From assembly GCA_030425645.1 (NCBI GenBank), contig JAUHZK010000001.1:1-64000 (forward strand): a stretch of 64,000 nt of DNA, read 5' to 3'. Position 1 is the first letter of the stretch, and each line of letters opens with the position of its first letter. The stretch comes from Gammaproteobacteria bacterium (lineage in GTDB: Bacteria > Pseudomonadota > Gammaproteobacteria > JAPPPA01). Under the pieces are notes generated by a model. It had not been told where the DNA came from and did not search any database. It was given only the letters and a program-made list of their open reading frames with translations. The position numbers were made by a program, and so were the translations under genes. This document shows, piece by piece, positions 1 to 64,000 of the stretch.

Positions 1-60
1 GACTACCTGATTGACTGCTTCCTGTTTAAACTCGGCAGAGTAACGAATCCCTTTGCCCAT
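1..60 (-). CDS. IS3-family transposase OrfA, N-terminal fragment (runs off left edge)
   Basis: The complement of bases 58-60 is an ATG preceded by a purine-rich ribosome site (AGAGG). It opens a frame reading MGKGIRYSAEFKQEAVNQVV up to the window edge. This is the usual start of the small helix-turn-helix OrfA of IS3-type elements, which binds the element ends and is joined to OrfB by frameshifting. Only 20 residues are visible, so the subgroup cannot be given. The element it belongs to appears to end at base 126. Confidence 0.7.
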   Translation of the reverse strand, partial: MGKGIRYSAEFKQEAVNQVV

Positions 61-126
61 TTTTACCTCTCATAGTTAGATACATTATTTACTATGAAAA
101 GTGTCGCGAAAACCTAGGCCTTACCA
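1..126 (-). mobile_element. End of an IS3-family element inserted into another IS
   Basis: Read on the minus strand, the element would start with TGG at base 126, matching the TG...CA ends usual for IS3-family elements, and its OrfA starts 66 bases further in. Base 127 onward is the coding frame of a different transposase OrfB, which breaks exactly here. The second end and the target duplication lie outside the window. Confidence 0.55.
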
Positions 127-212
127 TGCTGAGCAAGCCAGCCTGATACTGACACCCCGGGTGCTGACTGCCTCCTGCGCCACCTCTCTAAGCCGAGATG
201 GCCTTACCACTT
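127..212 (-). pseudogene. IS407-like transposase OrfB, 5' fragment
   Basis: In the -1 frame after the A7G run, about 28 codons match the start of an IS407-type OrfB (VVRPSRLREVAQEAVS, then GVSIRLACSA). The DDE catalytic domain is missing because another IS begins at base 126. This is inferred from recalled family sequence; no start codon of its own is needed because OrfB is normally made as a fusion. Confidence 0.55.
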
Positions 213-470
213 TTTTTGCAGGGCCTCCTGGACAATCTCGGCCTTCAGACGCTCTTCAGCGTACATTTTCTTCAGACGCCGATTTTCCTCTTCCAGCTCC
301 TTCAGGCGGGCCATCATGGAGGCGTCCATACCGCCGTACTTGGAGCGCCACTTATAAAAAGTGGCGGAGCTTATGCCATGTTCACGGCAGAGCTCTGGGA
401 CAGGGGTCCCTGCCTCAGCCTGCTTGAGAATCGCCATAATCTGGCTGTCACTGAATTTTGATCGTTTCAT
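204..470 (-). CDS. IS3-family (IS407-like) transposase OrfA
   Basis: An 88-residue protein of normal length for OrfA. It has an N-terminal helix-turn-helix (FSDSQIMAILKQAEAG, then ATFYKWRSKYGG) and a C-terminal leucine-zipper-like helix (LKELEEENRRLKKMYAEERL) used for dimerisation. The last codons contain the A7G slippery run at which ribosomes would shift into OrfB. OrfA alone can bind ends but cannot transpose, and since OrfB is interrupted the element should be immobile unless helped in trans. Confidence 0.85.
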   Translation of the reverse strand: MKRSKFSDSQIMAILKQAEAGTPVPELCREHGISSATFYKWRSKYGGMDASMMARLKELEEENRRLKKMYAEERLKAEIVQEALQKKW

Positions 471-547
471 GCAGAATCTCCTGCGTATAGGTTACGAGAA
501 AATTCTACTTTTGGCCCCTGTTAATTTCCGGGGGGATTACCGGGCGA

Positions 548-1099
548 TCTAGGGTCACCCGAGAACTGAGAGCACTGCTTGGCTACCCTCACGCCAGAAG
601 CGCAGCGGTGATATCCACCGTCAAACAACCTTCACCCAACTTAACGCATACATTGCCTTTTGGTTATGTTCAGTCGCCATTCCTAGCATCCTTGTGCTTA
701 GCCAAATCCAGACTAGGGCGCTTACTTTCAAAATTAAGCTCTAGTAATACAATTGTTGTTAGCGTCTATGTTGATGACATACTCATATCATCGACCAGCA
801 GTGAAGAACTCGAAAAACTGCTGCCTCAGTTGGAAAGCGCAGCCGAAAAATCAAACTTTCAATTTAACTTGACAAAGCAACAAGGCCCTAGCGCGGAAAT
901 TGAGGCTTTCAATATAGTTATTGGCCCCGGCTCACAAACCATCTCCGAATTACGGTTTGCTGAATTTCTATATGAAGCCAGCAAAGCCAAATCAAGACAC
1001 CAAATCAAAGGTATATTCCAATACATAAAATCTGTCGATAACTCTCTTGCCGAGACATTTATCGATAAGCTGTCCCATATTGACCTAAGCTGTGAGTGA
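548..1099 (+). pseudogene. Bacterial reverse transcriptase, C-terminal fragment
   Basis: The open frame contains reverse transcriptase landmarks in order: LPFGYVQSP (the xLPFGxxQSP motif of the fingers/palm), SVYVDDILIS (catalytic YVDD), and a downstream FNLTKQQGP segment ending near RHQIKGIFQYIKSV. The first catalytic aspartate region and everything N-terminal are missing. The frame is open to about base 548 without a credible start and meets the IS remnant there, so the gene was cut by the IS or a linked deletion. The QSP and YVDD style is that of the 'unknown group' or defence-associated reverse transcriptases rather than group II introns. A first-gene role in a two-gene system is possible but unproven. 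Confidence 0.7.
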
Positions 1100-1126
1100 T
1101 CAGTAAATAGTCAGGAGTTGATAACA

Positions 1127-1159
1127 ATGGTTAAAAGCCCTAGCTACTCTTCTCCACAT
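1127..1159 (+). other. Vestigial start of a second gene downstream of the reverse transcriptase fragment
   Basis: A good ribosome site (AGGAG) sits seven bases before an ATG at 1127, 28 bases after the reverse transcriptase stop. The frame gives only a few codons before it runs into the oppositely oriented 3' end of hsdR (at 1160), and it stops after 38 codons inside hsdR antisense. This looks like the beginning of a partner gene truncated at the junction, but chance cannot be excluded. Confidence 0.3.
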
Positions 1160-4075
1160 CTATGCGGCCTCGGCTCCGAACGTTGCAACGTAGTCAATTA
1201 CCTTCTCATAAACTCGCTGGCGAGTCGCTTTCCGTTCAGATAGCTTTAAGGGCTTTGTAATTAGTTGAACGATATCCGGATCAGGCAGCGGCTTCTGCCC
1301 GGTGTATATGTAACGGTCAATTACCGCTTTCAGCTTATCTCTGTCTAACTGTTCTTCTTTAACCAGGGCATCAAACGCTTCAACCCCTTTTTGCTCCCAA
1401 TACTCTTCAAAGCGGTCAGGGATTTCAGCGGTGTGCTTGATATTTGGAAGCTGCTCTTTAATAAATAGCTCGATCAGCTCTCGCTTGCTCCGCAGCTCAA
1501 CTTCCGAGCTCAACATGTCGCTAATTTGCGAGCGTAGTCTTTGCTGCTGTTCCGCGTTGCCATCGTAAAGCTTAGCCAGCAACTCCAAGATGTATTGAAC
1601 ATTCACCACGTCGCGGTGAATCAGTTCAAGCTCAAAGTCGACATCATCCAAAATGCTGGCTTGTTCTTTCTGGTTATCCTTTTTGACCTTCTCATAAAGG
1701 TCTAGGTATGCGCTGCGATAGTCTGCAAAACGCTGTACTGATAGCCCTAGGTCTTCCGCGTCAAACTCAGCAAAAGACTCCAACACATTGTGCAGCCTCA
1801 ACAGCTCCCTAAAGGTCTGCACAAACTGCAGTTCCGCTTCTTCATGCGGAAGGTCGTGTACGGCACTTGGCGTAACCGCTAGCGCTAACAAGTCTGGCAC
1901 CAACTTGTTAAAAGCAGCCACGTACTCCTCATAAGGCGGCACAAAGATATCTTCTTTAGCCTTAACGTTTGAAAACAGCGCAATGGCATCGTCTGTGGCT
2001 TTTTTCAGGTTGCGGAACACAACGATGTTGCCCTGGCTCTTCGCACTATCCAGTATCCGATTAGTACGCGAATACGCTTGTATCAACCCGTGGAACTTGA
2101 GGTTTTTATCAACGTACAAGGTATTGAGTGGCTTGCTATCAAATCCGGTGAGGAACATGTTCACCACTAGCAAGATATCGACCTCTTTCGATTTCACTCG
2201 CTTGGCAAGGTCTTTGTAATAGCCGTAAAACTGTTTGCTGTCTTTGGTGGAAAACGCCGTACCGAACGTTGCGTTGTAATCGGCGATAAACCCATCTAGC
2301 TTATCTCGCGTATGGGGGTTTCCAACCTCTCCGCCAGTGATCTCAAAATCACCGTCAAGGTTGCCATCGGCGTCTTTATCTTCTTCGTTAGCTGTGTAGC
2401 TAAAAATCGTGCCAACGGTCAGGTCGTGCAGGCCTTCGGTTTTTTTCTTGGCGAACAGCTCGTAGTACTTAATCAGCACCTCTACCGAGCTCACACAAAA
2501 CATGGCCGTAAACTGTTTGTTACGGGTTTTGGTGTTGTGCTGGACAATGATGTAATCGGTAATTTTTTCCAGCCGCGCGGGGGACTCCAACAGCTCTTTG
2601 GTGTCGATACCCTCTACATCGATATCAACCTCGTTAGGATTGTCTCCCTTGCGCTTATAGCGCCCCACATATTCCACACCAAAGCGCAGCACATTGCCGT
2701 CTTTAATGGCATCAGTAATGACATAGCTGTGCAGCTTCTTGTGGAACAAGTCTTTGGTGGTTTGTTTGCGTCCGTTCTTGCTCGCCGCGTTGTCTTCAAA
2801 TATCGGCGTGCCGGTAAAGCCAAACATCTGATGGTTATTAAAGAACTCACAGATGCGCCCATGCGTATCCCCAAACTGGCTGCGGTGGCACTCGTCGAAG
2901 ATAAACACGACGCGCTTGTCACGTAATGGCTCCATCTTGGCCAAATACCGTGGGTTCTTAATCGCGGTATTAAGCTTTTGTAGCGTGGTAACAATCAGCT
3001 TAGTGTTATCACTAAACTGATCCACTAAAGCCTTGGTGTTATCGGTACTGTCTACACTGCCTTTTTTGAAGGCATTAAACTCGTCGATGGTCTGGGTATC
3101 TAGGTCTTTGCGGTCCACGCAAAACACTACCTTGTCCACGCCCGGCAGCTTCATCACGAGCTGAGCGGTTTTAAAGCTGGTTAGGGTTTTTCCCGAACCG
3201 GTGGTATGCCAGATATAACCATTGGGCTTTTCAGCGGGAGGGTTGTTTACACGCTCAACAATCGCCTCAGTGGCATATACCTGATAGGGGCGTAGCACCA
3301 TCAGTATCTTGTAGGCTTCATTGAGCACTACATAACGACCCAACATTTTGCCCAGGTGGCCACGATCTAGGAATGAGCCGGCAAACTCACCTAACTTATT
3401 CAGTTTGCGGTTCTGCTCATCGGCCCAATAAAAGGTTTGTTCAAAGCTTTGTTTGCGGGCATTGGCGTAGTACTTGGTGTTTTGGCCATTACTAATGACA
3501 AACAGCTGCACATACTGGAATAGGGCCAAGCCTGACCAGAAGCTGTGTTTCTGATAACGCTGTATCTGGTTAAAAGCTTCTTTAATCTCCAAGCCACGCC
3601 GTTTTAGTTCTATCTGTACCAGCGGCAGACCGTTGACCAATATGGTTACGTCATAACGATTTTTATAACTGCCTTCTATCGTGACCTGTTGTGTGACCTG
3701 GTAACGATTATTAAGTGGCTCGTCGCTGTCTAAAAACGCAATCCACACTGCGCTGCCATCATCACGGCGAAGCTGCATGCGGTCGCGTAGTGCATGGGCT
3801 TTATTGAATACGCCACTGGCTTTATTCAGGTGATTAATCACCTGCTTAAACTCAGCAGCAGAAAATTGCAGGCTATTAAAGACTTCGAGCTGAGTTTGGA
3901 GGTTGGCGAGCAATGACGCCTCATCTACCACGTTGGCGCTTTCGTAGCCTTGCCCGACTAGCTGAGCAACCAGCTCGTTCTCAAGCTGCTGTTCTGACTG
4001 CGGAAAGGCCTTAACCTTTCCCAACTGCTCAACGCTATAAACCGCTGGGCTTTCTTCGACCTTACTGTCTGTCAC
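1160..4075 (-). CDS. hsdR: Type I restriction enzyme, R (endonuclease/translocase) subunit
   Basis: A 971-residue HsdR. The N-terminal nuclease domain shows D142 and E156-L-K158 in the IELKRRG segment. It is followed by the SF2 motor with Walker A TTGSGKT (291-297) and motif II DECH (394-397), and a helical C-terminus that docks on the HsdM2S core. The enzyme cuts unmodified DNA after ATP-driven translocation. The start is GTG with a strong ribosome site (GGAGGAGT) nine bases upstream. It is the last gene of a leftward operon, 27 bases after the Doc-like gene, with no visible damage. Confidence 0.95.
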   Translation of the reverse strand: MTDSKVEESPAVYSVEQLGKVKAFPQSEQQLENELVAQLVGQGYESANVVDEASLLANLQTQLEVFNSLQFSAAEFKQVINHLNKASGVFNKAHALRDRMQLRRDDGSAVWIAFLDSDEPLNNRYQVTQQVTIEGSYKNRYDVTILVNGLPLVQIELKRRGLEIKEAFNQIQRYQKHSFWSGLALFQYVQLFVISNGQNTKYYANARKQSFEQTFYWADEQNRKLNKLGEFAGSFLDRGHLGKMLGRYVVLNEAYKILMVLRPYQVYATEAIVERVNNPPAEKPNGYIWHTTGSGKTLTSFKTAQLVMKLPGVDKVVFCVDRKDLDTQTIDEFNAFKKGSVDSTDNTKALVDQFSDNTKLIVTTLQKLNTAIKNPRYLAKMEPLRDKRVVFIFDECHRSQFGDTHGRICEFFNNHQMFGFTGTPIFEDNAASKNGRKQTTKDLFHKKLHSYVITDAIKDGNVLRFGVEYVGRYKRKGDNPNEVDIDVEGIDTKELLESPARLEKITDYIIVQHNTKTRNKQFTAMFCVSSVEVLIKYYELFAKKKTEGLHDLTVGTIFSYTANEEDKDADGNLDGDFEITGGEVGNPHTRDKLDGFIADYNATFGTAFSTKDSKQFYGYYKDLAKRVKSKEVDILLVVNMFLTGFDSKPLNTLYVDKNLKFHGLIQAYSRTNRILDSAKSQGNIVVFRNLKKATDDAIALFSNVKAKEDIFVPPYEEYVAAFNKLVPDLLALAVTPSAVHDLPHEEAELQFVQTFRELLRLHNVLESFAEFDAEDLGLSVQRFADYRSAYLDLYEKVKKDNQKEQASILDDVDFELELIHRDVVNVQYILELLAKLYDGNAEQQQRLRSQISDMLSSEVELRSKRELIELFIKEQLPNIKHTAEIPDRFEEYWEQKGVEAFDALVKEEQLDRDKLKAVIDRYIYTGQKPLPDPDIVQLITKPLKLSERKATRQRVYEKVIDYVATFGAEAA

Positions 4076-4102
4076 TCAGCACTCCTCCTGTAACCCTTCA
4101 GG

Positions 4103-4543
4103 TTATTCAGCTCCCACAGCCTTAGCAATTTTTATTTTTAAAACTTCGGAATAATCATCCTCATAAAGGATCGAAGCAATTATCTCGGCTGCCAGTTCTT
4201 TATCAATATTATTTTTGGCTATTTCGACAACGATATTTTCCATTCGTCGCACAAATCGTTTTACACAATAACCGTAACCGTTTAACTGCAAAAAGTAAGC
4301 TCCCAAGGCAATGCTAGAACGCTTGTTGCCATCCACAAACGCATGGTTTTTATTAACCGAAAATACCAAATGCGTAAGCTTAGCTACCAAGTTGGGGTAA
4401 TAAAGATCATTCTGAACATGCTCCAACGCACCCTCAATCAAATCCAAATTAGTGATGCCCGCGCGGCCGCCTGAGTTTTTAATAATCCAATCATGCACCC
4501 CTACCGCGTGTGCTGAATCAAAGTAGAGAAACCGTGACGTCAT
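4103..4543 (-). CDS. Doc/Fic-type toxin (death-on-curing family)
   Basis: A 146-residue Fic-fold protein carrying HAFVDGNKR at residues 67-75, the Doc/Fic HxFx(D/N)GNKR motif. Doc proteins phosphorylate EF-Tu; related Fic enzymes transfer AMP to proteins. The lysine after GN is typical of the Doc subtype, so a kinase-like activity is more likely, though this is family inference. It lies four bases after the stop of the 337-residue DNA-binding-like gene, so the two are probably translated together. It sits between hsdS and hsdR, a recurrent place for such toxins in type I loci. Confidence 0.8.
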   Translation of the reverse strand: MTSRFLYFDSAHAVGVHDWIIKNSGGRAGITNLDLIEGALEHVQNDLYYPNLVAKLTHLVFSVNKNHAFVDGNKRSSIALGAYFLQLNGYGYCVKRFVRRMENIVVEIAKNNIDKELAAEIIASILYEDDYSEVLKIKIAKAVGAE

Positions 4544-4547
4544 TGGT

Positions 4548-5561
4548 CTAACGATCTTTCAAGCGCTTAAACACTTCTAGGGTTTCCGGATCAGACAACT
4601 GCTCTTCCAAAGAGCGGCTCGCCTCACCCAAAAATTTCTCTACATCACCCTCTGGCACGGTTTGCAGATAGTTTTCCAACTTAGTATGTAGCGCGTCCCT
4701 AAAACTCATATCGCGGCTTGCCATTTTTATGCGCGCATCTTCAATTATCGGTTTTAAATAGGGGTTGTTTTCAAGAGCATCTAACATCGTATCCAACTCA
4801 CTGGGCAACAACTGCCTGCCCAGTGTAGCGGCTTGCTGGCTCAGTTCTTGAGCCAAACCATTCTCAATACTAGCAATCGCTTTCAACACCTCCGCATACA
4901 GCGTGTCACGCAGGTTGTCACTCTTCGCCAGTTTCAAAATTTGCTTATATTCAGCTGCGTTCTCTCGGAAAACCAATTGATAAATTTTGTTGGTATACAC
5001 CCCAAACTTCATTGGCCCCATATCTAAATGCTGGTTCAGAGCTTCGGCAAACACCTTCCGATAGCTATGTTCTTGGTAGGCAGAAGGTAAGTAATCCGTA
5101 TCTCGTTGATTAATGTATTTGGTATGTCCGCCAGCACGTTCCGCCACCACATCAATCACAATATCCAGCACTCGTGATCGAATACTTTTGGCACGCTCAC
5201 TCTCCGTTAGCAACATCGCCAAGTTCAACGTGGCCCGAAAATTAAACACGCCTAATACCGATGTTTTGGTACCTTCATTAATAAAGGTACCATCACCCAT
5301 ATCTTTGAATTCTTTAAGTTTTTTTCCTCGCAACAGTTGATAACCATTGCTCTTTAACTCATCCGCATGGCTAGCTAAATAACGCTCTACCGTACTGTCA
5401 CTAATGCCGAATAAAGACATTAAATGTTGCTTGGTAAAAAACGCATCACCCTCAAACTCCAGCCCGCCCAGAGATAAATGCTCTTGAATACGAGCCAGGG
5501 CATAGCGGTTATTTAATACGTTCTGGCGCTCAATGGCAGAGCTAGTTAAATCATTAGGCAT
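4548..5561 (-). CDS. Putative DNA-binding partner of the Doc-like toxin
   Basis: A 337-residue protein. Residues about 40-70 (FFTKQHLMSLFGISDSTVER) look like a winged or simple helix-turn-helix. The middle (LGVFNFRATLNLAMLLTES then RSRVLDIVIDVVAERAGG) resembles phage-derived RhuM/BRO-style regulators. The C-terminal half is helical and charged, with an acidic end. I do not recognise a named family with confidence. Tight spacing to the Doc gene and position inside the hsd operon suggest an antitoxin or regulator, which is inference only. It lies nine bases after the hsdS stop. Confidence 0.6.
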   Translation of the reverse strand: MPNDLTSSAIERQNVLNNRYALARIQEHLSLGGLEFEGDAFFTKQHLMSLFGISDSTVERYLASHADELKSNGYQLLRGKKLKEFKDMGDGTFINEGTKTSVLGVFNFRATLNLAMLLTESERAKSIRSRVLDIVIDVVAERAGGHTKYINQRDTDYLPSAYQEHSYRKVFAEALNQHLDMGPMKFGVYTNKIYQLVFRENAAEYKQILKLAKSDNLRDTLYAEVLKAIASIENGLAQELSQQAATLGRQLLPSELDTMLDALENNPYLKPIIEDARIKMASRDMSFRDALHTKLENYLQTVPEGDVEKFLGEASRSLEEQLSDPETLEVFKRLKDR

Positions 5562-5569
5562 GGTTGTTC

Positions 5570-6730
5570 CTAAACAAACATCTGCTGTAGCAGGCCTTTT
5601 TTGAAGGTTTGTGTGTGTTCGATTTGCTGGGCGACCAAATCGATTTTTTTGTCCATGGCGGCCAGAGCGTTGGCGATCTTGGTTTGTTCTTCTACACAGG
5701 GCAGCTTGATTTTTACATCAGCCAGATCGGAACTATTTATTGCGGGATAGCTGGTTCCCGTACACCGGTTTAAAACCAAACTTACGAAGCTATCGAGATG
5801 CAAATATTGGTAAATAAACTGAGGAGAGTTCCTAGTCGTACGCAACTGAGCGTATCCAGTAGAAGCTACATAGCTGCCTTCTCGCGAAAAGAAAAAATTA
5901 TTCTTTTGATAGGGACGCACTGTTTGAAAAAGGATATCCGATTTCTTTAAGCCTCTTTGGGCACGGCTAGGAGCGTCAGCTTTTTGAACTAATTTCGGAT
6001 CACCAAGCCGCCCACCTTTAACACTTTCTAGGTCTATATATAAGAACTCTTCGGGTAACGAGCTGGTTCTCGGGTTTACTTCAACAGCTTTACCAAGTTT
6101 CACATGATCCCAATCCGGAAACGTGTTTCCGTTGTCGTCTTTAAAGCGCAGGGTTTGGCTAAAGAGCTGCTGCATTAGGCCTTTTTTGTATTGCTGCAGC
6201 AGGCTTTGTTTTTGCTTGAGTTGCTGAATGCGGGTATCTACCGATGTTAGAAAATCGGCGATTTTTTGTTGTTCTTCGTGACATTCCGGATAACTAAAAA
6301 TTACTGAAGATACATACTCCCAGTCAGCGCGAGGCATTTTCGAGCCTGAAGATACATTTGCAGCGCGATTAAACTTCTCAGTTTGTATCAGCTGAAACAG
6401 AAATTCCCCGCTAACAACGCCACTACTCAGAATCCAGACTTCAGAAGAAGATACACCTGAGAAACTGGGTCGAACATATTTACGCAAGTACGGGCGTAAT
6501 TTTGAGTATAAGACGTCTCCTTTTTTAAACACTCCCTTTGTGCTTTTCTGCGACGCAATATCCGTTACAGAGACTAAACGGCCTGTATTGGACTCGATAT
6601 TATCTAGCTCAATACATGGTGTAGCTGGGTCAAGCTGAGACGGAAATGCTTTTCGCTTCTGCCTAAAAGCGATATTAGAAAATTCGCTTTCTAGCCAATC
6701 AGATTTGCCAAACCTCAATGATTTGCTCAC
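5570..6730 (-). CDS. hsdS: Type I restriction-modification specificity subunit
   Basis: A 386-residue HsdS with two variable target-recognition domains (about 1-150 and 205-330). Each is followed by a conserved helical spacer, EEQQKIADFLTSVDTRIQQL and EEQTKIANALAAMDKKIDLV, ending in KKGLxQQxF in both. The two halves bind the two parts of a bipartite DNA target, and the helices set the spacing. The start is GTG, and its GTGA overlaps the hsdM stop, implying coupled translation. The target sequence cannot be read from the protein by eye. Confidence 0.93.
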   Translation of the reverse strand: MSKSLRFGKSDWLESEFSNIAFRQKRKAFPSQLDPATPCIELDNIESNTGRLVSVTDIASQKSTKGVFKKGDVLYSKLRPYLRKYVRPSFSGVSSSEVWILSSGVVSGEFLFQLIQTEKFNRAANVSSGSKMPRADWEYVSSVIFSYPECHEEQQKIADFLTSVDTRIQQLKQKQSLLQQYKKGLMQQLFSQTLRFKDDNGNTFPDWDHVKLGKAVEVNPRTSSLPEEFLYIDLESVKGGRLGDPKLVQKADAPSRAQRGLKKSDILFQTVRPYQKNNFFFSREGSYVASTGYAQLRTTRNSPQFIYQYLHLDSFVSLVLNRCTGTSYPAINSSDLADVKIKLPCVEEQTKIANALAAMDKKIDLVAQQIEHTQTFKKGLLQQMFV

Positions 6731-8298
6731 AAAACAGGCCCCAAGATTCTTAATTCTTCACAAAACCCCACAATCATCGCATCGTTTTCAGCCATCTCTT
6801 TTTCTAAGGCTTTTAACTGTGCGCTAACAGCAGCCAAATCCACCGGCTCTTCTTCCTCAAAGGTATCTACATATCGTGGAATATTAAGGTTGTAGTCGTT
6901 TTCGGCAACTTCACTTAGCAGTGCAACATGGCTGTACTTTTCTTTGCTTTCTCTAGTGCGATAGGTTTCTACAATGCGGTTTATATCTTCTGCGCGCAGT
7001 TGGTTTTGGTTGCCGACTTTCTCAAACTGCTGGCTGGCATCAATAAACAAGATGTTGTCGTTATGCTGACGCCGTTTTTTCAGCACCAGAATGCAGGTAG
7101 GAATACCAGTGCCGTAAAAGATATTTGCGGGCAGGCCGATGATGGCATCGAGATAGTTCTTTTCTTCAATCAGATAACGACGAATATGGCCTTCGGCAGC
7201 ACCACGAAAGAGAACGCCGTGAGGTAGCACTACGGCGACGGTGCCATCATCACTGAGGTGGTGCACCATATGTTGCACAAAAGCAAAGTCGGCTTTGGTT
7301 TTGGGCGCGAGTTTGCCGTAAGCGCTAAATCGCTCGTCGTTTTCTAGTACGGCGCTGGCGCTCCATTTAGCGGAGAAGGGCGGGTTGGCCACAATGGCGT
7401 CGAAGGTTTTGCCCGCATGCTCAGGCGCAGGGTGCTCTAGGGTGTCGTCATTGCGAATATCGAACCGCTGATAATGCACGCCGTGCAGAATCATGTTCAT
7501 GCGGGCGAGGTTATAGGTGGTGGGGTTCATTTCTTGGCCGTAGTAGCCACCCACATCTTTTACTTCTTTAGCCACGCGTAAGAGCAACGAGCCAGAACCA
7601 CAAGTTGGATCGTAGACACCCTTTAGTGCGCTTTTACCGCTGGTCACAATTTTGGCCAGAATAGTGCTGACTTGCTGCGGGGTATAGAACTCGCCAGCCT
7701 TCTTACCGGCGCCGCTGGCAAATTGCCCAATTAGATATTCATAAGCATCACCCAACACGTCCGCTTCCGCATCGTCTAGCCGGAAGTCGATTTGGTCTAG
7801 ATGCTGCAGCACCTTGGCAATGAGTTCGTTTTTCTGGTTTTCAGACTTACCCAGTTTGGAAGAGCCGAGATCTAGGTCCTCGAATAGGGCTTGAAAGTCG
7901 TCTTCTGAATCATGCCCTTGAGTACTTTCTTCAATATGGCGTAGTACATTACTGAGGTCTTCCAGAATAAAGTTGTCGGTTTCACCCGCACCTTTAGCGG
8001 CCAATTGGCTAAAAAGCTCATTCGGCTTTAAGAAGTAGCCTAAGCGCTCAACCGCTTCTTCCCGCACAGCTTCCAACAACTCTTTGCCATCATCGGTGGA
8101 TTCATCAATGTCGCAGAACAGTACGCCGTCTTCCCGCAAGATATCGTCGGCATATTGCTGCATGCACTCAGACAGGTATTTGTAGAAGATAAAGCCAAGG
8201 ATGTAGTCGCGGAAATCATCCGCGCCCATTTTTCCGCGCAGAGTGTTGGCGATATTCCAAAGCTGGGTTTCAAGCTGTTTTTTTTGTGTTTCTGTCAT
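6727..8298 (-). CDS. hsdM: Type I restriction-modification DNA methyltransferase subunit
   Basis: A 523-residue HsdM using the ATG at 8298 (MTETQKKQLE...). A longer in-frame start at 8361 would overlap the upstream regulator gene and lacks family similarity. Residues 230-236 (DPTCGSG) are the S-adenosylmethionine motif I and NPPF (305-308) the catalytic motif IV of N6-adenine methylases. The N-terminal helical domain (HsdM_N) precedes them. Together with HsdS it forms the methylase, and with HsdR the restriction complex. The gene is complete. Confidence 0.95.
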   Translation of the reverse strand: MTETQKKQLETQLWNIANTLRGKMGADDFRDYILGFIFYKYLSECMQQYADDILREDGVLFCDIDESTDDGKELLEAVREEAVERLGYFLKPNELFSQLAAKGAGETDNFILEDLSNVLRHIEESTQGHDSEDDFQALFEDLDLGSSKLGKSENQKNELIAKVLQHLDQIDFRLDDAEADVLGDAYEYLIGQFASGAGKKAGEFYTPQQVSTILAKIVTSGKSALKGVYDPTCGSGSLLLRVAKEVKDVGGYYGQEMNPTTYNLARMNMILHGVHYQRFDIRNDDTLEHPAPEHAGKTFDAIVANPPFSAKWSASAVLENDERFSAYGKLAPKTKADFAFVQHMVHHLSDDGTVAVVLPHGVLFRGAAEGHIRRYLIEEKNYLDAIIGLPANIFYGTGIPTCILVLKKRRQHNDNILFIDASQQFEKVGNQNQLRAEDINRIVETYRTRESKEKYSHVALLSEVAENDYNLNIPRYVDTFEEEEPVDLAAVSAQLKALEKEMAENDAMIVGFCEELRILGPVL

Positions 8299-8367
8299 GT
8301 TTGTACGGCAATTGTTTTTCTTATATTGGCACAGGCCGGAGCTCAGATTGCGAGCCAGCAAATAGCT

Positions 8368-8595
8368 TTATTCTTCAGCAGGGATGTACTCCACGATGTC
8401 TGCCACCGAACAATTGAAGTACTTACAAAGCCCATCAAGCGTTTCTGTGCCGGTGTTATAGCCTTTCTGGTTGATTAGTTTCGACAAGGTCATTCTATGA
8501 ATACCCGCTGCTTCAGCTACCTCCGCAATTGTTATTCGTCGGCTCTCCTCAAACTCTTTTTTAGCAATCATTTCCTTGATTTTGAAACGCAGCAT
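8368..8595 (-). CDS. XRE/Cro-type regulator of the hsd operon
   Basis: A 75-residue single-domain helix-turn-helix protein (ITIAEVAEAAGIHRMTLSKL is the DNA-binding part, and a TLDGLCKYFNCSVADIVEY tail follows). This is the architecture of small Cro-like repressors used to time expression of restriction-modification genes. The ribosome site is GAGGT. It is the first gene of the leftward operon and is divergent from the excisionase-like gene, so it probably binds the dyads in the shared 135-bp promoter region. Confidence 0.85.
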   Translation of the reverse strand: MLRFKIKEMIAKKEFEESRRITIAEVAEAAGIHRMTLSKLINQKGYNTGTETLDGLCKYFNCSVADIVEYIPAEE

Positions 8596-8611
8596 ATTTA
8601 CCTCGCTTGAA

Positions 8612-8715
8612 TAGCATACATATCAAATGCTACTTAGACGCATCAAAAGATGCTTGACTTTATCCCATGGCGATGTATATTGGTATCAAATGATGCGTTT
8701 GTGCTTCATTTGATA
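8612..8715. promoter_or_regulatory. Divergent control region with three dyads
   Basis: Three inverted repeats lie between the XRE gene and the excisionase-like gene: TAGCAT/ATGCTA (8612-8617 and 8627-8632), GCATC-AAAA-GATGC (8640-8653) and TATCAAATGA/TCATTTGATA (8684-8693 and 8706-8715). TATCAAATG also occurs as a half-site at 8621. The third dyad begins just downstream of the rightward -10 box, so a bound repressor would block the transcription start. Assigning them to the XRE protein is inference. Confidence 0.55.
8654..8681 (+). promoter_or_regulatory. Sigma-70 promoter of the integrase operon
   Basis: TTGACT at 8654-8659 and TATATT at 8676-8681 are separated by 16 bases. They face rightward toward the ATG at 8731 and lie between two candidate operators. 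Confidence 0.55.
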
Positions 8716-8730
8716 AAAGGGATACACATT

Positions 8731-8964
8731 ATGTCTGGAACATTTTTAACAACTGCAGAGCTATCTGCGCGAATTAAGTACGACTGCCGCACCATTCGCG
8801 AGCAACTTAAAGATTCTGTCCTATTGGAAGGCACCCATTACATCCGTCCATTTGGTGGACGCAAGATTCTTTATATTTGGGAGGCCATCCAACGCGATAT
8901 CGGCAAGGCATCACAAAATAGTCTTGCTATACCAATGGCAAATGGCGGTGTTGCTCATGGTTAA
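8731..8964 (+). CDS. Small helix-turn-helix protein, excisionase-like
   Basis: A 77-residue protein from the ATG at 8731, with AAAAGGG as ribosome site. Residues about 6-50 (LTTAELSARIKYDCRTIREQ, then EGTHYIRPFGGRKILYIWEAI) have the winged-helix pattern of AlpA/Xis-like recombination directionality factors. Its stop overlaps the integrase start (ATGGTTAA), so the pair is coupled. An upstream in-frame start at 8650 would place the promoter inside the gene and was not used. The directionality role is inferred from context. Confidence 0.65.
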   Translation: MSGTFLTTAELSARIKYDCRTIREQLKDSVLLEGTHYIRPFGGRKILYIWEAIQRDIGKASQNSLAIPMANGGVAHG

Positions 8965-10120
8965 AATCCGCGTTCGCCCAGAAACCGGCAATTTGCTGTT
9001 TGACTTTACGTATCAAGGTGTCCGCTGTCGTGAGCAAACAGCGTTAAAGGATACCCCGGCAAACCGTAAGCAACTCGGTGAGCTGGCATCAAAAATTGAT
9101 GCTGCGATGTTGTTAGGCCAATTCAATTACGCAGACTTCTTCCCCAATAGCTCAAAGGTGGAGCGCTTTGAAAAGGGCGCCGAGGTTAGCGGTTCCGCGG
9201 CGCCTTATTTCAAATCCTTTAGCAAGACTTGGTTTGATGAGCTTGCGCCAGGCTGGCGCAAAACCTATCGCCACAAAGTGGAACACATTCTCTTTGGACG
9301 TCTTGTACCGAAGTTCGGTGATTCTGTTTTAGACGCGATTACTAAAGCTGATCTTCTGGCATATCGTAAGGAAGTGGCCGGTATTCGCGGGCGCTCTGGA
9401 GAGCTACTGGGCCCAGAGTCTGTAAACCGCCATATGAAAATTTTGCGGATGATTTTGGATGAGGCAGCTGACCGGTTTGAGTTCGTAACGCCTTACCGCG
9501 GCATCAAGCCACTTAAAGTGCCTAAATCACATATTGAGCCGTTTTCTTTAGCTGAAATTCAGCTGATTCTGGACAACGTGCGCTCCGACTTTAAATCCTA
9601 TTTTACCGTCCGCTTTTTCACCGGTATGCGCACGGCTGAAATTGATGGGTTGCAATGGCATTACGTGGATTTTGATAAGCGTGAAATTCTTATTCGGGAA
9701 ACGTTAGTCGAAGGGGAGTTGAGCTATACAAAAACCGATAGCAGCCAGCGCGAAATTCATATGTCACAACCGGTATATGACGCGCTGAAAGAGCAATACG
9801 AGGCTACCGGTGCTCGCAAGTTTGTATTTACCAACCGCGTCGGTAAGCCCTTGCAGCACAACAACGTGACCAAGCGGGTTTGGTATCCGTTATTACGTTA
9901 TCTGGAGCTACCTAAGCGGAACCCTTATCAAACTCGCCATACCGCAGCGACGCTCTGGCTAGCCAGTGGTGAAACCCCAGAGTGGATTGCTCGACAAATG
10001 GGGCATAGCAATACCGAAATGTTATTCCGAGTGTATTCGCGCTATGTGCCAAACCTTACTCGCAATGATGGCTCGGCCTTTGAGTCATTGCTTACCCGTG
10101 AACTAGGAGGTGCCAAATGA
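8957..10120 (+). CDS. Tyrosine-recombinase integrase with DUF3596-type arm-binding domain
   Basis: A 387-residue integrase starting at the ATG that overlaps the preceding gene. A longer frame from 8852 exists but lies inside that gene. The N-terminal about 60 residues are an arm-type DNA-binding domain, then a SAM-like core-binding domain, then the catalytic domain. The catalytic domain has FFTGMRTAEIDGL (first Arg), a KTDSSQREI loop, YQTRHTAATLW (box II with Tyr in the usual His place, common in this subfamily), MGHSN and the final nucleophile in RVYSRYV. It should insert and excise the mobile unit carrying it. Its attachment site was not found. Confidence 0.9.
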   Translation: MVKIRVRPETGNLLFDFTYQGVRCREQTALKDTPANRKQLGELASKIDAAMLLGQFNYADFFPNSSKVERFEKGAEVSGSAAPYFKSFSKTWFDELAPGWRKTYRHKVEHILFGRLVPKFGDSVLDAITKADLLAYRKEVAGIRGRSGELLGPESVNRHMKILRMILDEAADRFEFVTPYRGIKPLKVPKSHIEPFSLAEIQLILDNVRSDFKSYFTVRFFTGMRTAEIDGLQWHYVDFDKREILIRETLVEGELSYTKTDSSQREIHMSQPVYDALKEQYEATGARKFVFTNRVGKPLQHNNVTKRVWYPLLRYLELPKRNPYQTRHTAATLWLASGETPEWIARQMGHSNTEMLFRVYSRYVPNLTRNDGSAFESLLTRELGGAK

Positions 10121-10962
10121 GTTTGGCTGAAATTCAAAACAGCGTTGATTTTGTGTGTTCTAGCCGTTTTGTGGTGACCGACTTACAACTACGAGTAATT
10201 GGAAAAGAAGATCGCGTGTCTCAAAACGGGGCTCCGTATAGCGTATTAAAGCTGGCCGATTATTCGGCGGAATGCACATGTTTAATGTGGTGGAATCGAT
10301 TTCAATGGACCAATTTGACCATTGAGTATGGCAACATTTATTCGTTTTCTGGCGAGTTCGTTGAGTTAAAAAATAACTACGTACTAGATTCCAAGTCAGT
10401 ACGGCTGGTAGACCCCTCCGCTGTCAAACCCGAAGTGCTGTTTGCACAGCGCTGGCTATCCAATGATCACCACAACTTGGGACAGCGATTTGTTTCAATA
10501 TTCAACAAAATTAGTAGCCCACTTTTAAAAGGCTTGATTGTTGATGTGTTTTTAAGTCCAGTTGTAGCCTTGGGTTTTGCGACTAACCAAGGTAGCCTAG
10601 GCTACCATCACAATTGGCAACATGGCCTTATGCAACATTCGCTTGAGCTTGCCGAGCAGGTCGTATCGCAAGGCGCTTTATCGCCGTTCGATCGTGATAC
10701 AGCAATAGTAGTGGCGTTGGTTCATGACATTGGTAAGGCAGTCACCACCAGTGGCGCTTGCCGCACTCAGGTGGGCAACTTTCAACCACATGATATGTCT
10801 GCACTAGAGTTGCTTGCAGAACCGCTGGGCCGATTAGATAGACATAATGCAGTGGTGGCCAATCAAATCCGGGCGTTCTTTAAACCGCAAGCCTGGTTTC
10901 CCCAAGTTGAGCTTCCAGCGATACAAAAGGTGCGGCAGCTAGATCGTGATAGTTACGTGTAA
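10117..10962 (+). CDS. OB-fold plus HD-domain phosphohydrolase (YhaM/TraI_2-like)
   Basis: A 281-residue protein whose ATGA overlaps the integrase stop. Residues about 15-100 (VVTDLQLRVIGKEDRVS, then SVLKLADYSAECTCLMWW) read as an OB-fold nucleic-acid-binding domain. Residues 164-174 (HHNWQHGLMQH) and 203-204 (HD in VHDIGKA) are metal ligands of an HD hydrolase. The pair OB plus HD occurs in YhaM-type 3'-5' exonucleases and in TraI_2-like proteins of integrative elements. A nuclease or DNA-processing role for the element is inferred. Its end overlaps the convergent recombinase gene by ten bases. Confidence 0.7.
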   Translation: MSLAEIQNSVDFVCSSRFVVTDLQLRVIGKEDRVSQNGAPYSVLKLADYSAECTCLMWWNRFQWTNLTIEYGNIYSFSGEFVELKNNYVLDSKSVRLVDPSAVKPEVLFAQRWLSNDHHNLGQRFVSIFNKISSPLLKGLIVDVFLSPVVALGFATNQGSLGYHHNWQHGLMQHSLELAEQVVSQGALSPFDRDTAIVVALVHDIGKAVTTSGACRTQVGNFQPHDMSALELLAEPLGRLDRHNAVVANQIRAFFKPQAWFPQVELPAIQKVRQLDRDSYV

Positions 10963-13900
10963 GTGTCGGCAGACACTGTTGAGCCGATTGTGGCTTCCTC
11001 GAACTGATCAAGTATGCGTTGCAATGCTAAGAGATATAAGCCCAGTCGAAATCCCCAGCTTGCTTGACGTTTGATGTACCAGTTTTCGAATTTGGCGGGC
11101 GTTACTGGAATCGGGTTGCCAGCTTTATCCTTCCTAATCGGGTTTCTTTTATTCAGCAGGCGCAAACTAATTTTTCCATGCGATGCGGCAATAGATTTTT
11201 TGTGGCGCTCGTATCGATACACACAATCCGGGGATAGGTGCTGATTCCAGAATTTCCAGTGTTGACTCTGTAACCGTCGTCGAAGGTTGCCGGCATCGGC
11301 AGCAGTCAAGAAAGCAACATACCTTGCATAAGCTTTGCCGTTGTCAATAAATGAATCAAACCCGAGCAAGCCGTAAGCTGAAACGAAATTTTTAAGATCA
11401 TTGGGGTTGGTAAAGGGGATATCAGAGTCCCTAGAGTTGCCATGCGCGACGAAGTAATCGACAGCTTGATCCACTATTTGCTTGTTAACGTGGTCAAGCT
11501 CTGCGTAACAACCGAGCATTTCCTCAGCTACTTCTAGATCCTTGTGCTTTTTGGGGAACCCAAAGAATATTCCCTGATTTTTTTCAATATTTCCAAGCCA
11601 ATGCTTGGTGCGATGACGTAAGTTCTTTGCCCCGGATGTATACCGTAGCTGGGTAATGCCCTTAGCTTTGGTGACAAGGGCTTCCAGCGCATGCGTGTCT
11701 AGATAGAAGCGGTCTGCTGCTTCTTTTACTGAATAGCCTTGTGCTGCAATCGCCAATATAGCTTGCCAATAGTCAAATAGGCCAACGCGAAGGGGCCCAA
11801 CTTCTCGATCATATTCCCCAATATGCTTTGCGGTCTTCGTCACCCAGCCAATAGTATCTGGCACCTCTGCTAGCTTCATCAGGCGTTTTTTTGCTCTTTT
11901 AGTGGCCGCATCGAACAAGCTACCCGAGTCGGCTAACTTCTGGAGCTGTCGGATGCCAATCCCCGTTGTTTGTATTAATGCCTCATTGCTTAAGATTGGC
12001 AATGTCGTGTCCTGTTGAAGGGCACGAATTGTGTTTGCGCTATGGATATAGTGTTCAAGTGTTAAAGCGGGCCCCGAATGCCCAATCATCATTGCTATGG
12101 CATGCAATACCTTCGGTGATGACTGACTACCATCCTTCAGCCCAAGAACCAGTTTACGTTGTTCGGAAACATCGATTAATGAGTCACAGTAAGGGGAAGA
12201 TTCATCGACCGTGTCGTGGCCCGAGTGCATCCACCTGTAAAAACTTTGAGTTGCAAAGCTATGTCTTAGTTGATGATATCGAGCACGGGGGTTCCCAGTG
12301 ATTTGCTGTAGCAACCAAGTAATGTGATCGAAAATTTGAGCGTGATTAAGGAGGGAGGCCTGGCCTGTCGACGGGGCAAATAAATACTCTTTACCTCTAA
12401 GGCGCTTAACACAAAGCTCTAGTAAAGACAGTTCTTCGTGCGTCAGCAAAACTGAAATGGGTATTCGCCTGTTTCCACTGCGTGACTTCAAATCTCTTTC
12501 TGAGTGAGGCCGTACTAAAATTTCTGGATACGCGCCTTTTAAGTGGATATCCGCCAACCTTAGATAAAGCACCTCTCGCCGCCTCATTCCACAGCGATAT
12601 CCAAGTACCAGCGCTAAGTAACGGGCTAACAATATGGGTAGCTGTTCTTCGTTAGCCTGATTTAATTTAGCTTGGTAATACTCGGTTGCTAGGTAGTATT
12701 CGTGCGGCCAAAGAATATTCGCATCCACTTCAGCATGGCTTGTTCCTAGGCAGTTCCACGGAGCATCGCCTTCTAAACTTTCGACGCCATGTTCGTCTTC
12801 CAAGTATTCATGAAAATCCCGCAGGTTCTTGCGAAGAGTTTTACTTAAGTTGGGCGTGTCTGCCTCATCAACAACTTCCTCATATACTTCCACTAATTTA
12901 AGTGGATCTAACTTAGTCGGATCTTCCGAGCCTAGCTGGGAGCGCAGACGCCGAGCTAGATTTCGTAGCCTCGTGTAAGTTGAGCTGGGTTCGAATCGAT
13001 TGCCCCATCTGTTTTTGCTTGTTTGTCGGCTCGATGCCCATTTGCATAGCAGAACAGTTATATGGGTGCAGTTTGCCTGATACTCAGCTATCAACCCGTC
13101 GAGCTCTTTTCTTACTTGTTTACGCGTCGACTTTTTACCGGCTCGTAAAACTTGGCCAACCTCCTTCAGCAACTGGGCGTCTGACTTGCCTCCAACGCCA
13201 TCGGGTTTGCTATGAGCCATAAACTGAGGTCGCGGGGGTGTCGGCAAATCCTCAGCTACTTCTAGAAAGGGGGCCTGCCTAGAAATGCCTCTCAAATAAG
13301 AGTTTTCCGAAAGCGATTGCGACCTGTGAATACCGGTAGCACAGTCAATTAGCGCTGGCGAGCAATTGAGCGCGCTTTTCGCCGCAGACGCTTTAAACAA
13401 CCTTGCCGTTGATATGACCCCAAGGCCAACAGACTTCAATAACACTCGCCAGTTGTTCGTGCCTTTTTCGCGGATCCATTCTGTGAGAGCCTCAACACCG
13501 TTATGTGAAAAGAAGCGATCAATCAACAATGTAGTTAATCCGTCAGGGTGCCACCGTTCTGACTGCGTAGCCCCTTTGTAATCGAGTTCAAACCATACTT
13601 CTGACTCAAATGACTTAAGGCGCTTATGTGCCAGCTGTTTTAAAAGCAGGGCGGGACCTTCCTTTTTCAGTAGGCCACCATGATTTATAGCGGAGAACAG
13701 AATCAACCCAGCTATCTGGAGTGGGTTTTGTTGATAGGTTTCCAGCTCGGTTAGAAATTGAGACTCTAATTGCCCTAAAGTTTTTATATCGCTGAACAGG
13801 TCGATTGTTATCCTCGCCTTAGGGCGTTTGATCCGGATAACCTGTATGGCAGAAACGTTTTCCTGCTGCTTAAGCAGGACATCTTTCAATTCGTCCATCA

Positions 13901-14054
13901 AAAGCCCAGCGCGTGCGGGGCCTTCCTGCTCAGTAAGGCGCATGAAGAGCGCGTGTGCTTTTTTCTGGTCTATTTGACACTCAGCTAGAGTGTCTTCTCC
14001 CTTGTATTCTCTAAATTGAGCCGCCAGAGCATTTTGCAGCGTTTGATCAAGCAT
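10953..14054 (-). CDS. Large tyrosine recombinase (1033 aa) with long N- and C-terminal extensions
   Basis: The catalytic domain sits in the middle (about 475-680): R491 in GYRCGMRRREVL, K523 in DLKSRSGNRRIP, H594-x-x-R597 in YHQLRHSFAT, H659 in IGHSG and Y669 in LEHYIH, so all catalytic positions are present. About 470 residues precede it. About 350 follow, with helix-turn-helix-like stretches (IQTTGIGIRQLQKLADSG, and GYSVKEAADRFYLDTHALE), far longer than a normal integrase of about 400 residues. It is last in a three-gene overlapping operon; its start overlaps the stop of the 831-aa gene by one base (TAATG). Confidence 0.85.
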   Translation of the reverse strand: MLDQTLQNALAAQFREYKGEDTLAECQIDQKKAHALFMRLTEQEGPARAGLLMDELKDVLLKQQENVSAIQVIRIKRPKARITIDLFSDIKTLGQLESQFLTELETYQQNPLQIAGLILFSAINHGGLLKKEGPALLLKQLAHKRLKSFESEVWFELDYKGATQSERWHPDGLTTLLIDRFFSHNGVEALTEWIREKGTNNWRVLLKSVGLGVISTARLFKASAAKSALNCSPALIDCATGIHRSQSLSENSYLRGISRQAPFLEVAEDLPTPPRPQFMAHSKPDGVGGKSDAQLLKEVGQVLRAGKKSTRKQVRKELDGLIAEYQANCTHITVLLCKWASSRQTSKNRWGNRFEPSSTYTRLRNLARRLRSQLGSEDPTKLDPLKLVEVYEEVVDEADTPNLSKTLRKNLRDFHEYLEDEHGVESLEGDAPWNCLGTSHAEVDANILWPHEYYLATEYYQAKLNQANEEQLPILLARYLALVLGYRCGMRRREVLYLRLADIHLKGAYPEILVRPHSERDLKSRSGNRRIPISVLLTHEELSLLELCVKRLRGKEYLFAPSTGQASLLNHAQIFDHITWLLQQITGNPRARYHQLRHSFATQSFYRWMHSGHDTVDESSPYCDSLIDVSEQRKLVLGLKDGSQSSPKVLHAIAMMIGHSGPALTLEHYIHSANTIRALQQDTTLPILSNEALIQTTGIGIRQLQKLADSGSLFDAATKRAKKRLMKLAEVPDTIGWVTKTAKHIGEYDREVGPLRVGLFDYWQAILAIAAQGYSVKEAADRFYLDTHALEALVTKAKGITQLRYTSGAKNLRHRTKHWLGNIEKNQGIFFGFPKKHKDLEVAEEMLGCYAELDHVNKQIVDQAVDYFVAHGNSRDSDIPFTNPNDLKNFVSAYGLLGFDSFIDNGKAYARYVAFLTAADAGNLRRRLQSQHWKFWNQHLSPDCVYRYERHKKSIAASHGKISLRLLNKRNPIRKDKAGNPIPVTPAKFENWYIKRQASWGFRLGLYLLALQRILDQFEEATIGSTVSADTYT

Positions 14055-16549
14055 TACATCGCACCTTCTAGGGCGACTAGCCCAAGTTCTTCAATGATAA
14101 TGTCCAAGCTTTCAATAATCGCCTCGCTTGATTCAGTAAACGTAGACGTTGAATGGCTATCCCAAAATGCCTCCCCCCTAGAATGGTGGCCAAGCAAGAC
14201 ATCGATCAAATATGGCTCCAAACCTTTCTCGATCAGGCGCGTTCGAAGAAACTTTCTATTGGAATTAAGAGGCCAAGCCCAGATTTGGCCAATCATGTTT
14301 GAAAGGGAGCTGGGCCCAACTTGAAGCCACTTGCCTTTGGAGTTCAATAGAAATACTTCCGGCACGTTTTCGTTACGCTCAAGCAGCTCGCATGCATGTT
14401 GAGGAGATTGCAATAAATAGCGAGCCAACTGATTGGTTCTGTGATTGCGGTAAAAAGTTGCAACTCTTGTGGCTAACGGATGAACCGGTGCAATCCTGGT
14501 GTGAAATTGATCCTCCCCATCTTTATCTCGAAATACGGTTATTCCTGTAGCTGGATCAATTTGGTCAATGCTAATAAACGGGCCACGAACGGACCGTATT
14601 CCAGTTAGCAAACCCTGCGTTATGACACAGTGCGCGGTATAAATGTTGTGCCACTCAGTCGATGGAGACTCGCCTTCCTCAAACTGTTTCTTTATTTCTA
14701 GTGTTCTCTTAGTCAGCTCTGCATAAGCTTTTTTCAACTCACCAGTTTTGGGGCAATACCGCCCTCCGAAGGTGGTTTCTGAAATGCTCTGCAATCGTTC
14801 CGTAGGCTGGTGCGCCGCTACTCCAAGCTCTGCCAGCAGCTCTACCCTCAACTCGAGATACAAACCTGCTAGCCAGCTATCACGTGGAGTCAAATAGAAA
14901 GTTCGCGCTGAGGAAGCAGGCAGGTATTGAGAGAATATATAAGATGCTGTTGTTGGCTCTATCTTTCCTGCGGCCTTCAGCAATAGGTACCGACTCAGCC
15001 TTGTCGACGTTATGCGGTCACCGTTTTCTTGTAGCAGGGTTCTTATCTTTCTAGGTAGCTGCTTTCTGCCTTTAAATGGCATCGTTTTACCTTGATCGAA
15101 TAGTTTTCTTAGATGTTTAGCAATTTCGGCGTTTGGTTCCGGCAGAAAGTGGTTTTGGGGGACGCTTGAACGGCTCTTAGTTTCCGCCCGCAGGTTTAAT
15201 TCAGTTGCGAACTCTGGTCCATAGCCTCTCAATATCCAGGAGCTAGATCTCAAATCAAACCCAAGAGCTTCCTCGGGTATAACGAAGTCAGGCGGAGCGT
15301 CGAAGATTTCTATGGTCCGAGCACGCTCTACATCACTTGAAGTGAAAAGCATGATTAGTAGTAAGAGGGCTAATAATTTATCCTGCTTGCCAACGGAAAA
15401 AATTATTGACTTCAAATCGTTTAAATCAGAGGACGTAAGTAATTGGGTTGAGAGCGGTAAATACTGGTTTTGGCGCTCAATAGCTTTTATTGCCCCAGTG
15501 GCTTTTAGTTTGGCGTTAAACGCTTGGGCATAAGCCGGCTGTTCTTGGTAGTCCGCATAAATAAACTCAAACGGCGCCCTTATTTCAGCATGCTCAACAC
15601 CTAACTGTTCCAGCTCAATAAGGTCTGCGTTGTTTGGCAATTCAAACAGAGAGGCAATATGAGGCGGTTCTGTTTCATCATCTTTGTCTCCAAAAACTAG
15701 CAGTTCATATCCAGATAACTCGCCAATGCCGCTGACCCCATGTATGCCTTGTGATATGCGGGATAAACGTCGTGGTGAAAGCCTTCCCCGCCCAGTACGT
15801 CGTATAACGTAACGGCCGGTTAGCGTTTTAATCAATTTAAGGGTGCGCTTTAGCGAAACTTCCAAAGTTTCTTCAGTTTCGGACTCGTTGGGGTGAGGCG
15901 GCCCCGTTTCAGCTTTAGCTTGTTCTGATTCTTCTTCAAGCTCAGCGCCTTCTTGGCTATCTTCATGCGCAGCCGAAGCAACTATCGCTTTATATATTTC
16001 CTCTAGGCTATTTAGGTCATGGTGATCTAGGCTTTCAAGCCATTGCTGCCCTACCTTGGTCTCCGTGATTCGCCTAATGCCAAGAGAGTAACTATTTAGG
16101 TCAGACACCTTGATATCTGCATACGGGTCTTGAAGCTCGGTTAATGCTGCAAATAGCACTTGTTGAAGTCTCATGAATGCTTTTGGCTTTGCGTCAAAGA
16201 CGAAGTACATCAAGGAATAAATCGGGCTATGCGTTAACACTCCATGTAAAGCGGTGGTGGCTGCGAGATCACGACGCGGGCCATAGCGTTCATTAATTTT
16301 TTCTAGCGTTTTGGCGTTTTCTGCAAGAAATTTAGCCGCGGCTAGCAATCTATCGTCCGGGCCTGGCAGGTCGTTAGTTGGGCCTAACTTTTCGTTGATT
16401 CTTAAGACCGTGTTACACACGCCAAGAATAGAAACTGGCCGTCGTTCGAGTGGATGATGGATTAGCCGACAAAACTCGAGTATTCCGGCCAATAAATCGG
16501 GCGACTCCGAAAACTCGGAACACCATTGCCAATTGTCATCCCTACTCAA
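14054..16549 (-). CDS. Recombinase-fold protein (831 aa) lacking the nucleophilic tyrosine
   Basis: Only the C-terminal third resembles a tyrosine recombinase: R652 in LLTGIRSVRGP, K766-x-x-R769 in NRKFLRTRL, and LGHH (786-789). The next ten positions (SRGEAFWDSH) contain no tyrosine and none follows to the end, so the usual nucleophile is missing. The rest is mostly helical with an acidic linker near residues 200-230. It probably binds DNA alongside the catalytic 1033-aa partner rather than cutting by itself; this is inference. The gene overlaps the ParB-like gene by eight bases. Confidence 0.65.
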   Translation of the reverse strand: MSRDDNWQWCSEFSESPDLLAGILEFCRLIHHPLERRPVSILGVCNTVLRINEKLGPTNDLPGPDDRLLAAAKFLAENAKTLEKINERYGPRRDLAATTALHGVLTHSPIYSLMYFVFDAKPKAFMRLQQVLFAALTELQDPYADIKVSDLNSYSLGIRRITETKVGQQWLESLDHHDLNSLEEIYKAIVASAAHEDSQEGAELEEESEQAKAETGPPHPNESETEETLEVSLKRTLKLIKTLTGRYVIRRTGRGRLSPRRLSRISQGIHGVSGIGELSGYELLVFGDKDDETEPPHIASLFELPNNADLIELEQLGVEHAEIRAPFEFIYADYQEQPAYAQAFNAKLKATGAIKAIERQNQYLPLSTQLLTSSDLNDLKSIIFSVGKQDKLLALLLLIMLFTSSDVERARTIEIFDAPPDFVIPEEALGFDLRSSSWILRGYGPEFATELNLRAETKSRSSVPQNHFLPEPNAEIAKHLRKLFDQGKTMPFKGRKQLPRKIRTLLQENGDRITSTRLSRYLLLKAAGKIEPTTASYIFSQYLPASSARTFYLTPRDSWLAGLYLELRVELLAELGVAAHQPTERLQSISETTFGGRYCPKTGELKKAYAELTKRTLEIKKQFEEGESPSTEWHNIYTAHCVITQGLLTGIRSVRGPFISIDQIDPATGITVFRDKDGEDQFHTRIAPVHPLATRVATFYRNHRTNQLARYLLQSPQHACELLERNENVPEVFLLNSKGKWLQVGPSSLSNMIGQIWAWPLNSNRKFLRTRLIEKGLEPYLIDVLLGHHSRGEAFWDSHSTSTFTESSEAIIESLDIIIEELGLVALEGAM

Positions 16550-17018
16550 GGGGTTTGAGGCTCCGTGATATGGCGCGGGTGGACCTCAGCCCTGGCGCTA
16601 TTCGCTCTGCTTCGACGGCACCAATGTCACCAATGATCTTAGCTATTTGCATAGCTGGTTTAGAGCCTAGCGAATGCATTAAGCGGGCACCTAGTAATTC
16701 TGTAGCTGCCATCTGCTGAATAAATTCGGAGTTAGGGTTCTTGTATACAAAAGCGTGTAGCTTGCAACTCACATCTTTAGCTACCATTAGCTGGTACGTC
16801 CGGAAGCCACAGAAAATCTGATACTTATCTGCTCGGCGAATTAAGTGCACAGGATGTTGCAGAGAGAGCTGTGCCAGCGCGCTAGTTGACAGCGTCGTGA
16901 CGCTTGACGCAAAAACCAAATTTGAGGCCGTGTCGGCAAGTTCGATAACAGCGGGGCAAAGCCCTACAATGTCGGCGGCTGACACAAGCTCAAAAGTAGG
17001 TTTATCCATTTTTGCCAT
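16542..17018 (-). CDS. ParB-like small protein of the recombinase operon
   Basis: A 158-residue protein. The segment HPVHLIRRADKYQIFCGFRT resembles the core of ParB/Srx-fold N-terminal domains (normally ...G.YeIiaGeRR.), and the C-terminal part is helical and could bind DNA. It is too short for a full chromosomal ParB. As first gene of the trio it may be a DNA-binding accessory factor that positions the recombinases, or a regulator; this is inference. A start at residue 4 (17009) is also possible. Confidence 0.5.
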   Translation of the reverse strand: MAKMDKPTFELVSAADIVGLCPAVIELADTASNLVFASSVTTLSTSALAQLSLQHPVHLIRRADKYQIFCGFRTYQLMVAKDVSCKLHAFVYKNPNSEFIQQMAATELLGARLMHSLGSKPAMQIAKIIGDIGAVEAERIAPGLRSTRAISRSLKPLE

Positions 17019-17047
17019 GCGATTAGCATGTACCCAAACTGGGAAAG

Positions 17048-17053
17048 TGTCAA
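17048..17053 (-). promoter_or_regulatory. Candidate -35 box of the recombinase operon
   Basis: A perfect TTGACA (on the minus strand) lies about 30 bases before the ParB-like start. No good -10 box lies at the right spacing, so the promoter may need an activator. Confidence 0.25.
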
Positions 17054-17074
17054 AAATTGGTATTTTAAACGCGA

Positions 17075-17095
17075 ACCTTGTGACAGTTACAAGGT
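17075..17095. repeat. 21-bp dyad ACCTTGT-N7-ACAAGGT
   Basis: Two perfect 7-bp inverted arms flank a 7-bp spacer. They lie between the recombinase operon and the putative attachment site. The geometry fits an operator or a tyrosine-recombinase core or accessory site. Confidence 0.5.
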
Positions 17096-17208
17096 GATTT
17101 TAAGCGGTTTTTAACGTTATTCGAGGGCGCTGGGCAGTTTGTCCGCAAGGGCCAAAAAGACCATATATAAACGCTTTAAGCCTATTGTGCCAAATTTCAC
17201 GCCCCTCC

Positions 17209-17251
17209 CTCCGGAGGCAAAGGCCAGAGGTTCGAACTCTAGGGCGGGCCA
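17209..17251 (+). other. Putative attR: duplicated 3' half of a tRNA-Arg(CCG) gene
   Basis: Reading rightward, the segment resembles a tRNA 3' half. The anticodon-loop-like CTCCGGA (17209-17215, anticodon CCG) is followed by GGCAAAGGC, a T-arm-like AGAGGTTCGAACTCT and an acceptor-like GCGGGCC plus A (17244-17251). No 5' half precedes it and the T-arm appears to lack a base. That is expected of the copy of a tRNA 3' end left at one side of an island. The intact tRNA should then lie left of the window. Core genes begin 48 bases further on. Confidence 0.5.
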
Positions 17252-17298
17252 TCTTTATACCAAGACTAGCAATCCACACGACGCCAAGCCCCAGCCGC

Positions 17299-18846
17299 CT
17301 ACTCACTGATGCGGTTGATTAAGCTCTGAGTGGAACAATCATGTCCACTCGCCGCCTGGCCGCTACTCAACTCATAATCAATCGTACTGGCTAGCTGCTT
17401 ACCCAGCTCAACGCCCCACTGGTCGAAACTATTCAGCCCCCACATCCAGCCCTGTACAAATACTTTGTGCTCATACAGCGCAATCAGCATGCCTAGGCTA
17501 TAAGCATTCAGTTCGTCCAGCAGAAGAAAATTGCTCGGCCGATTGCCGTCAAACTGTCGATGCGGCTGCCCTGTTGGCGCTTGTTTACCCGTCAATAACG
17601 CTTCTGCTTGTGCGATCGCATTCGCTAGTAGCTGACGATGGCTATCAAGATAATCATGTTCTGGGGTTTTGCTAGCAATAAAGTCTACCGGCGCGATATC
17701 GCGGCCCTGATGCAGCCATTGGAAAAAAGCATGCTGAGCATTGGTGCCTGGCTGGCCCCAAATAATGGGTCCCGTTTTGCCGCCCACTGGCTCGCCGGCG
17801 CGGCCCACTGTTTTGCCGTTTGATTCCATGTCGAGCTGTTTTAGATACGGCACCAAGAACTCTAGTCGTTCCTCATAAGGCGCCATACAGTGGCTGCTAT
17901 AGTCAAACCAGTTACGGTACCAACACCCTAACAGCGCCAACACCACCGGCAAGTTAGCCTCCAACGGCGCGCTAGCAAAATGCTCATCCATCGCCGCCGC
18001 ACCCTGCAGCAATTGCTCAAATTGTGCCCAGCCCTGCACCAGCGCAATGCTCAGGCCAACCGCGCTCCACATCGAGTAACGACCGCCAACCCAATCCCAA
18101 AACGGGAAAATCTGATCGGTCTGAACGCCATATTGCTCAGCTAACTCTGGCTTTGCCGTGACGGCAACCAATTGTTGATTGGCGACTTCTTCGCCTACGG
18201 CATCCACCAACCACGCTTTAAGCTTGTCGGCGTTATGTAAGGTTTCTAAAGTAGTAAATGATTTGCTAGTGATAATAACCAGCGTTTTGGCGGGATCACA
18301 CTGCGCCAAGGTTTCACTTAGCGGGTGCGCATCCATATTAGAAATAAAGTGTGGATCGAAATGCCCGTCGGCTTGGCCCCGTAAAGCCCGACATACCATT
18401 TGCGGACCTAAGTCAGAGCCACCAACACCAATATTAATAACATGCCGGTAGCGCTCACTGGCACGCGTCGCATTAACGTAATCGCGCATACGCTGTTGAA
18501 CTTGGCGAACATTAGGCACGACGTCATGACCTGCCACCTCGCAGGGGGCGTCTCCGGTTTGTCGTAACACGGTGTGCAACGCCGGACGTTTTTCTGTGGT
18601 GTTCAGCGGGCGCCCTGCAAACAACGCTTGGATCGCGCTCGGTAGCTTTTGCGCCTGCGCCCACTCAACCAACAAACGCAAGGTCTCGTCGTCGATGCGG
18701 TTTTTGCTGAAATCACAGTACAGCGGCCCCAGCGAAATGCTCATGTAGTCTGCTCGCTGCGGATCAGCATCAAACAGGTCCACCATTCGCATGGCGCGAA
18801 TGATGCCGTAGTGCTTGTCTAATTTAGCGGTTGCACTGCTGCTCAC
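17299..18846 (-). CDS. pgi: Glucose-6-phosphate isomerase
   Basis: A 515-residue cytoplasmic enzyme interconverting glucose-6-phosphate and fructose-6-phosphate. Both family signatures are visible (DWVGGRYSMWSAVG and QWGVELGKQLAS), together with GVGGSDLGP and GQPGTNAQHAF. It is somewhat shorter than the 549-residue E. coli enzyme but lacks no motif. The start is GTG inside GTGA, overlapping the galE stop, so pgi follows moaB-galE in one transcript. It is the first core gene beside the island. Confidence 0.96.
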   Translation of the reverse strand: MSSSATAKLDKHYGIIRAMRMVDLFDADPQRADYMSISLGPLYCDFSKNRIDDETLRLLVEWAQAQKLPSAIQALFAGRPLNTTEKRPALHTVLRQTGDAPCEVAGHDVVPNVRQVQQRMRDYVNATRASERYRHVINIGVGGSDLGPQMVCRALRGQADGHFDPHFISNMDAHPLSETLAQCDPAKTLVIITSKSFTTLETLHNADKLKAWLVDAVGEEVANQQLVAVTAKPELAEQYGVQTDQIFPFWDWVGGRYSMWSAVGLSIALVQGWAQFEQLLQGAAAMDEHFASAPLEANLPVVLALLGCWYRNWFDYSSHCMAPYEERLEFLVPYLKQLDMESNGKTVGRAGEPVGGKTGPIIWGQPGTNAQHAFFQWLHQGRDIAPVDFIASKTPEHDYLDSHRQLLANAIAQAEALLTGKQAPTGQPHRQFDGNRPSNFLLLDELNAYSLGMLIALYEHKVFVQGWMWGLNSFDQWGVELGKQLASTIDYELSSGQAASGHDCSTQSLINRISE

Positions 18847-19862
18847 GATTTATATCCATTGGGATTCTGATTCTGCCAGCGCCAAGTATCAGCGCACATG
18901 CGCTCAATACCATAGCAAGCTTTCCAGCCAAGCCGTTCGCTAGCGTAATTCACATCGGCCCAACAGGCGGCTATATCTCCCGGCCGGCGCGGTGCCATCG
19001 CAACCGGTACCGAACGACCACTGGCCTGTTCAAAAGCAGCCACCACCTGTTTCACACTGTAACCGTTTCCGGTACCTAAATTAACGGTAATCAATTCGCC
19101 GCTAGTTTCAGCCAGCAACACTTTTAGCGCCGCCAAGTGGCCTTTCACCAAATCGACCACGTGGATGTAATCGCGGACACCAGTGCCATCCACCGTAGGG
19201 TAGTCGTCACCAAAAATACTGAGCTGCGGCAGCTTACCAACCGCCACTTGGGAGATATAAGGCATTAGGTTATTTGGCTTACCCTCGGGGTCCTCGCCAA
19301 TGCGGCCGCTTTCATGCGCGCCTACCGGATTAAAGTAACGCAGCAAACCAATGCGCCAGCTCGGATCAGCTACGTAACTATCGCGCAGAATACTTTCAAT
19401 GAACTCTTTAGTACGGCCATAGGGATTAGTTGCCTGTAACGGCGACTGTTCATTAATGGGCACTTCATGTGGGTCGCCATAGACCGTGGCCGATGAGCTG
19501 AAAATGATGGTCTTTACGCCCGCCGCCTGCATTTCCTCGAACAGCACTAAGCTGCCGGCAACATTATTCTGATAGTAAGCCTGTGGTTCCGTGACCGACT
19601 CGCCGACGGCTTTCAAACCGGCAAAGTGAATCACCGCCGCAAATTCATGCGCTGCAAACAGTGCGGCCACTGCTGCGCGGTCGCCGATGTCTGCCTCAAT
19701 AAAAGTTAGCGGCTTACCCGTAATCGCCTCTACTCGCGCTAAGGATTCTGCTGAGCTGTTGCATAAGTTATCTACCACCACCACTTCATAGTCGGCCGCC
19801 AACAACTCTACGCAGGCGTGGCTACCAATGTAGCCAGCGCCACCGGTAACTAATATTTTCAT
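18843..19862 (-). CDS. galE: UDP-glucose 4-epimerase
   Basis: A 339-residue short-chain dehydrogenase-type epimerase. The NAD-binding motif is GGAGYIGSHA at the N-terminus, and the active site has SSSATVYGDP and YGRTK (Ser/Tyr/Lys). It interconverts UDP-glucose and UDP-galactose for surface polysaccharides. The start overlaps the moaB stop by four bases and the stop overlaps pgi, forming a sugar-nucleotide/hexose operon. Confidence 0.95.
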   Translation of the reverse strand: MKILVTGGAGYIGSHACVELLAADYEVVVVDNLCNSSAESLARVEAITGKPLTFIEADIGDRAAVAALFAAHEFAAVIHFAGLKAVGESVTEPQAYYQNNVAGSLVLFEEMQAAGVKTIIFSSSATVYGDPHEVPINEQSPLQATNPYGRTKEFIESILRDSYVADPSWRIGLLRYFNPVGAHESGRIGEDPEGKPNNLMPYISQVAVGKLPQLSIFGDDYPTVDGTGVRDYIHVVDLVKGHLAALKVLLAETSGELITVNLGTGNGYSVKQVVAAFEQASGRSVPVAMAPRRPGDIAACWADVNYASERLGWKACYGIERMCADTWRWQNQNPNGYKS

Positions 19863-20374
19863 TGCTGCTCTCTTAGGCGCGGTATCAAGTCGGCAAAGTT
19901 ACAAGGGCGCGTAGTAGCATCCAGCTGCGGCCGTAAAATTTGCTCCCAACCGGTACGGCAAGCCCCGCTAGAGCCCGGCAGGCAAAAAACCAAGGTGGCG
20001 TTAGCAACCCCAGCCAAACAACGCGATTGCAGCGTGCTTGGCCCAATTTCATTAAAGCTTAATTGGCGGAATAGCTCACCAAACCCCTCAATGGTTTTAT
20101 CAAACAACGGCTGTAGTGCCTCTGGCGTACTATCGCGACCGGTGATACCAGTGCCGCCTGTGGTCAGCACCACATTGATCTCAGGGTCAGCAATCCACTC
20201 ACTTACTTTGGCGCGCAGGCGGTATACGTCGTCACGCTCGATGGCTCGCTTCGCTAATTCATGGCCAGCTTCGAGCAAGGCAGTTTCAAGAAATTTGCCG
20301 GAGCTATCCGTTGCCAAAGTGCGACTGTCAGAAACCGTCAGCACAGCAATATTAAGAGGGGTAAAGGTAGACAT
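19859..20374 (-). CDS. moaB: Molybdenum cofactor biosynthesis protein B
   Basis: A 171-residue MoaB/Mog-fold protein with the molybdopterin-binding LTTGGTGITGRDSTPE motif and LPGSSGA. It acts in adenylylation of molybdopterin or a related step of cofactor maturation. It is first in the moaB-galE-pgi operon and divergent from cysS, with 93 bases between. Confidence 0.92.
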   Translation of the reverse strand: MSTFTPLNIAVLTVSDSRTLATDSSGKFLETALLEAGHELAKRAIERDDVYRLRAKVSEWIADPEINVVLTTGGTGITGRDSTPEALQPLFDKTIEGFGELFRQLSFNEIGPSTLQSRCLAGVANATLVFCLPGSSGACRTGWEQILRPQLDATTRPCNFADLIPRLREQQ

Positions 20375-20467
20375 GGCGCTATTGTCTCCGGCCCAAGCAC
20401 TTCACTCAAGTACTGACGTGAACTGATAGAATGCACGCCCTGTATTTTTGGCTAGATTTAACAGACC

Positions 20468-21847
20468 ATGCCCATTCGGCTTCACAACACAGTTAGCAAA
20501 CAAAAAGAGCTATTCGAACCAATTAATCCCGAGCGCGTAACAATGTACGTTTGCGGGCCAACGGTTTATAGCTACGCACATATTGGCAACGCCCGCCCGG
20601 CTGTGATTTTTGACACCTTATTTCGGGTCTTAAAAAACCGTTACAGCAATGTCGTTTACGCACGCAATATTACCGACGTAGATGACAAAATTAACAAAGC
20701 GGCGCGCGAGCAAGACGTCGCCATCTCTGTGATCACTGATAAATTTGCCGATATTTACCGACAAGATATGGCCGCACTGAATGTGCAGTCGCCGAGCATC
20801 GAGCCCAAAGCAACCGATCATATTGCCGAGATGATTGGCATGATCGAGAAGCTTATCGCTAACGGTCACGCCTATGCCGCTGAAGGCCACGTGTTGTTCA
20901 ACGTGCCGTCTTTTGCAGACTACGGCGCGCTATCTAAGCGCGATATGAAAGAAATGATTGCCGGCGCCCGAGTCGAAGTTGCTCCCTACAAAAAAGATCC
21001 AGCAGACTTCGTTTTGTGGAAACCATCTGACGAAGATACCCCAGGCTGGTCTAGCCCTTGGGGCCGTGGCCGGCCCGGCTGGCATATCGAGTGCTCAGCG
21101 ATGATTGAGACGCACTTGGGTGAAAGTATTGATATCCACGGTGGCGGTCACGATTTGCAGTTTCCGCATCATGAGAATGAAATCGCCCAAAGCACCTGCG
21201 CGCATGGCGGCAAGCTCTACGTTAAGTACTGGATGCATAACGGCTTTCTAAACGTAGAAGGCGACAAGATGTCGAAGTCGATCGGCAATGTATTGCTAGT
21301 GCATGACCTGATCGAACAAACGCCGGGTGAAGCCATTCGTCTCGCCTTAATCACCGGCCATTATCGTGCGCCGCTAGATTGGACCGCTGCCGGACTGGTT
21401 GAAGCCAAGAAGAAGCTCGACCGCCTGTACGGGGCCCTAGAGGGGCTTGAGCACGTCACTCCTGCCGCCAATACCGCCGCACCTGAGGCATTTGTCTCAG
21501 CCTTAGAGGACGACCTAAATACACCAAAAGCGATTGCCGAATTATTTGGCCTAGCGAAAGCCGCTAATACCGCTACCGACGAAACCCAGAAGGCTGTTAT
21601 CAAGGCGCAGCTGCTCGCCGCTGGCGACTTGATTGGCTTGCTACAGCAGTCGCCAAGCGACTGGTTTAATGCCGCCAAAAGTAGTGCCGATATTGACGCC
21701 GATAAGGTGGAAGCGCTGATTCAAGCCCGCGTTTCCGCCCGTCAAAACAAAGACTTTGCGGAAGCCGACCGGATTCGCGATGAACTTGACGCCATGGGCG
21801 TAGAGCTACTAGATAGCCGCGAAGGCACTACCTGGAAGGCAAAATGA
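20468..21847 (+). CDS. cysS: Cysteinyl-tRNA synthetase
   Basis: A 459-residue class I synthetase charging tRNA-Cys. The HIGH box appears as AHIGNAR, the KMSKS loop as DKMSKSIGN, and zinc ligands are found in [15 protein letters not shown] and [14 protein letters not shown]. The length matches E. coli CysRS (461). The last four bases overlap the SufE gene. Confidence 0.97.
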
Positions 21848-22287
21848 TGATTGATACCACAGCGCCAACCAACAGCATTGAAGAGGCGCAAGCCGAGTTA
21901 ATTGAAGAGTTCGGTTTCTTTGAAGACTGGATGGACCGCTATCAATACTTAATTGACCTAGGCAAGAAGCTCGCTGACTTTCCTGAGGACTGGCGCATCC
22001 AAGATTACAAAATCGAGGGCTGTCAGTCGCAGGTGTGGATTAAGCCTGCGTTTGATGATGGCCGGCTGTATTTTCAGGGTTATTCTGATTCGGCAATCGT
22101 GTCCGGTTTAATTGCGGTGATTACACGCGTTTATTCGGGCCGCCAGCCACAGGAAATTTCTAGTACCCCGCCCGAGTTCATTGGCGCGATTGGCTTTACC
22201 GAGCACTTAAGCCCAACCCGCAGCAATGGCCTACACGCAATGCTAGAAAAAATTTACAGCTACGCCCGACAGCCGCAAGAAAACTAA
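21844..22287 (+). CDS. sufE: Cysteine desulfuration protein SufE
   Basis: A 147-residue SufE-fold protein. The acceptor cysteine lies in EGCQSQVW, which takes persulfide sulfur from SufS or CsdA for Fe-S cluster assembly. The start is one of two adjacent ATGs overlapping the cysS stop (ATGATGA). No sufS or csdA is adjacent, so SufE versus CsdE cannot be decided. Confidence 0.88.
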
Positions 22288-22335
22288 CCTTAAACACCCT
22301 ATAATCAACCAATCTGCCGGGGTGGGTTAGTTATT

Positions 22336-23376
22336 ATGTTTACTGTCATGCTAATTGGGTCATTAGCATCTGCGCTGATCTGCGCACTGATTATTGCAAC
22401 GCGGGATCACCATATTCGCCATACCGGCGACGCCAGTGGCGGCTCTGTTCAAAAGTTGCACGACAACGTGGTACCACGCATTGGTGGCGTCGGTATTTTT
22501 ACGGGTATTGTCGTCAGCTGCATTGCCTTGCTAGCCAGCAACAAGCCCCTCGCCGTTGAATTGCTGATCATCTTTGCCTGCCTATTACCGGTTTATATCA
22601 CCGGCTTGGCCGAAGACATCACCAAAGCCATTAGCCCTACTAACCGGTATCTAGCAGCGGCCTTAAGCGCGCTTTTAATCACCAGCATCACCGACATTCG
22701 GATTCTTGAGGTTGACGTGTGGGGCATGGATGCGCTGGTTGCCATTCCGGCCGTAGCGACATTATTTTTTATTTTTTGCGTGGCGGGCTTATCCCATGCT
22801 TTCAACTTGATCGACGGCCAGAATGGTCAGTGCTCGGGGATCACCTGTATTACTTGCGTCGCCGTGATGTGGGAGTCTGCAGAGTTAGGCATGCAAGGCC
22901 CCTTTGCCTTAGCGGCCGTATGCGCGGCAGCCAATTTAGGCTTTTTGTTATTCAACTACCCGCTTGGGAAAATTTTTCTGGGTGATGCCGGCGCTTACTT
23001 AAACGGTGCCATTCTGGCCGTTGCGACGGTGCAGCTAGTACAACAAAGCGGCAGCTTAAGCCCCTGGTATGCCGTATTGCTGCTGATTTACCCGATTTGG
23101 GAAACCTTATTCTCTATGTGGCGGCGGATTGCAGTTGGGCGCTCATTTAGCGAGCCAGATGCAGAACACTTGCACAGCCTGTATTACAAAGCTCTCAAAA
23201 GCCCAAACAACGTTTGGAGGAACTCTTCGGCGCCCGCACTGTGGCTACTGTCCGCGGTGTTCTGCGTGGTCGCTAGCTTTGTCGCTCATTCAACCGCACT
23301 TTGCTTAGCATTCGTCGCTGTTTTTGGGCTCATCTATTCGCAGCTTTACCGCCACGCGCAAACCCTAAGCCGCTAG
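22336..23376 (+). CDS. WecA/TagO-type polyprenyl-phosphate sugar-1-phosphate transferase
   Basis: A 346-residue multi-spanning inner-membrane protein of the MraY-like family. Visible motifs are PRIGGVGIF, the Mg-binding GLAEDITK (ED in place of the usual DD, common in this branch), FNLIDGQNG, KIFLGDAGAY and the cytoplasmic HLHSLYYKAL. It would start O-antigen or other surface glycan synthesis by moving a sugar phosphate onto undecaprenyl phosphate. The sugar is not predictable. Its end overlaps the convergent tesB by four bases. Confidence 0.85.
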   Translation: MFTVMLIGSLASALICALIIATRDHHIRHTGDASGGSVQKLHDNVVPRIGGVGIFTGIVVSCIALLASNKPLAVELLIIFACLLPVYITGLAEDITKAISPTNRYLAAALSALLITSITDIRILEVDVWGMDALVAIPAVATLFFIFCVAGLSHAFNLIDGQNGQCSGITCITCVAVMWESAELGMQGPFALAAVCAAANLGFLLFNYPLGKIFLGDAGAYLNGAILAVATVQLVQQSGSLSPWYAVLLLIYPIWETLFSMWRRIAVGRSFSEPDAEHLHSLYYKALKSPNNVWRNSSAPALWLLSAVFCVVASFVAHSTALCLAFVAVFGLIYSQLYRHAQTLSR

Positions 23377-24275
23377 TTTCCTACCGGCGGCAGTTTGCCG
23401 TCCTGCATTTCCGCTAAGCCATATTTACGCATCAAACTTTCCTGCGTGGTGCTCGCCAGCAACTTGCCGCTTTGGTCAAAAATAAAACCACGTGATAAAC
23501 CACGACCACTAACAGCCATCGGGCTGTCCATGTTGTATAACCACCAATCATCAGCCTTAATTGGCCGGTGGAACCAAATGGCATGATCCAAACTAGCAAC
23601 CGTCATATCGGGCTGAGCCCAGGTGACGCCATGCGGGTGCAAGGCCGTAGTCAGCAAAGTAAAATCGCTCGCATAGGCCATAACACACTGATGAATCATC
23701 GGGTCATCCGGTAAGACATCTGCCGCTTTAAACCAATTGTTTTGTATCGGATCTCTGGTGTCCGGCTTCAGCGGGTTGCGCGGTGCAACCGGCTTAATTT
23801 CAATCGGTAGTTTGCGCAGGAAGGCGTCTCGGAAGGGCTCTGGGCAATCTTGAATCCAGTCCTTGCGCAACTCCAACTGCTCTTTTAATGCGCCAGGGCC
23901 GGGCACATCTGGCATTTCTGCTTGGTGCTCCAAACCATATTCAGGCGCTTGGAATGAGGCCATCATTGAAAAGATAGGCCGGCCCTTCTGAATAGCCATC
24001 ACCCGCCGCGCCGTAAAGCTGCGCCCATCACGGATGCGCTCTACCTGGTAAACGATGGGATAGTCCATATCGCCGCGGCGCAGAAAATAGCTGTGTAGCG
24101 AATGTGCCACCAGATTATCGGCAACGGTGCGATAAGCCGCCACCAACGCCTGCGCCACCACTTGCCCGCCAAATACTGATTTACCGCCTAAGTTACGGCT
24201 TTGGCCACGATATAGGTTGTCTTCTAAATATTCGAGATCGAGTAGCTCAACCAAGGTTTCTAATTGTTCACTCAT
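23373..24275 (-). CDS. tesB: Acyl-CoA thioesterase II
   Basis: A 300-residue double hot-dog thioesterase. The N-terminal hot-dog has LYRGQSRNLGGKSVFGGQVVAQAL and the C-terminal one ASLDHAIWFHRP with GRGLSRGFIFDQ. Asp, Thr and Gln of the catalytic set appear in ASDFTLLTTAL and TTQESLMRK. It hydrolyses medium and long acyl-CoA. It lies three bases after the QueD-like gene on the same strand. Confidence 0.93.
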   Translation of the reverse strand: MSEQLETLVELLDLEYLEDNLYRGQSRNLGGKSVFGGQVVAQALVAAYRTVADNLVAHSLHSYFLRRGDMDYPIVYQVERIRDGRSFTARRVMAIQKGRPIFSMMASFQAPEYGLEHQAEMPDVPGPGALKEQLELRKDWIQDCPEPFRDAFLRKLPIEIKPVAPRNPLKPDTRDPIQNNWFKAADVLPDDPMIHQCVMAYASDFTLLTTALHPHGVTWAQPDMTVASLDHAIWFHRPIKADDWWLYNMDSPMAVSGRGLSRGFIFDQSGKLLASTTQESLMRKYGLAEMQDGKLPPVGN

Positions 24276-24278
24276 AAT

Positions 24279-25124
24279 CTACGCCAGCGCACCTTTTTGT
24301 ACGCCCTCAAAGGCCCTCACCTTGACTTTGTTTTCCGGCAGCTGCTGCTGCACGGTTGCCCGTATATGTTCTGCTATCCACTCAACGGTGGAGTCAGTCT
24401 CGATCAGTGCGCAACGCGACTGCGGCAAAGTTAGTTCGAACCAGCCTTGCTGTGCTTGGTAGGCAAAGCGGTAACAAGCAACCCCCTCGATGTCGCATTC
24501 TTCTTCTATGTAATCCCGGGTAGCCACATAAATATCTTGCCAATGGGCCGCCCAGTTTTTTTCCTGCAAGTCGTTGCGTTCACCGTCCAATAAAATGTGG
24601 ACGGCTGAACGGTGGCCGTGCGCAATCCGCTGACAATTACCATCATGCTTCTGCAGGCCGTGACTGTAACGATACCAAGCGCCATCAATTTGCTCGGTAC
24701 GTAGGCTAATTTCTACCGCCCTAACGTTCTTTGGAACCACTTTTTGCACGCACCAGCGCGCATAACCAGCGACCGCTTCGGCAGTCACCGACTCTGCTGG
24801 CAGGCGGCATAGCGCATCTTCTGGCGAGCGATGCAGGATCGGTTGCCCATTGCCATAGCGGAACTGTACTTCTGTGCCACCTTCGGCTGGTTTGATTTGC
24901 AAACGGCTAGAGCGCGCGGGAATCAGCAGCTTGTGATCAATTTGGTCATCAATAGCCGCTTTAACGGCCTTTTTTACATGCCCAAAATCGAACACCATGC
25001 CTTGCTCATCTAAATGACCATGCAAGACTAAATCAACTATCCAGCTTTCCCCGACCAAACCCTGTTCATCATCTAAGTAAGAACAGTCGATAACGGTCAG
25101 ATTATTTACGAATAATGCACTCAT
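24279..25124 (-). CDS. Tandem 6-pyruvoyl/6-carboxy-tetrahydropterin synthase-like protein
   Basis: A 281-residue protein with two QueD/PTPS-like halves; normal QueD has about 120 residues. The first half has VDLVLHGHLDEQGMVFDFGHVK and DHKLL, matching the QueD pattern. The second half has YSHGLQKHDGNCQRIAHGHR. It may bind or make a pterin-type precursor (queuosine or deazapurine-like chemistry), but the exact substrate is unknown. An upstream TTG start adds three residues; the ATG at 25124 is preferred. Its ATGA overlaps the stop of a small remnant frame. Confidence 0.7.
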   Translation of the reverse strand: MSALFVNNLTVIDCSYLDDEQGLVGESWIVDLVLHGHLDEQGMVFDFGHVKKAVKAAIDDQIDHKLLIPARSSRLQIKPAEGGTEVQFRYGNGQPILHRSPEDALCRLPAESVTAEAVAGYARWCVQKVVPKNVRAVEISLRTEQIDGAWYRYSHGLQKHDGNCQRIAHGHRSAVHILLDGERNDLQEKNWAAHWQDIYVATRDYIEEECDIEGVACYRFAYQAQQGWFELTLPQSRCALIETDSTVEWIAEHIRATVQQQLPENKVKVRAFEGVQKGALA

Positions 25125-25294
25125 CGCTGGCAACCAAACGCTAGTTTCTGACCGCGAACCTGGCCTTGATCCTTGCCATTAGGCGCAGTAATGCTTCCGC
25201 CTATTTGTTCAATGCGGTGCTTGCGGACTAATAGATCACCATAGGTAATCTTTCCTTTATTCACCACGCGGGCCTTGGTAATCAAAATCGGCAT
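25121..25294 (-). pseudogene. N-terminal remnant of a dihydroorotase-like amidohydrolase
   Basis: A 57-codon frame reads MPILITKARVVNKGKITYGD, then LLVRKHRIEQIGGSITA. This closely resembles the first beta-sandwich strands of dihydroorotases and hydantoinases (LLIxNARxVNEGxxxxGDLLIxxGRIExIG). The metal-binding HVHxREPG segment and the barrel are absent, and the frame ends at a TGA overlapping the next gene's ATG. It is read as the leftover of a deleted gene, though it could still serve as a coupled leader. Confidence 0.55.
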
Positions 25295-25344
25295 CTGTAC
25301 TTTATTCGGCGCTAACTCAGCGCGCTATTGTACCCGCTAGGCAA

Positions 25345-25378
25345 AAAAAAACCCGCTCAGCGTCAACCAAGCGGGTTT
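25345..25378 (-). terminator. Rho-independent terminator of dksA
   Basis: On the minus strand, ACCCGCT and AGCGGGT arms (25370-25376 and 25351-25357) enclose a 12-base loop, followed by a run of T (complement of 25343-25350). It lies 21 bases after the dksA stop. Confidence 0.85.
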
Positions 25379-25398
25379 CTTATCAACCGTAAGCGTGA

Positions 25399-25851
25399 TT
25401 AGCGGTTATCGCTAAAGTGCATTTCGTTGTGTTCTGAAATGTTTTTCACGTCAATGCTGACCGTAGCGGTAGGCCGCGCCAATAGACGAGGGATACCAAT
25501 TGGGTCACCAGACTGTTCACACCAACCGTAGTCGCCGTTTTCGATATCTTGCAGCGACTCGTCAATTTTCTTGATCAAGTAAGCCTCGCGCTCACGCAAG
25601 CGCAAATCTAACCAGTGCTCTTCCTCTAACGAGGCTCTGTCATTAGGGTCTGCAATGCTTTCGTTGGTATGTAGGCGCTCTTTAACTTCGCTAGTGCGGC
25701 TTGTTAGCTCTTCACGCATGGTCAGCAATTTATGACGGAAAAACGCCAACTGCTCATCATTCATATAGTGCTTGTCTGCCATTCGCAACAGCTTCTTCTC
25801 CGTCATGAGAGGAATGTCGTCCCAGCGGTTTTTAATTTTTGCTTCTGTCAT
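25399..25851 (-). CDS. dksA: DksA-family transcription factor lacking the zinc-finger cysteines
   Basis: A 150-residue DksA with an N-terminal extension, a long coiled coil whose tip has DPNDRA (the DxxDxA motif), and a C-terminal globular end. It binds the RNA polymerase secondary channel with ppGpp. The normal C-x2-C-x17-C-x2-C set is replaced by C-x2-S-x17-S-x2-V (YGWCEQS, then TVSIDVKN), so zinc cannot be held in the usual way. This resembles the zinc-independent DksA2 paralogues of pseudomonads. It has its own terminator. Confidence 0.88.
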   Translation of the reverse strand: MTEAKIKNRWDDIPLMTEKKLLRMADKHYMNDEQLAFFRHKLLTMREELTSRTSEVKERLHTNESIADPNDRASLEEEHWLDLRLREREAYLIKKIDESLQDIENGDYGWCEQSGDPIGIPRLLARPTATVSIDVKNISEHNEMHFSDNR

Positions 25852-25999
25852 TTTTTGTGTCTCGTTCCTTTAACACCTGCCGCTCCACCGCAAATGCATC
25901 AGCCTATCAAGGTACTGCGAAAGGATTTTTAGGTCAATACATGCCTAGTTAGTCACTAGACCGCGTAAAATTGGGGGCATACCACTCAGAATTCAAGTG

Positions 26000-26608
26000 A
26001 TGTTTTTATTAAGTCTACTCGCGCTGGCGCTCGGCGCCCTTGCCTGCCTATGGTTAGACAACAACCCTAGGACCCACAAAACCGTCGACGGCCTTGTTAT
26101 GGGGCTGATGTTGGCGTTGTTGGGCGTTGTCTTGTTTGCCGACATCTTGCCCGAAACCGGCTGGCTCGGTGGCCTGCTATTAACCGTTGGCTTCCTCGCG
26201 CCCTATCTGCTGGAACACGGCTTTCACCGTTTTGCGCGCGAAGCGCATCTACTCACTTTGGTGGTTGGGCTGATTGGCCTAATGCTACATGCCACGCTCG
26301 ATGGTGCTGGCCTAGTACCAGCACAGCACGGCGCCAGTGATCATGCTGAGTGGCTAGCTTGGGCCATTATTATTCACCGACTGCCGGTCGGCATGATGAC
26401 TTGGTGGTTATTGGGCCCACAGTTTGGATGGAAACCCGCTGCGCTAGCACTGGCCGGAATGGGCTTTTTCACGTTTGTCGGCTATACCCTCGCCGGTGAA
26501 GTATTGACCTTAGACCATCAGCAACTCGGGTTATTAGAAGCTTTAGTAACGGGTAGCTTGCTACACGTGATTCTGAATAAGCGCCACGCCGACAAACATG
26601 CCCATTAA
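26000..26608 (+). CDS. ZIP-like integral membrane protein, putative metal permease
   Basis: About 202 residues and six to seven membrane spans. Two spans carry polar motifs LHATLDGAG and IHRLPVGMM, which correspond in position and style to the HNxxDG and HxxPEG metal-site helices of ZIP transporters. A His-rich C-terminus (HADKHAH) fits metal handling. Substrate is unknown. The ATG at 26000 is preferred over the GTG directly before it. It is a single-gene unit ended by a shared terminator. Confidence 0.65.
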   Translation: MFLLSLLALALGALACLWLDNNPRTHKTVDGLVMGLMLALLGVVLFADILPETGWLGGLLLTVGFLAPYLLEHGFHRFAREAHLLTLVVGLIGLMLHATLDGAGLVPAQHGASDHAEWLAWAIIIHRLPVGMMTWWLLGPQFGWKPAALALAGMGFFTFVGYTLAGEVLTLDHQQLGLLEALVTGSLLHVILNKRHADKHAH

Positions 26609-26648
26609 AAAAGGCCGCCCCAAAGGCGGCCATTAGCGGCCTTTTTTT
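26609..26648. terminator. Bidirectional terminator between the ZIP-like gene and prpB
   Basis: GGCCGCC (26613-26619) pairs with GGCGGCC (26625-26631). A second pairing, AAAAAAGGCCGC with GCGGCCTTTTTTT (26636-26648), gives T runs in both directions between convergent genes. Confidence 0.8.
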
Positions 26649-27522
26649 AAGCGTTAAACAAGCTGTCTAGCTTGTCTTCATAACTATGGTAATCCAAGAA
26701 CTGGTAAAGCTCTTTACGGGTTTGCATCAGCTCAACCACGTTCTCTTGAGTACCATCAGCACGCAAAGCTTGGAAGACTTTATTTGCCGCCGCATTACAG
26801 GCGCGGAAAGCAGATAAAGGATATAGCACCATATCAACACCGTTCTCAGCCAGCTCACCAGTCGTACGCAAAGGCGACTCACCAAACTCTGTCATATTAG
26901 CCAGCACCGGAACCTGACAAGCGTCTTTGAATAGCTGGTATTGGCTAATGTCGGTCATGGCTTCGGCAAAAATCATATCAGCGCCGGCCTCGACACAAGC
27001 TTGAGCACGCTCTACCGCAGACTCCAAGCCCTCCACCGCTAAAGCGTCGGTACGCGCCATAACCACAAAATCCGCATCGGTTTTGGCATCCACCGCCGCT
27101 TTAACTCGGTCAACCATCTCAGCTTTACTAACAATGGCTTTGTTAGGACGATGGCCGCAGCGTTTTTGGGCCACTTGGTCTTCTAGGTGCACTGCGCCGG
27201 CACCCGCACGAATCATTTCTTTTACTGTACGGCCAATATTAAAAGCGCCGCCCCAGCCGGTATCAATATCCACCAACAACGGCGTATCAACCGCGGCGGT
27301 AATACGGCGTACATCTTCAAGCACGTCATTTAGCGAGGTCATGCCCAAGTCAGGCAAGCCAAATGAGGCATTAGCAACACCGGCGCCAGAAAGATATATC
27401 GCCTTAAAGCCCGCCTGGGTCGCCATCATGGCGTGATAGGCATTAATGGTACCGGCGATTTGTAGAGGGTTTTCTTCAACAACAGCAGCCCGAAAACGAG
27501 CACCAGCGCTGGATAGAGTCAT
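26647..27522 (-). CDS. prpB: 2-methylisocitrate lyase
   Basis: A 291-residue PEP-mutase/isocitrate-lyase fold enzyme of the methylcitrate cycle, splitting 2-methylisocitrate into pyruvate and succinate. The catalytic loop [19 protein letters not shown] and VHLEDQ are visible and the length fits PrpB (about 296). The rest of the prp cluster (prpC, prpD/acnD, prpR) is not next to it, so propionate genes must lie elsewhere. Confidence 0.92.
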
Positions 27523-27533
27523 TGCGACAGTTC

Positions 27534-28595
27534 CTATTGAATGGGCCGGTAAACACTGCTGTTCACCCAGCCATTAAGTTGTGGTTGGCTGACGACGGTT
27601 ACGCGCGTCCAACCGGCAAAAGTTTCATGAATTACAATCTCAACACCACGCACGAGGCGCGACTTGGTTGCTGCTTGGCTCGACGGAGCGGCCCGCATGT
27701 TCGCGATCGAAACGTTGATTTCACCCCGAGCACCATCCGGTGCCACCCCATTGGGAGTGGAAGACAATATTGCCGGCGACGGCTTGGGCAGCGATTTGGT
27801 TTCGGTCGCGGGCGCTGATTTTACTACAGTCGTCGTTGGGGTTTCGGCTAAAGGCGGCAGCGGCTTGCCAACCGGCACGCTGCGGCTAATCGCTTGTGTT
27901 TCTACTTCCGCCACAACCGGTGGCGGCTCGGGTCTAGCTTTTGTCGTCACTACTGGTGGCGTTATCGGCTGCTGGCTTGGCGCTGCTGTCGGTTTCGGTG
28001 CCGGTACTGCGGCTTCGGCCGGAACTGCTGCGGCAGCAGGCAGCGCTGTTGGTAGCGGCAACACCGCGGCTCTGTTCTCTGCTGCGGCCAAACCCAAACC
28101 TGCCGCAGCGGCCTTTTGACGCCAACTTTTTGCTGCTTGTTGGTCAGCTGCTCTGGTGGAGAGCGCTAGCATTTGCGCTAATTCGTATTGGGCCAGCGGA
28201 TAGCCGGCTTGGGCAGATTTGGTCAACCAATTTGCGCGCTTTGCGGCATTTGGCTGTACGCCCTCTCCTGTTTCATACAACCACGCTAGGTTGTACATCG
28301 CCGCGGCTTCACCTTGAGCCGCAGCCGCATTGAACCAACGAGCCGCCAAGGCGTGGTTTTGCTGCACCCCTCGGCCAACATAATAGAGATAACCCAGGGC
28401 CAGTTGAGCTTCGCTAACACCTTGTTCTGCTTGTGGTTTTAGCAGTACAGCAGCGGCAACTGCGTCGCCCGTTTCGTAGGCCTGCATACCGCTTTCTAAG
28501 CTCGCAGCACCCGGCCAGGCCAGGCCTAGGCCCAACCCTACTGAAGCGATTAACCTAATAATTTGGTGTTTTTGCGTAAACAGTCTTTGCATCAA
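27534..28595 (-). CDS. Sel1-repeat periplasmic protein with C-terminal SH3-like domain
   Basis: A 353-residue protein with an N-terminal signal or anchor ([17 protein letters not shown]). About four Sel1-type repeats follow ([40 protein letters not shown]), then an Ala/Pro-rich linker (about 185-285) and a C-terminal bacterial SH3-like domain ([15 protein letters not shown] to GWVNSSVY). SH3 domains of this kind often bind cell-wall peptides. The function is unknown. The strand faces away from the TPR gene, with 136 bases between. Confidence 0.7.
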
Positions 28596-28731
28596 GCCGA
28601 CTTGTATTCGAGAATGGTGAACATCATGCTGCGACGCACTTTAGCCCGCGGCACATTACACAGCAACAATGCGCCTAGCCGCGCCTTGTCGGCTTTGCCT
28701 GATTTGGCCTCTTTTTAAAAGGACCGTAGCC

Positions 28732-29781
28732 ATGAAAAAACTTTTGCTCGCCGCCAGCTTGCTCTTCAGCAGCTATTGGACTTTTGCAGCTGACCTCTCT
28801 AAGGCCGAACAGTTGCTCAATGGTGGTCAAGCGGATGCCGCCTTAATGGAAGCAGAAGCTGTATTGGCAAACGACCCTACCAATCCAGATGGCCGTTTTA
28901 TTCAGGGCATCGCACTAGCTCGCATGGGCCGCACTGACGAAGCGATTTTGGTGTTCAAGGATTTAACCGCTGACTATCGCGAGATTCCCGAGCCATATAA
29001 CAACCTTGCGGTGTTATTAGCCCAAACCGGTGATTACGCCGGCGCTCGCGACGCGTTGGAAGATGCAGTTAAGTATCATCCCAACTACACAGTAGCGTGG
29101 GAAAACCTCGCTGACATCTATAGCGTGATGGCCACCGTCGCCTATGAGAAAGTTCTACAACAGGACCCTCGCAACCAGCTTGCCAAACAACGGTTAGCCA
29201 TCATGAATGGCACCGCTACCGCAGCCGCAGAAACTCGCCCCGCTGCACGCCCTCAACAACCTGCCGCAGAGCCGGTAGCCTCTCGCCCAGTAGTGGCAAA
29301 TACCACCGCAGCAGAGCAAGAAATTAATCAGGTGCCGCTGTTACCTGCCACACCAACGGCAGAAACCGCTGCAGTTGAAGCGCCCGCCGCCTTTGAAAGC
29401 AACGCGGCCAGCGTTGACCAGCCAGCCAACTTTAGCGCTGAAAAACGCCCTGTTATGGCCACCATCAGCCAGTGGGCCAATGCTTGGGCAGGTCAAGACG
29501 CGGACGGTTACATCGACGCTTATGGAAGCAACTTTCAGCCGCAAGACAATATGAGCCGAAACGACTGGGAAAAAGCCCGCCGCAGCCGCCTTGCGAGCCC
29601 ATCATCTATTTCTCTACAAGTAAAACAGCCGACGGTTTCATTTTTAGACAGCGACCTAGCGATTGTAAAATTTGTTCAACACTATCGCTCTGACTCGTAT
29701 AAAGACACCGTTAAGAAGACCTTGCTGTTAGAGCGTGAAGCTGGCAACTGGCGCATTGTTCGCGAACAATCTATTAGATAA
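28732..29781 (+). CDS. Secreted TPR protein with NTF2-like C-terminal domain
   Basis: About 349 residues from the ATG at 28732, with AAAAGGA seven bases upstream; the longer frame lacks a ribosome site. It has a signal peptide (KKLLLAASLLFSSYWTFAA), then TPR repeats at about 20-150 (EAILVFKDLTADYREIPEPY) and an Ala/Pro linker. A C-terminal 100-residue fold (TISQWANAWAGQDADGYIDA to NWRIVREQ) resembles NTF2/SnoaL domains. The next gene starts directly after its stop and carries the same C-terminal domain, so the two products probably act together at the cell wall. Confidence 0.75.
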   Translation: MKKLLLAASLLFSSYWTFAADLSKAEQLLNGGQADAALMEAEAVLANDPTNPDGRFIQGIALARMGRTDEAILVFKDLTADYREIPEPYNNLAVLLAQTGDYAGARDALEDAVKYHPNYTVAWENLADIYSVMATVAYEKVLQQDPRNQLAKQRLAIMNGTATAAAETRPAARPQQPAAEPVASRPVVANTTAAEQEINQVPLLPATPTAETAAVEAPAAFESNAASVDQPANFSAEKRPVMATISQWANAWAGQDADGYIDAYGSNFQPQDNMSRNDWEKARRSRLASPSSISLQVKQPTVSFLDSDLAIVKFVQHYRSDSYKDTVKKTLLLEREAGNWRIVREQSIR

Positions 29782-31032
29782 ATGACAACCCTGAACCGAT
29801 TCACCGCCCGGCTTGGTGGCCGCTGGCAGCACTTTTCGCGTGCCAAACAAAAGCTGGCCTTAGGCGCCCTACTCGCCGTGTGCGGCACTAGCCTTGCCGA
29901 GCATCAAACCCTACAACTTGCGAATACCCGCCTTTTGGGCCCGGAAGAAACGCTACTGGTTAATGCGCTACACAACTGGGAAGACAGCAACCCAACATTG
30001 GCGCTATCGGCATTGGATTCACTATTGGTGCTGGCGCCTAATTTTGGCGTCGCCCAAAGTCTGCGCCAAACCATTCAGCAACACCCATCCATCGACGCCA
30101 GCGAAGCGCTAAACCTAGCGTTAGACAATAGCGGCAGCAACGCCAATGAGTCGGAGCTCAAACAACGCTACCAATATTTCCTAGATCCTGTTGCAACAGC
30201 AAAGGTACCCGCCAACCTTTGGCGTCTATCCGAGTCACAGCAATACGCGGTGGTGGTAGACCTCAATCGCAACCGAATGTATTTGTTTGAAAACCGCGGC
30301 CAGCGAGCACAGTTAATTAGTGACCAATACGCGGGCATTGGTAGCAAAGGAGTTGGCAAGCAGCTAGAGGGTGATCGCAAAACACCCATCGGTGTTTACT
30401 TTGTTACCCAACAGTTAGCCGACGAAGATTTAGATGAGCTCTACGGCATTGGCGCTTACCCCGTAAATTACCCTAACGCCTTAGATCAACAACGGGGTCG
30501 AACCGGCAGCGGCATTTGGATCCACGGTGTACCTCGTAGCACTTGGACTCGCGCACCGCTGTCTAGCCGAGGCTGCGTGACGGTTGCCAATCGCGATTTC
30601 GAACGTTTAATGGGGCGTGTAGAAGCAGGCAGCACGCCGGTGATATTTGCGGACCAACTGGACTGGGTAGAACCAGCTAGCTTGCAAGCCGAACAAGACC
30701 AGTTGCTTAAGTCTATCCAGCAATGGGCCGATGACTGGCAGAGCCTAAATACGGCTAAATATTTGACCCACTACAGCGAAGATTTTGTCGGTCAGCAGAA
30801 AGACCTTGCTACTTGGACAGAGCACAAATACCGAGTTAATGAACGTAAAGAGTGGATCAAGTTGTCGCTCACAGACATTAGCCTGTTTAAAGACCCCAAC
30901 GAAGATGTTGTTGTTGCGACCTTCTTGCAAGACTACCAAAGTAACAATTTCTCGAGCGAAGGTTACAAGCGCCAATACTGGCAACGCCAAGATGACGGCA
31001 GTTGGAAGATCCTGTTCGAAAACGGGCTTTAG
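29782..31032 (+). CDS. L,D-transpeptidase (YkuD family) with NTF2-like C-terminal domain
   Basis: A 416-residue exported protein (hydrophobic stretch LALGALLAVCGTSLA). The YkuD catalytic motif is intact: IWIHGVP followed by SSRGCVTV, with Cys as nucleophile and His as base. Such enzymes form 3-3 peptidoglycan cross-links or attach proteins to the wall. The C-terminal about 110 residues (SIQQWADDWQSLNTAKYLTH to GSWKILFE) resemble the end of the preceding TPR protein. There is no gap between the two genes. Confidence 0.88.
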   Translation: MTTLNRFTARLGGRWQHFSRAKQKLALGALLAVCGTSLAEHQTLQLANTRLLGPEETLLVNALHNWEDSNPTLALSALDSLLVLAPNFGVAQSLRQTIQQHPSIDASEALNLALDNSGSNANESELKQRYQYFLDPVATAKVPANLWRLSESQQYAVVVDLNRNRMYLFENRGQRAQLISDQYAGIGSKGVGKQLEGDRKTPIGVYFVTQQLADEDLDELYGIGAYPVNYPNALDQQRGRTGSGIWIHGVPRSTWTRAPLSSRGCVTVANRDFERLMGRVEAGSTPVIFADQLDWVEPASLQAEQDQLLKSIQQWADDWQSLNTAKYLTHYSEDFVGQQKDLATWTEHKYRVNERKEWIKLSLTDISLFKDPNEDVVVATFLQDYQSNNFSSEGYKRQYWQRQDDGSWKILFENGL

Positions 31033-31051
31033 CCGCTAGTGGCCTAACGGT

Positions 31052-32062
31052 CTAATGGAGCCCCGATTCGGCCGCAGCTTTTAAGTCATCCGCCACTGTT
31101 GCTTGCACTTCCCGCCCCGGTTCTCGCGGCAGGCGGGCACGTAACCAGCGTACCAAATCTACCCAAATCTTAGACTGCTCTCGGCGGCTAGGCAGCACTC
31201 CTGCACTGGGCAGCTCCACTGTCAGCACCGGGATATCGAGCTTGTTACCGCCGTAATTACCTAGAGAACCAGGAAACGTCCCCAGTAAGTTCAGGTGTAA
31301 ACGGCCCAAGTTTTGCGGCGGCTTATCATTGCCGTCGAAGTCGACAATGCCATACGGCGCATGAATTTGAACAATGATATCTGGCTGAAAAGCCTCTATC
31401 TGGCGCATGATCCAACGCGTTTCTGGCTCTGAAGCCGCCGCTTCACCAGGGTAGCGGCGTTTATTGCGGCCAGTCCACGCCCAGTAACGAGGCGCCTCTT
31501 TTTCCCAACCGTCGGTAGGAAAGTTTCGATTTAGGTCAACGCCATTGGCATTCATTCGCTGCGAACGACGTTGCAGCAGCCCATCCGGATTTGAAACCGG
31601 CACCACACGCCAGTGGAATAAACCCGAATGGTATTGATCTAGTATTTTTAACCAGTGGAACACAATCGAAACGGCGGAATATTCGTCACCGTGAATACCC
31701 CCAAGCACTAAAACCCGGCCCTCCGGTTGCCGCTGCGCTAAAGGCGGAAACTCCACCCAGGCCATCGGCAAACCGTTATGGCTATGACCGCCGTCGCTTG
31801 TCAATTTAGCGGCAAGACAATCACTGGTTGAGACACTGCCAAGCTTGCGGCCAACTTGCTGGCAAAGCTCAGAAACCGTGCTCACTTTTGCTTGCGGTGC
31901 CGCGTCGGTAGCCGACCCGATGGCAAGCGACTGTTTGCCATCGGCTTCTTGTAAGCGGCTAGCTTCAACGCTTTTATCGTAGGTCGATTCGGCCGACAGT
32001 GGGCTAGCGTATAAGCCAACAACTAATAGCGCTGCACCGGCAACCCTAGCCCGCATTTCCAT
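31052..32062 (-). CDS. M14-family zinc carboxypeptidase, MpaA-like
   Basis: A 336-residue exported protein (signal peptide AALLVVGLYASPLSAE). Zinc ligands H and E are in GGIHGDEYSA and the third His in VQIHAPYG. The substrate site is in RMNANGVDLNRNFP and the catalytic Glu in LTVELPSAG. This layout matches murein peptide amidase MpaA and related M14 enzymes that trim cell-wall peptides. The protein ends two bases before dsbA begins on the same strand. Confidence 0.8.
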   Translation of the reverse strand: MEMRARVAGAALLVVGLYASPLSAESTYDKSVEASRLQEADGKQSLAIGSATDAAPQAKVSTVSELCQQVGRKLGSVSTSDCLAAKLTSDGGHSHNGLPMAWVEFPPLAQRQPEGRVLVLGGIHGDEYSAVSIVFHWLKILDQYHSGLFHWRVVPVSNPDGLLQRRSQRMNANGVDLNRNFPTDGWEKEAPRYWAWTGRNKRRYPGEAAASEPETRWIMRQIEAFQPDIIVQIHAPYGIVDFDGNDKPPQNLGRLHLNLLGTFPGSLGNYGGNKLDIPVLTVELPSAGVLPSRREQSKIWVDLVRWLRARLPREPGREVQATVADDLKAAAESGLH

Positions 32063-32063
32063 A

Positions 32064-32675
32064 CTATTTTTTCTCAGCTAGGGCGTTAACCACTTTGAAT
32101 ATTTGGCTGGCGCCACCAGCAGTTTGTGACGTTACTTTGTATTTACCGTCGACAATCACAGCCGGCACGCTACGCAACTGGTAGCCAATGGCTTTTTGTT
32201 GCGCTTTGCGCAATTTCGAATCAACACCAAAAGAATTCCAAGCACTCTCAAAGTCTGTTTTCGTCACGCCGAGTGTTTCAAAGAACGCCTGCACACTAGC
32301 TTCGCTTGCCATGCGCTTGTTCTTTAGATGAATCTCATCGAAGAAGGCACCGTGAAACTGCTCAACAATACCCAGTGCTTCAGCGGTGTAATAAACCTTG
32401 GCATGAAACGCCCAGCTAGGATTAAGCGCCGCAGGTAGGCGTACAAACTCAACATTGTCGGGCTTAGTTTTTAGCCATTCATGTACTGCTGGCTCTAGCG
32501 AGTAACAATGTGGGCAGCCATACCAAAACACTTCAACCACTTCTATTTTGTCGCCCGTGCTGGTCGGTTGAGCTTTGGCTAGCCGTTGATAGTGAGTACC
32601 CTCATCATAGGCAGACGAGGCACCACAGGCCAATAAGGTTAAGGCAGCTGCAACAGCGGTAAAAATGCGTTTCAT
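32064..32675 (-). CDS. dsbA: Thiol:disulfide interchange protein DsbA
   Basis: A 203-residue periplasmic oxidase. It has a lipoprotein-like or signal N-terminus (VAAALTLLACGASSA), the redox motif CPHC in VFWYGCPHCYSLEP and the cis-Pro loop SVPAVIVDG. It introduces disulfides into exported proteins with DsbB. The gene sits between the MpaA-like gene and the YggX-type gene. Confidence 0.93.
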   Translation of the reverse strand: MKRIFTAVAAALTLLACGASSAYDEGTHYQRLAKAQPTSTGDKIEVVEVFWYGCPHCYSLEPAVHEWLKTKPDNVEFVRLPAALNPSWAFHAKVYYTAEALGIVEQFHGAFFDEIHLKNKRMASEASVQAFFETLGVTKTDFESAWNSFGVDSKLRKAQQKAIGYQLRSVPAVIVDGKYKVTSQTAGGASQIFKVVNALAEKK

Positions 32676-32742
32676 GTCAATGCTCCAAATGCGGGTCTAG
32701 CTTTTGACCAGAGGCCCTTGTGTTTGTTCTTAAATCGCTAGC

Positions 32743-33012
32743 TTATTCAGGCGCGACAAATTCGGCTGGGGCCGCAGAGCCCCCACCAAAGAAGAATTTT
32801 TCCATTTCTGTTTCCAGAAATTCACGTGCCTTAGGATCAACTGGCGTTAAACGATATTCGTTGATCAGCATCGTTTGGTGAGACAGCCACTGCTGCCAAC
32901 CTTCTTTAGACACTGCCTCCATAATGCGTTCGCCCAATGGCCCCGGATGCGGCTGCCAGTCCAAACCTTCCGCTTCCTTACCTAATTTTACGCACTGCAC
33001 CATTCGGGTCAT
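32743..33012 (-). CDS. YggX-type Fe(2+)-trafficking protein
   Basis: An 89-residue protein matching the YggX family ([43 protein letters not shown]). It protects Fe-S enzymes from oxidation. It lies 11 bases after mutY, the same order as mutY-yggX in E. coli, which supports the call. The last 20 residues are a poorly conserved tail. Confidence 0.92.
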
Positions 33013-33023
33013 GCTGTTGTTTC

Positions 33024-34109
33024 CTACGCTAAATCGAGAGCCGCGAACTCGCGGTTCAGAAGTTTCAATATCGGCGCTGGCAAGCCATAGTCTGCAAGGG
33101 CAGCAAATGGTACCCAGCGCTCATTTTGCTCGGCTATTGTAAGCATTTTTGAGTTTCGCCCAAGGCTTAATTGGTAGGGTTCTAAGCTTAGTTTGTAATG
33201 GCTAAAGACATGCTGCAGTGGTGCCAACGGCTGCGGCTCGGCTAGATTTTGATATTGGTGCCGAAGGGCATTTTTTAACTCTGCCTTATCGTCATATTGA
33301 GGCAAGCACCATAACCCGCCCCAAATGCCTGCACTGGGGCGCCGTTGCAACAGCAACTCCTGGTCTGAATTCAGCAATAGCAGAAACGCGGCCGACTTTT
33401 GCGGCAATACTTTTTTCGGTTTAGGGCTTGGCAATTGCGCCGTCAGCCCCAGCTCACGCGCCTTGCAATCCCCGGCCACCGGGCACTGCTCACACAGTGG
33501 CTTGCTCCGTCTGCAAACCTGGCTACCTAAATCCATTAAACCCTGGTTATATGCCCGCGCATCATCTGCTGGCATTCGGGCCTCCGCCAAAGCCCATAAC
33601 TGCTTCTGTGTTTTAAGCGCACCAGTCCACTCTGCAATGGCAGCATGCCTAGCAAACACGCGCTTTACATTGCCGTCTAATATGGGTAAACAAACACCGT
33701 CGGTTAGGGACAATATAGCCGCCGCGGTAGAACGACCGATACCCGGCAAGGCCAGCAACGCTTCTTGCTCCGCCGGCATCTCGGCGGCCCATTCTTGCAC
33801 CACTTGTTTTGCGGCTTTGTGCAAATTACGCGCTCTGGCGTAATAGCCCAATCCCGCCCAGTGCGCCAATACCTCGTCACTGCTCGCAGCGGCCAAATCG
33901 GCAACTCGGGGAAAGCGCGCCATAAAACGTTCAAAGTACGGGATGACAGTGCCGACCTGTGTTTGTTGCAACATGATTTCAGAGACCCACACCCGATAGC
34001 GGTCTCGGTTTTTCTGCCACGGCAAATCATGGCGGCCATGTTGTTGCTGCCAGTTGACCACGCGGCCAGCAAAGTCGACGGCAAAATCCAGCTGGGTATC
34101 ACTATTCAT
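33024..34109 (-). CDS. mutY: A/G-specific adenine glycosylase
   Basis: A 361-residue base-excision enzyme removing adenine opposite 8-oxoguanine. The HhH-GPD domain has E44 in [10 protein letters not shown] and the catalytic Asp in [11 protein letters not shown]. The 4Fe-4S loop is [17 protein letters not shown], and the C-terminal NUDIX-like domain recognises 8-oxoG. The start overlaps the upstream SRPBCC gene by eight bases. Confidence 0.95.
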
Positions 34110-34680
34110 GGTTTTGGCTGGCCGCTAGAGCCTCGATACCGTGCACAGTCTCAATAGCCTCTTGTCGCAATTTGCGTTTGATCACTGCCGGGCCTATTAA
34201 AGGCGGCACCCAGAAATCCGGTTCAATGCTAACGGCGAACAACAGGCGGCTACCGTCAGCCTCTGCAATCATGCGCCAACTAGCCTCGCCAAATTTGTAG
34301 TCACTCAACTCTGGCAGCATACGCGCCTCTAACAAACCCGCTGACACCAGCTGCATATCTTGCACTTGCTTTAAGCGCCGGCAGAAGAACCACACGCAAA
34401 CTTCTACCTCGGCCGCCAGCCGCGTCACATTGGCTGACGGTGAAGCCAGTTGTTGGACTGATTTTATCGAGCGATTCGCTTTAATAACGGTGTCGTAATC
34501 GGTCAACAAGTTACGCAACGACGGCTGTGGCAAATCAATCCAGGCGCTGACCAAAACGTCATAGCGCTGCTTTTGTTTGGAGACGTTGACATGATCAACA
34601 CGCCCCGCTGTGGCCGCAGCTCCAAACCATAACGCTAGTAGCCCACCCAGCAAGTACCGTATGTTTTTACGGATAGTCAT
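34102..34680 (-). CDS. Exported SRPBCC/START-like protein
   Basis: About 192 residues from the ATG at 34680; a TTG five codons upstream is less likely. The hydrophobic N-terminus (YLLGGLLALWFGAAATA) is a signal peptide. The body (YDVLVSAWIDLPQPSLRNLL to SWRMIAEADGSRLLFAVSIEPDF, then PLIGPAVIKRKL) fits a helix-grip SRPBCC/polyketide-cyclase-like fold that binds hydrophobic ligands. The exact function is unknown. It follows the AsmA gene by 22 bases. Confidence 0.6.
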   Translation of the reverse strand: MTIRKNIRYLLGGLLALWFGAAATAGRVDHVNVSKQKQRYDVLVSAWIDLPQPSLRNLLTDYDTVIKANRSIKSVQQLASPSANVTRLAAEVEVCVWFFCRRLKQVQDMQLVSAGLLEARMLPELSDYKFGEASWRMIAEADGSRLLFAVSIEPDFWVPPLIGPAVIKRKLRQEAIETVHGIEALAASQNHE

Positions 34681-34702
34681 ACAGCTCGGGGCCAAGATGG
34701 CG

Positions 34703-36664
34703 CTAACGCCATTTGTTCAGTAGATCTTTGGCTTTTTCCTCAAGCTTTTCACGTGCTTTGTCTTCGGCCTCTTGTTTCTGTTCCTCGAGTTTCTCTTTAG
34801 CTTGCTGTTTTTCCGCCTCTAACTTCGCCTTTGCGGCCGCTTTTTCTTTCTCTAGCGCCGCTTTCGCTTGGTCTTTTAACAAGCCAGAAAAGTCCGTACC
34901 GCAATCCGGAGCCGCTAACTCGCCACTACATTTAACCGGTATCGGCAAACCGTCTAACTCATCCAAGCTGCGGCCACCCTGACCCTCTAAACTCGCAACC
35001 ACGACCGGCTTAGCCCGATAGTCTAAGGTCTCATTAACCAAGTTAATGTCACCCTCTCCGGTAATTCGAATCAGTGGCGACTCAACCAGCATGTCGGGGT
35101 TGTTCAAGACACCATTGGCAATAGCAAAGCTGGCGGTGGCAGAAGAGAAATCGGTGTCGAGCACTTCGCCGTCGCTTTCCGGCATTGGTTGCTTTTTGAA
35201 CTTAGCAAAAGCATTACGCAGCGTTGCAGCAACGTTAATGCCTTTCAAGGCACCATCAAGAAACGCCAAGCTGCCATTGCCGCCAAGGCTAGAACGCAAT
35301 TCACCAACCGTGCCACCAGCCATGGTGATGGCCGTGTCCATATTGGCGGTACCGCTAATGTAGGCCTTCTCCATCATGTCTTCTTGTAATAACGCCGCCT
35401 GCACATTCTGCAGCTTATGCTGCCATTGGAAACGCGCGGGCTTAGCGTTGGCATCGACTTTCGCAGAAGCTTTCAGGCCACCTTCATAAAGGTCGACCGA
35501 TAAGGTCGATAAGGTCATTACGCCATTACTAATATCGGCAACAATTTCCGCATTGGTGGCCGTTAGACCCGAAGCTTTTAAAGCTTCGGCCGTAATTTTC
35601 AGCTTCGCATCTAGCGCTTTCAATGGCGATACATCGACAACGGTGGCATTGAGTTGCTCACGCTGAGCCTGCCGTTCCGCTGCACTGAGCTCTTCCTCGT
35701 TGTTGGCTGAATCAGCGCCATCTTCGGCGACGATAAAGTCATCGACGTTTAGCTCTCCTAAGTCCAATGTAGCTTCAATAAGGGGCTTTGCGGTGAGCCG
35801 GCTCGCCGTTAGTTGGCCGGCCAGCTCTAGCCCATTAATTTCGCCACTCAGATTGCTAAGCTGAGCACGGCTGCCATCCAGCAAGGCCTTGATATCAACA
35901 CTAATTTCGCCCTGCACTGCTTTCAGGCCTGGCACATTCGCATCTAGGGCTAAACGCGTAGACGACAGCGTTAGCTGACCGTTTTCACCGTCTAGCAGCA
36001 CCGTTGACTCGAGCTCGGCATCAACCGCTGTCTCTACACCGTCAGCCTTCTGGCGTAGGCGCAGATCAGCACTAAGCGGAAACGGCTTGCCGGCTTCCGC
36101 CTTGCCGATTTCCAGATTAACCGGTGCAATGACGGTAGCTGAATCCGTTGAGTGATCTAACCAATGTAGGGCTGCATCATTAATGCTCAAACGCGTTAGG
36201 GAAAAGTCTGGTAACTGGCTGTCACTTTCTGCGTCTGCAGCCTCAGCCTTGGTGCTGTCTTCGGCTTCCGCTGCAACCATGTCAGCCCAACTAGGGTCGC
36301 CGTTTTTCTGTAAACCAACGGTTGCCTGCATGCCGTTAATTTCGATCACCGCGATCTGTAACTTACCGGTTAATAACGGCAGTAACTTTAAGCGCGCGCT
36401 GGCACTTTGCATTTTAAACATGGGCTCGGCGCTGAATTCAGCGTGGTTGGCTAAACTCAAACCTTCAACCTCAAACCCTAGCCAAGGAAAGACACTCAGT
36501 TCAATGTCGCCGGCAATGGAGAATTCGCGTCCCGTATTTTCCGTGACCAACGCTTCTATCTCCGGCTTGTAGTCGTTCGGTTTCACCAACGTAACCAACG
36601 CTGTCACTGCTACCACTGGCAAAACAACTAGCAACACTAGGATTATCTTTATCCACTTATTCAT
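34703..36664 (-). CDS. AsmA-family inner-membrane protein
   Basis: About 653 residues from the ATG at 36664, which has a GGGGAAAG ribosome site; an upstream in-frame start lacks one. A single N-terminal membrane span (KIILVLLVVLPVVAVTALVTL) is followed by the AsmA signature (KPEIEALVTENTGREFSIAGD). A long periplasmic beta-rich body ends in an AsmA C-terminal domain, then a charged coiled-coil tail rich in K/E/A (last about 60 residues). AsmA-like proteins are proposed to move phospholipid between membranes. Confidence 0.85.
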   Translation of the reverse strand: MNKWIKIILVLLVVLPVVAVTALVTLVKPNDYKPEIEALVTENTGREFSIAGDIELSVFPWLGFEVEGLSLANHAEFSAEPMFKMQSASARLKLLPLLTGKLQIAVIEINGMQATVGLQKNGDPSWADMVAAEAEDSTKAEAADAESDSQLPDFSLTRLSINDAALHWLDHSTDSATVIAPVNLEIGKAEAGKPFPLSADLRLRQKADGVETAVDAELESTVLLDGENGQLTLSSTRLALDANVPGLKAVQGEISVDIKALLDGSRAQLSNLSGEINGLELAGQLTASRLTAKPLIEATLDLGELNVDDFIVAEDGADSANNEEELSAAERQAQREQLNATVVDVSPLKALDAKLKITAEALKASGLTATNAEIVADISNGVMTLSTLSVDLYEGGLKASAKVDANAKPARFQWQHKLQNVQAALLQEDMMEKAYISGTANMDTAITMAGGTVGELRSSLGGNGSLAFLDGALKGINVAATLRNAFAKFKKQPMPESDGEVLDTDFSSATASFAIANGVLNNPDMLVESPLIRITGEGDINLVNETLDYRAKPVVVASLEGQGGRSLDELDGLPIPVKCSGELAAPDCGTDFSGLLKDQAKAALEKEKAAAKAKLEAEKQQAKEKLEEQKQEAEDKAREKLEEKAKDLLNKWR

Positions 36665-36806
36665 TTTCTTTCCCCTAAACAATGAATGGCTCTGGACCAC
36701 AACGCTATCCACTAATTCTATGCCAAGCGCCACAATTCATTGTGACAAACAAGGTAAAATAAGCGGCTCTTTGCCTTCTTAGCTCAACACGCTACCCGAC
36801 AGTATT

Positions 36807-37004
36807 ATGCGCATTACCTTAAACGGCGAATCTTTTGATTGCTCTGCAACGTCGCTGCAAGAGTTATTAACGGAGTTGCAGTTGTTGGATAAACGCATTG
36901 CTGTGGAGTTCAATCAACAATTGTGTCCTCGCAGTGGCTGGGTAACTCAGGCGTTGCAAGAAGGTGACTGTATTGAAATCGTTCATGCCATTGGCGGCGG
37001 TTAA
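36807..37004 (+). CDS. thiS: Sulfur carrier protein ThiS
   Basis: A 65-residue ubiquitin-fold carrier ending in the required Gly-Gly (HAIGGG). ThiF adenylates this end and sulfur is added for the thiazole part of thiamine. It is followed 19 bases later by thiG and diverges from the AsmA gene. Confidence 0.92.
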
Positions 37005-37023
37005 ACACTCAACTAAAGATTCC

Positions 37024-37803
37024 ATGCAAGACTCTTTTACCTTGGCCGGTCAGGCCTATAGCAGCCGCCTACTTGTAGGCACCGGTAAATATAAAGACCT
37101 CGCTGAAACCGGCGAAGCCATTGCCGCTAGTGGCGCTGAAATAGTCACGGTCGCGATTAGAAGAACCAATATCGGCCAAAACCCTGACGAACCTAACCTG
37201 TTGGATGTTATTTCGCCGGAGCAGTACACCATATTGCCGAACACGGCTGGCTGCTTTGATGCCGAATCGGCTGTTCGTACCTGCCAGCTAGCGCGCGAGC
37301 TGCTTGATGGCCACAAGTTGGTAAAGCTTGAAGTCTTAGGCGATGAAAAAACTCTTTATCCGGATGTGCCTGCGACCTTACTGGCGGCCGAAAAACTGGT
37401 CGCCGACGGTTTTGATGTAATGGTGTACACCTCTGACGACCCACTGATTGCGCGCCGCTTAGAAGAAATCGGCTGTTGCGCGATTATGCCGCTGGCTGCG
37501 CCGATTGGCTCTGGCCTGGGTATTCAGAATAAATACAACATTCTTGAAATTGTTGAGTCTGCCAAGGTGCCTGTATTAGTCGACGCTGGCGTTGGCACGG
37601 CTTCAGATGCCGCTATTGCAATGGAACTAGGTTGTGACGGTGTACTCATGAACACCGCCATCGCTGCCGCCCAAAAACCAGTGTTGATGGCCGAGGCCAT
37701 GAAGCACGCCATTGTTGCCGGTCGCCAAGCCTTCTTAGCGGGCCGCATGCCACGCAAACGTTACGCCTCTGCCAGCTCGCCAATTGATGGACTTATCGCC
37801 TAA
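37024..37803 (+). CDS. thiG: Thiazole synthase
   Basis: About 259 residues from the ATG at 37024; the longer frame overlaps thiS. A TIM barrel forming the thiazole phosphate of thiamine from ThiS-thiocarboxylate, DXP and dehydroglycine. Visible are [10 protein letters not shown], the imine-forming Lys in [11 protein letters not shown], and [20 protein letters not shown]. thiE, thiF and thiH or thiO are not adjacent. Confidence 0.94.
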
Positions 37804-37814
37804 AGGCTTTTGTC

Positions 37815-38552
37815 ATGGATCAACGTTCACCCTTTCCGCCGCATCGTGTGGTGCGGAGCTTTGTTACCCGCGACGGTAGGCTCACCCCCTCACAGCAAAA
37901 AGCCCTTGATGAACTATTCCCGTTGTGGGGCTTGGATCCAAAGCTTAGCGATGGCCGCGATGGCTCAGCCGGGGATGGCTTGGAATGGCATTTTGATTGG
38001 GCTGAGATATTTGGCCGTCAATCCGCGCCGACTTTAGAAATCGGTTTTGGTAACGGCGACAACTTAGCCGAACAGGCAGCGAAAAACCCCGATAAAGACT
38101 ATGTTGGCATTGAGGTTTACCGCGTCGGTGTTGGCCGCCTGCTGAATCAAATACAGCAACGCGGACTTACTAACCTACGCGTTATTTGTGCCGACGCGGT
38201 TGAGGTTTTAAACCACCGCATTGCAGACCACTCCTTGTCGGCCCTATGGTTATTTTTCCCTGACCCATGGCACAAAAAACGCCACCACAAGCGGCGCATT
38301 GTGCAGGCAGCCTTTGCCGACTTGGTCGCGAGTAAAGTCGAACAGAATGGCATCTGGCACTTGGCAACCGACTGGGTACCGTATGCCGAGCATATGCTTG
38401 AAGTATTGGAGGCCCACCCTTTGTGGCATAACACCGCTGGCGCCGGCCAGATTGTGCCGCCGCCGGAAAATCGAATCGAAACTCACTTCGAAAAACGTGG
38501 CTTGCGTAAAGGCCACGAAGTCGCCGACCTGGTCTACCAGCACCAAAGTTAG
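37815..38552 (+). CDS. trmB: tRNA (guanine-N7-)-methyltransferase
   Basis: A 245-residue Rossmann methyltransferase making m7G46 in tRNA. The S-adenosylmethionine motif is LEIGFGNGDNL and the family signature is WLFFPDPWHKKRHHKRR. It follows thiG by 11 bases, a pairing common in gammaproteobacteria. Confidence 0.95.
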   Translation: MDQRSPFPPHRVVRSFVTRDGRLTPSQQKALDELFPLWGLDPKLSDGRDGSAGDGLEWHFDWAEIFGRQSAPTLEIGFGNGDNLAEQAAKNPDKDYVGIEVYRVGVGRLLNQIQQRGLTNLRVICADAVEVLNHRIADHSLSALWLFFPDPWHKKRHHKRRIVQAAFADLVASKVEQNGIWHLATDWVPYAEHMLEVLEAHPLWHNTAGAGQIVPPPENRIETHFEKRGLRKGHEVADLVYQHQS

Positions 38553-38618
38553 ACAGTAGAAATAACCGCCGCTATAGCCTGCTACAATCTGCAGCCGTTT
38601 TTATGATGTCGGTGCTTT

Positions 38619-39521
38619 ATGTCTGAACGCCACCCGATAATTGCAGCCACTGGTTCTTCCGGTGCTGGCACAACCACCGTACTGCGTGCTTTTAGTCGTA
38701 TTTTTGATCGGCTAAACACCAACGTTGCGGTAGTTGAGGGCGACGGCTTCCACCTTTATAACCGCCAGCAAATGCATGACGCCTTACAGACGGCGCGTAT
38801 TCGCTCGGAAAATTTTAGTCATTTTGGCCCCGCCGCTAACCATTTCGATCGGCTCGAAAGCCTATTCCGCCAGTACTCAAAAAGTGGCGGCGGCGAGTAC
38901 CGCAACTACGTCCATAATGAAGACGAAGCAGCGCTATTTGGCGTACCCGCCGGGCACTTTACCGACTGGAGCCCTGTGCCAGAGGACACCGACCTGCTGT
39001 TTTACGAGGGTTTGCACGGCGGTGTAGTAACCGAAGAAAACAATGTCGCCCAATATGCTGATTTGCTGATTGGCATCGTTCCGACCATGAACTTGGAATG
39101 GACTCAGAAGATTCAGCGCGACACCCAAGACCGCGGTTACAGCCACGAGGCAGTAAAGCAAAATATTCTGCTGCGCATGTATGACTACGTAAACTACGTT
39201 ACGCCGCAGTTTTCGCGCACGGATGTGAATTTTCAGCGTGTCCCAACGGTCGACACCTCAAATCCATTTACGGTTTCGGAAGTACCCACTCAAGACGAAA
39301 GCTTTGTGGTGATCCGGTTCCGCGAACCAGGCAAATTAAAGATCGACTTCCCCTACTTGCTGAGCATGATTCACCAGAGCTTTATGTCACGCGCCGACAC
39401 CATTGTTGTGCCGGGCGGCAAAATGGAAATTGCGATCGAGGTGATTTTCACGCCCATCGTCAAAGAGTTACTGTCGAAACGGCAAGCTGCTAACTGGCGC
39501 GCTGCGTTATCAAACCGCTAA
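38619..39521 (+). CDS. prkB: Phosphoribulokinase-like P-loop kinase (PrkB type)
   Basis: A 300-residue protein with Walker A GSSGAGTTT at residues 12-20 and the PRK signature LLFYEGLHGG. It resembles E. coli PrkB, which is found in bacteria without a Calvin cycle. No RuBisCO or other Calvin genes are in the window, so the substrate is uncertain. It has its own ATG 66 bases after trmB. Confidence 0.85.
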   Translation: MSERHPIIAATGSSGAGTTTVLRAFSRIFDRLNTNVAVVEGDGFHLYNRQQMHDALQTARIRSENFSHFGPAANHFDRLESLFRQYSKSGGGEYRNYVHNEDEAALFGVPAGHFTDWSPVPEDTDLLFYEGLHGGVVTEENNVAQYADLLIGIVPTMNLEWTQKIQRDTQDRGYSHEAVKQNILLRMYDYVNYVTPQFSRTDVNFQRVPTVDTSNPFTVSEVPTQDESFVVIRFREPGKLKIDFPYLLSMIHQSFMSRADTIVVPGGKMEIAIEVIFTPIVKELLSKRQAANWRAALSNR

Positions 39522-39541
39522 CCATAACAACGGAGACATCC

Positions 39542-40594
39542 ATGGAAAAAAGGCCTCTGGGTAATAGCGACCTTAACGTTAGCAAGCTCTGCTTGGGCAC
39601 CATGACCTGGGGTGAACAAAACACTCAGGCTGAAGCCTTTGAACAGATGGATTATGCGCTTAGCCAAGGTATCAATTTCTTTGATACCGCCGAAATGTAC
39701 CCGGTACCGCCGAAGCCCGAGACCCAAGGCGCTACTGAAACCATCATCGGCAACTGGTTGCAGGCACGTGGTAATCGACAAGACGTTGTTATCGCCAGCA
39801 AAGTGGTTGGACGCGCGCCGTGGATGAACCATATTCGACCTGAACTCAATGATGGTGAGACCCGAGTCAACCGCGCCAATATTATGGCCGCCATTGAAAC
39901 CAGCCTCGCTCGTTTGCAAACGGACTACATAGATCTTTATCAGATTCACTGGCCAGACCGGCAAACCAATTATTTTGGCCAACTTGGTTATCAGCACCCG
40001 AACGAAGATGACAGCACCGAGCTGTTAGAGATCCTCACCGCCATGGGCGAACTAGTGCAAGCCGGCAAGATACGCCATATTGGTTTGTCGAACGAAACGC
40101 CTTGGGGCTTAATGCGCTATGCGGCCTTGGCTGAACAGCACAGCCTACCGAAACCGGTGTCTATTCAGAACCCTTATAACTTGCTGAATCGTACTTTCGA
40201 AGTTGGCTTGGCCGAGTGTGCTTTGCGCGAGAACATGCCTTTACTGGCCTATTCACCACTGGCCTTTGGTGTGCTCAGCGGTAAATACCTTAATGGCGCC
40301 CGACCAGAGAACGCTCGCTTAACCCTGTTTGACCGGTTTATTCGCTATACCGGCAACGAGGCCGATGCTGCCGTGCAGGCGTATTTGGATGTCGCTAGCG
40401 AACATCAGCTTGATGCCTCTCAAATGGCCTTAGCCTTTGTGAACCAACAAGCATTTGTGGGTAGCAACATTATTGGTGCGACCACAATGGCCCAGTTGAA
40501 AACCAATATTGCCAGCGCCGAGCGTGTTTTAGATAAGGCCGTTCTGAAGGACATTGAAGCCGTCCATCAGCAATGGACAAATCCCTGCCCCTAG
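39542..40594 (+). CDS. Aldo/keto reductase, Tas-like
   Basis: A 350-residue TIM-barrel NADPH oxidoreductase. Catalytic Asp and Tyr are in INFFDTAEMYP, Lys in VIASKVVG and His in IDLYQIHWPDR. The length and the YPVPP and SNETPWG segments match the Tas/YghZ group. Substrate is unknown. It follows prkB by 20 bases and may share its transcript. Confidence 0.85.
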   Translation: MEKRPLGNSDLNVSKLCLGTMTWGEQNTQAEAFEQMDYALSQGINFFDTAEMYPVPPKPETQGATETIIGNWLQARGNRQDVVIASKVVGRAPWMNHIRPELNDGETRVNRANIMAAIETSLARLQTDYIDLYQIHWPDRQTNYFGQLGYQHPNEDDSTELLEILTAMGELVQAGKIRHIGLSNETPWGLMRYAALAEQHSLPKPVSIQNPYNLLNRTFEVGLAECALRENMPLLAYSPLAFGVLSGKYLNGARPENARLTLFDRFIRYTGNEADAAVQAYLDVASEHQLDASQMALAFVNQQAFVGSNIIGATTMAQLKTNIASAERVLDKAVLKDIEAVHQQWTNPCP

Positions 40595-40688
40595 CTTTAA
40601 ATCGTTGCCAACAATTTGATTTATTTTTTGTAAGTCATTGTTATTTTAAACGCACGCCGACCACTCGTCGGTGATCGCTTTAATTTTC

Positions 40689-40716
40689 TTGACCCTTTAG
40701 GTTCCTGATCTATACA
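40689..40716 (+). promoter_or_regulatory. Sigma-70 promoter of the DUF6763-like gene
   Basis: TTGACC (40689-40694) and TATACA (40711-40716) with a 16-base spacer face the ATG at 40757. The 162-base gap after the aldo/keto reductase gene otherwise shows nothing. Confidence 0.5.
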
Positions 40717-40756
40717 TAAATAGAAACAAGGGAACAGCACTTAAAGGGAAAACACC

Positions 40757-41071
40757 ATGTTGTCAGTTACCGAACTCACCGTTGGGCATTGGTTTAAACG
40801 CGCCGACGGTCAAGCATTTGAAATCGTCGCGATTGATGAACAAGCTGGCACTTTGGAAATCCAATATTTTGACGGCGCTATCGAAGAAGTCGAGCCTAGC
40901 GTTCTGCTCGACGAAAAATGGACTCCCATCGCTGCACCCGAAGACTGGTCTGGTTCAATGGATTTAGACCGACAAGATTATGGGGTAGATACCGGTGAGC
41001 TTTACGCTCATGAGTGGGACATGGCGACGCCATTGGATAGGCTAGACATGCACCATGACTCTTTATATTAG
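40757..41071 (+). CDS. Small acidic DUF6763-like protein
   Basis: A 104-residue protein with GHWFKRADGQAFEIVAIDEQ, GTLEIQYFDGAIEEVEP and PEDWSGSMDLDRQDYG. This is the pattern I recall for DUF6763 proteins of gammaproteobacteria: a small beta-rich domain followed by an acidic tail. Function is unknown. The downstream 180 bases are highly structured and end in a terminator. Confidence 0.65.
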   Translation: MLSVTELTVGHWFKRADGQAFEIVAIDEQAGTLEIQYFDGAIEEVEPSVLLDEKWTPIAAPEDWSGSMDLDRQDYGVDTGELYAHEWDMATPLDRLDMHHDSLY

Positions 41072-41110
41072 GGAAACTTATTGCTAGTTACGTGTATCTA
41101 ACTCATAACC

Positions 41111-41239
41111 GGGGCTTTGGAGTGAAGCCCCAACTGGCCGTTCGCGGCTAGTGAGCACTACTCCAGTCAACCAGACCCGAGTGTTACAACAACCCGGGAT
41201 ACGACGGCCCCAAAGCCTAGGCTTAAGGGCCGTTTTTTT
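41111..41239 (+). ncRNA. Structured 3' region, candidate small RNA
   Basis: Hairpins in order: GGGGCTT/AAGCCCC (41111-41131); CTGGCCG-TTCG-CGGCTAG, a 7-bp stem with a stable TTCG loop (41134-41151); a short CCCG/CGGG stem; then a terminator. An unpaired ACAACAAC-type stretch lies between. This is a typical layout for a 3'UTR-derived or independent small RNA, but no promoter was identified. Confidence 0.35.
41204..41239 (+). terminator. Rho-independent terminator (rightward)
   Basis: ACGGCCC (41204-41210) pairs with GGGCCGT (41227-41233), with an inner palindrome AAGCCTAGGCTT, followed by seven T. Confidence 0.85.
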
Positions 41240-41253
41240 GTCCGTTTAACGGG

Positions 41254-42705
41254 TTATTTGTCCTCTACCCCTAGGGATTTTATTTTCCTAGTTAAGGTAT
41301 TCCGGCCCCAACCAAGCAAACGAGCGGCTTCTTGTTTGTGGCCGTCGGTGGCATCCAACGCTACTTCGATCATGGTTTTTTCAAATACCGGCATGGCGTC
41401 GGCAAGTAAATCTTGTACCCCTGCAGCCAAACGCCGGCTCGCCCAAGCGTGCAATGCCGGTTGCCAAGCTTCTGCTTGAGAACCTGCCACCACCGGTACT
41501 AGTTCTGCTTGGTCTTTCAACTCTGGCGGCAGGTCTTCCATCACGCACTCACTGGCGGCAGCCATTACCGTCATATACCGGCAGGCGTTTTCAAGCTGGC
41601 GGACATTGCCCGGCCACGGCAAAGCCGAAAGGTAACGAAGCACCTCTTGGCTTAACGTTTTCGGTTCTACCGACAACTCATCGCCGACCCGTAGCAAAAA
41701 GTGATTCAACAATAACGAGATATCTTCACTACGTTCACGCAAGGCCGGTAACTGGATACGGATAACGTTGAGGCGGTGGAATAAATCTTCCCTAAACATG
41801 CCTTCACGTACGCGCGTTTCTAAATTCTGGTGCGTAGCGGCGACTATACGAACATCAACTTTAATTGGCGTGTGACCACCCACGCGATAAAACTCGCCAT
41901 CAGCTAAAACGCGTAATAGACGAGTTTGCAATTCGGCGGGCATATCGCCAATTTCATCTAAAAACAAAGTGCCGCCGTCGGCTTGTTCAAAACGGCCTTT
42001 GCGCTGAGTGTTTGCCCCGGTAAAAGCGCCACGCTCATGGCCAAACAGCTCTGACTCCAGTAAATCCTTCGGTATCGCAGCGGTATTTAGGGCAATAAAG
42101 GGTTGCTTAGCACGCGGGCTATGGTCATGCAGTGCCTTGGCAACTAGCTCTTTACCGGTACCAGATTCGCCATTAATTAGGACCGTGATATTGCTGCGGC
42201 TAAGGCGGCCAATGGCACGGAACACCTCCTGCATAGCGGGAGCCTCACCAATAATGGCAGGGTGCCCTCCACTTGCCTGCAGTCCATTTTCTGCAATTTC
42301 TACTGGCTCAGCAGCGTCATTACTTTGGCGCAATGCACGGCCTACTAGCTCGACTGCATCGTCTAGGTCGAACGGTTTAGGTAGGTATTCAAAGGCGCCA
42401 CCTTCATAAGCATTAACCGCACTGTCGAGGTCTGAATGCGCGGTCATAATAATCACCGGCACATCCGGAATTTGCTTTTGTAGGCGCTCAAGCAACTTGA
42501 AACCATCTAGCCCCGGCATACGGATATCAGAAATAATCAGCGATGGCTGCTGACCATCGGCAAGCGCATCTAGCGCAGCAGCCGCATGTTCAAATTCAGA
42601 AACTTGATAACCCTCAGCTTCGAGTGCCTTGGTTAATACAAAACGGATACTGCGGTCGTCGTCTACGACCCACAGCGTTTGTTGTTCAGTGTTCGCGTTA
42701 GCCAC
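41254..42705 (-). CDS. ntrC: Nitrogen regulator NtrC (sigma-54 activator)
   Basis: A 483-residue response regulator. The receiver domain has its phospho-Asp in [13 protein letters not shown]. The AAA+ domain has Walker A GESGTGKE and the sigma-54 contact loop GAFTGA. A C-terminal Fis-type helix-turn-helix ([18 protein letters not shown]) binds DNA. Phosphorylated by NtrB under nitrogen limitation, it turns on glnA and others. It follows ntrB with a one-base gap. Confidence 0.96.
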
Positions 42706-42706
42706 T

Positions 42707-43777
42707 CTAGGCCTCCAGCGGAATAATTAGCGAAAAGATGGTTTTTCCCGGCTGGCTTTGGCATTCAATAATGCCGCCATGCTGGTTCAAAATGTTTTGG
42801 GCGATTGGCAGCCCTAAGCCGGTGCCGTCATCGCGACCGGTCACCATGGGATAGAAGATTTTGTCTTGCATCTCGGGGGCAATGCCGGCGCCACTGTCTT
42901 CAACATCAATGCGCACAGCAAGACGAACCCGCTTGCTACCAATGGTGTATTGCCGTTCTGTACGGGTGCGGAGAATCAAACGGCCCTCATCACCAATAGC
43001 TTGTGCACCATTGCGGGCGATATTTAAAACAGCTTGAATAATTTGTTCACGGTCGACCGCGATGTCTGGAATGCTGGGGTCGTAGTCTCTAACAACGGCG
43101 ATATCGCGCCCATCTAACTCCGCCTCTAACAGCTGGCGCACATATTCGACGACTTCATGAACGTTGATGCTGCTAATGGTTAGGCGTTCAGCCGGGCCTA
43201 GCAAACGGTCGACTAAATCTCTCAACCTGTCGGCTTCTGACGTGATAATGCCGGTATATTCTTTTAAAACGTCGTTTTTAATCTGACGCTCAAGTAACTG
43301 AGCAGCGCCACGCAAGCCCCCCAAAGGGTTTTTGATTTCATGCGCCAAACCCCGAATAACTTCACGGCTTAAGTCATGTTGTTCTCGCTGCTGCTCTTCA
43401 CGGTAAGCGCGAATATGGCGATCTACAGGTTGCAGTTCGACTAGCAAGTAGACGATGCCATCTTCTTCGATGGGGGTGATACTAATATCGACGGTGATGG
43501 GATCACGGCGTAATACAGTCAGCTGCGCTTCCCACTCGGCAACGCCATCTAAGGTGCCTAAAGCGGTATCGGCATGCTCTAAAAGCGGGTCTTCAGCGGG
43601 CAGCAAGTCTTTAAGGTTAATACCTTTAACTTGCCTTGCACTGGTTCCCAGTAACATTTCTGCTGCGGGGTTAAGGTATTGGATTTCGAGGGCTTCATCC
43701 AGATAGACCAAAGCCGTGCTCAAGCTATCTACTAGCTTGCGCGCTACTGCATCTGACAGCACTGGCATTGGTGACAT
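42707..43777 (-). CDS. ntrB: Nitrogen sensor kinase/phosphatase NtrB
   Basis: About 356 residues from the ATG at 43777, which has AAAGGGG as ribosome site; the longer frame is unlike the family. An N-terminal PAS domain (LDEALEIQYLNPAAEMLLG) is followed by the H-box with phospho-His (GLAHEIKNPLGGLRGAAQLL) and an ATP domain with DRLLGPAER and DDGTGLGLPIAQN. Soluble and controlled by PII. An NtrC-type site lies 114 bases upstream. Confidence 0.95.
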   Translation of the reverse strand: MSPMPVLSDAVARKLVDSLSTALVYLDEALEIQYLNPAAEMLLGTSARQVKGINLKDLLPAEDPLLEHADTALGTLDGVAEWEAQLTVLRRDPITVDISITPIEEDGIVYLLVELQPVDRHIRAYREEQQREQHDLSREVIRGLAHEIKNPLGGLRGAAQLLERQIKNDVLKEYTGIITSEADRLRDLVDRLLGPAERLTISSINVHEVVEYVRQLLEAELDGRDIAVVRDYDPSIPDIAVDREQIIQAVLNIARNGAQAIGDEGRLILRTRTERQYTIGSKRVRLAVRIDVEDSGAGIAPEMQDKIFYPMVTGRDDGTGLGLPIAQNILNQHGGIIECQSQPGKTIFSLIIPLEA

Positions 43778-43890
43778 GATTACCCCTTTGTAACCGGGTC
43801 GATGATTATTCTTTGAATGCAAAACTCGCGCCAATTTGTTGCAGTTAAACCCCTTATTTTCAGCTTTATTTTTAAAGCCAAAATCCACGT

Positions 43891-43907
43891 TGCACTATTT
43901 TAGTGCA
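43891..43907. promoter_or_regulatory. NtrC-binding site upstream of ntrB
   Basis: TGCAC-N7-GTGCA, a perfect 5-bp dyad with NtrC consensus spacing, between glnA's terminator and ntrB. As at E. coli glnLp, NtrC bound here would control ntrBC expression. Site identity is by consensus only. Confidence 0.6.
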
Positions 43908-43918
43908 TTCCCAGAAAC

Positions 43919-43952
43919 AAAAAAGGCCTTCCATTTGGAAGGCCTTTTTTTG
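43919..43952. terminator. Bidirectional-looking terminator after glnA
   Basis: AAGGCCTTCC and GGAAGGCCTT arms (43923-43932 and 43937-43946) with an ATTT loop, A-rich before and T-rich after. On the minus strand it would end or weaken glnA read-through into ntrB. Confidence 0.8.
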
Positions 43953-43976
43953 CTCACGATTTGAAGTGAGCGGTTT

Positions 43977-44082
43977 GGCTGGGCGTCACTGGCAAGGCGC
44001 GGTGGTTGGCGAAGCGCGGAGCGTACACGTTAGTACGTGAGCACTCCGCCGGCCGCCGCAACGCCGCCAGTGGCGTTCAGCC
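43977..44082. repeat. Large imperfect inverted repeat downstream of glnA
   Basis: Arms 43977-43993 and 44066-44082 match at 14 of 17 positions and enclose a second dyad (GGAG..GTAC / GTAC..CTCC, 44018-44047). It is GC-rich, with no reading frame. It resembles the mosaic palindromic repeats scattered in some marine gammaproteobacterial genomes, but only one copy is visible here. A short hairpin (GCTCAC/GTGAGC) precedes it. Confidence 0.55.
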
Positions 44083-44095
44083 GAAGCGCGTTTGA

Positions 44096-45505
44096 TTAAA
44101 CGCTGTAGTACATATCAAACTCAACAGGGTGAGTAGTCATGTTCAAACGTTGAACTTCTTCTGATTTCAGCTCGATGTAAGCGTCGATCAAGTCGTCGTC
44201 CATTACACCACCAGCTTTCAAGAACTCACGGTCTGCGTCTAGCGCAGCTAGAGCTTCTTCTAGGCTAGAAGCAACAGTTGGGATCTTAGCTTCTTCTTCA
44301 GGAGGTAGATCGTATAGATCTTTGTCTGAAGGATCGCCAGGGTGGATCTTGTTCTTAATGCCGTCTAGGCCAGCCATTAGCATAGCCACGAAGGTTAGGT
44401 ATGGGTTACCAGCAGCATCACCAAAGCGTACTTCGATACGGCGGCCTTTAGGGCTAGCAACGTAAGGAATACGGATAGAAGCTGAACGGTTACGAGCTGA
44501 GTAAGCAAGTAGAACAGGTGCTTCGAAGCCAGGAACTAGACGCTTGTAAGAGTTGGTAGAACCGTTAGCAAAAGCGTTGATGGCTTTAGCGTGCTTGATG
44601 ATACCGCCGATGTAGTAAAGCGCGGTTTCAGAAAGACCACCAGGGCCGTCACCAGCGAATAGGTTTTCGCCGTTTAGTGATAGAGACTGGTGAACGTGCA
44701 TGCCAGAACCGTTGTCATTCACAAGCGGCTTAGGCATGAAGGTAGCGGTTTTACCGTAGCCCCATGCAACGTTGTGGATGCAGTATTTCATGGTTTGGTT
44801 GTCATCAGCACGCTGAACCATGGTGTTGAAACGAGTACCGATTTCGCACTGACCAGCAGTCGCTACTTCGTGGTGATGTACTTCTACTTCTACGCCCATC
44901 TCTTCGATGGCTTCGCACATAGCGGCACGTAGGTCGTGTAGTGAATCAACTGGTGGTACTGGGAAGTAACCGCCTTTAGGACCAGGACGGTGGCCAAGGT
45001 TGCCATCTTCGTAAGATTTGCTGGTGTTCCAGCAAGCTTCTTCAGAGTCAATCTTGTAGAACGCGCCAGACATGTCGTCGCCCCACTTAACATCGTCAAA
45101 TACGAAGAACTCTGGCTCTGGGCCGAAGAATGCAGTGTCAGCAATGCCGGTAGACTTAAGGTAAGCCTCAGCGCGCTTGGCACAAGAACGTGGGTCACGG
45201 TTGTAACCTTCACCGGTTGCTGGCTCAACGATGTCGCAACGGATGATCATGGTGTTCTCTTCGAAGAACGGATCAACCAAAGCAGTCGTTGGGTCTGGCA
45301 TAAGAATCATGTCTGATTCGTTAATACCTTTCCAACCTTCAATAGAAGAGCCGTCAAACATCTTGCCTTCTTCGAAGATGTCTTCGCCAAACTCTTTGGT
45401 AGGAACAGTTACGTGCTGCTCTTTACCTTTGGTATCAGTGAAACGGAAATCAACATATTTAATGTCGTTTTCCTTGATCAGGTTAAATACGTCTTGTGCA
45501 GACAT
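44096..45505 (-). CDS. glnA: Glutamine synthetase type I
   Basis: A 469-residue enzyme from the ATG at 45505, which has a strong GGAGGA ribosome site; the frame extends upstream without one. It makes glutamine from glutamate and ammonia. [11 protein letters not shown], the ATP site [19 protein letters not shown] and the adenylylation Tyr in [10 protein letters not shown] are visible, so activity is likely adjusted by AMP transfer. Forms a glnA-ntrB-ntrC cluster with sigma-54/NtrC control. Confidence 0.97.
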
Positions 45506-45648
45506 TGGCAATTCCTCCAGTGGAATCATTCAATTAAAAACTGGGCGGCAACACGTTGCCTCTCTGTCTCCTCCGCGAAAGCTTCCGCTACAATCTTCTT
45601 TTAGAAACTTGTAGTAACGGCTTTTGCGGCACTTTGTGGGCTGAATAC

Positions 45649-45664
45649 AGCATGAACTATGCCA
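45649..45664 (-). promoter_or_regulatory. Sigma-54 promoter of glnA
   Basis: On the minus strand TGGCATAGTTCATGCT has GG and GC exactly ten bases apart, close to the consensus TGGCACGN4TTGCT. It would start transcription near 45638, about 130 bases before the glnA ATG. The remaining 459-base gap to glyQ holds NtrC sites and no gene. Confidence 0.65.
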
Positions 45665-45806
45665 ACCTATCTGTAGTAGCCCACAACGGGCTTGGAAATT
45701 TACGCCTTTTAAGCCGCAATTGCACGGTATAACGCACAGTTTTGGGGCTTTTTAATCAAATTGGCCGATTTAACAAGTTGGTTAACATTTGTACAAAGGC
45801 TTTAGC

Positions 45807-45839
45807 GCCCCACAGTGGTGCAACACACCAATATAGTGC
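45807..45839. promoter_or_regulatory. Two tandem NtrC-like enhancer sites for glnA
   Basis: GCCC-N7-GTGC (45807-45821) and ACAC-N7-GTGC (45825-45839) each differ from the GCAC-N7-GTGC core by one base and are centred 18 bases apart. They lie about 175-195 bases upstream of the predicted sigma-54 start, a normal place for NtrC enhancers. Confidence 0.5.
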
Positions 45840-45964
45840 AGACCCGCTTCTTACTTATTGGCAGATAACACCCATTTGCGGCGCTTGGGGGTACTGCTTG
45901 ATAGCCACCAAAACGCTATACTATCGCCCATATTTACCCTTCACTTATTAGGCCTCAGCGCTTT

Positions 45965-46900
45965 ATGACAACCACCGCGGTGCCGGTTAACCCGGAAAAA
46001 CCCAAAACGTTCCAGGAACTTATTCTTCGATTGCAGCAATACTGGGCCCAGCAGGGTTGCAGTCTGTTGCAGCCTTACGATATTGAGATGGGTGCCGGCA
46101 CATTCCACACCGCGACGTTTTTGCGTGCGATTGGTCCAGAGCCTTGGGCAACCGCCTATGTACAACCTTGCCGTCGCCCTACCGATGGTCGTTACGGCGA
46201 AAACCCAAACCGCTTACAGCATTACTACCAATTTCAGGTGCTGATTAAGCCGTCGCCTACTGATATCCAAGACCTCTACCTAAACTCACTGCGCACTTTG
46301 GGTATTGATCCCAATATTCACGATATCCGTTTTGTGGAAGACAACTGGGAATCCCCCACCCTTGGCGCTTGGGGCTTAGGTTGGGAAGTGTGGTTAAACG
46401 GTATGGAAGTGACCCAGTTCACCTACTTCCAACAAGTTGGTGGTTTGGACTGCAAACCAGTGTCTGGTGAAATCACCTACGGCCTTGAGCGTATTGCCAT
46501 GTACCTACAAGGTGTGGAGTCAGTTTACGACCTACTTTGGTCTGAAGGTACCGAAGCCTCTGGTAGCGTGTACTACCGCGACGTGTTCCACCAAAACGAA
46601 GTCGAGCAATCGACTTACAACTTTGAACACGCCAATGTCGATCTACAGCTACAGCTATTCGACCAATACGAACAAGAAAGCCAAAAACTGGTCGCCGCTG
46701 ATTTGGCACTACCCGCTTATGAAATGGTAATGAAAGCCTCACACGCCTTTAACTTGTTAGATGCGCGCGGCGCGATCTCGGTGACAGAACGCCAACGTTA
46801 TATCTTGCGCGTTCGCTCGATGGCACGAGCGGTGGCGGAGAAATACTATGAAAGCCGTGAAGCCTTAGGCTTCCCGATGGCAAAAGCGGAGGGTAAGTAA
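45965..46900 (+). CDS. glyQ: Glycine-tRNA ligase alpha subunit
   Basis: A 311-residue class II catalytic subunit. [32 protein letters not shown] and [21 protein letters not shown] are strongly family-like. Works as an alpha2beta2 enzyme with GlyS. Its stop overlaps the glyS start by one base (TAATG). Confidence 0.97.
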
Positions 46901-48981
46901 TGAACTCTGCTGATTTATTGTTTGAGTTGGGCTGTGAAGAATTACCGCCTAAATCACTACGCAAGCTACGTGATGCCTTAGCCGCCGGTATTGAAAACGG
47001 CCTAAAAGACGCTCGGCTAGCGCACGGTGCTGTCGAAAAATTCGCTAGCCCTCGCCGCCTTGCCGTGATTGTTCGTGATTTGCCGTTCCAACAACCCGAC
47101 CAACTAGTCGAAAAACTCGGCCCCAATGTTAAAGCCGCCTTCACAAATGGTGATGGGGACGGCGCCCCCACACCAGCGGCGTTAGGTTTTGCCCGTTCTT
47201 GCGGTGTTGAGTTCGATCAGCTCGGTCGTAAAGATACCGACAAAGGCGAACGCCTAGCCTATAGCGCCATCGAGACAGGCCAGGCCGCAGCAGATTTGTT
47301 GCCAGGCATTATTAATGAATCTCTAAAACGCCTGCCCATCGCCAAACGTATGCGTTGGGGTAACGGCAGCGCTGAATTTGTGCGCCCTGTGCACTGGGTG
47401 GTTTTCCTACATGGCGAGGAGATCGTAGAAACTTCGATTCTCGACGTTGCTGCAGGCAATCAAAGCCGTGGTCACCGTTTCCACGCACCAGACCCCATCA
47501 GCATTAATAATGCTAGTGAATACCAACAAGCATTGCTGAATGCCAAAGTGGTCGCTGACTTTGAAACACGCCAGGCACAAGTTAAAGAAGCGGTAGAAAA
47601 CACCGCCGCTAGCTTAGGCGGCCAAGCGCGTATTGATAATGGCCTACTCGAAGAAGTCTCGGCACTAGTCGAATGGCCGGTGCCTATTAGCGGCGGCTTT
47701 GAAGACAAGTTTATGGCGATGCCGCCAGAGGTGATCACTACCACTATTGAAGATCACCAAAAATACTTCCCGGTAGAAGATAAAGACGGCAACTTATTAC
47801 CGCACTTTATTACCCTATCGAACCTAGAAAGCTCGGCGCCTGAGGAAATTCAAAAGGGTAACGAGCGCGTGGTTAAACCACGTTTGGAAGACGCCCTTTT
47901 CTTCTGGGAGCAAGATAATAAAGAGCCGCTGATTTCTCGGTTGGAAAAACTGCAAACCGTTGTTTTCCAAAAAGAATTAGGTACTTTGGCAGGGAAAACA
48001 GAGCGCGTGGCTGCACTGGGTATTGAGTTAGCGAAAACCTGTAATGGGAATGCTGAAAGTGTAGAAACCGCAGCCAAACTTTCTCGCTGCGACCTGCTGA
48101 CCCATGCGGTTTACGAAATGCCAGAGCTGCAAGGTCGTATGGGTTATTACTACGCCCTAAATGATGGCCACAGCACTGAAATTGCCGAAGCGATTGAAGG
48201 CTTATACCAGCCACGTTTTGCCGGCGATGATTTGCCAAGCAACCTCACTGGTTCTTTACTGTCACTAGCCGACAAGCTCGATACCCTCGCGGGCATTTTC
48301 GCTATCGGCAAAAAGCCAACTGGCGACAAAGATCCATTTGCACTACGTCGCGCCGCCATTGGCGTATTACGCCTTTGCCAAGAACTACCACTCACTATTA
48401 ACTTAGAAGAATGGTTGGCGAAAGCCGTGGCAGCGCAGCCAGTGACTACAAACGCAGACGAAATCACCGCTGACTTGATCACCTTTATTAGCGAACGCGC
48501 TCGTGTGCTCGCTAAAGATCAAGGTATCGATAGCCGCGCCTTCTCTGCTGTTTTAGAAATAGCACCACTAAATCCTGCCGATATCCAAACCCGTGCTCAA
48601 GCCGTAAATGACTTTATGCAAAGTGAGGCTGCAGCGAGCTTGTCTGAAGCCAATAAACGCGCCGGCAATATCTTGCGTAAACAAGAAGCCAGCGAGGGAA
48701 GTTTGGATATTGATAGCGGCTTGTTAAACGAAGCCGCTGAACAAGCACTACAAACAGCATTGCAAAACACCTTGCCGCTAGTAGAAGCCGCGGTTGCCAA
48801 ACAGGCCTACGCCGAGGCACTGAATGCTTTAACCGCTCTGGCAGGACCACTGGATCAGTTCTTTACTGATGTGATGGTAATGGCAGACGATGAGGCGGTT
48901 CGCAATAATCGTTTAGCCCTGCTTCGTAATATTCGCAAAGCACTTTCTTCTGTCGCGGATATTTCGTTACTACAAAGTTAA
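46900..48981 (+). CDS. glyS: Glycine-tRNA ligase beta subunit
   Basis: A 693-residue beta subunit (E. coli 689). It starts LLFELGCEELPPKSLRKL and contains RMRWGNGSAEFVRPVHWVVFLHG and IATRR-like ALRRAAIGVLRL, then a C-terminal anticodon-binding domain. It binds tRNA-Gly and is needed for aminoacylation. Confidence 0.96.
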   Translation: MNSADLLFELGCEELPPKSLRKLRDALAAGIENGLKDARLAHGAVEKFASPRRLAVIVRDLPFQQPDQLVEKLGPNVKAAFTNGDGDGAPTPAALGFARSCGVEFDQLGRKDTDKGERLAYSAIETGQAAADLLPGIINESLKRLPIAKRMRWGNGSAEFVRPVHWVVFLHGEEIVETSILDVAAGNQSRGHRFHAPDPISINNASEYQQALLNAKVVADFETRQAQVKEAVENTAASLGGQARIDNGLLEEVSALVEWPVPISGGFEDKFMAMPPEVITTTIEDHQKYFPVEDKDGNLLPHFITLSNLESSAPEEIQKGNERVVKPRLEDALFFWEQDNKEPLISRLEKLQTVVFQKELGTLAGKTERVAALGIELAKTCNGNAESVETAAKLSRCDLLTHAVYEMPELQGRMGYYYALNDGHSTEIAEAIEGLYQPRFAGDDLPSNLTGSLLSLADKLDTLAGIFAIGKKPTGDKDPFALRRAAIGVLRLCQELPLTINLEEWLAKAVAAQPVTTNADEITADLITFISERARVLAKDQGIDSRAFSAVLEIAPLNPADIQTRAQAVNDFMQSEAAASLSEANKRAGNILRKQEASEGSLDIDSGLLNEAAEQALQTALQNTLPLVEAAVAKQAYAEALNALTALAGPLDQFFTDVMVMADDEAVRNNRLALLRNIRKALSSVADISLLQS

Positions 48982-48993
48982 CGGTGCTGAAAT

Positions 48994-49338
48994 ATGGCTA
49001 ATTACGATTGGAGATGCCAAGCTTGTAACAATGTTAACGAGGCTGGTCTTACTCAGTGTCAACATTGTGAATGCCCTTCTACACCCAATACTGAACAAGT
49101 TGAAACACACGCGGCAAAATACAAAGCAACACTAGGCAAAAAATACTGCTGCTCGAAATGTAACCATGATAAATATCTAACCGGTGAGGTACGAACCTCC
49201 GGTGGTTCTATGTCCGCTGTCTTCGATTTGGAGACAAAGAAATTTCATTATCTCGCTTGTCAAAGATGTGGTTATTCTGAGTTTTTCTTAGGTTCCAGTC
49301 CTTCTCTTCTAGGTCATATTGGTGACTGGAATTTTTAA
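48994..49338 (+). CDS. Double zinc-ribbon protein
   Basis: A 114-residue protein. Residues 1-27 (YDWRCQACNNVNEAGLTQCQHC) look like a RanBP2-type W-x-C-x2-C...C-x2-C finger. A second ribbon uses YCCSKCNHD and YLACQRCGYSEFF. The part GEVRTSGGSMSAVFDLETKKF resembles zinc-ribbon nucleic-acid-binding proteins. It lies 12 bases after glyS and 3 before gmhB, an unusual insertion; local base composition is more A/T-rich. Role unknown. Confidence 0.7.
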   Translation: MANYDWRCQACNNVNEAGLTQCQHCECPSTPNTEQVETHAAKYKATLGKKYCCSKCNHDKYLTGEVRTSGGSMSAVFDLETKKFHYLACQRCGYSEFFLGSSPSLLGHIGDWNF

Positions 49339-49341
49339 TAT

Positions 49342-49887
49342 ATGAAAGTTGTCGTTTTAGACCGTGATGGTGTTATCAACCAAGACAGCGATGCTTATAT
49401 TAAAAGTGCGGCTGAATGGCATGCCATTCCTGGCAGCTTAGAGGCAATTGCGAAATTGAATCAAAATGGTTGGTCGGTGTTTGTCGCAACTAACCAATCT
49501 GCGCTTGGTCGTGATTTATGCGATTACCAAGCTTTCCAAGAAGTGACTGCCAAGATGCGGAAAAAACTCGCCGAAGTGGGTGGTCATATTGACGGCGTAT
49601 TTTTTTGCCCGCATGGCCCCGATGATGGCTGCGAATGCCGAAAACCGGCACCAGGCATGTTAGAAGACCTAAAAACCCGCTTGCAACGAAATATTGATGA
49701 CGCGTGGTTTATTGGAGACTCTGAGAGGGATTTAGAAGCCGCTGACGCTGCGCTACTACGCCCTGGGCTGGTACTCACCGGAAATGGCGAGAAAACAGCT
49801 GAGAAGATAACTCAGAGAGGCGATTTTTTGACTGCTGTACCACAAGCCGAAAACCTGCTTGAATTTACACTTAAGTATTTGATTTAA
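49342..49887 (+). CDS. gmhB: D-glycero-beta-D-manno-heptose-1,7-bisphosphate 7-phosphatase
   Basis: A 181-residue HAD phosphatase with the nucleophile motif DRDGVIN, the Zn-binding CPHGPDDGCECRKP loop and WFIGDSERDLEAA. Produces heptose 1-phosphate for lipopolysaccharide core. Often beside glyS in gammaproteobacteria. Confidence 0.93.
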   Translation: MKVVVLDRDGVINQDSDAYIKSAAEWHAIPGSLEAIAKLNQNGWSVFVATNQSALGRDLCDYQAFQEVTAKMRKKLAEVGGHIDGVFFCPHGPDDGCECRKPAPGMLEDLKTRLQRNIDDAWFIGDSERDLEAADAALLRPGLVLTGNGEKTAEKITQRGDFLTAVPQAENLLEFTLKYLI

Positions 49888-49913
49888 AATATATTTTTAC
49901 TAATTTTCGAGCA

Positions 49914-49953
49914 ATAAAAAAGGGCGTTTACCGCGGGGTAAACGCCCTTTTTG
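49914..49953. terminator. Bidirectional terminator between gmhB and gyrB
   Basis: GGGCGTTTACC (49922-49932) and GGTAAACGCCC (49937-49947) with a GCGG loop, A-run before and T-run after. Confidence 0.9.
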
Positions 49954-49987
49954 TGTAAGTTTTATACAAACTTTATTTTTGTCGGTG

Positions 49988-52414
<2,427 letters not shown>

Positions 52415-52506
52415 TTAAAAGATTCTCGTCGCTTTCTAGAGGCCGTAGGGCGACGTTTATGGCTTGATTGCTCCAAGGCCCTATTCTAGCACTAAGCGGC
52501 CCTGTA

Positions 52507-53565
52507 TTAGCTGCTTAGTCGGCCTTGTTCCACGTGAAACAAAGTTTTTATTTTCATTGCCGGGTCTGGGTTTTCTGTAGACGTTACTAGCACCTGCTGG
52601 CCACTATCGTGTAGGTAATCTGATAGCAATAACCGATTACGAGAATCCAGCTCAGCATGAAGATCATCGACTAATAACACATTGGCCCGGCTAGCCTTAC
52701 TTAACAATAGTTTCTGCTGGGCCAGCAATAGAATAAACGCCGCTAACTTTTGCTGGCCTCTAGATAAAACCAAAGCGGCATTCTGGCCTTTAGTTTCTAT
52801 ATTTAATTTAGACCTAAAAGCTGTATGCCAAGTAAAGCCCCGCTCTCTATCTTGCTGTAGAAATTGATCTAATAGCTGTTGATAGTCTGTAACTGTGGTT
52901 GGTATGGCTTGTTTGTAATTAATAGAAAAATTGAACTCTAAAGAAAAAGCCTTTTGCAGTTCTTTTACTTGATGCTTTAGTTCAGTGACGAAATGTTGAC
53001 GGTCTGTTTCTAGCTGGATAGCTAGTTGTGCGATCAATTGATCAAAGGCTGTAATTACTGAAGCAGCTTGCTTTTGTCTTAACGCTTGATTCCGTTGAGA
53101 TAGGCCACGTTTTAATCGTTGGTAGGTTTCCAAATAGGATTGTTTCACGTGAAACAAAGACCAATCCAACCATAGTCTGCGAGCATCCGGCTCAGGCTCA
53201 ATTAACTTATGAGACTGAGGCCCTAAAAACTGAACCGACAATATTTGGTTTAATTCAGATGTTCTTTTTACTGGTTCTGCTTTATAGCGAAAGCTATTAC
53301 TTTCCTTTTTAGATAAAACAGAACCTAGATAATGTTGTTCTTCTATTGTTAGGCGTATTAAGGCCTGTTCTTTATTCTTAGCTATTAGCCCTTTGCTTTG
53401 ATTAGTTCTGAAAGATCTGGCTCTACCACACCAATACACGGCTTCAAGAATAGAAGTCTTACCAGAACCATTGGCACCATGAATCCAATTGAGGCCATCA
53501 GAAAAAAAAAGCTCCAGGTTTTCGAAACAACGAAAATCCTGGAGCCATAGTGATTCAATTGCCAC
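52507..53565 (-). CDS. recF: DNA replication and repair protein RecF
   Basis: A 352-residue SMC-like ATPase with Walker A GANGSGKTSI, signature LSRGQQK and Walker B VLLVDDLHAELD. Loads RecA at gaps with RecOR. It lies 30 bases after dnaN. Two parS-like palindromes sit within its coding sequence, at 52526 and 53141. Confidence 0.96.
   Translation of the reverse strand: MAIESLWLQDFRCFENLELFFSDGLNWIHGANGSGKTSILEAVYWCGRARSFRTNQSKGLIAKNKEQALIRLTIEEQHYLGSVLSKKESNSFRYKAEPVKRTSELNQILSVQFLGPQSHKLIEPEPDARRLWLDWSLFHVKQSYLETYQRLKRGLSQRNQALRQKQAASVITAFDQLIAQLAIQLETDRQHFVTELKHQVKELQKAFSLEFNFSINYKQAIPTTVTDYQQLLDQFLQQDRERGFTWHTAFRSKLNIETKGQNAALVLSRGQQKLAAFILLLAQQKLLLSKASRANVLLVDDLHAELDSRNRLLLSDYLHDSGQQVLVTSTENPDPAMKIKTLFHVEQGRLSS
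52526..52541. promoter_or_regulatory. parS-like site (one mismatch)
   Basis: TGTTCCACGTGAAACA differs at one position from the bacterial parS consensus. It lies in the 3' end of recF, about 2.4-4 kb from the origin candidates. A ParB-binding site for chromosome segregation is expected near oriC. Confidence 0.7.
53141..53156. promoter_or_regulatory. parS site (perfect consensus)
   Basis: TGTTTCACGTGAAACA matches the universal parS 16-mer exactly, inside recF. ParB binds here to load SMC/MukB-type condensin and partition the origin. Confidence 0.9.
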
Positions 53566-53595
53566 GAGGACTAGATAATCACAATGTCTGTGTTT

Positions 53596-54696
53596 TTACA
53601 GGCGCATTGGCATAACAACATAAAGACTGTCTTCACTATCAGCGTTACGAATAATGCAGCTCTTAGTTTCGTCTTGAATACTCATGATGAAATCATCAGT
53701 CTCTAAGGCATTAATAGCATCTAATAAGTAACTAGCATTGAAACTGATTTCTAAAGGTCGGCCTTCATATTTAATAGCGACTTCTTCTTCAGCATCTTCT
53801 TGATCAGGGTTGTTCGCTTTAATCCAAAGGCTACCGGGTTCAATTTTTAGATAAACACCGCGATATTTTTCACTAGCCAAAATAGCTGCTCTAGATAACG
53901 CATCTCTGAACTGTGATTTATCACCTTGAACAAGGTCGTCGGCATAAGGAGGAATAACACGGCCGTAATCAGGAAAACGACCATCAATTAATTTGGCTGT
54001 AAATACAGAATCACCAAAACTTAGGCGGATATGGTTATCAGTAAGCTGCAGTGTGCACTCGTTGCCACCATCAGCTAGTAAACGAGACAAACCAAGAACA
54101 GCTTTACGAGGGAGAATGACCTGTTTGCCTTCTACGCTATTGGTATCAATAGTTTGAGACGATAGAGATAAACGGTGGCCATCGGTACCTACCGCTAGAA
54201 TTTTGCCGTTTTGGATTTCTAGCAATAAACCATTTAAATAGTAACGAACATCTTGCAGCGCCATAGAAAAAGCGGTTTTGTCGATAAGTGCTTTTAAGGT
54301 GCTTGGTTCAAGGTTAAGCGTTGCCGTACTAACAAAGTTATCTAATCGTGGAAACTCTGTAGCACCTAGTGTTACTAAATTGAACTTAGAACGGCCTGAA
54401 CGAATTTGCATCTTGCCATCGGCAACAGCTAAATCGATTTTTGAGCTGTCTGGTAAGGCTTTACAAATATCAACTAACTTACGAGCTGAAACCGTAATTT
54501 CGCCGGTTTGTTGAACTTCGGTTTGGAGATTAACAATGACTTCTACTTCTAAGTCAGTACCGGTAAAGCTAACCCCCTGTTCTGTAGCAGAAATAAGAAT
54601 ATTGGAAAGAATAGGCATGGTTTGCCGTTTCTCTACAATGCTTGCTACCGCTAGTAAGGGTTTAAGAATGTCTTCTCGTTGTATGAAAAGCCGCAT
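53596..54696 (-). CDS. dnaN: DNA polymerase III sliding clamp (beta)
   Basis: A 366-residue three-domain clamp with LVDICKALPDSSKIDL, DGHRLSLSS and the C-terminal NADSEDSLYVVMPMRL. Tethers polymerase III and loads repair enzymes. 246 bases separate it from dnaA. Confidence 0.98.
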   Translation of the reverse strand: MRLFIQREDILKPLLAVASIVEKRQTMPILSNILISATEQGVSFTGTDLEVEVIVNLQTEVQQTGEITVSARKLVDICKALPDSSKIDLAVADGKMQIRSGRSKFNLVTLGATEFPRLDNFVSTATLNLEPSTLKALIDKTAFSMALQDVRYYLNGLLLEIQNGKILAVGTDGHRLSLSSQTIDTNSVEGKQVILPRKAVLGLSRLLADGGNECTLQLTDNHIRLSFGDSVFTAKLIDGRFPDYGRVIPPYADDLVQGDKSQFRDALSRAAILASEKYRGVYLKIEPGSLWIKANNPDQEDAEEEVAIKYEGRPLEISFNASYLLDAINALETDDFIMSIQDETKSCIIRNADSEDSLYVVMPMRL

Positions 54697-54942
54697 GACT
54701 AATCCTTAAATACTATTTTCTATTTAGATGTTGTTGTTGTTGTTTAAGGCTTAAAAAAACTGTTGATAAGTCGATTTTATTCTTAAATAACAACAACTTA
54801 CGCTGTTTGTTTGTAGGCTTGTTTAAAACCTTATTTCTTATTTATTTGCTGTGGATAATTTGTGAGGCTTTTTATACCGTTTTTTGTCCATAGGGCCATA
54901 CAGGTTTTATCCACAGCTTACTTTGCTTGTTTTCCAAAGGGC
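54697..54942. other. dnaA-dnaN intergenic region with DnaA boxes, candidate oriC part
   Basis: AT-rich spacer without a gene. Two perfect 9-mers: TGTGGATAA (54850-54858) and TTATCCACA (54907-54915), oppositely oriented. A near box TGTTGATAA is at 54761-54769. A GTT repeat (54730-54743) and an AAC repeat nearby (54789 on) could pair. DnaA binding and duplex opening are plausible here. Confidence 0.6.
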
Positions 54943-56286
54943 TTATGACTGAAGGGTTCTCATCAGGGTTTCGTAGTCGCTGTTGAGAATATTATCTGTT
55001 TGTTTCAGTTCATTAATGGTTTTACAAGCGTGCAGTACCGTGGTGTGGTCTCTGCCACCGAATTCACGGCCAATCTCAGGCAAACTCAAGGTGGTTAACT
55101 CTTTAGCTAAACACATTGCTAGTTGGCGTGGACGAGCAATAGATCGGGTTCTTGTTTTGGCCATTAGGTCAGCCAGTTTCAGTTTGTAGTATTCAGCAAC
55201 GGTGCGCTGGATGTTTTCAATGCTAATACGCTTTTCGCGAAGCTGAAGTACATCTTTCAAGGTGGTTTTTGCTAGCTCGATAGACAGTTCAGCATTTTTT
55301 AAGCCAGCAACGGCTACGAGGCGGCTTAAAGCGCCTTCTAGTAGTCGAACGTTGCTTTGGATATGTTTAGCAATAAAGAAAGCGGTTTCATCTGGTAGGT
55401 GCCAACCCATATGTTCCGCTTTAGTGATCAAAATCCCTACTCGGGTTTCTAATTCTGGCGGGTTAATTTGTACAGGTAGGCCGGCACCGAAACGAGAGCG
55501 TAAACGGGCTTCTAAGCCGTCAATCTCTGCTGGGTAGCGATCACAGGTTAAGACAATCTGTTTGCCCTGCTCGATCAAGCTATTAAATGTGTGGAAAAAC
55601 TCTTCTTGAGTACGCTCTTTGTCGGCAAGGAATTGGACGTCGTCCATTAATAGTGCATCGAGGCCGTTATAGTATTTTTTAAACGCATCCATTTTGCGGT
55701 TCTGGATGGCGAATACCATGTGGTGCAGGTATTGATTAGAGTTAATCAGTGCAATTTTGGCTTTTGGGTTGTGCTCTTTAATCTTGTTGTAAACCGCATA
55801 CATCAAGTGAGTTTTGCCTAACCCAGAGGAACCGTAAATATAAAGCGGGTTGTAGACACGCGAAACGCCAGGGTTCTCTGATACTTGGCTAGCTGCTGCT
55901 AAGCCGAGCTCGTTAGAGTTGCCTTCTACAAAGTTTTCAAAGGTAAAGCTTTGGCTATGAGCACTGACTTCAACCTCGAACGGGTTATTTTTTTCTTTTT
56001 TCTTCTTATCTTTTTTAGGAGCTGCGGCCATCAAAGCGGTTTCGGCGCCGCCAACCTGAATAATAACGGCCGGTGCGTTGCCGTTTAAATGGCTTTCAAC
56101 ATAGCTCTCAATATGGCCGCTGATGTTTTCTTTGACCCATTCCGCTATGTAGCGGTTAGGAGCAAACAAGCAAAGTTCATTCTGGCTATGCTCGGCTTGT
56201 AAAGAATGCACATAAGTTTGCATGTCTTGCTCAGAAACTTGTTCTGCTAGACGACTAATACAATGCTGCCAAACCGACTGTTTCAC
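54943..56286 (-). CDS. dnaA: Chromosomal replication initiator DnaA
   Basis: A 447-residue initiator. AAA+ Walker A is GSSGLGKTHL and Walker B ALLMDDVQFL. Domain IV box-binding motif is GREFGGRDHTTVLHA, and domain I starts VWQHCISRLAEQVSEQ. The start is GTG at 56286. First gene of the leftward block. Confidence 0.98.
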   Translation of the reverse strand: MKQSVWQHCISRLAEQVSEQDMQTYVHSLQAEHSQNELCLFAPNRYIAEWVKENISGHIESYVESHLNGNAPAVIIQVGGAETALMAAAPKKDKKKKEKNNPFEVEVSAHSQSFTFENFVEGNSNELGLAAASQVSENPGVSRVYNPLYIYGSSGLGKTHLMYAVYNKIKEHNPKAKIALINSNQYLHHMVFAIQNRKMDAFKKYYNGLDALLMDDVQFLADKERTQEEFFHTFNSLIEQGKQIVLTCDRYPAEIDGLEARLRSRFGAGLPVQINPPELETRVGILITKAEHMGWHLPDETAFFIAKHIQSNVRLLEGALSRLVAVAGLKNAELSIELAKTTLKDVLQLREKRISIENIQRTVAEYYKLKLADLMAKTRTRSIARPRQLAMCLAKELTTLSLPEIGREFGGRDHTTVLHACKTINELKQTDNILNSDYETLMRTLQS

Positions 56287-56514
56287 ACAACGCCCTATGG
56301 TTGATAAATGTTTTTAAATAGCGCCCGCCGTGTACACTTGGGACAGCAGCAGAATAAGGCTCTAAGAAACGCTGGAGAAGTGTTTTTAGTCGCGAAAAAC
56401 AGGCTGCCGATAGGCGGCTAAGTAGTGTATGCGGCCTGTGGATAACTTACAAGCAGTAATATCAGAATGGCGTTAATTAGCGGGCGCTAAAAGTCATTAG
56501 GAACAAAGTCTCAG
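56287..56514. other. dnaA-ampD intergenic region with a DnaA box
   Basis: 228 bases between divergent dnaA and ampD with a perfect DnaA box TGTGGATAA at 56437-56445. Another (TTATCCACA, 56615-56623) lies inside ampD. It may hold the dnaA promoter and part of the origin; no unique promoter was chosen. Confidence 0.5.
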
Positions 56515-57111
56515 ATGGTAGCAATCGATAACAAAGGCTGGCTAACAGGTGCTAAAAAACGCCCTAGTCCAAATTATGATGCCCGAGATAATAGTGCCTC
56601 AATTAGCCTCCTAGTTATCCACAACATCAGTTTGCCACCCGCCTCTTATGAGGGTGATGCGGTGGAGCGGTTTTTCCTCAATCAACTGGCCGCTAACGAA
56701 CACCCCTATTTCGAAAAAATAGAAGGCTTATGTGTGTCGGCACATCTGTTTATTCGCCGTAGTGGAGAATTGATACAGTTTGTATCACTAGAGGACAGAG
56801 CGTGGCATGCAGGACAATCTTGCTTTAACGGAGAAACAGCCTGTAACAACTATTCCATTGGTATAGAGCTAGAAGGGACAGATACTGAGGCCTACACTGA
56901 TCAGCAGTATCAACAACTATTACAGGTTACAGAAGCGATACATCAAACTTATCCAAGCATCACTATTGATCGCATTGTCGGCCACGAACATGTAGCACCC
57001 GGCAGAAAAACCGATCCCGGAGAAAGCTTTGATTGGAAGCGTTATTTAACGGCGCTGAATTTTAGTAACGAGCCAATATCTTTGCCTGTACCGCAGCAAC
57101 AAACAAAATAG
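56515..57111 (+). CDS. ampD: 1,6-anhydro-N-acetylmuramyl-L-alanine amidase AmpD
   Basis: A 198-residue cytoplasmic zinc amidase for cell-wall recycling. Zn ligands appear in LLVIHNISLPP and VGHEHVAPGRKTDPG, with HLFIRRSGELIQFV typical of AmpD. Loss of AmpD derepresses AmpC beta-lactamase in species with AmpR. It is followed 20 bases later by ampE. Confidence 0.93.
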   Translation: MVAIDNKGWLTGAKKRPSPNYDARDNSASISLLVIHNISLPPASYEGDAVERFFLNQLAANEHPYFEKIEGLCVSAHLFIRRSGELIQFVSLEDRAWHAGQSCFNGETACNNYSIGIELEGTDTEAYTDQQYQQLLQVTEAIHQTYPSITIDRIVGHEHVAPGRKTDPGESFDWKRYLTALNFSNEPISLPVPQQQTK

Positions 57112-57131
57112 AAAAACATTAGGAGAGGATA

Positions 57132-57932
57132 ATGATTTTATTAGCAATGGTCTTTGCCCTAATGCTAGACAGCTTAGTGCCACATGTAGATCAGTATCGA
57201 ATCAAAACTTGGCATTGGTTAGAGCACAATGCCTTACAACTGGTATCGCGAGGTTTTCCAGCGTCACCGTTAGTGCTTACGGCGCTGGTGATATTAACCA
57301 TGCCGCTACTGTTGTTACTAATACGGTGGTTGTTACCCGACGCTATTTTGCTGACGTTGGTTTTTGAAACGATTGTTTTGTGGTTTTCGCTAGGCCCGAG
57401 GTCGCTTTATCAAGAGCTACAGAGTCAGCAAGGGCACTTGACCTGCAGTAGCGTTTTACGCTGGCGTAACAAAGAGCAAAAAGAGTCGGAGCAGCAGCTT
57501 GTTAGCGAAGCGTTCTATCGACTGTTTTTACCGTTGTTTTGGTTTGTTATTGGTGGAGCCGTGCTGGCTTCCTTAGTGCGCTCACTGGTAATTTTTTGCG
57601 ATCAGCACGACACACTTAGAGAGACGGATGAACACGCTCTGATTAAGTTGATTAACTGGGTAATGTTATTGCCGGCCTGGGTATTGGCAGCGAGCTTCGG
57701 TTTAATGGGACGCCTGCATGAAACATGGAATTGCTGGCGCGAGCAACAACAGGCGGACCAAGACAATGTTGTGCATCGGCTATCGCAGTTTGAGCAAGGC
57801 TTAAGCTGTACAGCCAAAGCCGCCATTGGTGAAAACGTTGAACCGTCGGCGTTATTGGCGTTACTGAAACGCACCTTAGTGGCTTGGATAGCTTTGGTTG
57901 CGTTATTTACCTTGGGTGGCGTGCTTGCGTAA
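57132..57932 (+). CDS. ampE: AmpE-like membrane protein
   Basis: A 266-residue inner-membrane protein with several spans (MILLAMVFALMLDSLVP; LVLTALVILTMPLLLLLIRWLL) and LVFETIVLWFSLGPRSLYQE, near the CobD/AmpE fold. Assigned as AmpE from its position directly after ampD. Role in beta-lactamase signalling or as a transporter is unclear. Confidence 0.8.
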   Translation: MILLAMVFALMLDSLVPHVDQYRIKTWHWLEHNALQLVSRGFPASPLVLTALVILTMPLLLLLIRWLLPDAILLTLVFETIVLWFSLGPRSLYQELQSQQGHLTCSSVLRWRNKEQKESEQQLVSEAFYRLFLPLFWFVIGGAVLASLVRSLVIFCDQHDTLRETDEHALIKLINWVMLLPAWVLAASFGLMGRLHETWNCWREQQQADQDNVVHRLSQFEQGLSCTAKAAIGENVEPSALLALLKRTLVAWIALVALFTLGGVLA

Positions 57933-58734
57933 GCGCCGTGGCCTAGTAGCTGCGGCTTTGCTGTTGGCCAGTATGGTTAGCAGCAAAGTAACGGCGGCAG
58001 CGGCAGCGGAAACGGAACAGCTACCATTACAACGTATCGTTAGCCTGTCACCACATCTAACCGAAGCGGTTTATTGGTTAGGTGCAGGAGAAAGCTTAAA
58101 GGGGCGCGACCGTTTTAGTAACTTTCCAGAGGAAGCTGAAGCCGTAGCGGTCGTTGGTGATGCTTATAGCCTGAACATCGAAGCCTTACTAGCGTTACAA
58201 CCCGATCTTGTATTGTTATGGCAAGCGCCAGAGTCTTTGCAGCGGCAAATTCGTCAGTTTGGAATCCCCGTCTTTAACAGCCAGCCGCAAACGGTTGATG
58301 AAATAAGAGCAGAGTTAGTACAGCTGGCGGAACTGTTAGCCGTACGGCCAGCACAACAGTTCGCTAAGCTGGACCAGCATATTGCTAAGCTCAAAAATAA
58401 AGCTGCCAAGCAGCAACCACGAAAGGCTTTGTTGTTAGTGCAAAGCCAACCGCCGGTGGCGTTGGGTAACCAGGACGTCTTGGCAGCTAGTTTGCCCTAC
58501 TGTGGTTGGCAGAATGTTTTTCAACAGCCCCAGGCTGTTATTAATGTAAGCCCAGAGTTTTTACCAAGCGGCGACTATGATGCGGTGATTAGTTTTACTC
58601 AGCGGCAAAATGCTCACCTAAAGTCGGTGCCATATTTAAAACCGACGGCTGACCCCTTGCTCAGACCCGGTCCCCGCTTTGCGCCAGCGATGACACAGCT
58701 ATGCCAGCAACTAGCAGATGGAATTAAGCCTTAG
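57916..58734 (+). CDS. BtuF-like periplasmic cobalamin-binding protein
   Basis: About 272 residues. RIVSLSPHLTEAVYWLGAGESLKGR, FPEEAEAVAVVGDAYSLNIEALLALQPDLVL and SLPYCGWQNVF are characteristic of BtuF. The N-terminus RKRRGLVAAALLLASMVSSKVTA is a signal peptide. The start is uncertain: GTG at 57916, or TTG at 57898 or 57925; all overlap the end of ampE. No BtuC or BtuD neighbours. The next gene, convergent, makes adenosylcobalamin, so the two share a vitamin B12 theme. Confidence 0.8.
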   Translation: MACLRKRRGLVAAALLLASMVSSKVTAAAAAETEQLPLQRIVSLSPHLTEAVYWLGAGESLKGRDRFSNFPEEAEAVAVVGDAYSLNIEALLALQPDLVLLWQAPESLQRQIRQFGIPVFNSQPQTVDEIRAELVQLAELLAVRPAQQFAKLDQHIAKLKNKAAKQQPRKALLLVQSQPPVALGNQDVLAASLPYCGWQNVFQQPQAVINVSPEFLPSGDYDAVISFTQRQNAHLKSVPYLKPTADPLLRPGPRFAPAMTQLCQQLADGIKP

Positions 58735-59266
58735 CTGACGGCTGCCAGTAGGGCTCGGCCACCTCTGCTTTTAAATTGCAAAAACGAGCCGCAACAAAGG
58801 CCCAGTCCGAAAGCCGATTTACGAGCTTGATCGTTTCCGGGTTAAGCGCTTTTTCTTGATTTAAACCCACTAGCGCTCTTTCAAAAGAACGGATTTCACT
58901 ACGAAACATCTGCGTTCTTGCTGCGGCCTCGCTGCCGCCCGGCAAAATAAACTCTTCCAGTGGCGTTAGCTCGGTGTTCATCGCGTCAATCCAAGTTTCG
59001 CAGTTGGCCGCCATGCTTTCATTAATGGCGGTATAACCCTCTAGGGCGAGCTCACCACCAATATCAAACAACCAGTGCTGAATTTGTTTGGCTTGAGGTG
59101 AAAGCTCGGCTGGCATTTCTCTGCTTGCCCAACCTAATACCGAGTTACAGTGATCGGCGATACCCATGCAGCTAACCAGCAACTCAGACTTGGCGATTTT
59201 TTCACCGGTTGCTAAACGGGTAGTGCCAGAGTCGCCTTGGCGGGTATAGATTTTTGTTAAACGCAT
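58724..59266 (-). CDS. PduO-type ATP:cob(I)alamin adenosyltransferase
   Basis: About 180 residues from the ATG at 59266, where the family sequence starts (MRLTKIYTRQGDSGTTRLATG); an ATG four codons upstream is possible. Helical-bundle enzyme; LGWASRE, IQHWLFDIGGELA, FILPGGSEAA and RSEIRSFERALV are visible, the last differing a little from the usual CRRAER. Converts cobalamin to adenosylcobalamin. Ends convergent with the BtuF-like gene, overlapping 11 bases. Confidence 0.9.
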   Translation of the reverse strand: MRLTKIYTRQGDSGTTRLATGEKIAKSELLVSCMGIADHCNSVLGWASREMPAELSPQAKQIQHWLFDIGGELALEGYTAINESMAANCETWIDAMNTELTPLEEFILPGGSEAAARTQMFRSEIRSFERALVGLNQEKALNPETIKLVNRLSDWAFVAARFCNLKAEVAEPYWQPSAKA

Positions 59267-59361
59267 AATGAAAGCCATAGCAGCTAGGAATTTGAAGCAT
59301 CATAAGCGAGAGCCGAAGTTGGGTTTCACTTTCTTTAAAGATAAAATACCCTCGCAATAGC

Positions 59362-59390
59362 TTGACTTGCAGGGGCTAAATCCGTACCCT
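59362..59390 (+). promoter_or_regulatory. Promoter of rpmH
   Basis: TTGACT (59362-59367) and TACCCT (59385-59390) are 17 bases apart, giving a leader of about 100 bases before the rpmH ATG. Confidence 0.55.
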
Positions 59391-59495
59391 TGCGCGCCCG
59401 TCAGCCTTGAGACGAAAAAACTTTGTTTTCTTAAAGAAATAAAGTGGTTTTGGATCAAGATTTAGCTAGCACTATCTTAAAGAGTAGGCAGAGCA

Positions 59496-59630
59496 ATGAA
59501 GCGTACGTTTCAACCAAGTAATTTGCGTCGTGCACGCACCCATGGCTTCCGTGCCCGTATGCGTACGCTAGGTGGCCGCAAGGTCGTTAAAGCCCGTCGC
59601 GCTAAAGGCCGCGCACGTCTTACTGCATAA
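59496..59630 (+). CDS. rpmH: 50S ribosomal protein L34
   Basis: A 44-residue basic protein, too short for the usual ORF cut-off: [20 protein letters not shown], then [20 protein letters not shown]. It is the standard partner of rnpA near the replication origin. Confidence 0.97.
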
Positions 59631-59654
59631 GACGTAGCACTTTATAGCCTCATA

Positions 59655-59679
59655 AAGCCCGCGCTAGCGGGCTTTTTGT
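59655..59679 (+). terminator. Terminator or attenuator between rpmH and rnpA
   Basis: AAGCCCGC-GCTA-GCGGGCTT (59655-59674) followed by T5. It lies before rnpA, so it probably limits read-through and sets the high L34 to RnpA ratio. Confidence 0.8.
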
Positions 59680-59697
59680 TTTCTAAGCCTAGCCACT

Positions 59698-60060
59698 GTG
59701 ACTATTCAATTCACACGCCAGCAGCGTTTATTAAGCCCGGCTCAATTTAGTCGGGTCTTTGCTGAGCAAGCAGTGCGCTCTGTCGACGGCAGCCTTACCT
59801 TACTAGCGGCACCCAATGATCTGGGTTATCCCCGCTTGGGCTTAGCAATTGCCAAAAAGCAATTACGCCTCGCGGTAGACCGGAATCGCTGCAAACGCGT
59901 GATCCGCGAAAGTTTCCGACACAATGCGGCTGAATTACCCGGCTTGGATATCGTGGTGCTTGCTCGTAGTGAGCTAGTACACACAGACAAACGTCAGCTG
60001 CATGATAAACTTGCGCGCCATTGGCGCCGGCTCAACAAACGTTGGCAGCAGGCGCAGTAG
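59698..60060 (+). CDS. rnpA: Ribonuclease P protein component
   Basis: A 120-residue protein binding the RNase P RNA. RLLSPAQFSRVFA and the RNRCKRVIRESFR core are typical. The start is GTG at 59698. It ends 42 bases before yidC; the yidD gene that often lies between is absent. Confidence 0.9.
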   Translation: MTIQFTRQQRLLSPAQFSRVFAEQAVRSVDGSLTLLAAPNDLGYPRLGLAIAKKQLRLAVDRNRCKRVIRESFRHNAAELPGLDIVVLARSELVHTDKRQLHDKLARHWRRLNKRWQQAQ

Positions 60061-60102
60061 ATATAGATCTAAATTACAACTTTTACCTAAAGACTTTTAC
60101 TC

Positions 60103-61827
60103 ATGGATAACTTGCGTTTTCCCTTAATAGCCGCTTTTTTAGTCACTAGTTTTTTGCTTTATCAAGCGTGGCAAGAAGACTATGCGGCAACACCGGTTGC
60201 AGACTACTCGGCCAGTGATTTGGAAAGCCCGTCGTCAACAGACGAACTATCTGTGCCGACCGCTACCAGCAGTAACAGTAATGAAACCCCAAGCGCTGAG
60301 GTGCCTGCAGCAACACAAGCAGAAGCGGCAGCTACAACTACGGCGGCGGAAACCACAGCAAGTGGTAAAAGTATTCGCGTAGAAACGGATTTGGTGATCG
60401 CTGAAGTATCAACTACCGGCGGTACTTTGCAGAGAATGTTGCTGAAGCAATACGCCAAAGATACTACCAAACCAGATGGTCCCCGCTATCAGCTACTGAA
60501 TAATCGCCTACCCTATTATTTTGTCGCACAGACTGGCTTGGTTTCCGCTACCGGTAACGCACCAAATCACCTAGAAACCTTTGTTGCCGAAAAGCAAAAC
60601 TATTTGCTTGCTGATGGTGAAGACAACTTAGAAGTGGTGTTGCATTGGCAAGGTGACAACGGCATCGCTGTTAAACGCGTATTGAGCTTTACCCGTGGCA
60701 GCTACGAAGTGGTTGTTCGTGATGAGGTTAGTAACCAAGGTGGAGCCGCTTGGACAGGTGCTCACTATAGTCAGCTACAGCGTAGCTCTGGCGCAGAAGG
60801 TAGCAGCGCGCCGTTTGTACAAACCTACAATGGCACGGCGATTTACCAAAAAGAACAAGAAGACAGTTACAAATATCGTAAATACGATTTTGAAGACTTA
60901 GACGAAGCCAATATTGAACAGCGCTTTAATGGCGGCTGGGTAGCCATGGTTCAGCACTATTTCTTTGGCGCCACCTTGCCAGCTGACGACGCTGCAAATA
61001 ACCGTTACTACTTGAAGTCAGCTAATAATGGCCGCTATTTAGCGGGCTTTGTTGGACCGAACCAAAACGTAGCCCCTGGTGAAAGCCGCACTTACAGTTC
61101 ACGCTTTTTCTTGGGACCAAAACTGCAAGAGCAGCTGGAAGCCGTCGCTCCAGGCTTAACGTATACCGTTGATTACGGAATTCTAACCGTGCTTTCAAAA
61201 CCTATGTTTTGGATCATGGGCAAAATGTATGGCTTCGTGAGCAATTGGGGGGTGGTTATTATTTTGATCACGCTGTTGATCAAACTTGGTTTCTACAAGC
61301 TTTCGGAAGCGCAATACCGTTCAATGGCGAAGATGCGTAAATTCGGTCCACGTATTAAGACCCTACGTGAGCGTTATGCCGACGATCGCCAAAAAATGAA
61401 CCAGGCGATGATGGATCTCTATAAGAAAGAGAAATTCAATCCGCTCGGTGGTTGTTTGCCGATGCTAGTGCAAATCCCGGTCTTTATTGCCCTTTACTGG
61501 GTGCTACTGGAATCGGTCGAGCTTCGTGGCGCTCCATTTGCATTGTGGATTCAGGATCTTTCGACCCAAGACCCGTATTACGTTCTACCGCTACTACTAG
61601 GCGCTGCGATGTTCTTCCAACAGCGCTTGTCTAACCAAAGTATGGCGATGGATCCGATGCAGGCCAAAATCATGCAATTCATGCCGATTATGTTCTGTGT
61701 CTTTTTTGCCTTCTTCCCGGCAGGTTTGGTGTTGTACTGGTTTATGAATACCGTGCTGGGCATGGCGCAACAGCTCTACATCACAAAGAAAGTAGACGCG
61801 GAAGACAAAGCCAAAGCAAAAGCTTAA
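60103..61827 (+). CDS. yidC: Membrane protein insertase YidC
   Basis: A 574-residue inner-membrane insertase. It has an N-terminal anchor (FPLIAAFLVTSFLLYQAW) and a long periplasmic P1 domain. C-terminal spans include MGKMYGFVSNWGVVIILITLLIK, FNPLGGCLPMLVQIPVFIALYW and FMPIMFCVFFAFFPAGLVLYWFMN. Inserts Sec-dependent and independent proteins. Confidence 0.97.
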   Translation: MDNLRFPLIAAFLVTSFLLYQAWQEDYAATPVADYSASDLESPSSTDELSVPTATSSNSNETPSAEVPAATQAEAAATTTAAETTASGKSIRVETDLVIAEVSTTGGTLQRMLLKQYAKDTTKPDGPRYQLLNNRLPYYFVAQTGLVSATGNAPNHLETFVAEKQNYLLADGEDNLEVVLHWQGDNGIAVKRVLSFTRGSYEVVVRDEVSNQGGAAWTGAHYSQLQRSSGAEGSSAPFVQTYNGTAIYQKEQEDSYKYRKYDFEDLDEANIEQRFNGGWVAMVQHYFFGATLPADDAANNRYYLKSANNGRYLAGFVGPNQNVAPGESRTYSSRFFLGPKLQEQLEAVAPGLTYTVDYGILTVLSKPMFWIMGKMYGFVSNWGVVIILITLLIKLGFYKLSEAQYRSMAKMRKFGPRIKTLRERYADDRQKMNQAMMDLYKKEKFNPLGGCLPMLVQIPVFIALYWVLLESVELRGAPFALWIQDLSTQDPYYVLPLLLGAAMFFQQRLSNQSMAMDPMQAKIMQFMPIMFCVFFAFFPAGLVLYWFMNTVLGMAQQLYITKKVDAEDKAKAKA

Positions 61828-61830
61828 AAC

Positions 61831-63174
61831 GTGGCGGCAGTAGATACGATCGCCGCTATTGCAACACCGCCGGGTCAAGGCGGTGTTGGCATTATTCGTA
61901 TCTCGGGGCCGCAGGTTCCGCAGATTATTGAGGCCTTGCTGGGCAAAGCCGCTAAACCGCGCTTTGCCCACTATGCTAACTTCAATAATGCTGATGCTGA
62001 GCTAATAGATCAGGGTTTGTTGATCTATTTCCCGGCCCCCCACTCATTTACTGGCGAACACGTGGTCGAGCTGCAGGGCCATGGCGGCCCAGTTGTTATG
62101 CGTCTGTTATTAGCTAGAGCCTGTGAACTAGGCGCTAGGCCGGCAAAGCCAGGCGAATTTTCAGAACGCGCCTTCCTTAACGACAAGCTCGATCTGGCAC
62201 AGGCAGAAGCGATTGCCGACTTAATTAGCTCTGGTTCCGAGCAAGCCGCCAAGGCGGCAATGCAGTCATTACAAGGAGCGTTTTCTAAACGGGTTCACCA
62301 CCTGGTAGAGCTAGTGACGCAGTTGCGAATGTATGTCGAAGCCGCCATCGATTTCCCAGATGAGGAAGACGTTGATTTTCTCGGTGACGGAGAAGTGCTG
62401 CGGCAACTATCCGAAATTCAGTTTTATTTTGAAACCACGTTAGATGCGGCTGAACAAGGCCGCTTGATGCAGGAAGGCATGACAGTGGTATTGGCTGGCC
62501 GCCCGAATGTTGGCAAATCCAGCTTGTTGAATGCATTAACCGGCGAAGAGACCGCAATTGTCACCGATATCGCCGGCACCACCCGAGATGTGCTGCGCGA
62601 GCAAATTAACTTAGATGGAATGCCGCTGCATATTGTCGATACCGCTGGTTTGCGTGAAGCAACAGACGTCGTTGAAGCGGAGGGTATTCGTCGAGCCCGA
62701 ACAGAAATTGAACGCGCTGACCGAGTGCTACTTCTTGTCGACAGCGAACAAGGTTTCGCAGAGCAAGAAACCCAGCTTCTCGATGCCTTGCCTAGCAATG
62801 TGCCGGTGACCCTCGTTAACAATAAAACAGACTTAGCCCCCCCTTTAGAGGTGAGCCATACGCGTATTAATCAGCGTTTAGATATCTCTGCCAAGCGGGG
62901 AAATGGTATTGCTGAGCTGCGGGAGCACCTGATCAGTAGCATGGGCTTTGAAGCTACGGCTGGTAGTTTTAGCGCGCGCCAGCGTCACCTCGATGCGCTT
63001 GATGAAGCTTGGCAATATGTTCAAGGCGCCAGCGAGCAATTGATGGCCGGAGCCGGTGAACTGGTGGCTGAAGAGCTTCGTCTGGCGCAACAAAGCCTTG
63101 GTGAAATTACTGGAAAAGTCACCGCTGATGACTTGCTAGGAAAAATCTTTTCAACGTTCTGCATAGGAAAGTAA
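61831..63174 (+). CDS. mnmE: tRNA modification GTPase MnmE
   Basis: A 447-residue GTPase making cmnm5 at wobble U34 with MnmG. G1 is [10 protein letters not shown]2/G3 DIAGTTRD and DTAGLRE, and the C-terminus ends CIGK as in the family. The start is GTG three bases after yidC. Confidence 0.97.
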
Positions 63175-63271
63175 ACAAAAAACAAAAAGCGTTAAAAAAT
63201 CATATTTGAATTAGGGTTCGGCCGCGTCAATACTCCAGCAATAACTAACGGATGTTATTAAGGGGTAAACA

Positions 63272-64000
63272 ATGACACCGATAAGAACCATCACCCGCTT
63301 GGGGGCGGCGTTTTTTGCAGTAACGGCTTTCAGTTCGCCGTCGTTTGCTTTCCAGGTCACGGAGGGCGACTTCAGTTTTAGACTGAATACTGATATTGGT
63401 GCCGGCGTAGTCGTTCGCACCGAAGAGCAGGACAAAGAGCTGATTGGCTTTGCTAATGGCGGTAGAGCATTTTCGGTTAACTCAGACGATGGCAATCAGA
63501 ACTTTGAACGAGGTGATCTAGGTGTTGCGGCGTTAAGGTTAGATAGCCGCTTCAACGTAGATTACAAAGGGTTGGCGTTAACTGGTCGGGTTTATGGTCG
63601 TTATGATCCGATCTACGATAGTGATACCCCTTTACAAGAAGGCCGCCCCGCTCTGTCGGAGGAAACCCAGGACAGACTAGGCTTAAGGGCAGACTTAGAA
63701 GAGCTTTATCTTAGTTACGACTTTGAAATTGGCGACCAAACGTTGAGTGCCGCTGTCGGCCGACAAGTTCTCAATTGGGGTGAAGTACTTACTATCCCGG
63801 GCGGCATAAACTTTGATGCATTTGATGTCGCTAGGCTTCGGGTTCCCGGTGCGTCTGTTTCAGAAGCAAAGCGTGCCAATGGGCTAGTTCGCCTAGGTCT
63901 CGATTTTACAGATAACGTAACGTTTGACTTCTTCTACCAGTACGAGTGGCAGGCAACACTGCCAGATGCCCAAGGTAGCTATTTCTCTACTAATGACTGG
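63272..64000 (+). CDS. DUF1302 family outer-membrane protein (partial, runs off right edge)
   Basis: First 243 codons from the ATG at 63272 with AGGGG as ribosome site. A signal peptide (LGAAFFAVTAFSSPSFA) is followed by DUF1302-like text: FQVTEGDFSFRLNTDIGAG, then AAVGRQVLNWGE and INFDAFDVARLRVPG. These are beta-barrel proteins often in steroid or lipid degradation clusters of marine bacteria. The stop lies outside the window. Confidence 0.85.
   Translation, partial: MTPIRTITRLGAAFFAVTAFSSPSFAFQVTEGDFSFRLNTDIGAGVVVRTEEQDKELIGFANGGRAFSVNSDDGNQNFERGDLGVAALRLDSRFNVDYKGLALTGRVYGRYDPIYDSDTPLQEGRPALSEETQDRLGLRADLEELYLSYDFEIGDQTLSAAVGRQVLNWGEVLTIPGGINFDAFDVARLRVPGASVSEAKRANGLVRLGLDFTDNVTFDFFYQYEWQATLPDAQGSYFSTNDW

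Follow-up and report, generated by a model that had tools for sequence, protein, structure and literature searches.

The three-gene operon

A cluster of three overlapping genes, one of them encoding a giant tyrosine recombinase, is located next to a likely attachment site in the window analysed here, 64,000 nucleotides at the start of a gammaproteobacterial contig. This raises the question of whether the trio moves DNA, and if so, what it moves and with which partners. All three ORFs are on the minus strand. The small gene (158 aa, 16542–17018) is the first of the operon and overlaps the medium gene (831 aa, TTG start, 14054–16549) by 8 bases, and the medium gene shares 1 base with the giant gene (1033 aa, 10953–14054). 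The ORF listing confirms the coordinates, sizes and overlaps given in a first-pass annotation of the window.

That annotation also credited the 1033-aa protein with every catalytic position of a tyrosine recombinase, which holds throughout the family. The giant matches Pfam PF00589 (E 2.9e-9) and its profile aligns with the solved XerC-like and XerH structures (4a8e, E 4.3e-8). The alignment of relatives shows no variation at R491, K523, H594, R597, H598, G658-H659 or Y669, and the R-K-H-R-H-Y catalytic set is complete in 19 of 19 giants. Since all catalytic residues are kept, the trio appears to be maintained as a recombinase.

The 831-aa medium protein has no match in Pfam or NCBIfam, and a PDB profile search returned nothing. 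Its C-terminal part carries recombinase-like motifs (R652, K676, R769, G787-H788), from which we infer that it is a recombinase-fold protein. In 17 relatives, R652, D675-K676 and G787-H788 are present without exception and R769 in 16, while the first catalytic histidine is variable. As first annotated, no tyrosine is found C-terminal to the GHH of the window copy. Nor is one conserved in the family: the tyrosine position (H+11) is occupied by F in seven relatives, Y in five, H in three, T in one and L in one. A more distal tyrosine (H+19), beyond the usual distance, is present in nine of the 17 and absent from the window copy. Having a tyrosine at neither H+11 nor H+19, the window protein cannot use the canonical nucleophile. 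Structure prediction of the medium C-terminal part and of the small protein, made from one or two sequence rows, gave a mean pLDDT of 37–38 and was not used for a fold search. The motifs behind the recombinase fold assigned in the first-pass annotation are thus present, and the fold itself is deduced from them.

Some relatives have medium and giant joined in a single protein, an arrangement in keeping with the two being physical partners. Fused forms occur on contig C4 of the window genome and on Acinetobacter plasmids; the 39 plasmid records with a match covering 80% or more are all from Acinetobacter. The fused trio on C4 (C4:6633-12787, L024) is the second trio of this genome. It consists of an 1825-aa medium-giant and a 226-aa small gene, is not located at a tRNA, and its fused protein is about 27% identical over the full length to the Acinetobacter plasmid proteins.

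Profile searches of Pfam, NCBIfam and PDB gave no match for the small protein. It is weakly ParB-like through a motif of the type 'hPvvv..dkYxixxGxRs'; this much of the earlier ParB assignment stands, whereas the hhalign match to KorB/ParB is short and non-significant. Single-protein pattern searches of the genome_contigs and viral_contigs collections retrieved no relatives of the window proteins, and a Stutzerimonas protein used as a pattern query gave one giant (97%). These searches yielded almost no relatives because sequence divergence is too high.

Integrase, excisionase and cargo genes

Convergent with the trio are two further genes on the plus strand. One encodes a candidate AlpA-like excisionase (Xis, 8731–8964) and the other a tyrosine integrase with an Arm-DNA-bind_2 domain (Int, 8957–10120), whose ORF is listed from a TTG at 8852 and likely starts at the ATG at 8957. 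A gene for an OB-fold/HD-domain protein (10117–10962, plus strand), found in only part of the family, is convergent with the giant gene. The xis-int pair (8731–10120) is found alongside the trio in nearly every linked island, and the module therefore comprises five genes, with three recombinase-like proteins plus Xis. The earlier picture of a catalytic giant, a nucleophile-less recombinase-like partner and a small accessory beside an attachment site survives as part of this module; it missed Xis and Int, and the module is larger. Another contig of the window genome (C12:655-2739) has a further xis-int copy of the same type, placed next to a tRNA-Met at its 5' side.

The cargo in the window is a type I restriction-modification operon on the minus strand (1160–8361; hsdR, Fic, PDC-M59A-like, hsdS, hsdM), in which the Fic-domain and PDC-M59A-like genes (4103–5561) lie between hsdS and hsdR. 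Near the left end of the same island, on contig C5, a WYL regulator is divergent from weakly JetD/JetC-like genes (L045 501–4924), a possible divergent Wadjet-type or other defence system. Several of these islands carry anti-phage systems. BREX genes are found beside an adjacent trio and xis-int in genome G056, where the island ends were not located.

A split tRNA gene and its replacement

The attachment site suspected beside the trio exists: a tRNA-Arg(CCG) gene has been split, and the site is its 3' half (attR, 17207–17251, plus strand), reading from the anticodon loop to the CCA between 17209 and 17251. No second copy of the 45-bp site was found in the window genome at up to three mismatches. 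A looser tRNA pattern located the 5' half on the minus strand of contig C5, 7.7 kb from the contig end. The first 17 bp of attR are the core, CCCTCCGGAGGCAAAGG, common to the 5' half (L045 7887–7871, minus strand), and the acceptor CCGCCCT of the 5' half pairs with AGGGCGG of the window half. Joined by script, the two halves give a perfect 75-nt tRNA-Arg(ccg) with paired stems, which is the reconstructed empty site. About 60 bp further in from the 5' half begins a replacement tRNA-Arg(CCG), which is intact and differs slightly in sequence.

The flanking genes agree with this reconstruction. In the window genome pgi follows the 3' half and fcl precedes the 5' half on C5, giving the two sides of an island; in a genome of the same genus (G001) pgi-gmd-fcl are contiguous, with no island at this place. 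The window contig and C5 both start with a repeat of 422 bp (99.5%; 122–541 in the window), where the assembly breaks inside the island. The island therefore spans 25 kb or more and contains an unassembled gap.

As the window genome has the two halves on separate contigs and an unclosed island, the split gene could be an artefact of assembly or annotation, or represent two unrelated tandem tRNA genes. We regard this as very improbable, since joining the halves yields a perfect tRNA, the flanking genes are syntenic with G001, and both halves with a matching core are found on one contig in genomes G244 and G026 (with an internally deleted 3' half in the latter) and in Marinobacter pelagius. In addition, there are 83 other cases of a split gene with a replacement. 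The marks of a tRNA-targeted island, namely a core repeat identical to the 3' part of the tRNA at both ends and an integrase inside, were found for window/C5, G244, G026 and M. pelagius; the window island is also absent from its relative G001.

Distribution and gene order

Islands of the same anatomy measure 36.9 kb in G244, about 74 kb in G026 and about 37.6 kb in M. pelagius. In G244 and G026 the dead 5' half is followed by the spare tRNA, cargo, xis-int, the giant-medium-small set, more cargo and, last, the dead 3' half; tRNA-Arg(CCG) is the sole tRNA within the 130–140 kb examined. Cargo lies between the trio and the 3' half, about 8 kb of it in G244 and 6 kb in G026, so the earlier expectation that the trio is always at the element end does not hold.

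A DNA pattern consisting of the 5' half plus the spare tRNA was run over 84,980 species genomes and gave 95 stretches. Matches in Caulobacter and some other genomes are ordinary tandem tRNAs and were excluded from the count, leaving 83 genuine split-plus-replacement sites besides the window, one of them from a viral-listed contig. The spare was called as tRNA-Arg(ccg) in 78 of the 83 and the 5' half in none. Pattern-positive genomes include Azotobacter vinelandii, several Pseudomonas, Stutzerimonas, Marinobacter and Idiomarina, altogether about 80 species genomes by one strict pattern. The viral-listed contig (L262, IMGVR_UViG_2501799902_000006) is such an island, with a small gene, a broken medium, a giant and Int beside the split tRNA.

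The module is strongly enriched at these sites. The profile of the 831-aa family detects the medium in 34 of 50 split-site genomes as compared to 11 of 369 genomes of the class (Fisher p 2.6e-28), and Int is found in 37 of 50 as compared to 12 of 369 (p 1.5e-31), with both tests ignoring shared ancestry and the differing taxon mix. The 16 of 50 split sites in which the medium is undetected count against the trio being part of the integration module. In about twenty genomes the split tRNA, Int and the medium or giant are on one contig, always in that sequence, and the full order in linked islands is split tRNA, integrase, giant, medium, small. Across the thirteen islands read through the module, the giant adjoins the medium in all but one, interrupted, case, and a short gene (157–253 aa) is upstream of the medium in most. 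Medium, giant, xis and int all point the same way in Pseudomonas and Stutzerimonas, whereas in Marinobacter, Halopseudomonas, G244, G026 and the window the xis-int pair and the trio are convergent. Co-occurrence of the three genes, proposed in the first-pass annotation as a check, is thus widespread. Pairwise distances correlate at 0.98 for giant and medium, 0.89 for giant and small and 0.72 for giant and Int, as would be expected of a module travelling together, although the correlation may partly reflect host phylogeny.

Comparison with known systems

The first-pass annotation held that the trio might be a family separate from the strand-biased circularising elements (SEs), and our comparison agrees. 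SE membership was rejected, as the pAQU1 SE proteins gave a best E of 0.017 against HMMs of 14–19 relatives and a best hhalign E of 9e-4, from IntA against the giant in an alignment of just 50 columns, and no characterised element was matched. The inventory is SE-like: an ordinary tyrosine recombinase, a recombinase-fold protein without the catalytic motif, a large tyrosine recombinase and a small auxiliary. The order differs, being intA-tfp-intB-srap (545/614/671/161 aa) in SEs and small-medium-giant with xis-int convergent or downstream here. SEs have imperfect C/C' inverted repeats of 13–19 bp with a 6-bp spacer, form a strand-biased circle and leave no empty site, whereas the islands described here have a direct core of 17–20 bp in the tRNA, and Xis. 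There are SEs that target bcp and bring a replacement for it (PMC9345347). Both SE and GInt have several recombinase-type proteins, one of them degenerate (PMC10214605, PMC5385486). GInt (ginABCD, PMC5385486) resembles our module in having three recombinase-type genes, one degenerate, plus a small gene, and imperfect direct repeats of 10–17 nt. It differs in being one four-gene operon at one end, without Xis, and the text of that paper does not mention tRNA; this distinction is by description, not by sequence.

Our first suspicion, that the trio was GmtY/Z/X of the Gamma-Mobile-Trio (GMT) islands, was rejected. The window giant, medium and Int are unlisted against the GmtY model NF040693 (441 positions, curated cut-off 340 bits) even at E 10, with no profile similarity. 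GMT islands, reportedly described in Nature Microbiology in 2024, are said to carry a three-protein module, GmtY/GmtZ/GmtX, with recombinases, together with defence cargo. The islands studied here are alike in having a three-protein module with recombinases and defence cargo. A true GMT locus is present elsewhere in the window genome (C9:115519-120173; L033 7519-12173), where a GmtY scoring 508 bits, the only gene of this genome to pass the cut-off, is followed by 908-aa and 200-aa genes.

Ordinary tRNA-targeted islands with a P4/lambda-type integrase and an AlpA-like Xis restore the 3' end of the tRNA at one junction. The islands described here share with them Int, Xis and a core from the anticodon loop to the 3' part, but here neither junction copy is functional, the island brings a complete spare tRNA and the giant/medium/small set is extra. 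Tycheposons are likewise found at tRNA genes and have cargo and a tyrosine recombinase; PMC10872708, through which they are cited here, describes them with a border tRNA-Met and XerD and mentions no multi-recombinase module, and they were compared by description rather than by sequence. Split tRNA-Arg(CCG) islands are not described in the open-access literature searched; an earlier report may exist in subscription papers. By their apparent workings, the islands are best called a variant of the SE/GInt/GMT class, with a trio that by sequence is neither SE nor GMT.

Which recombinases act on the tRNA gene

The evidence gathered above suggests that the trio is probably part of a five-gene integration module (small, medium, giant, Xis and Int) of islands that integrate into tRNA-Arg(CCG). 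Two single-enzyme explanations need to be weighed against it.

Int and Xis are a standard pair and could integrate the islands alone, the trio being a conserved passenger with a role in resolving or transposing DNA elsewhere, in defence or in DNA maintenance. Relatives of Int are found 0.3–2.5 kb from intact tRNA-Met, tRNA-Arg(ACG) or tRNA-Val, several of them without a detectable trio nearby, which we count against our preferred explanation; Int may be a self-sufficient integrase. It is also far better conserved (46–57% to the window) than the trio proteins (8–23%). Even so, we find a passenger role rather unlikely. No ends belonging to the trio itself were detected, its medium is frequent at split sites against a background of 3%, its order relative to Int is constant in every linked island and the catalytic residues of the giant are all kept.

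Less likely still, in our view, is that the trio cuts tRNA-Arg(CCG) without Int, much as SE, GInt or GMT sets would, and that xis-int belongs to a second, nested or fused tRNA island. In favour of this reading are trios without a detected Int that are not at a tRNA, on a Vibrio cyclitrophicus plasmid, on Acinetobacter plasmids and on contig C4, and the ties of Int relatives to other tRNAs, so that Int by itself does not explain the CCG specificity. The trio, however, is not tied to CCG either, being found with Int at tRNA-Val in G090 (on separate contigs) and at tRNA-Arg(ACG) in G016 (in the fused form), and the 37 of 50 split sites carrying Int speak against a trio acting alone. Int near other tRNAs and plasmid-borne trios without Int together indicate that neither is tied to CCG alone. 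Joint action of Int and the trio is accordingly favoured over both single-enzyme alternatives as the most likely reading of the sequences.

Under joint action, strand exchange would take place within about 17–20 bp covering the anticodon loop and the 3' anticodon stem of tRNA-Arg(CCG). Integration would place a dead half of the gene at each end, the 5' half on one side and the 3' half on the opposite side, and tRNA function would be supplied by the complete tRNA-Arg(CCG) of the island, 51–74 bp inside its left end. The giant would be a catalytic subunit acting on the island ends, the medium would be its recombinase-like partner in the complex, binding DNA but not cleaving it, and the small protein and Xis would set assembly and direction. 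Int presumably works with the trio and Xis, rather than for a different element.

The distance from the core to the spare tRNA bears on how such a complex might be arranged. Spacers are 51, 61–62 or 70–74 bp, with none between although 46–76 was allowed (L117-L212). The 10.5-bp periodicity persists when near-identical interiors are collapsed (36 clusters, R 0.84, p 5e-5), the clusters not being fully independent lineages. As the spacers correspond to integral helical turns, they suggest a defined position in the recombination complex for the spare tRNA or for the intervening DNA. A bolder and doubtful possibility is that a hetero-multimeric recombinase (Int, giant, nucleophile-less subunit, small protein and Xis) recognises tRNA-Arg(CCG) and tells the dead copy from the spare 51–74 bp away by helical phasing. 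If true, such discrimination would be a new way to protect an essential target gene while cutting, and one that is repeatable for tandem insertion. Stutzerimonas stutzeri KOS6 (L145; G389:C2:1256187-1256408) has two units in tandem, one of which has had its spare tRNA split in turn and replaced.

Significance

The putative islands make up a previously unnamed family, which splits one tRNA gene, brings a complete spare and carries anti-phage defence genes. If this is right, it gives a name to islands that are widespread and whose defining proteins, the 831-aa protein among them, are without a Pfam or NCBIfam model, and adds a lineage to the poorly understood systems with several recombinase-type proteins including a degenerate one. 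The split-plus-spare DNA signature would find such islands without annotation. It would also pose a clean question, namely why an element should break an essential tRNA gene and yet bring a whole spare.
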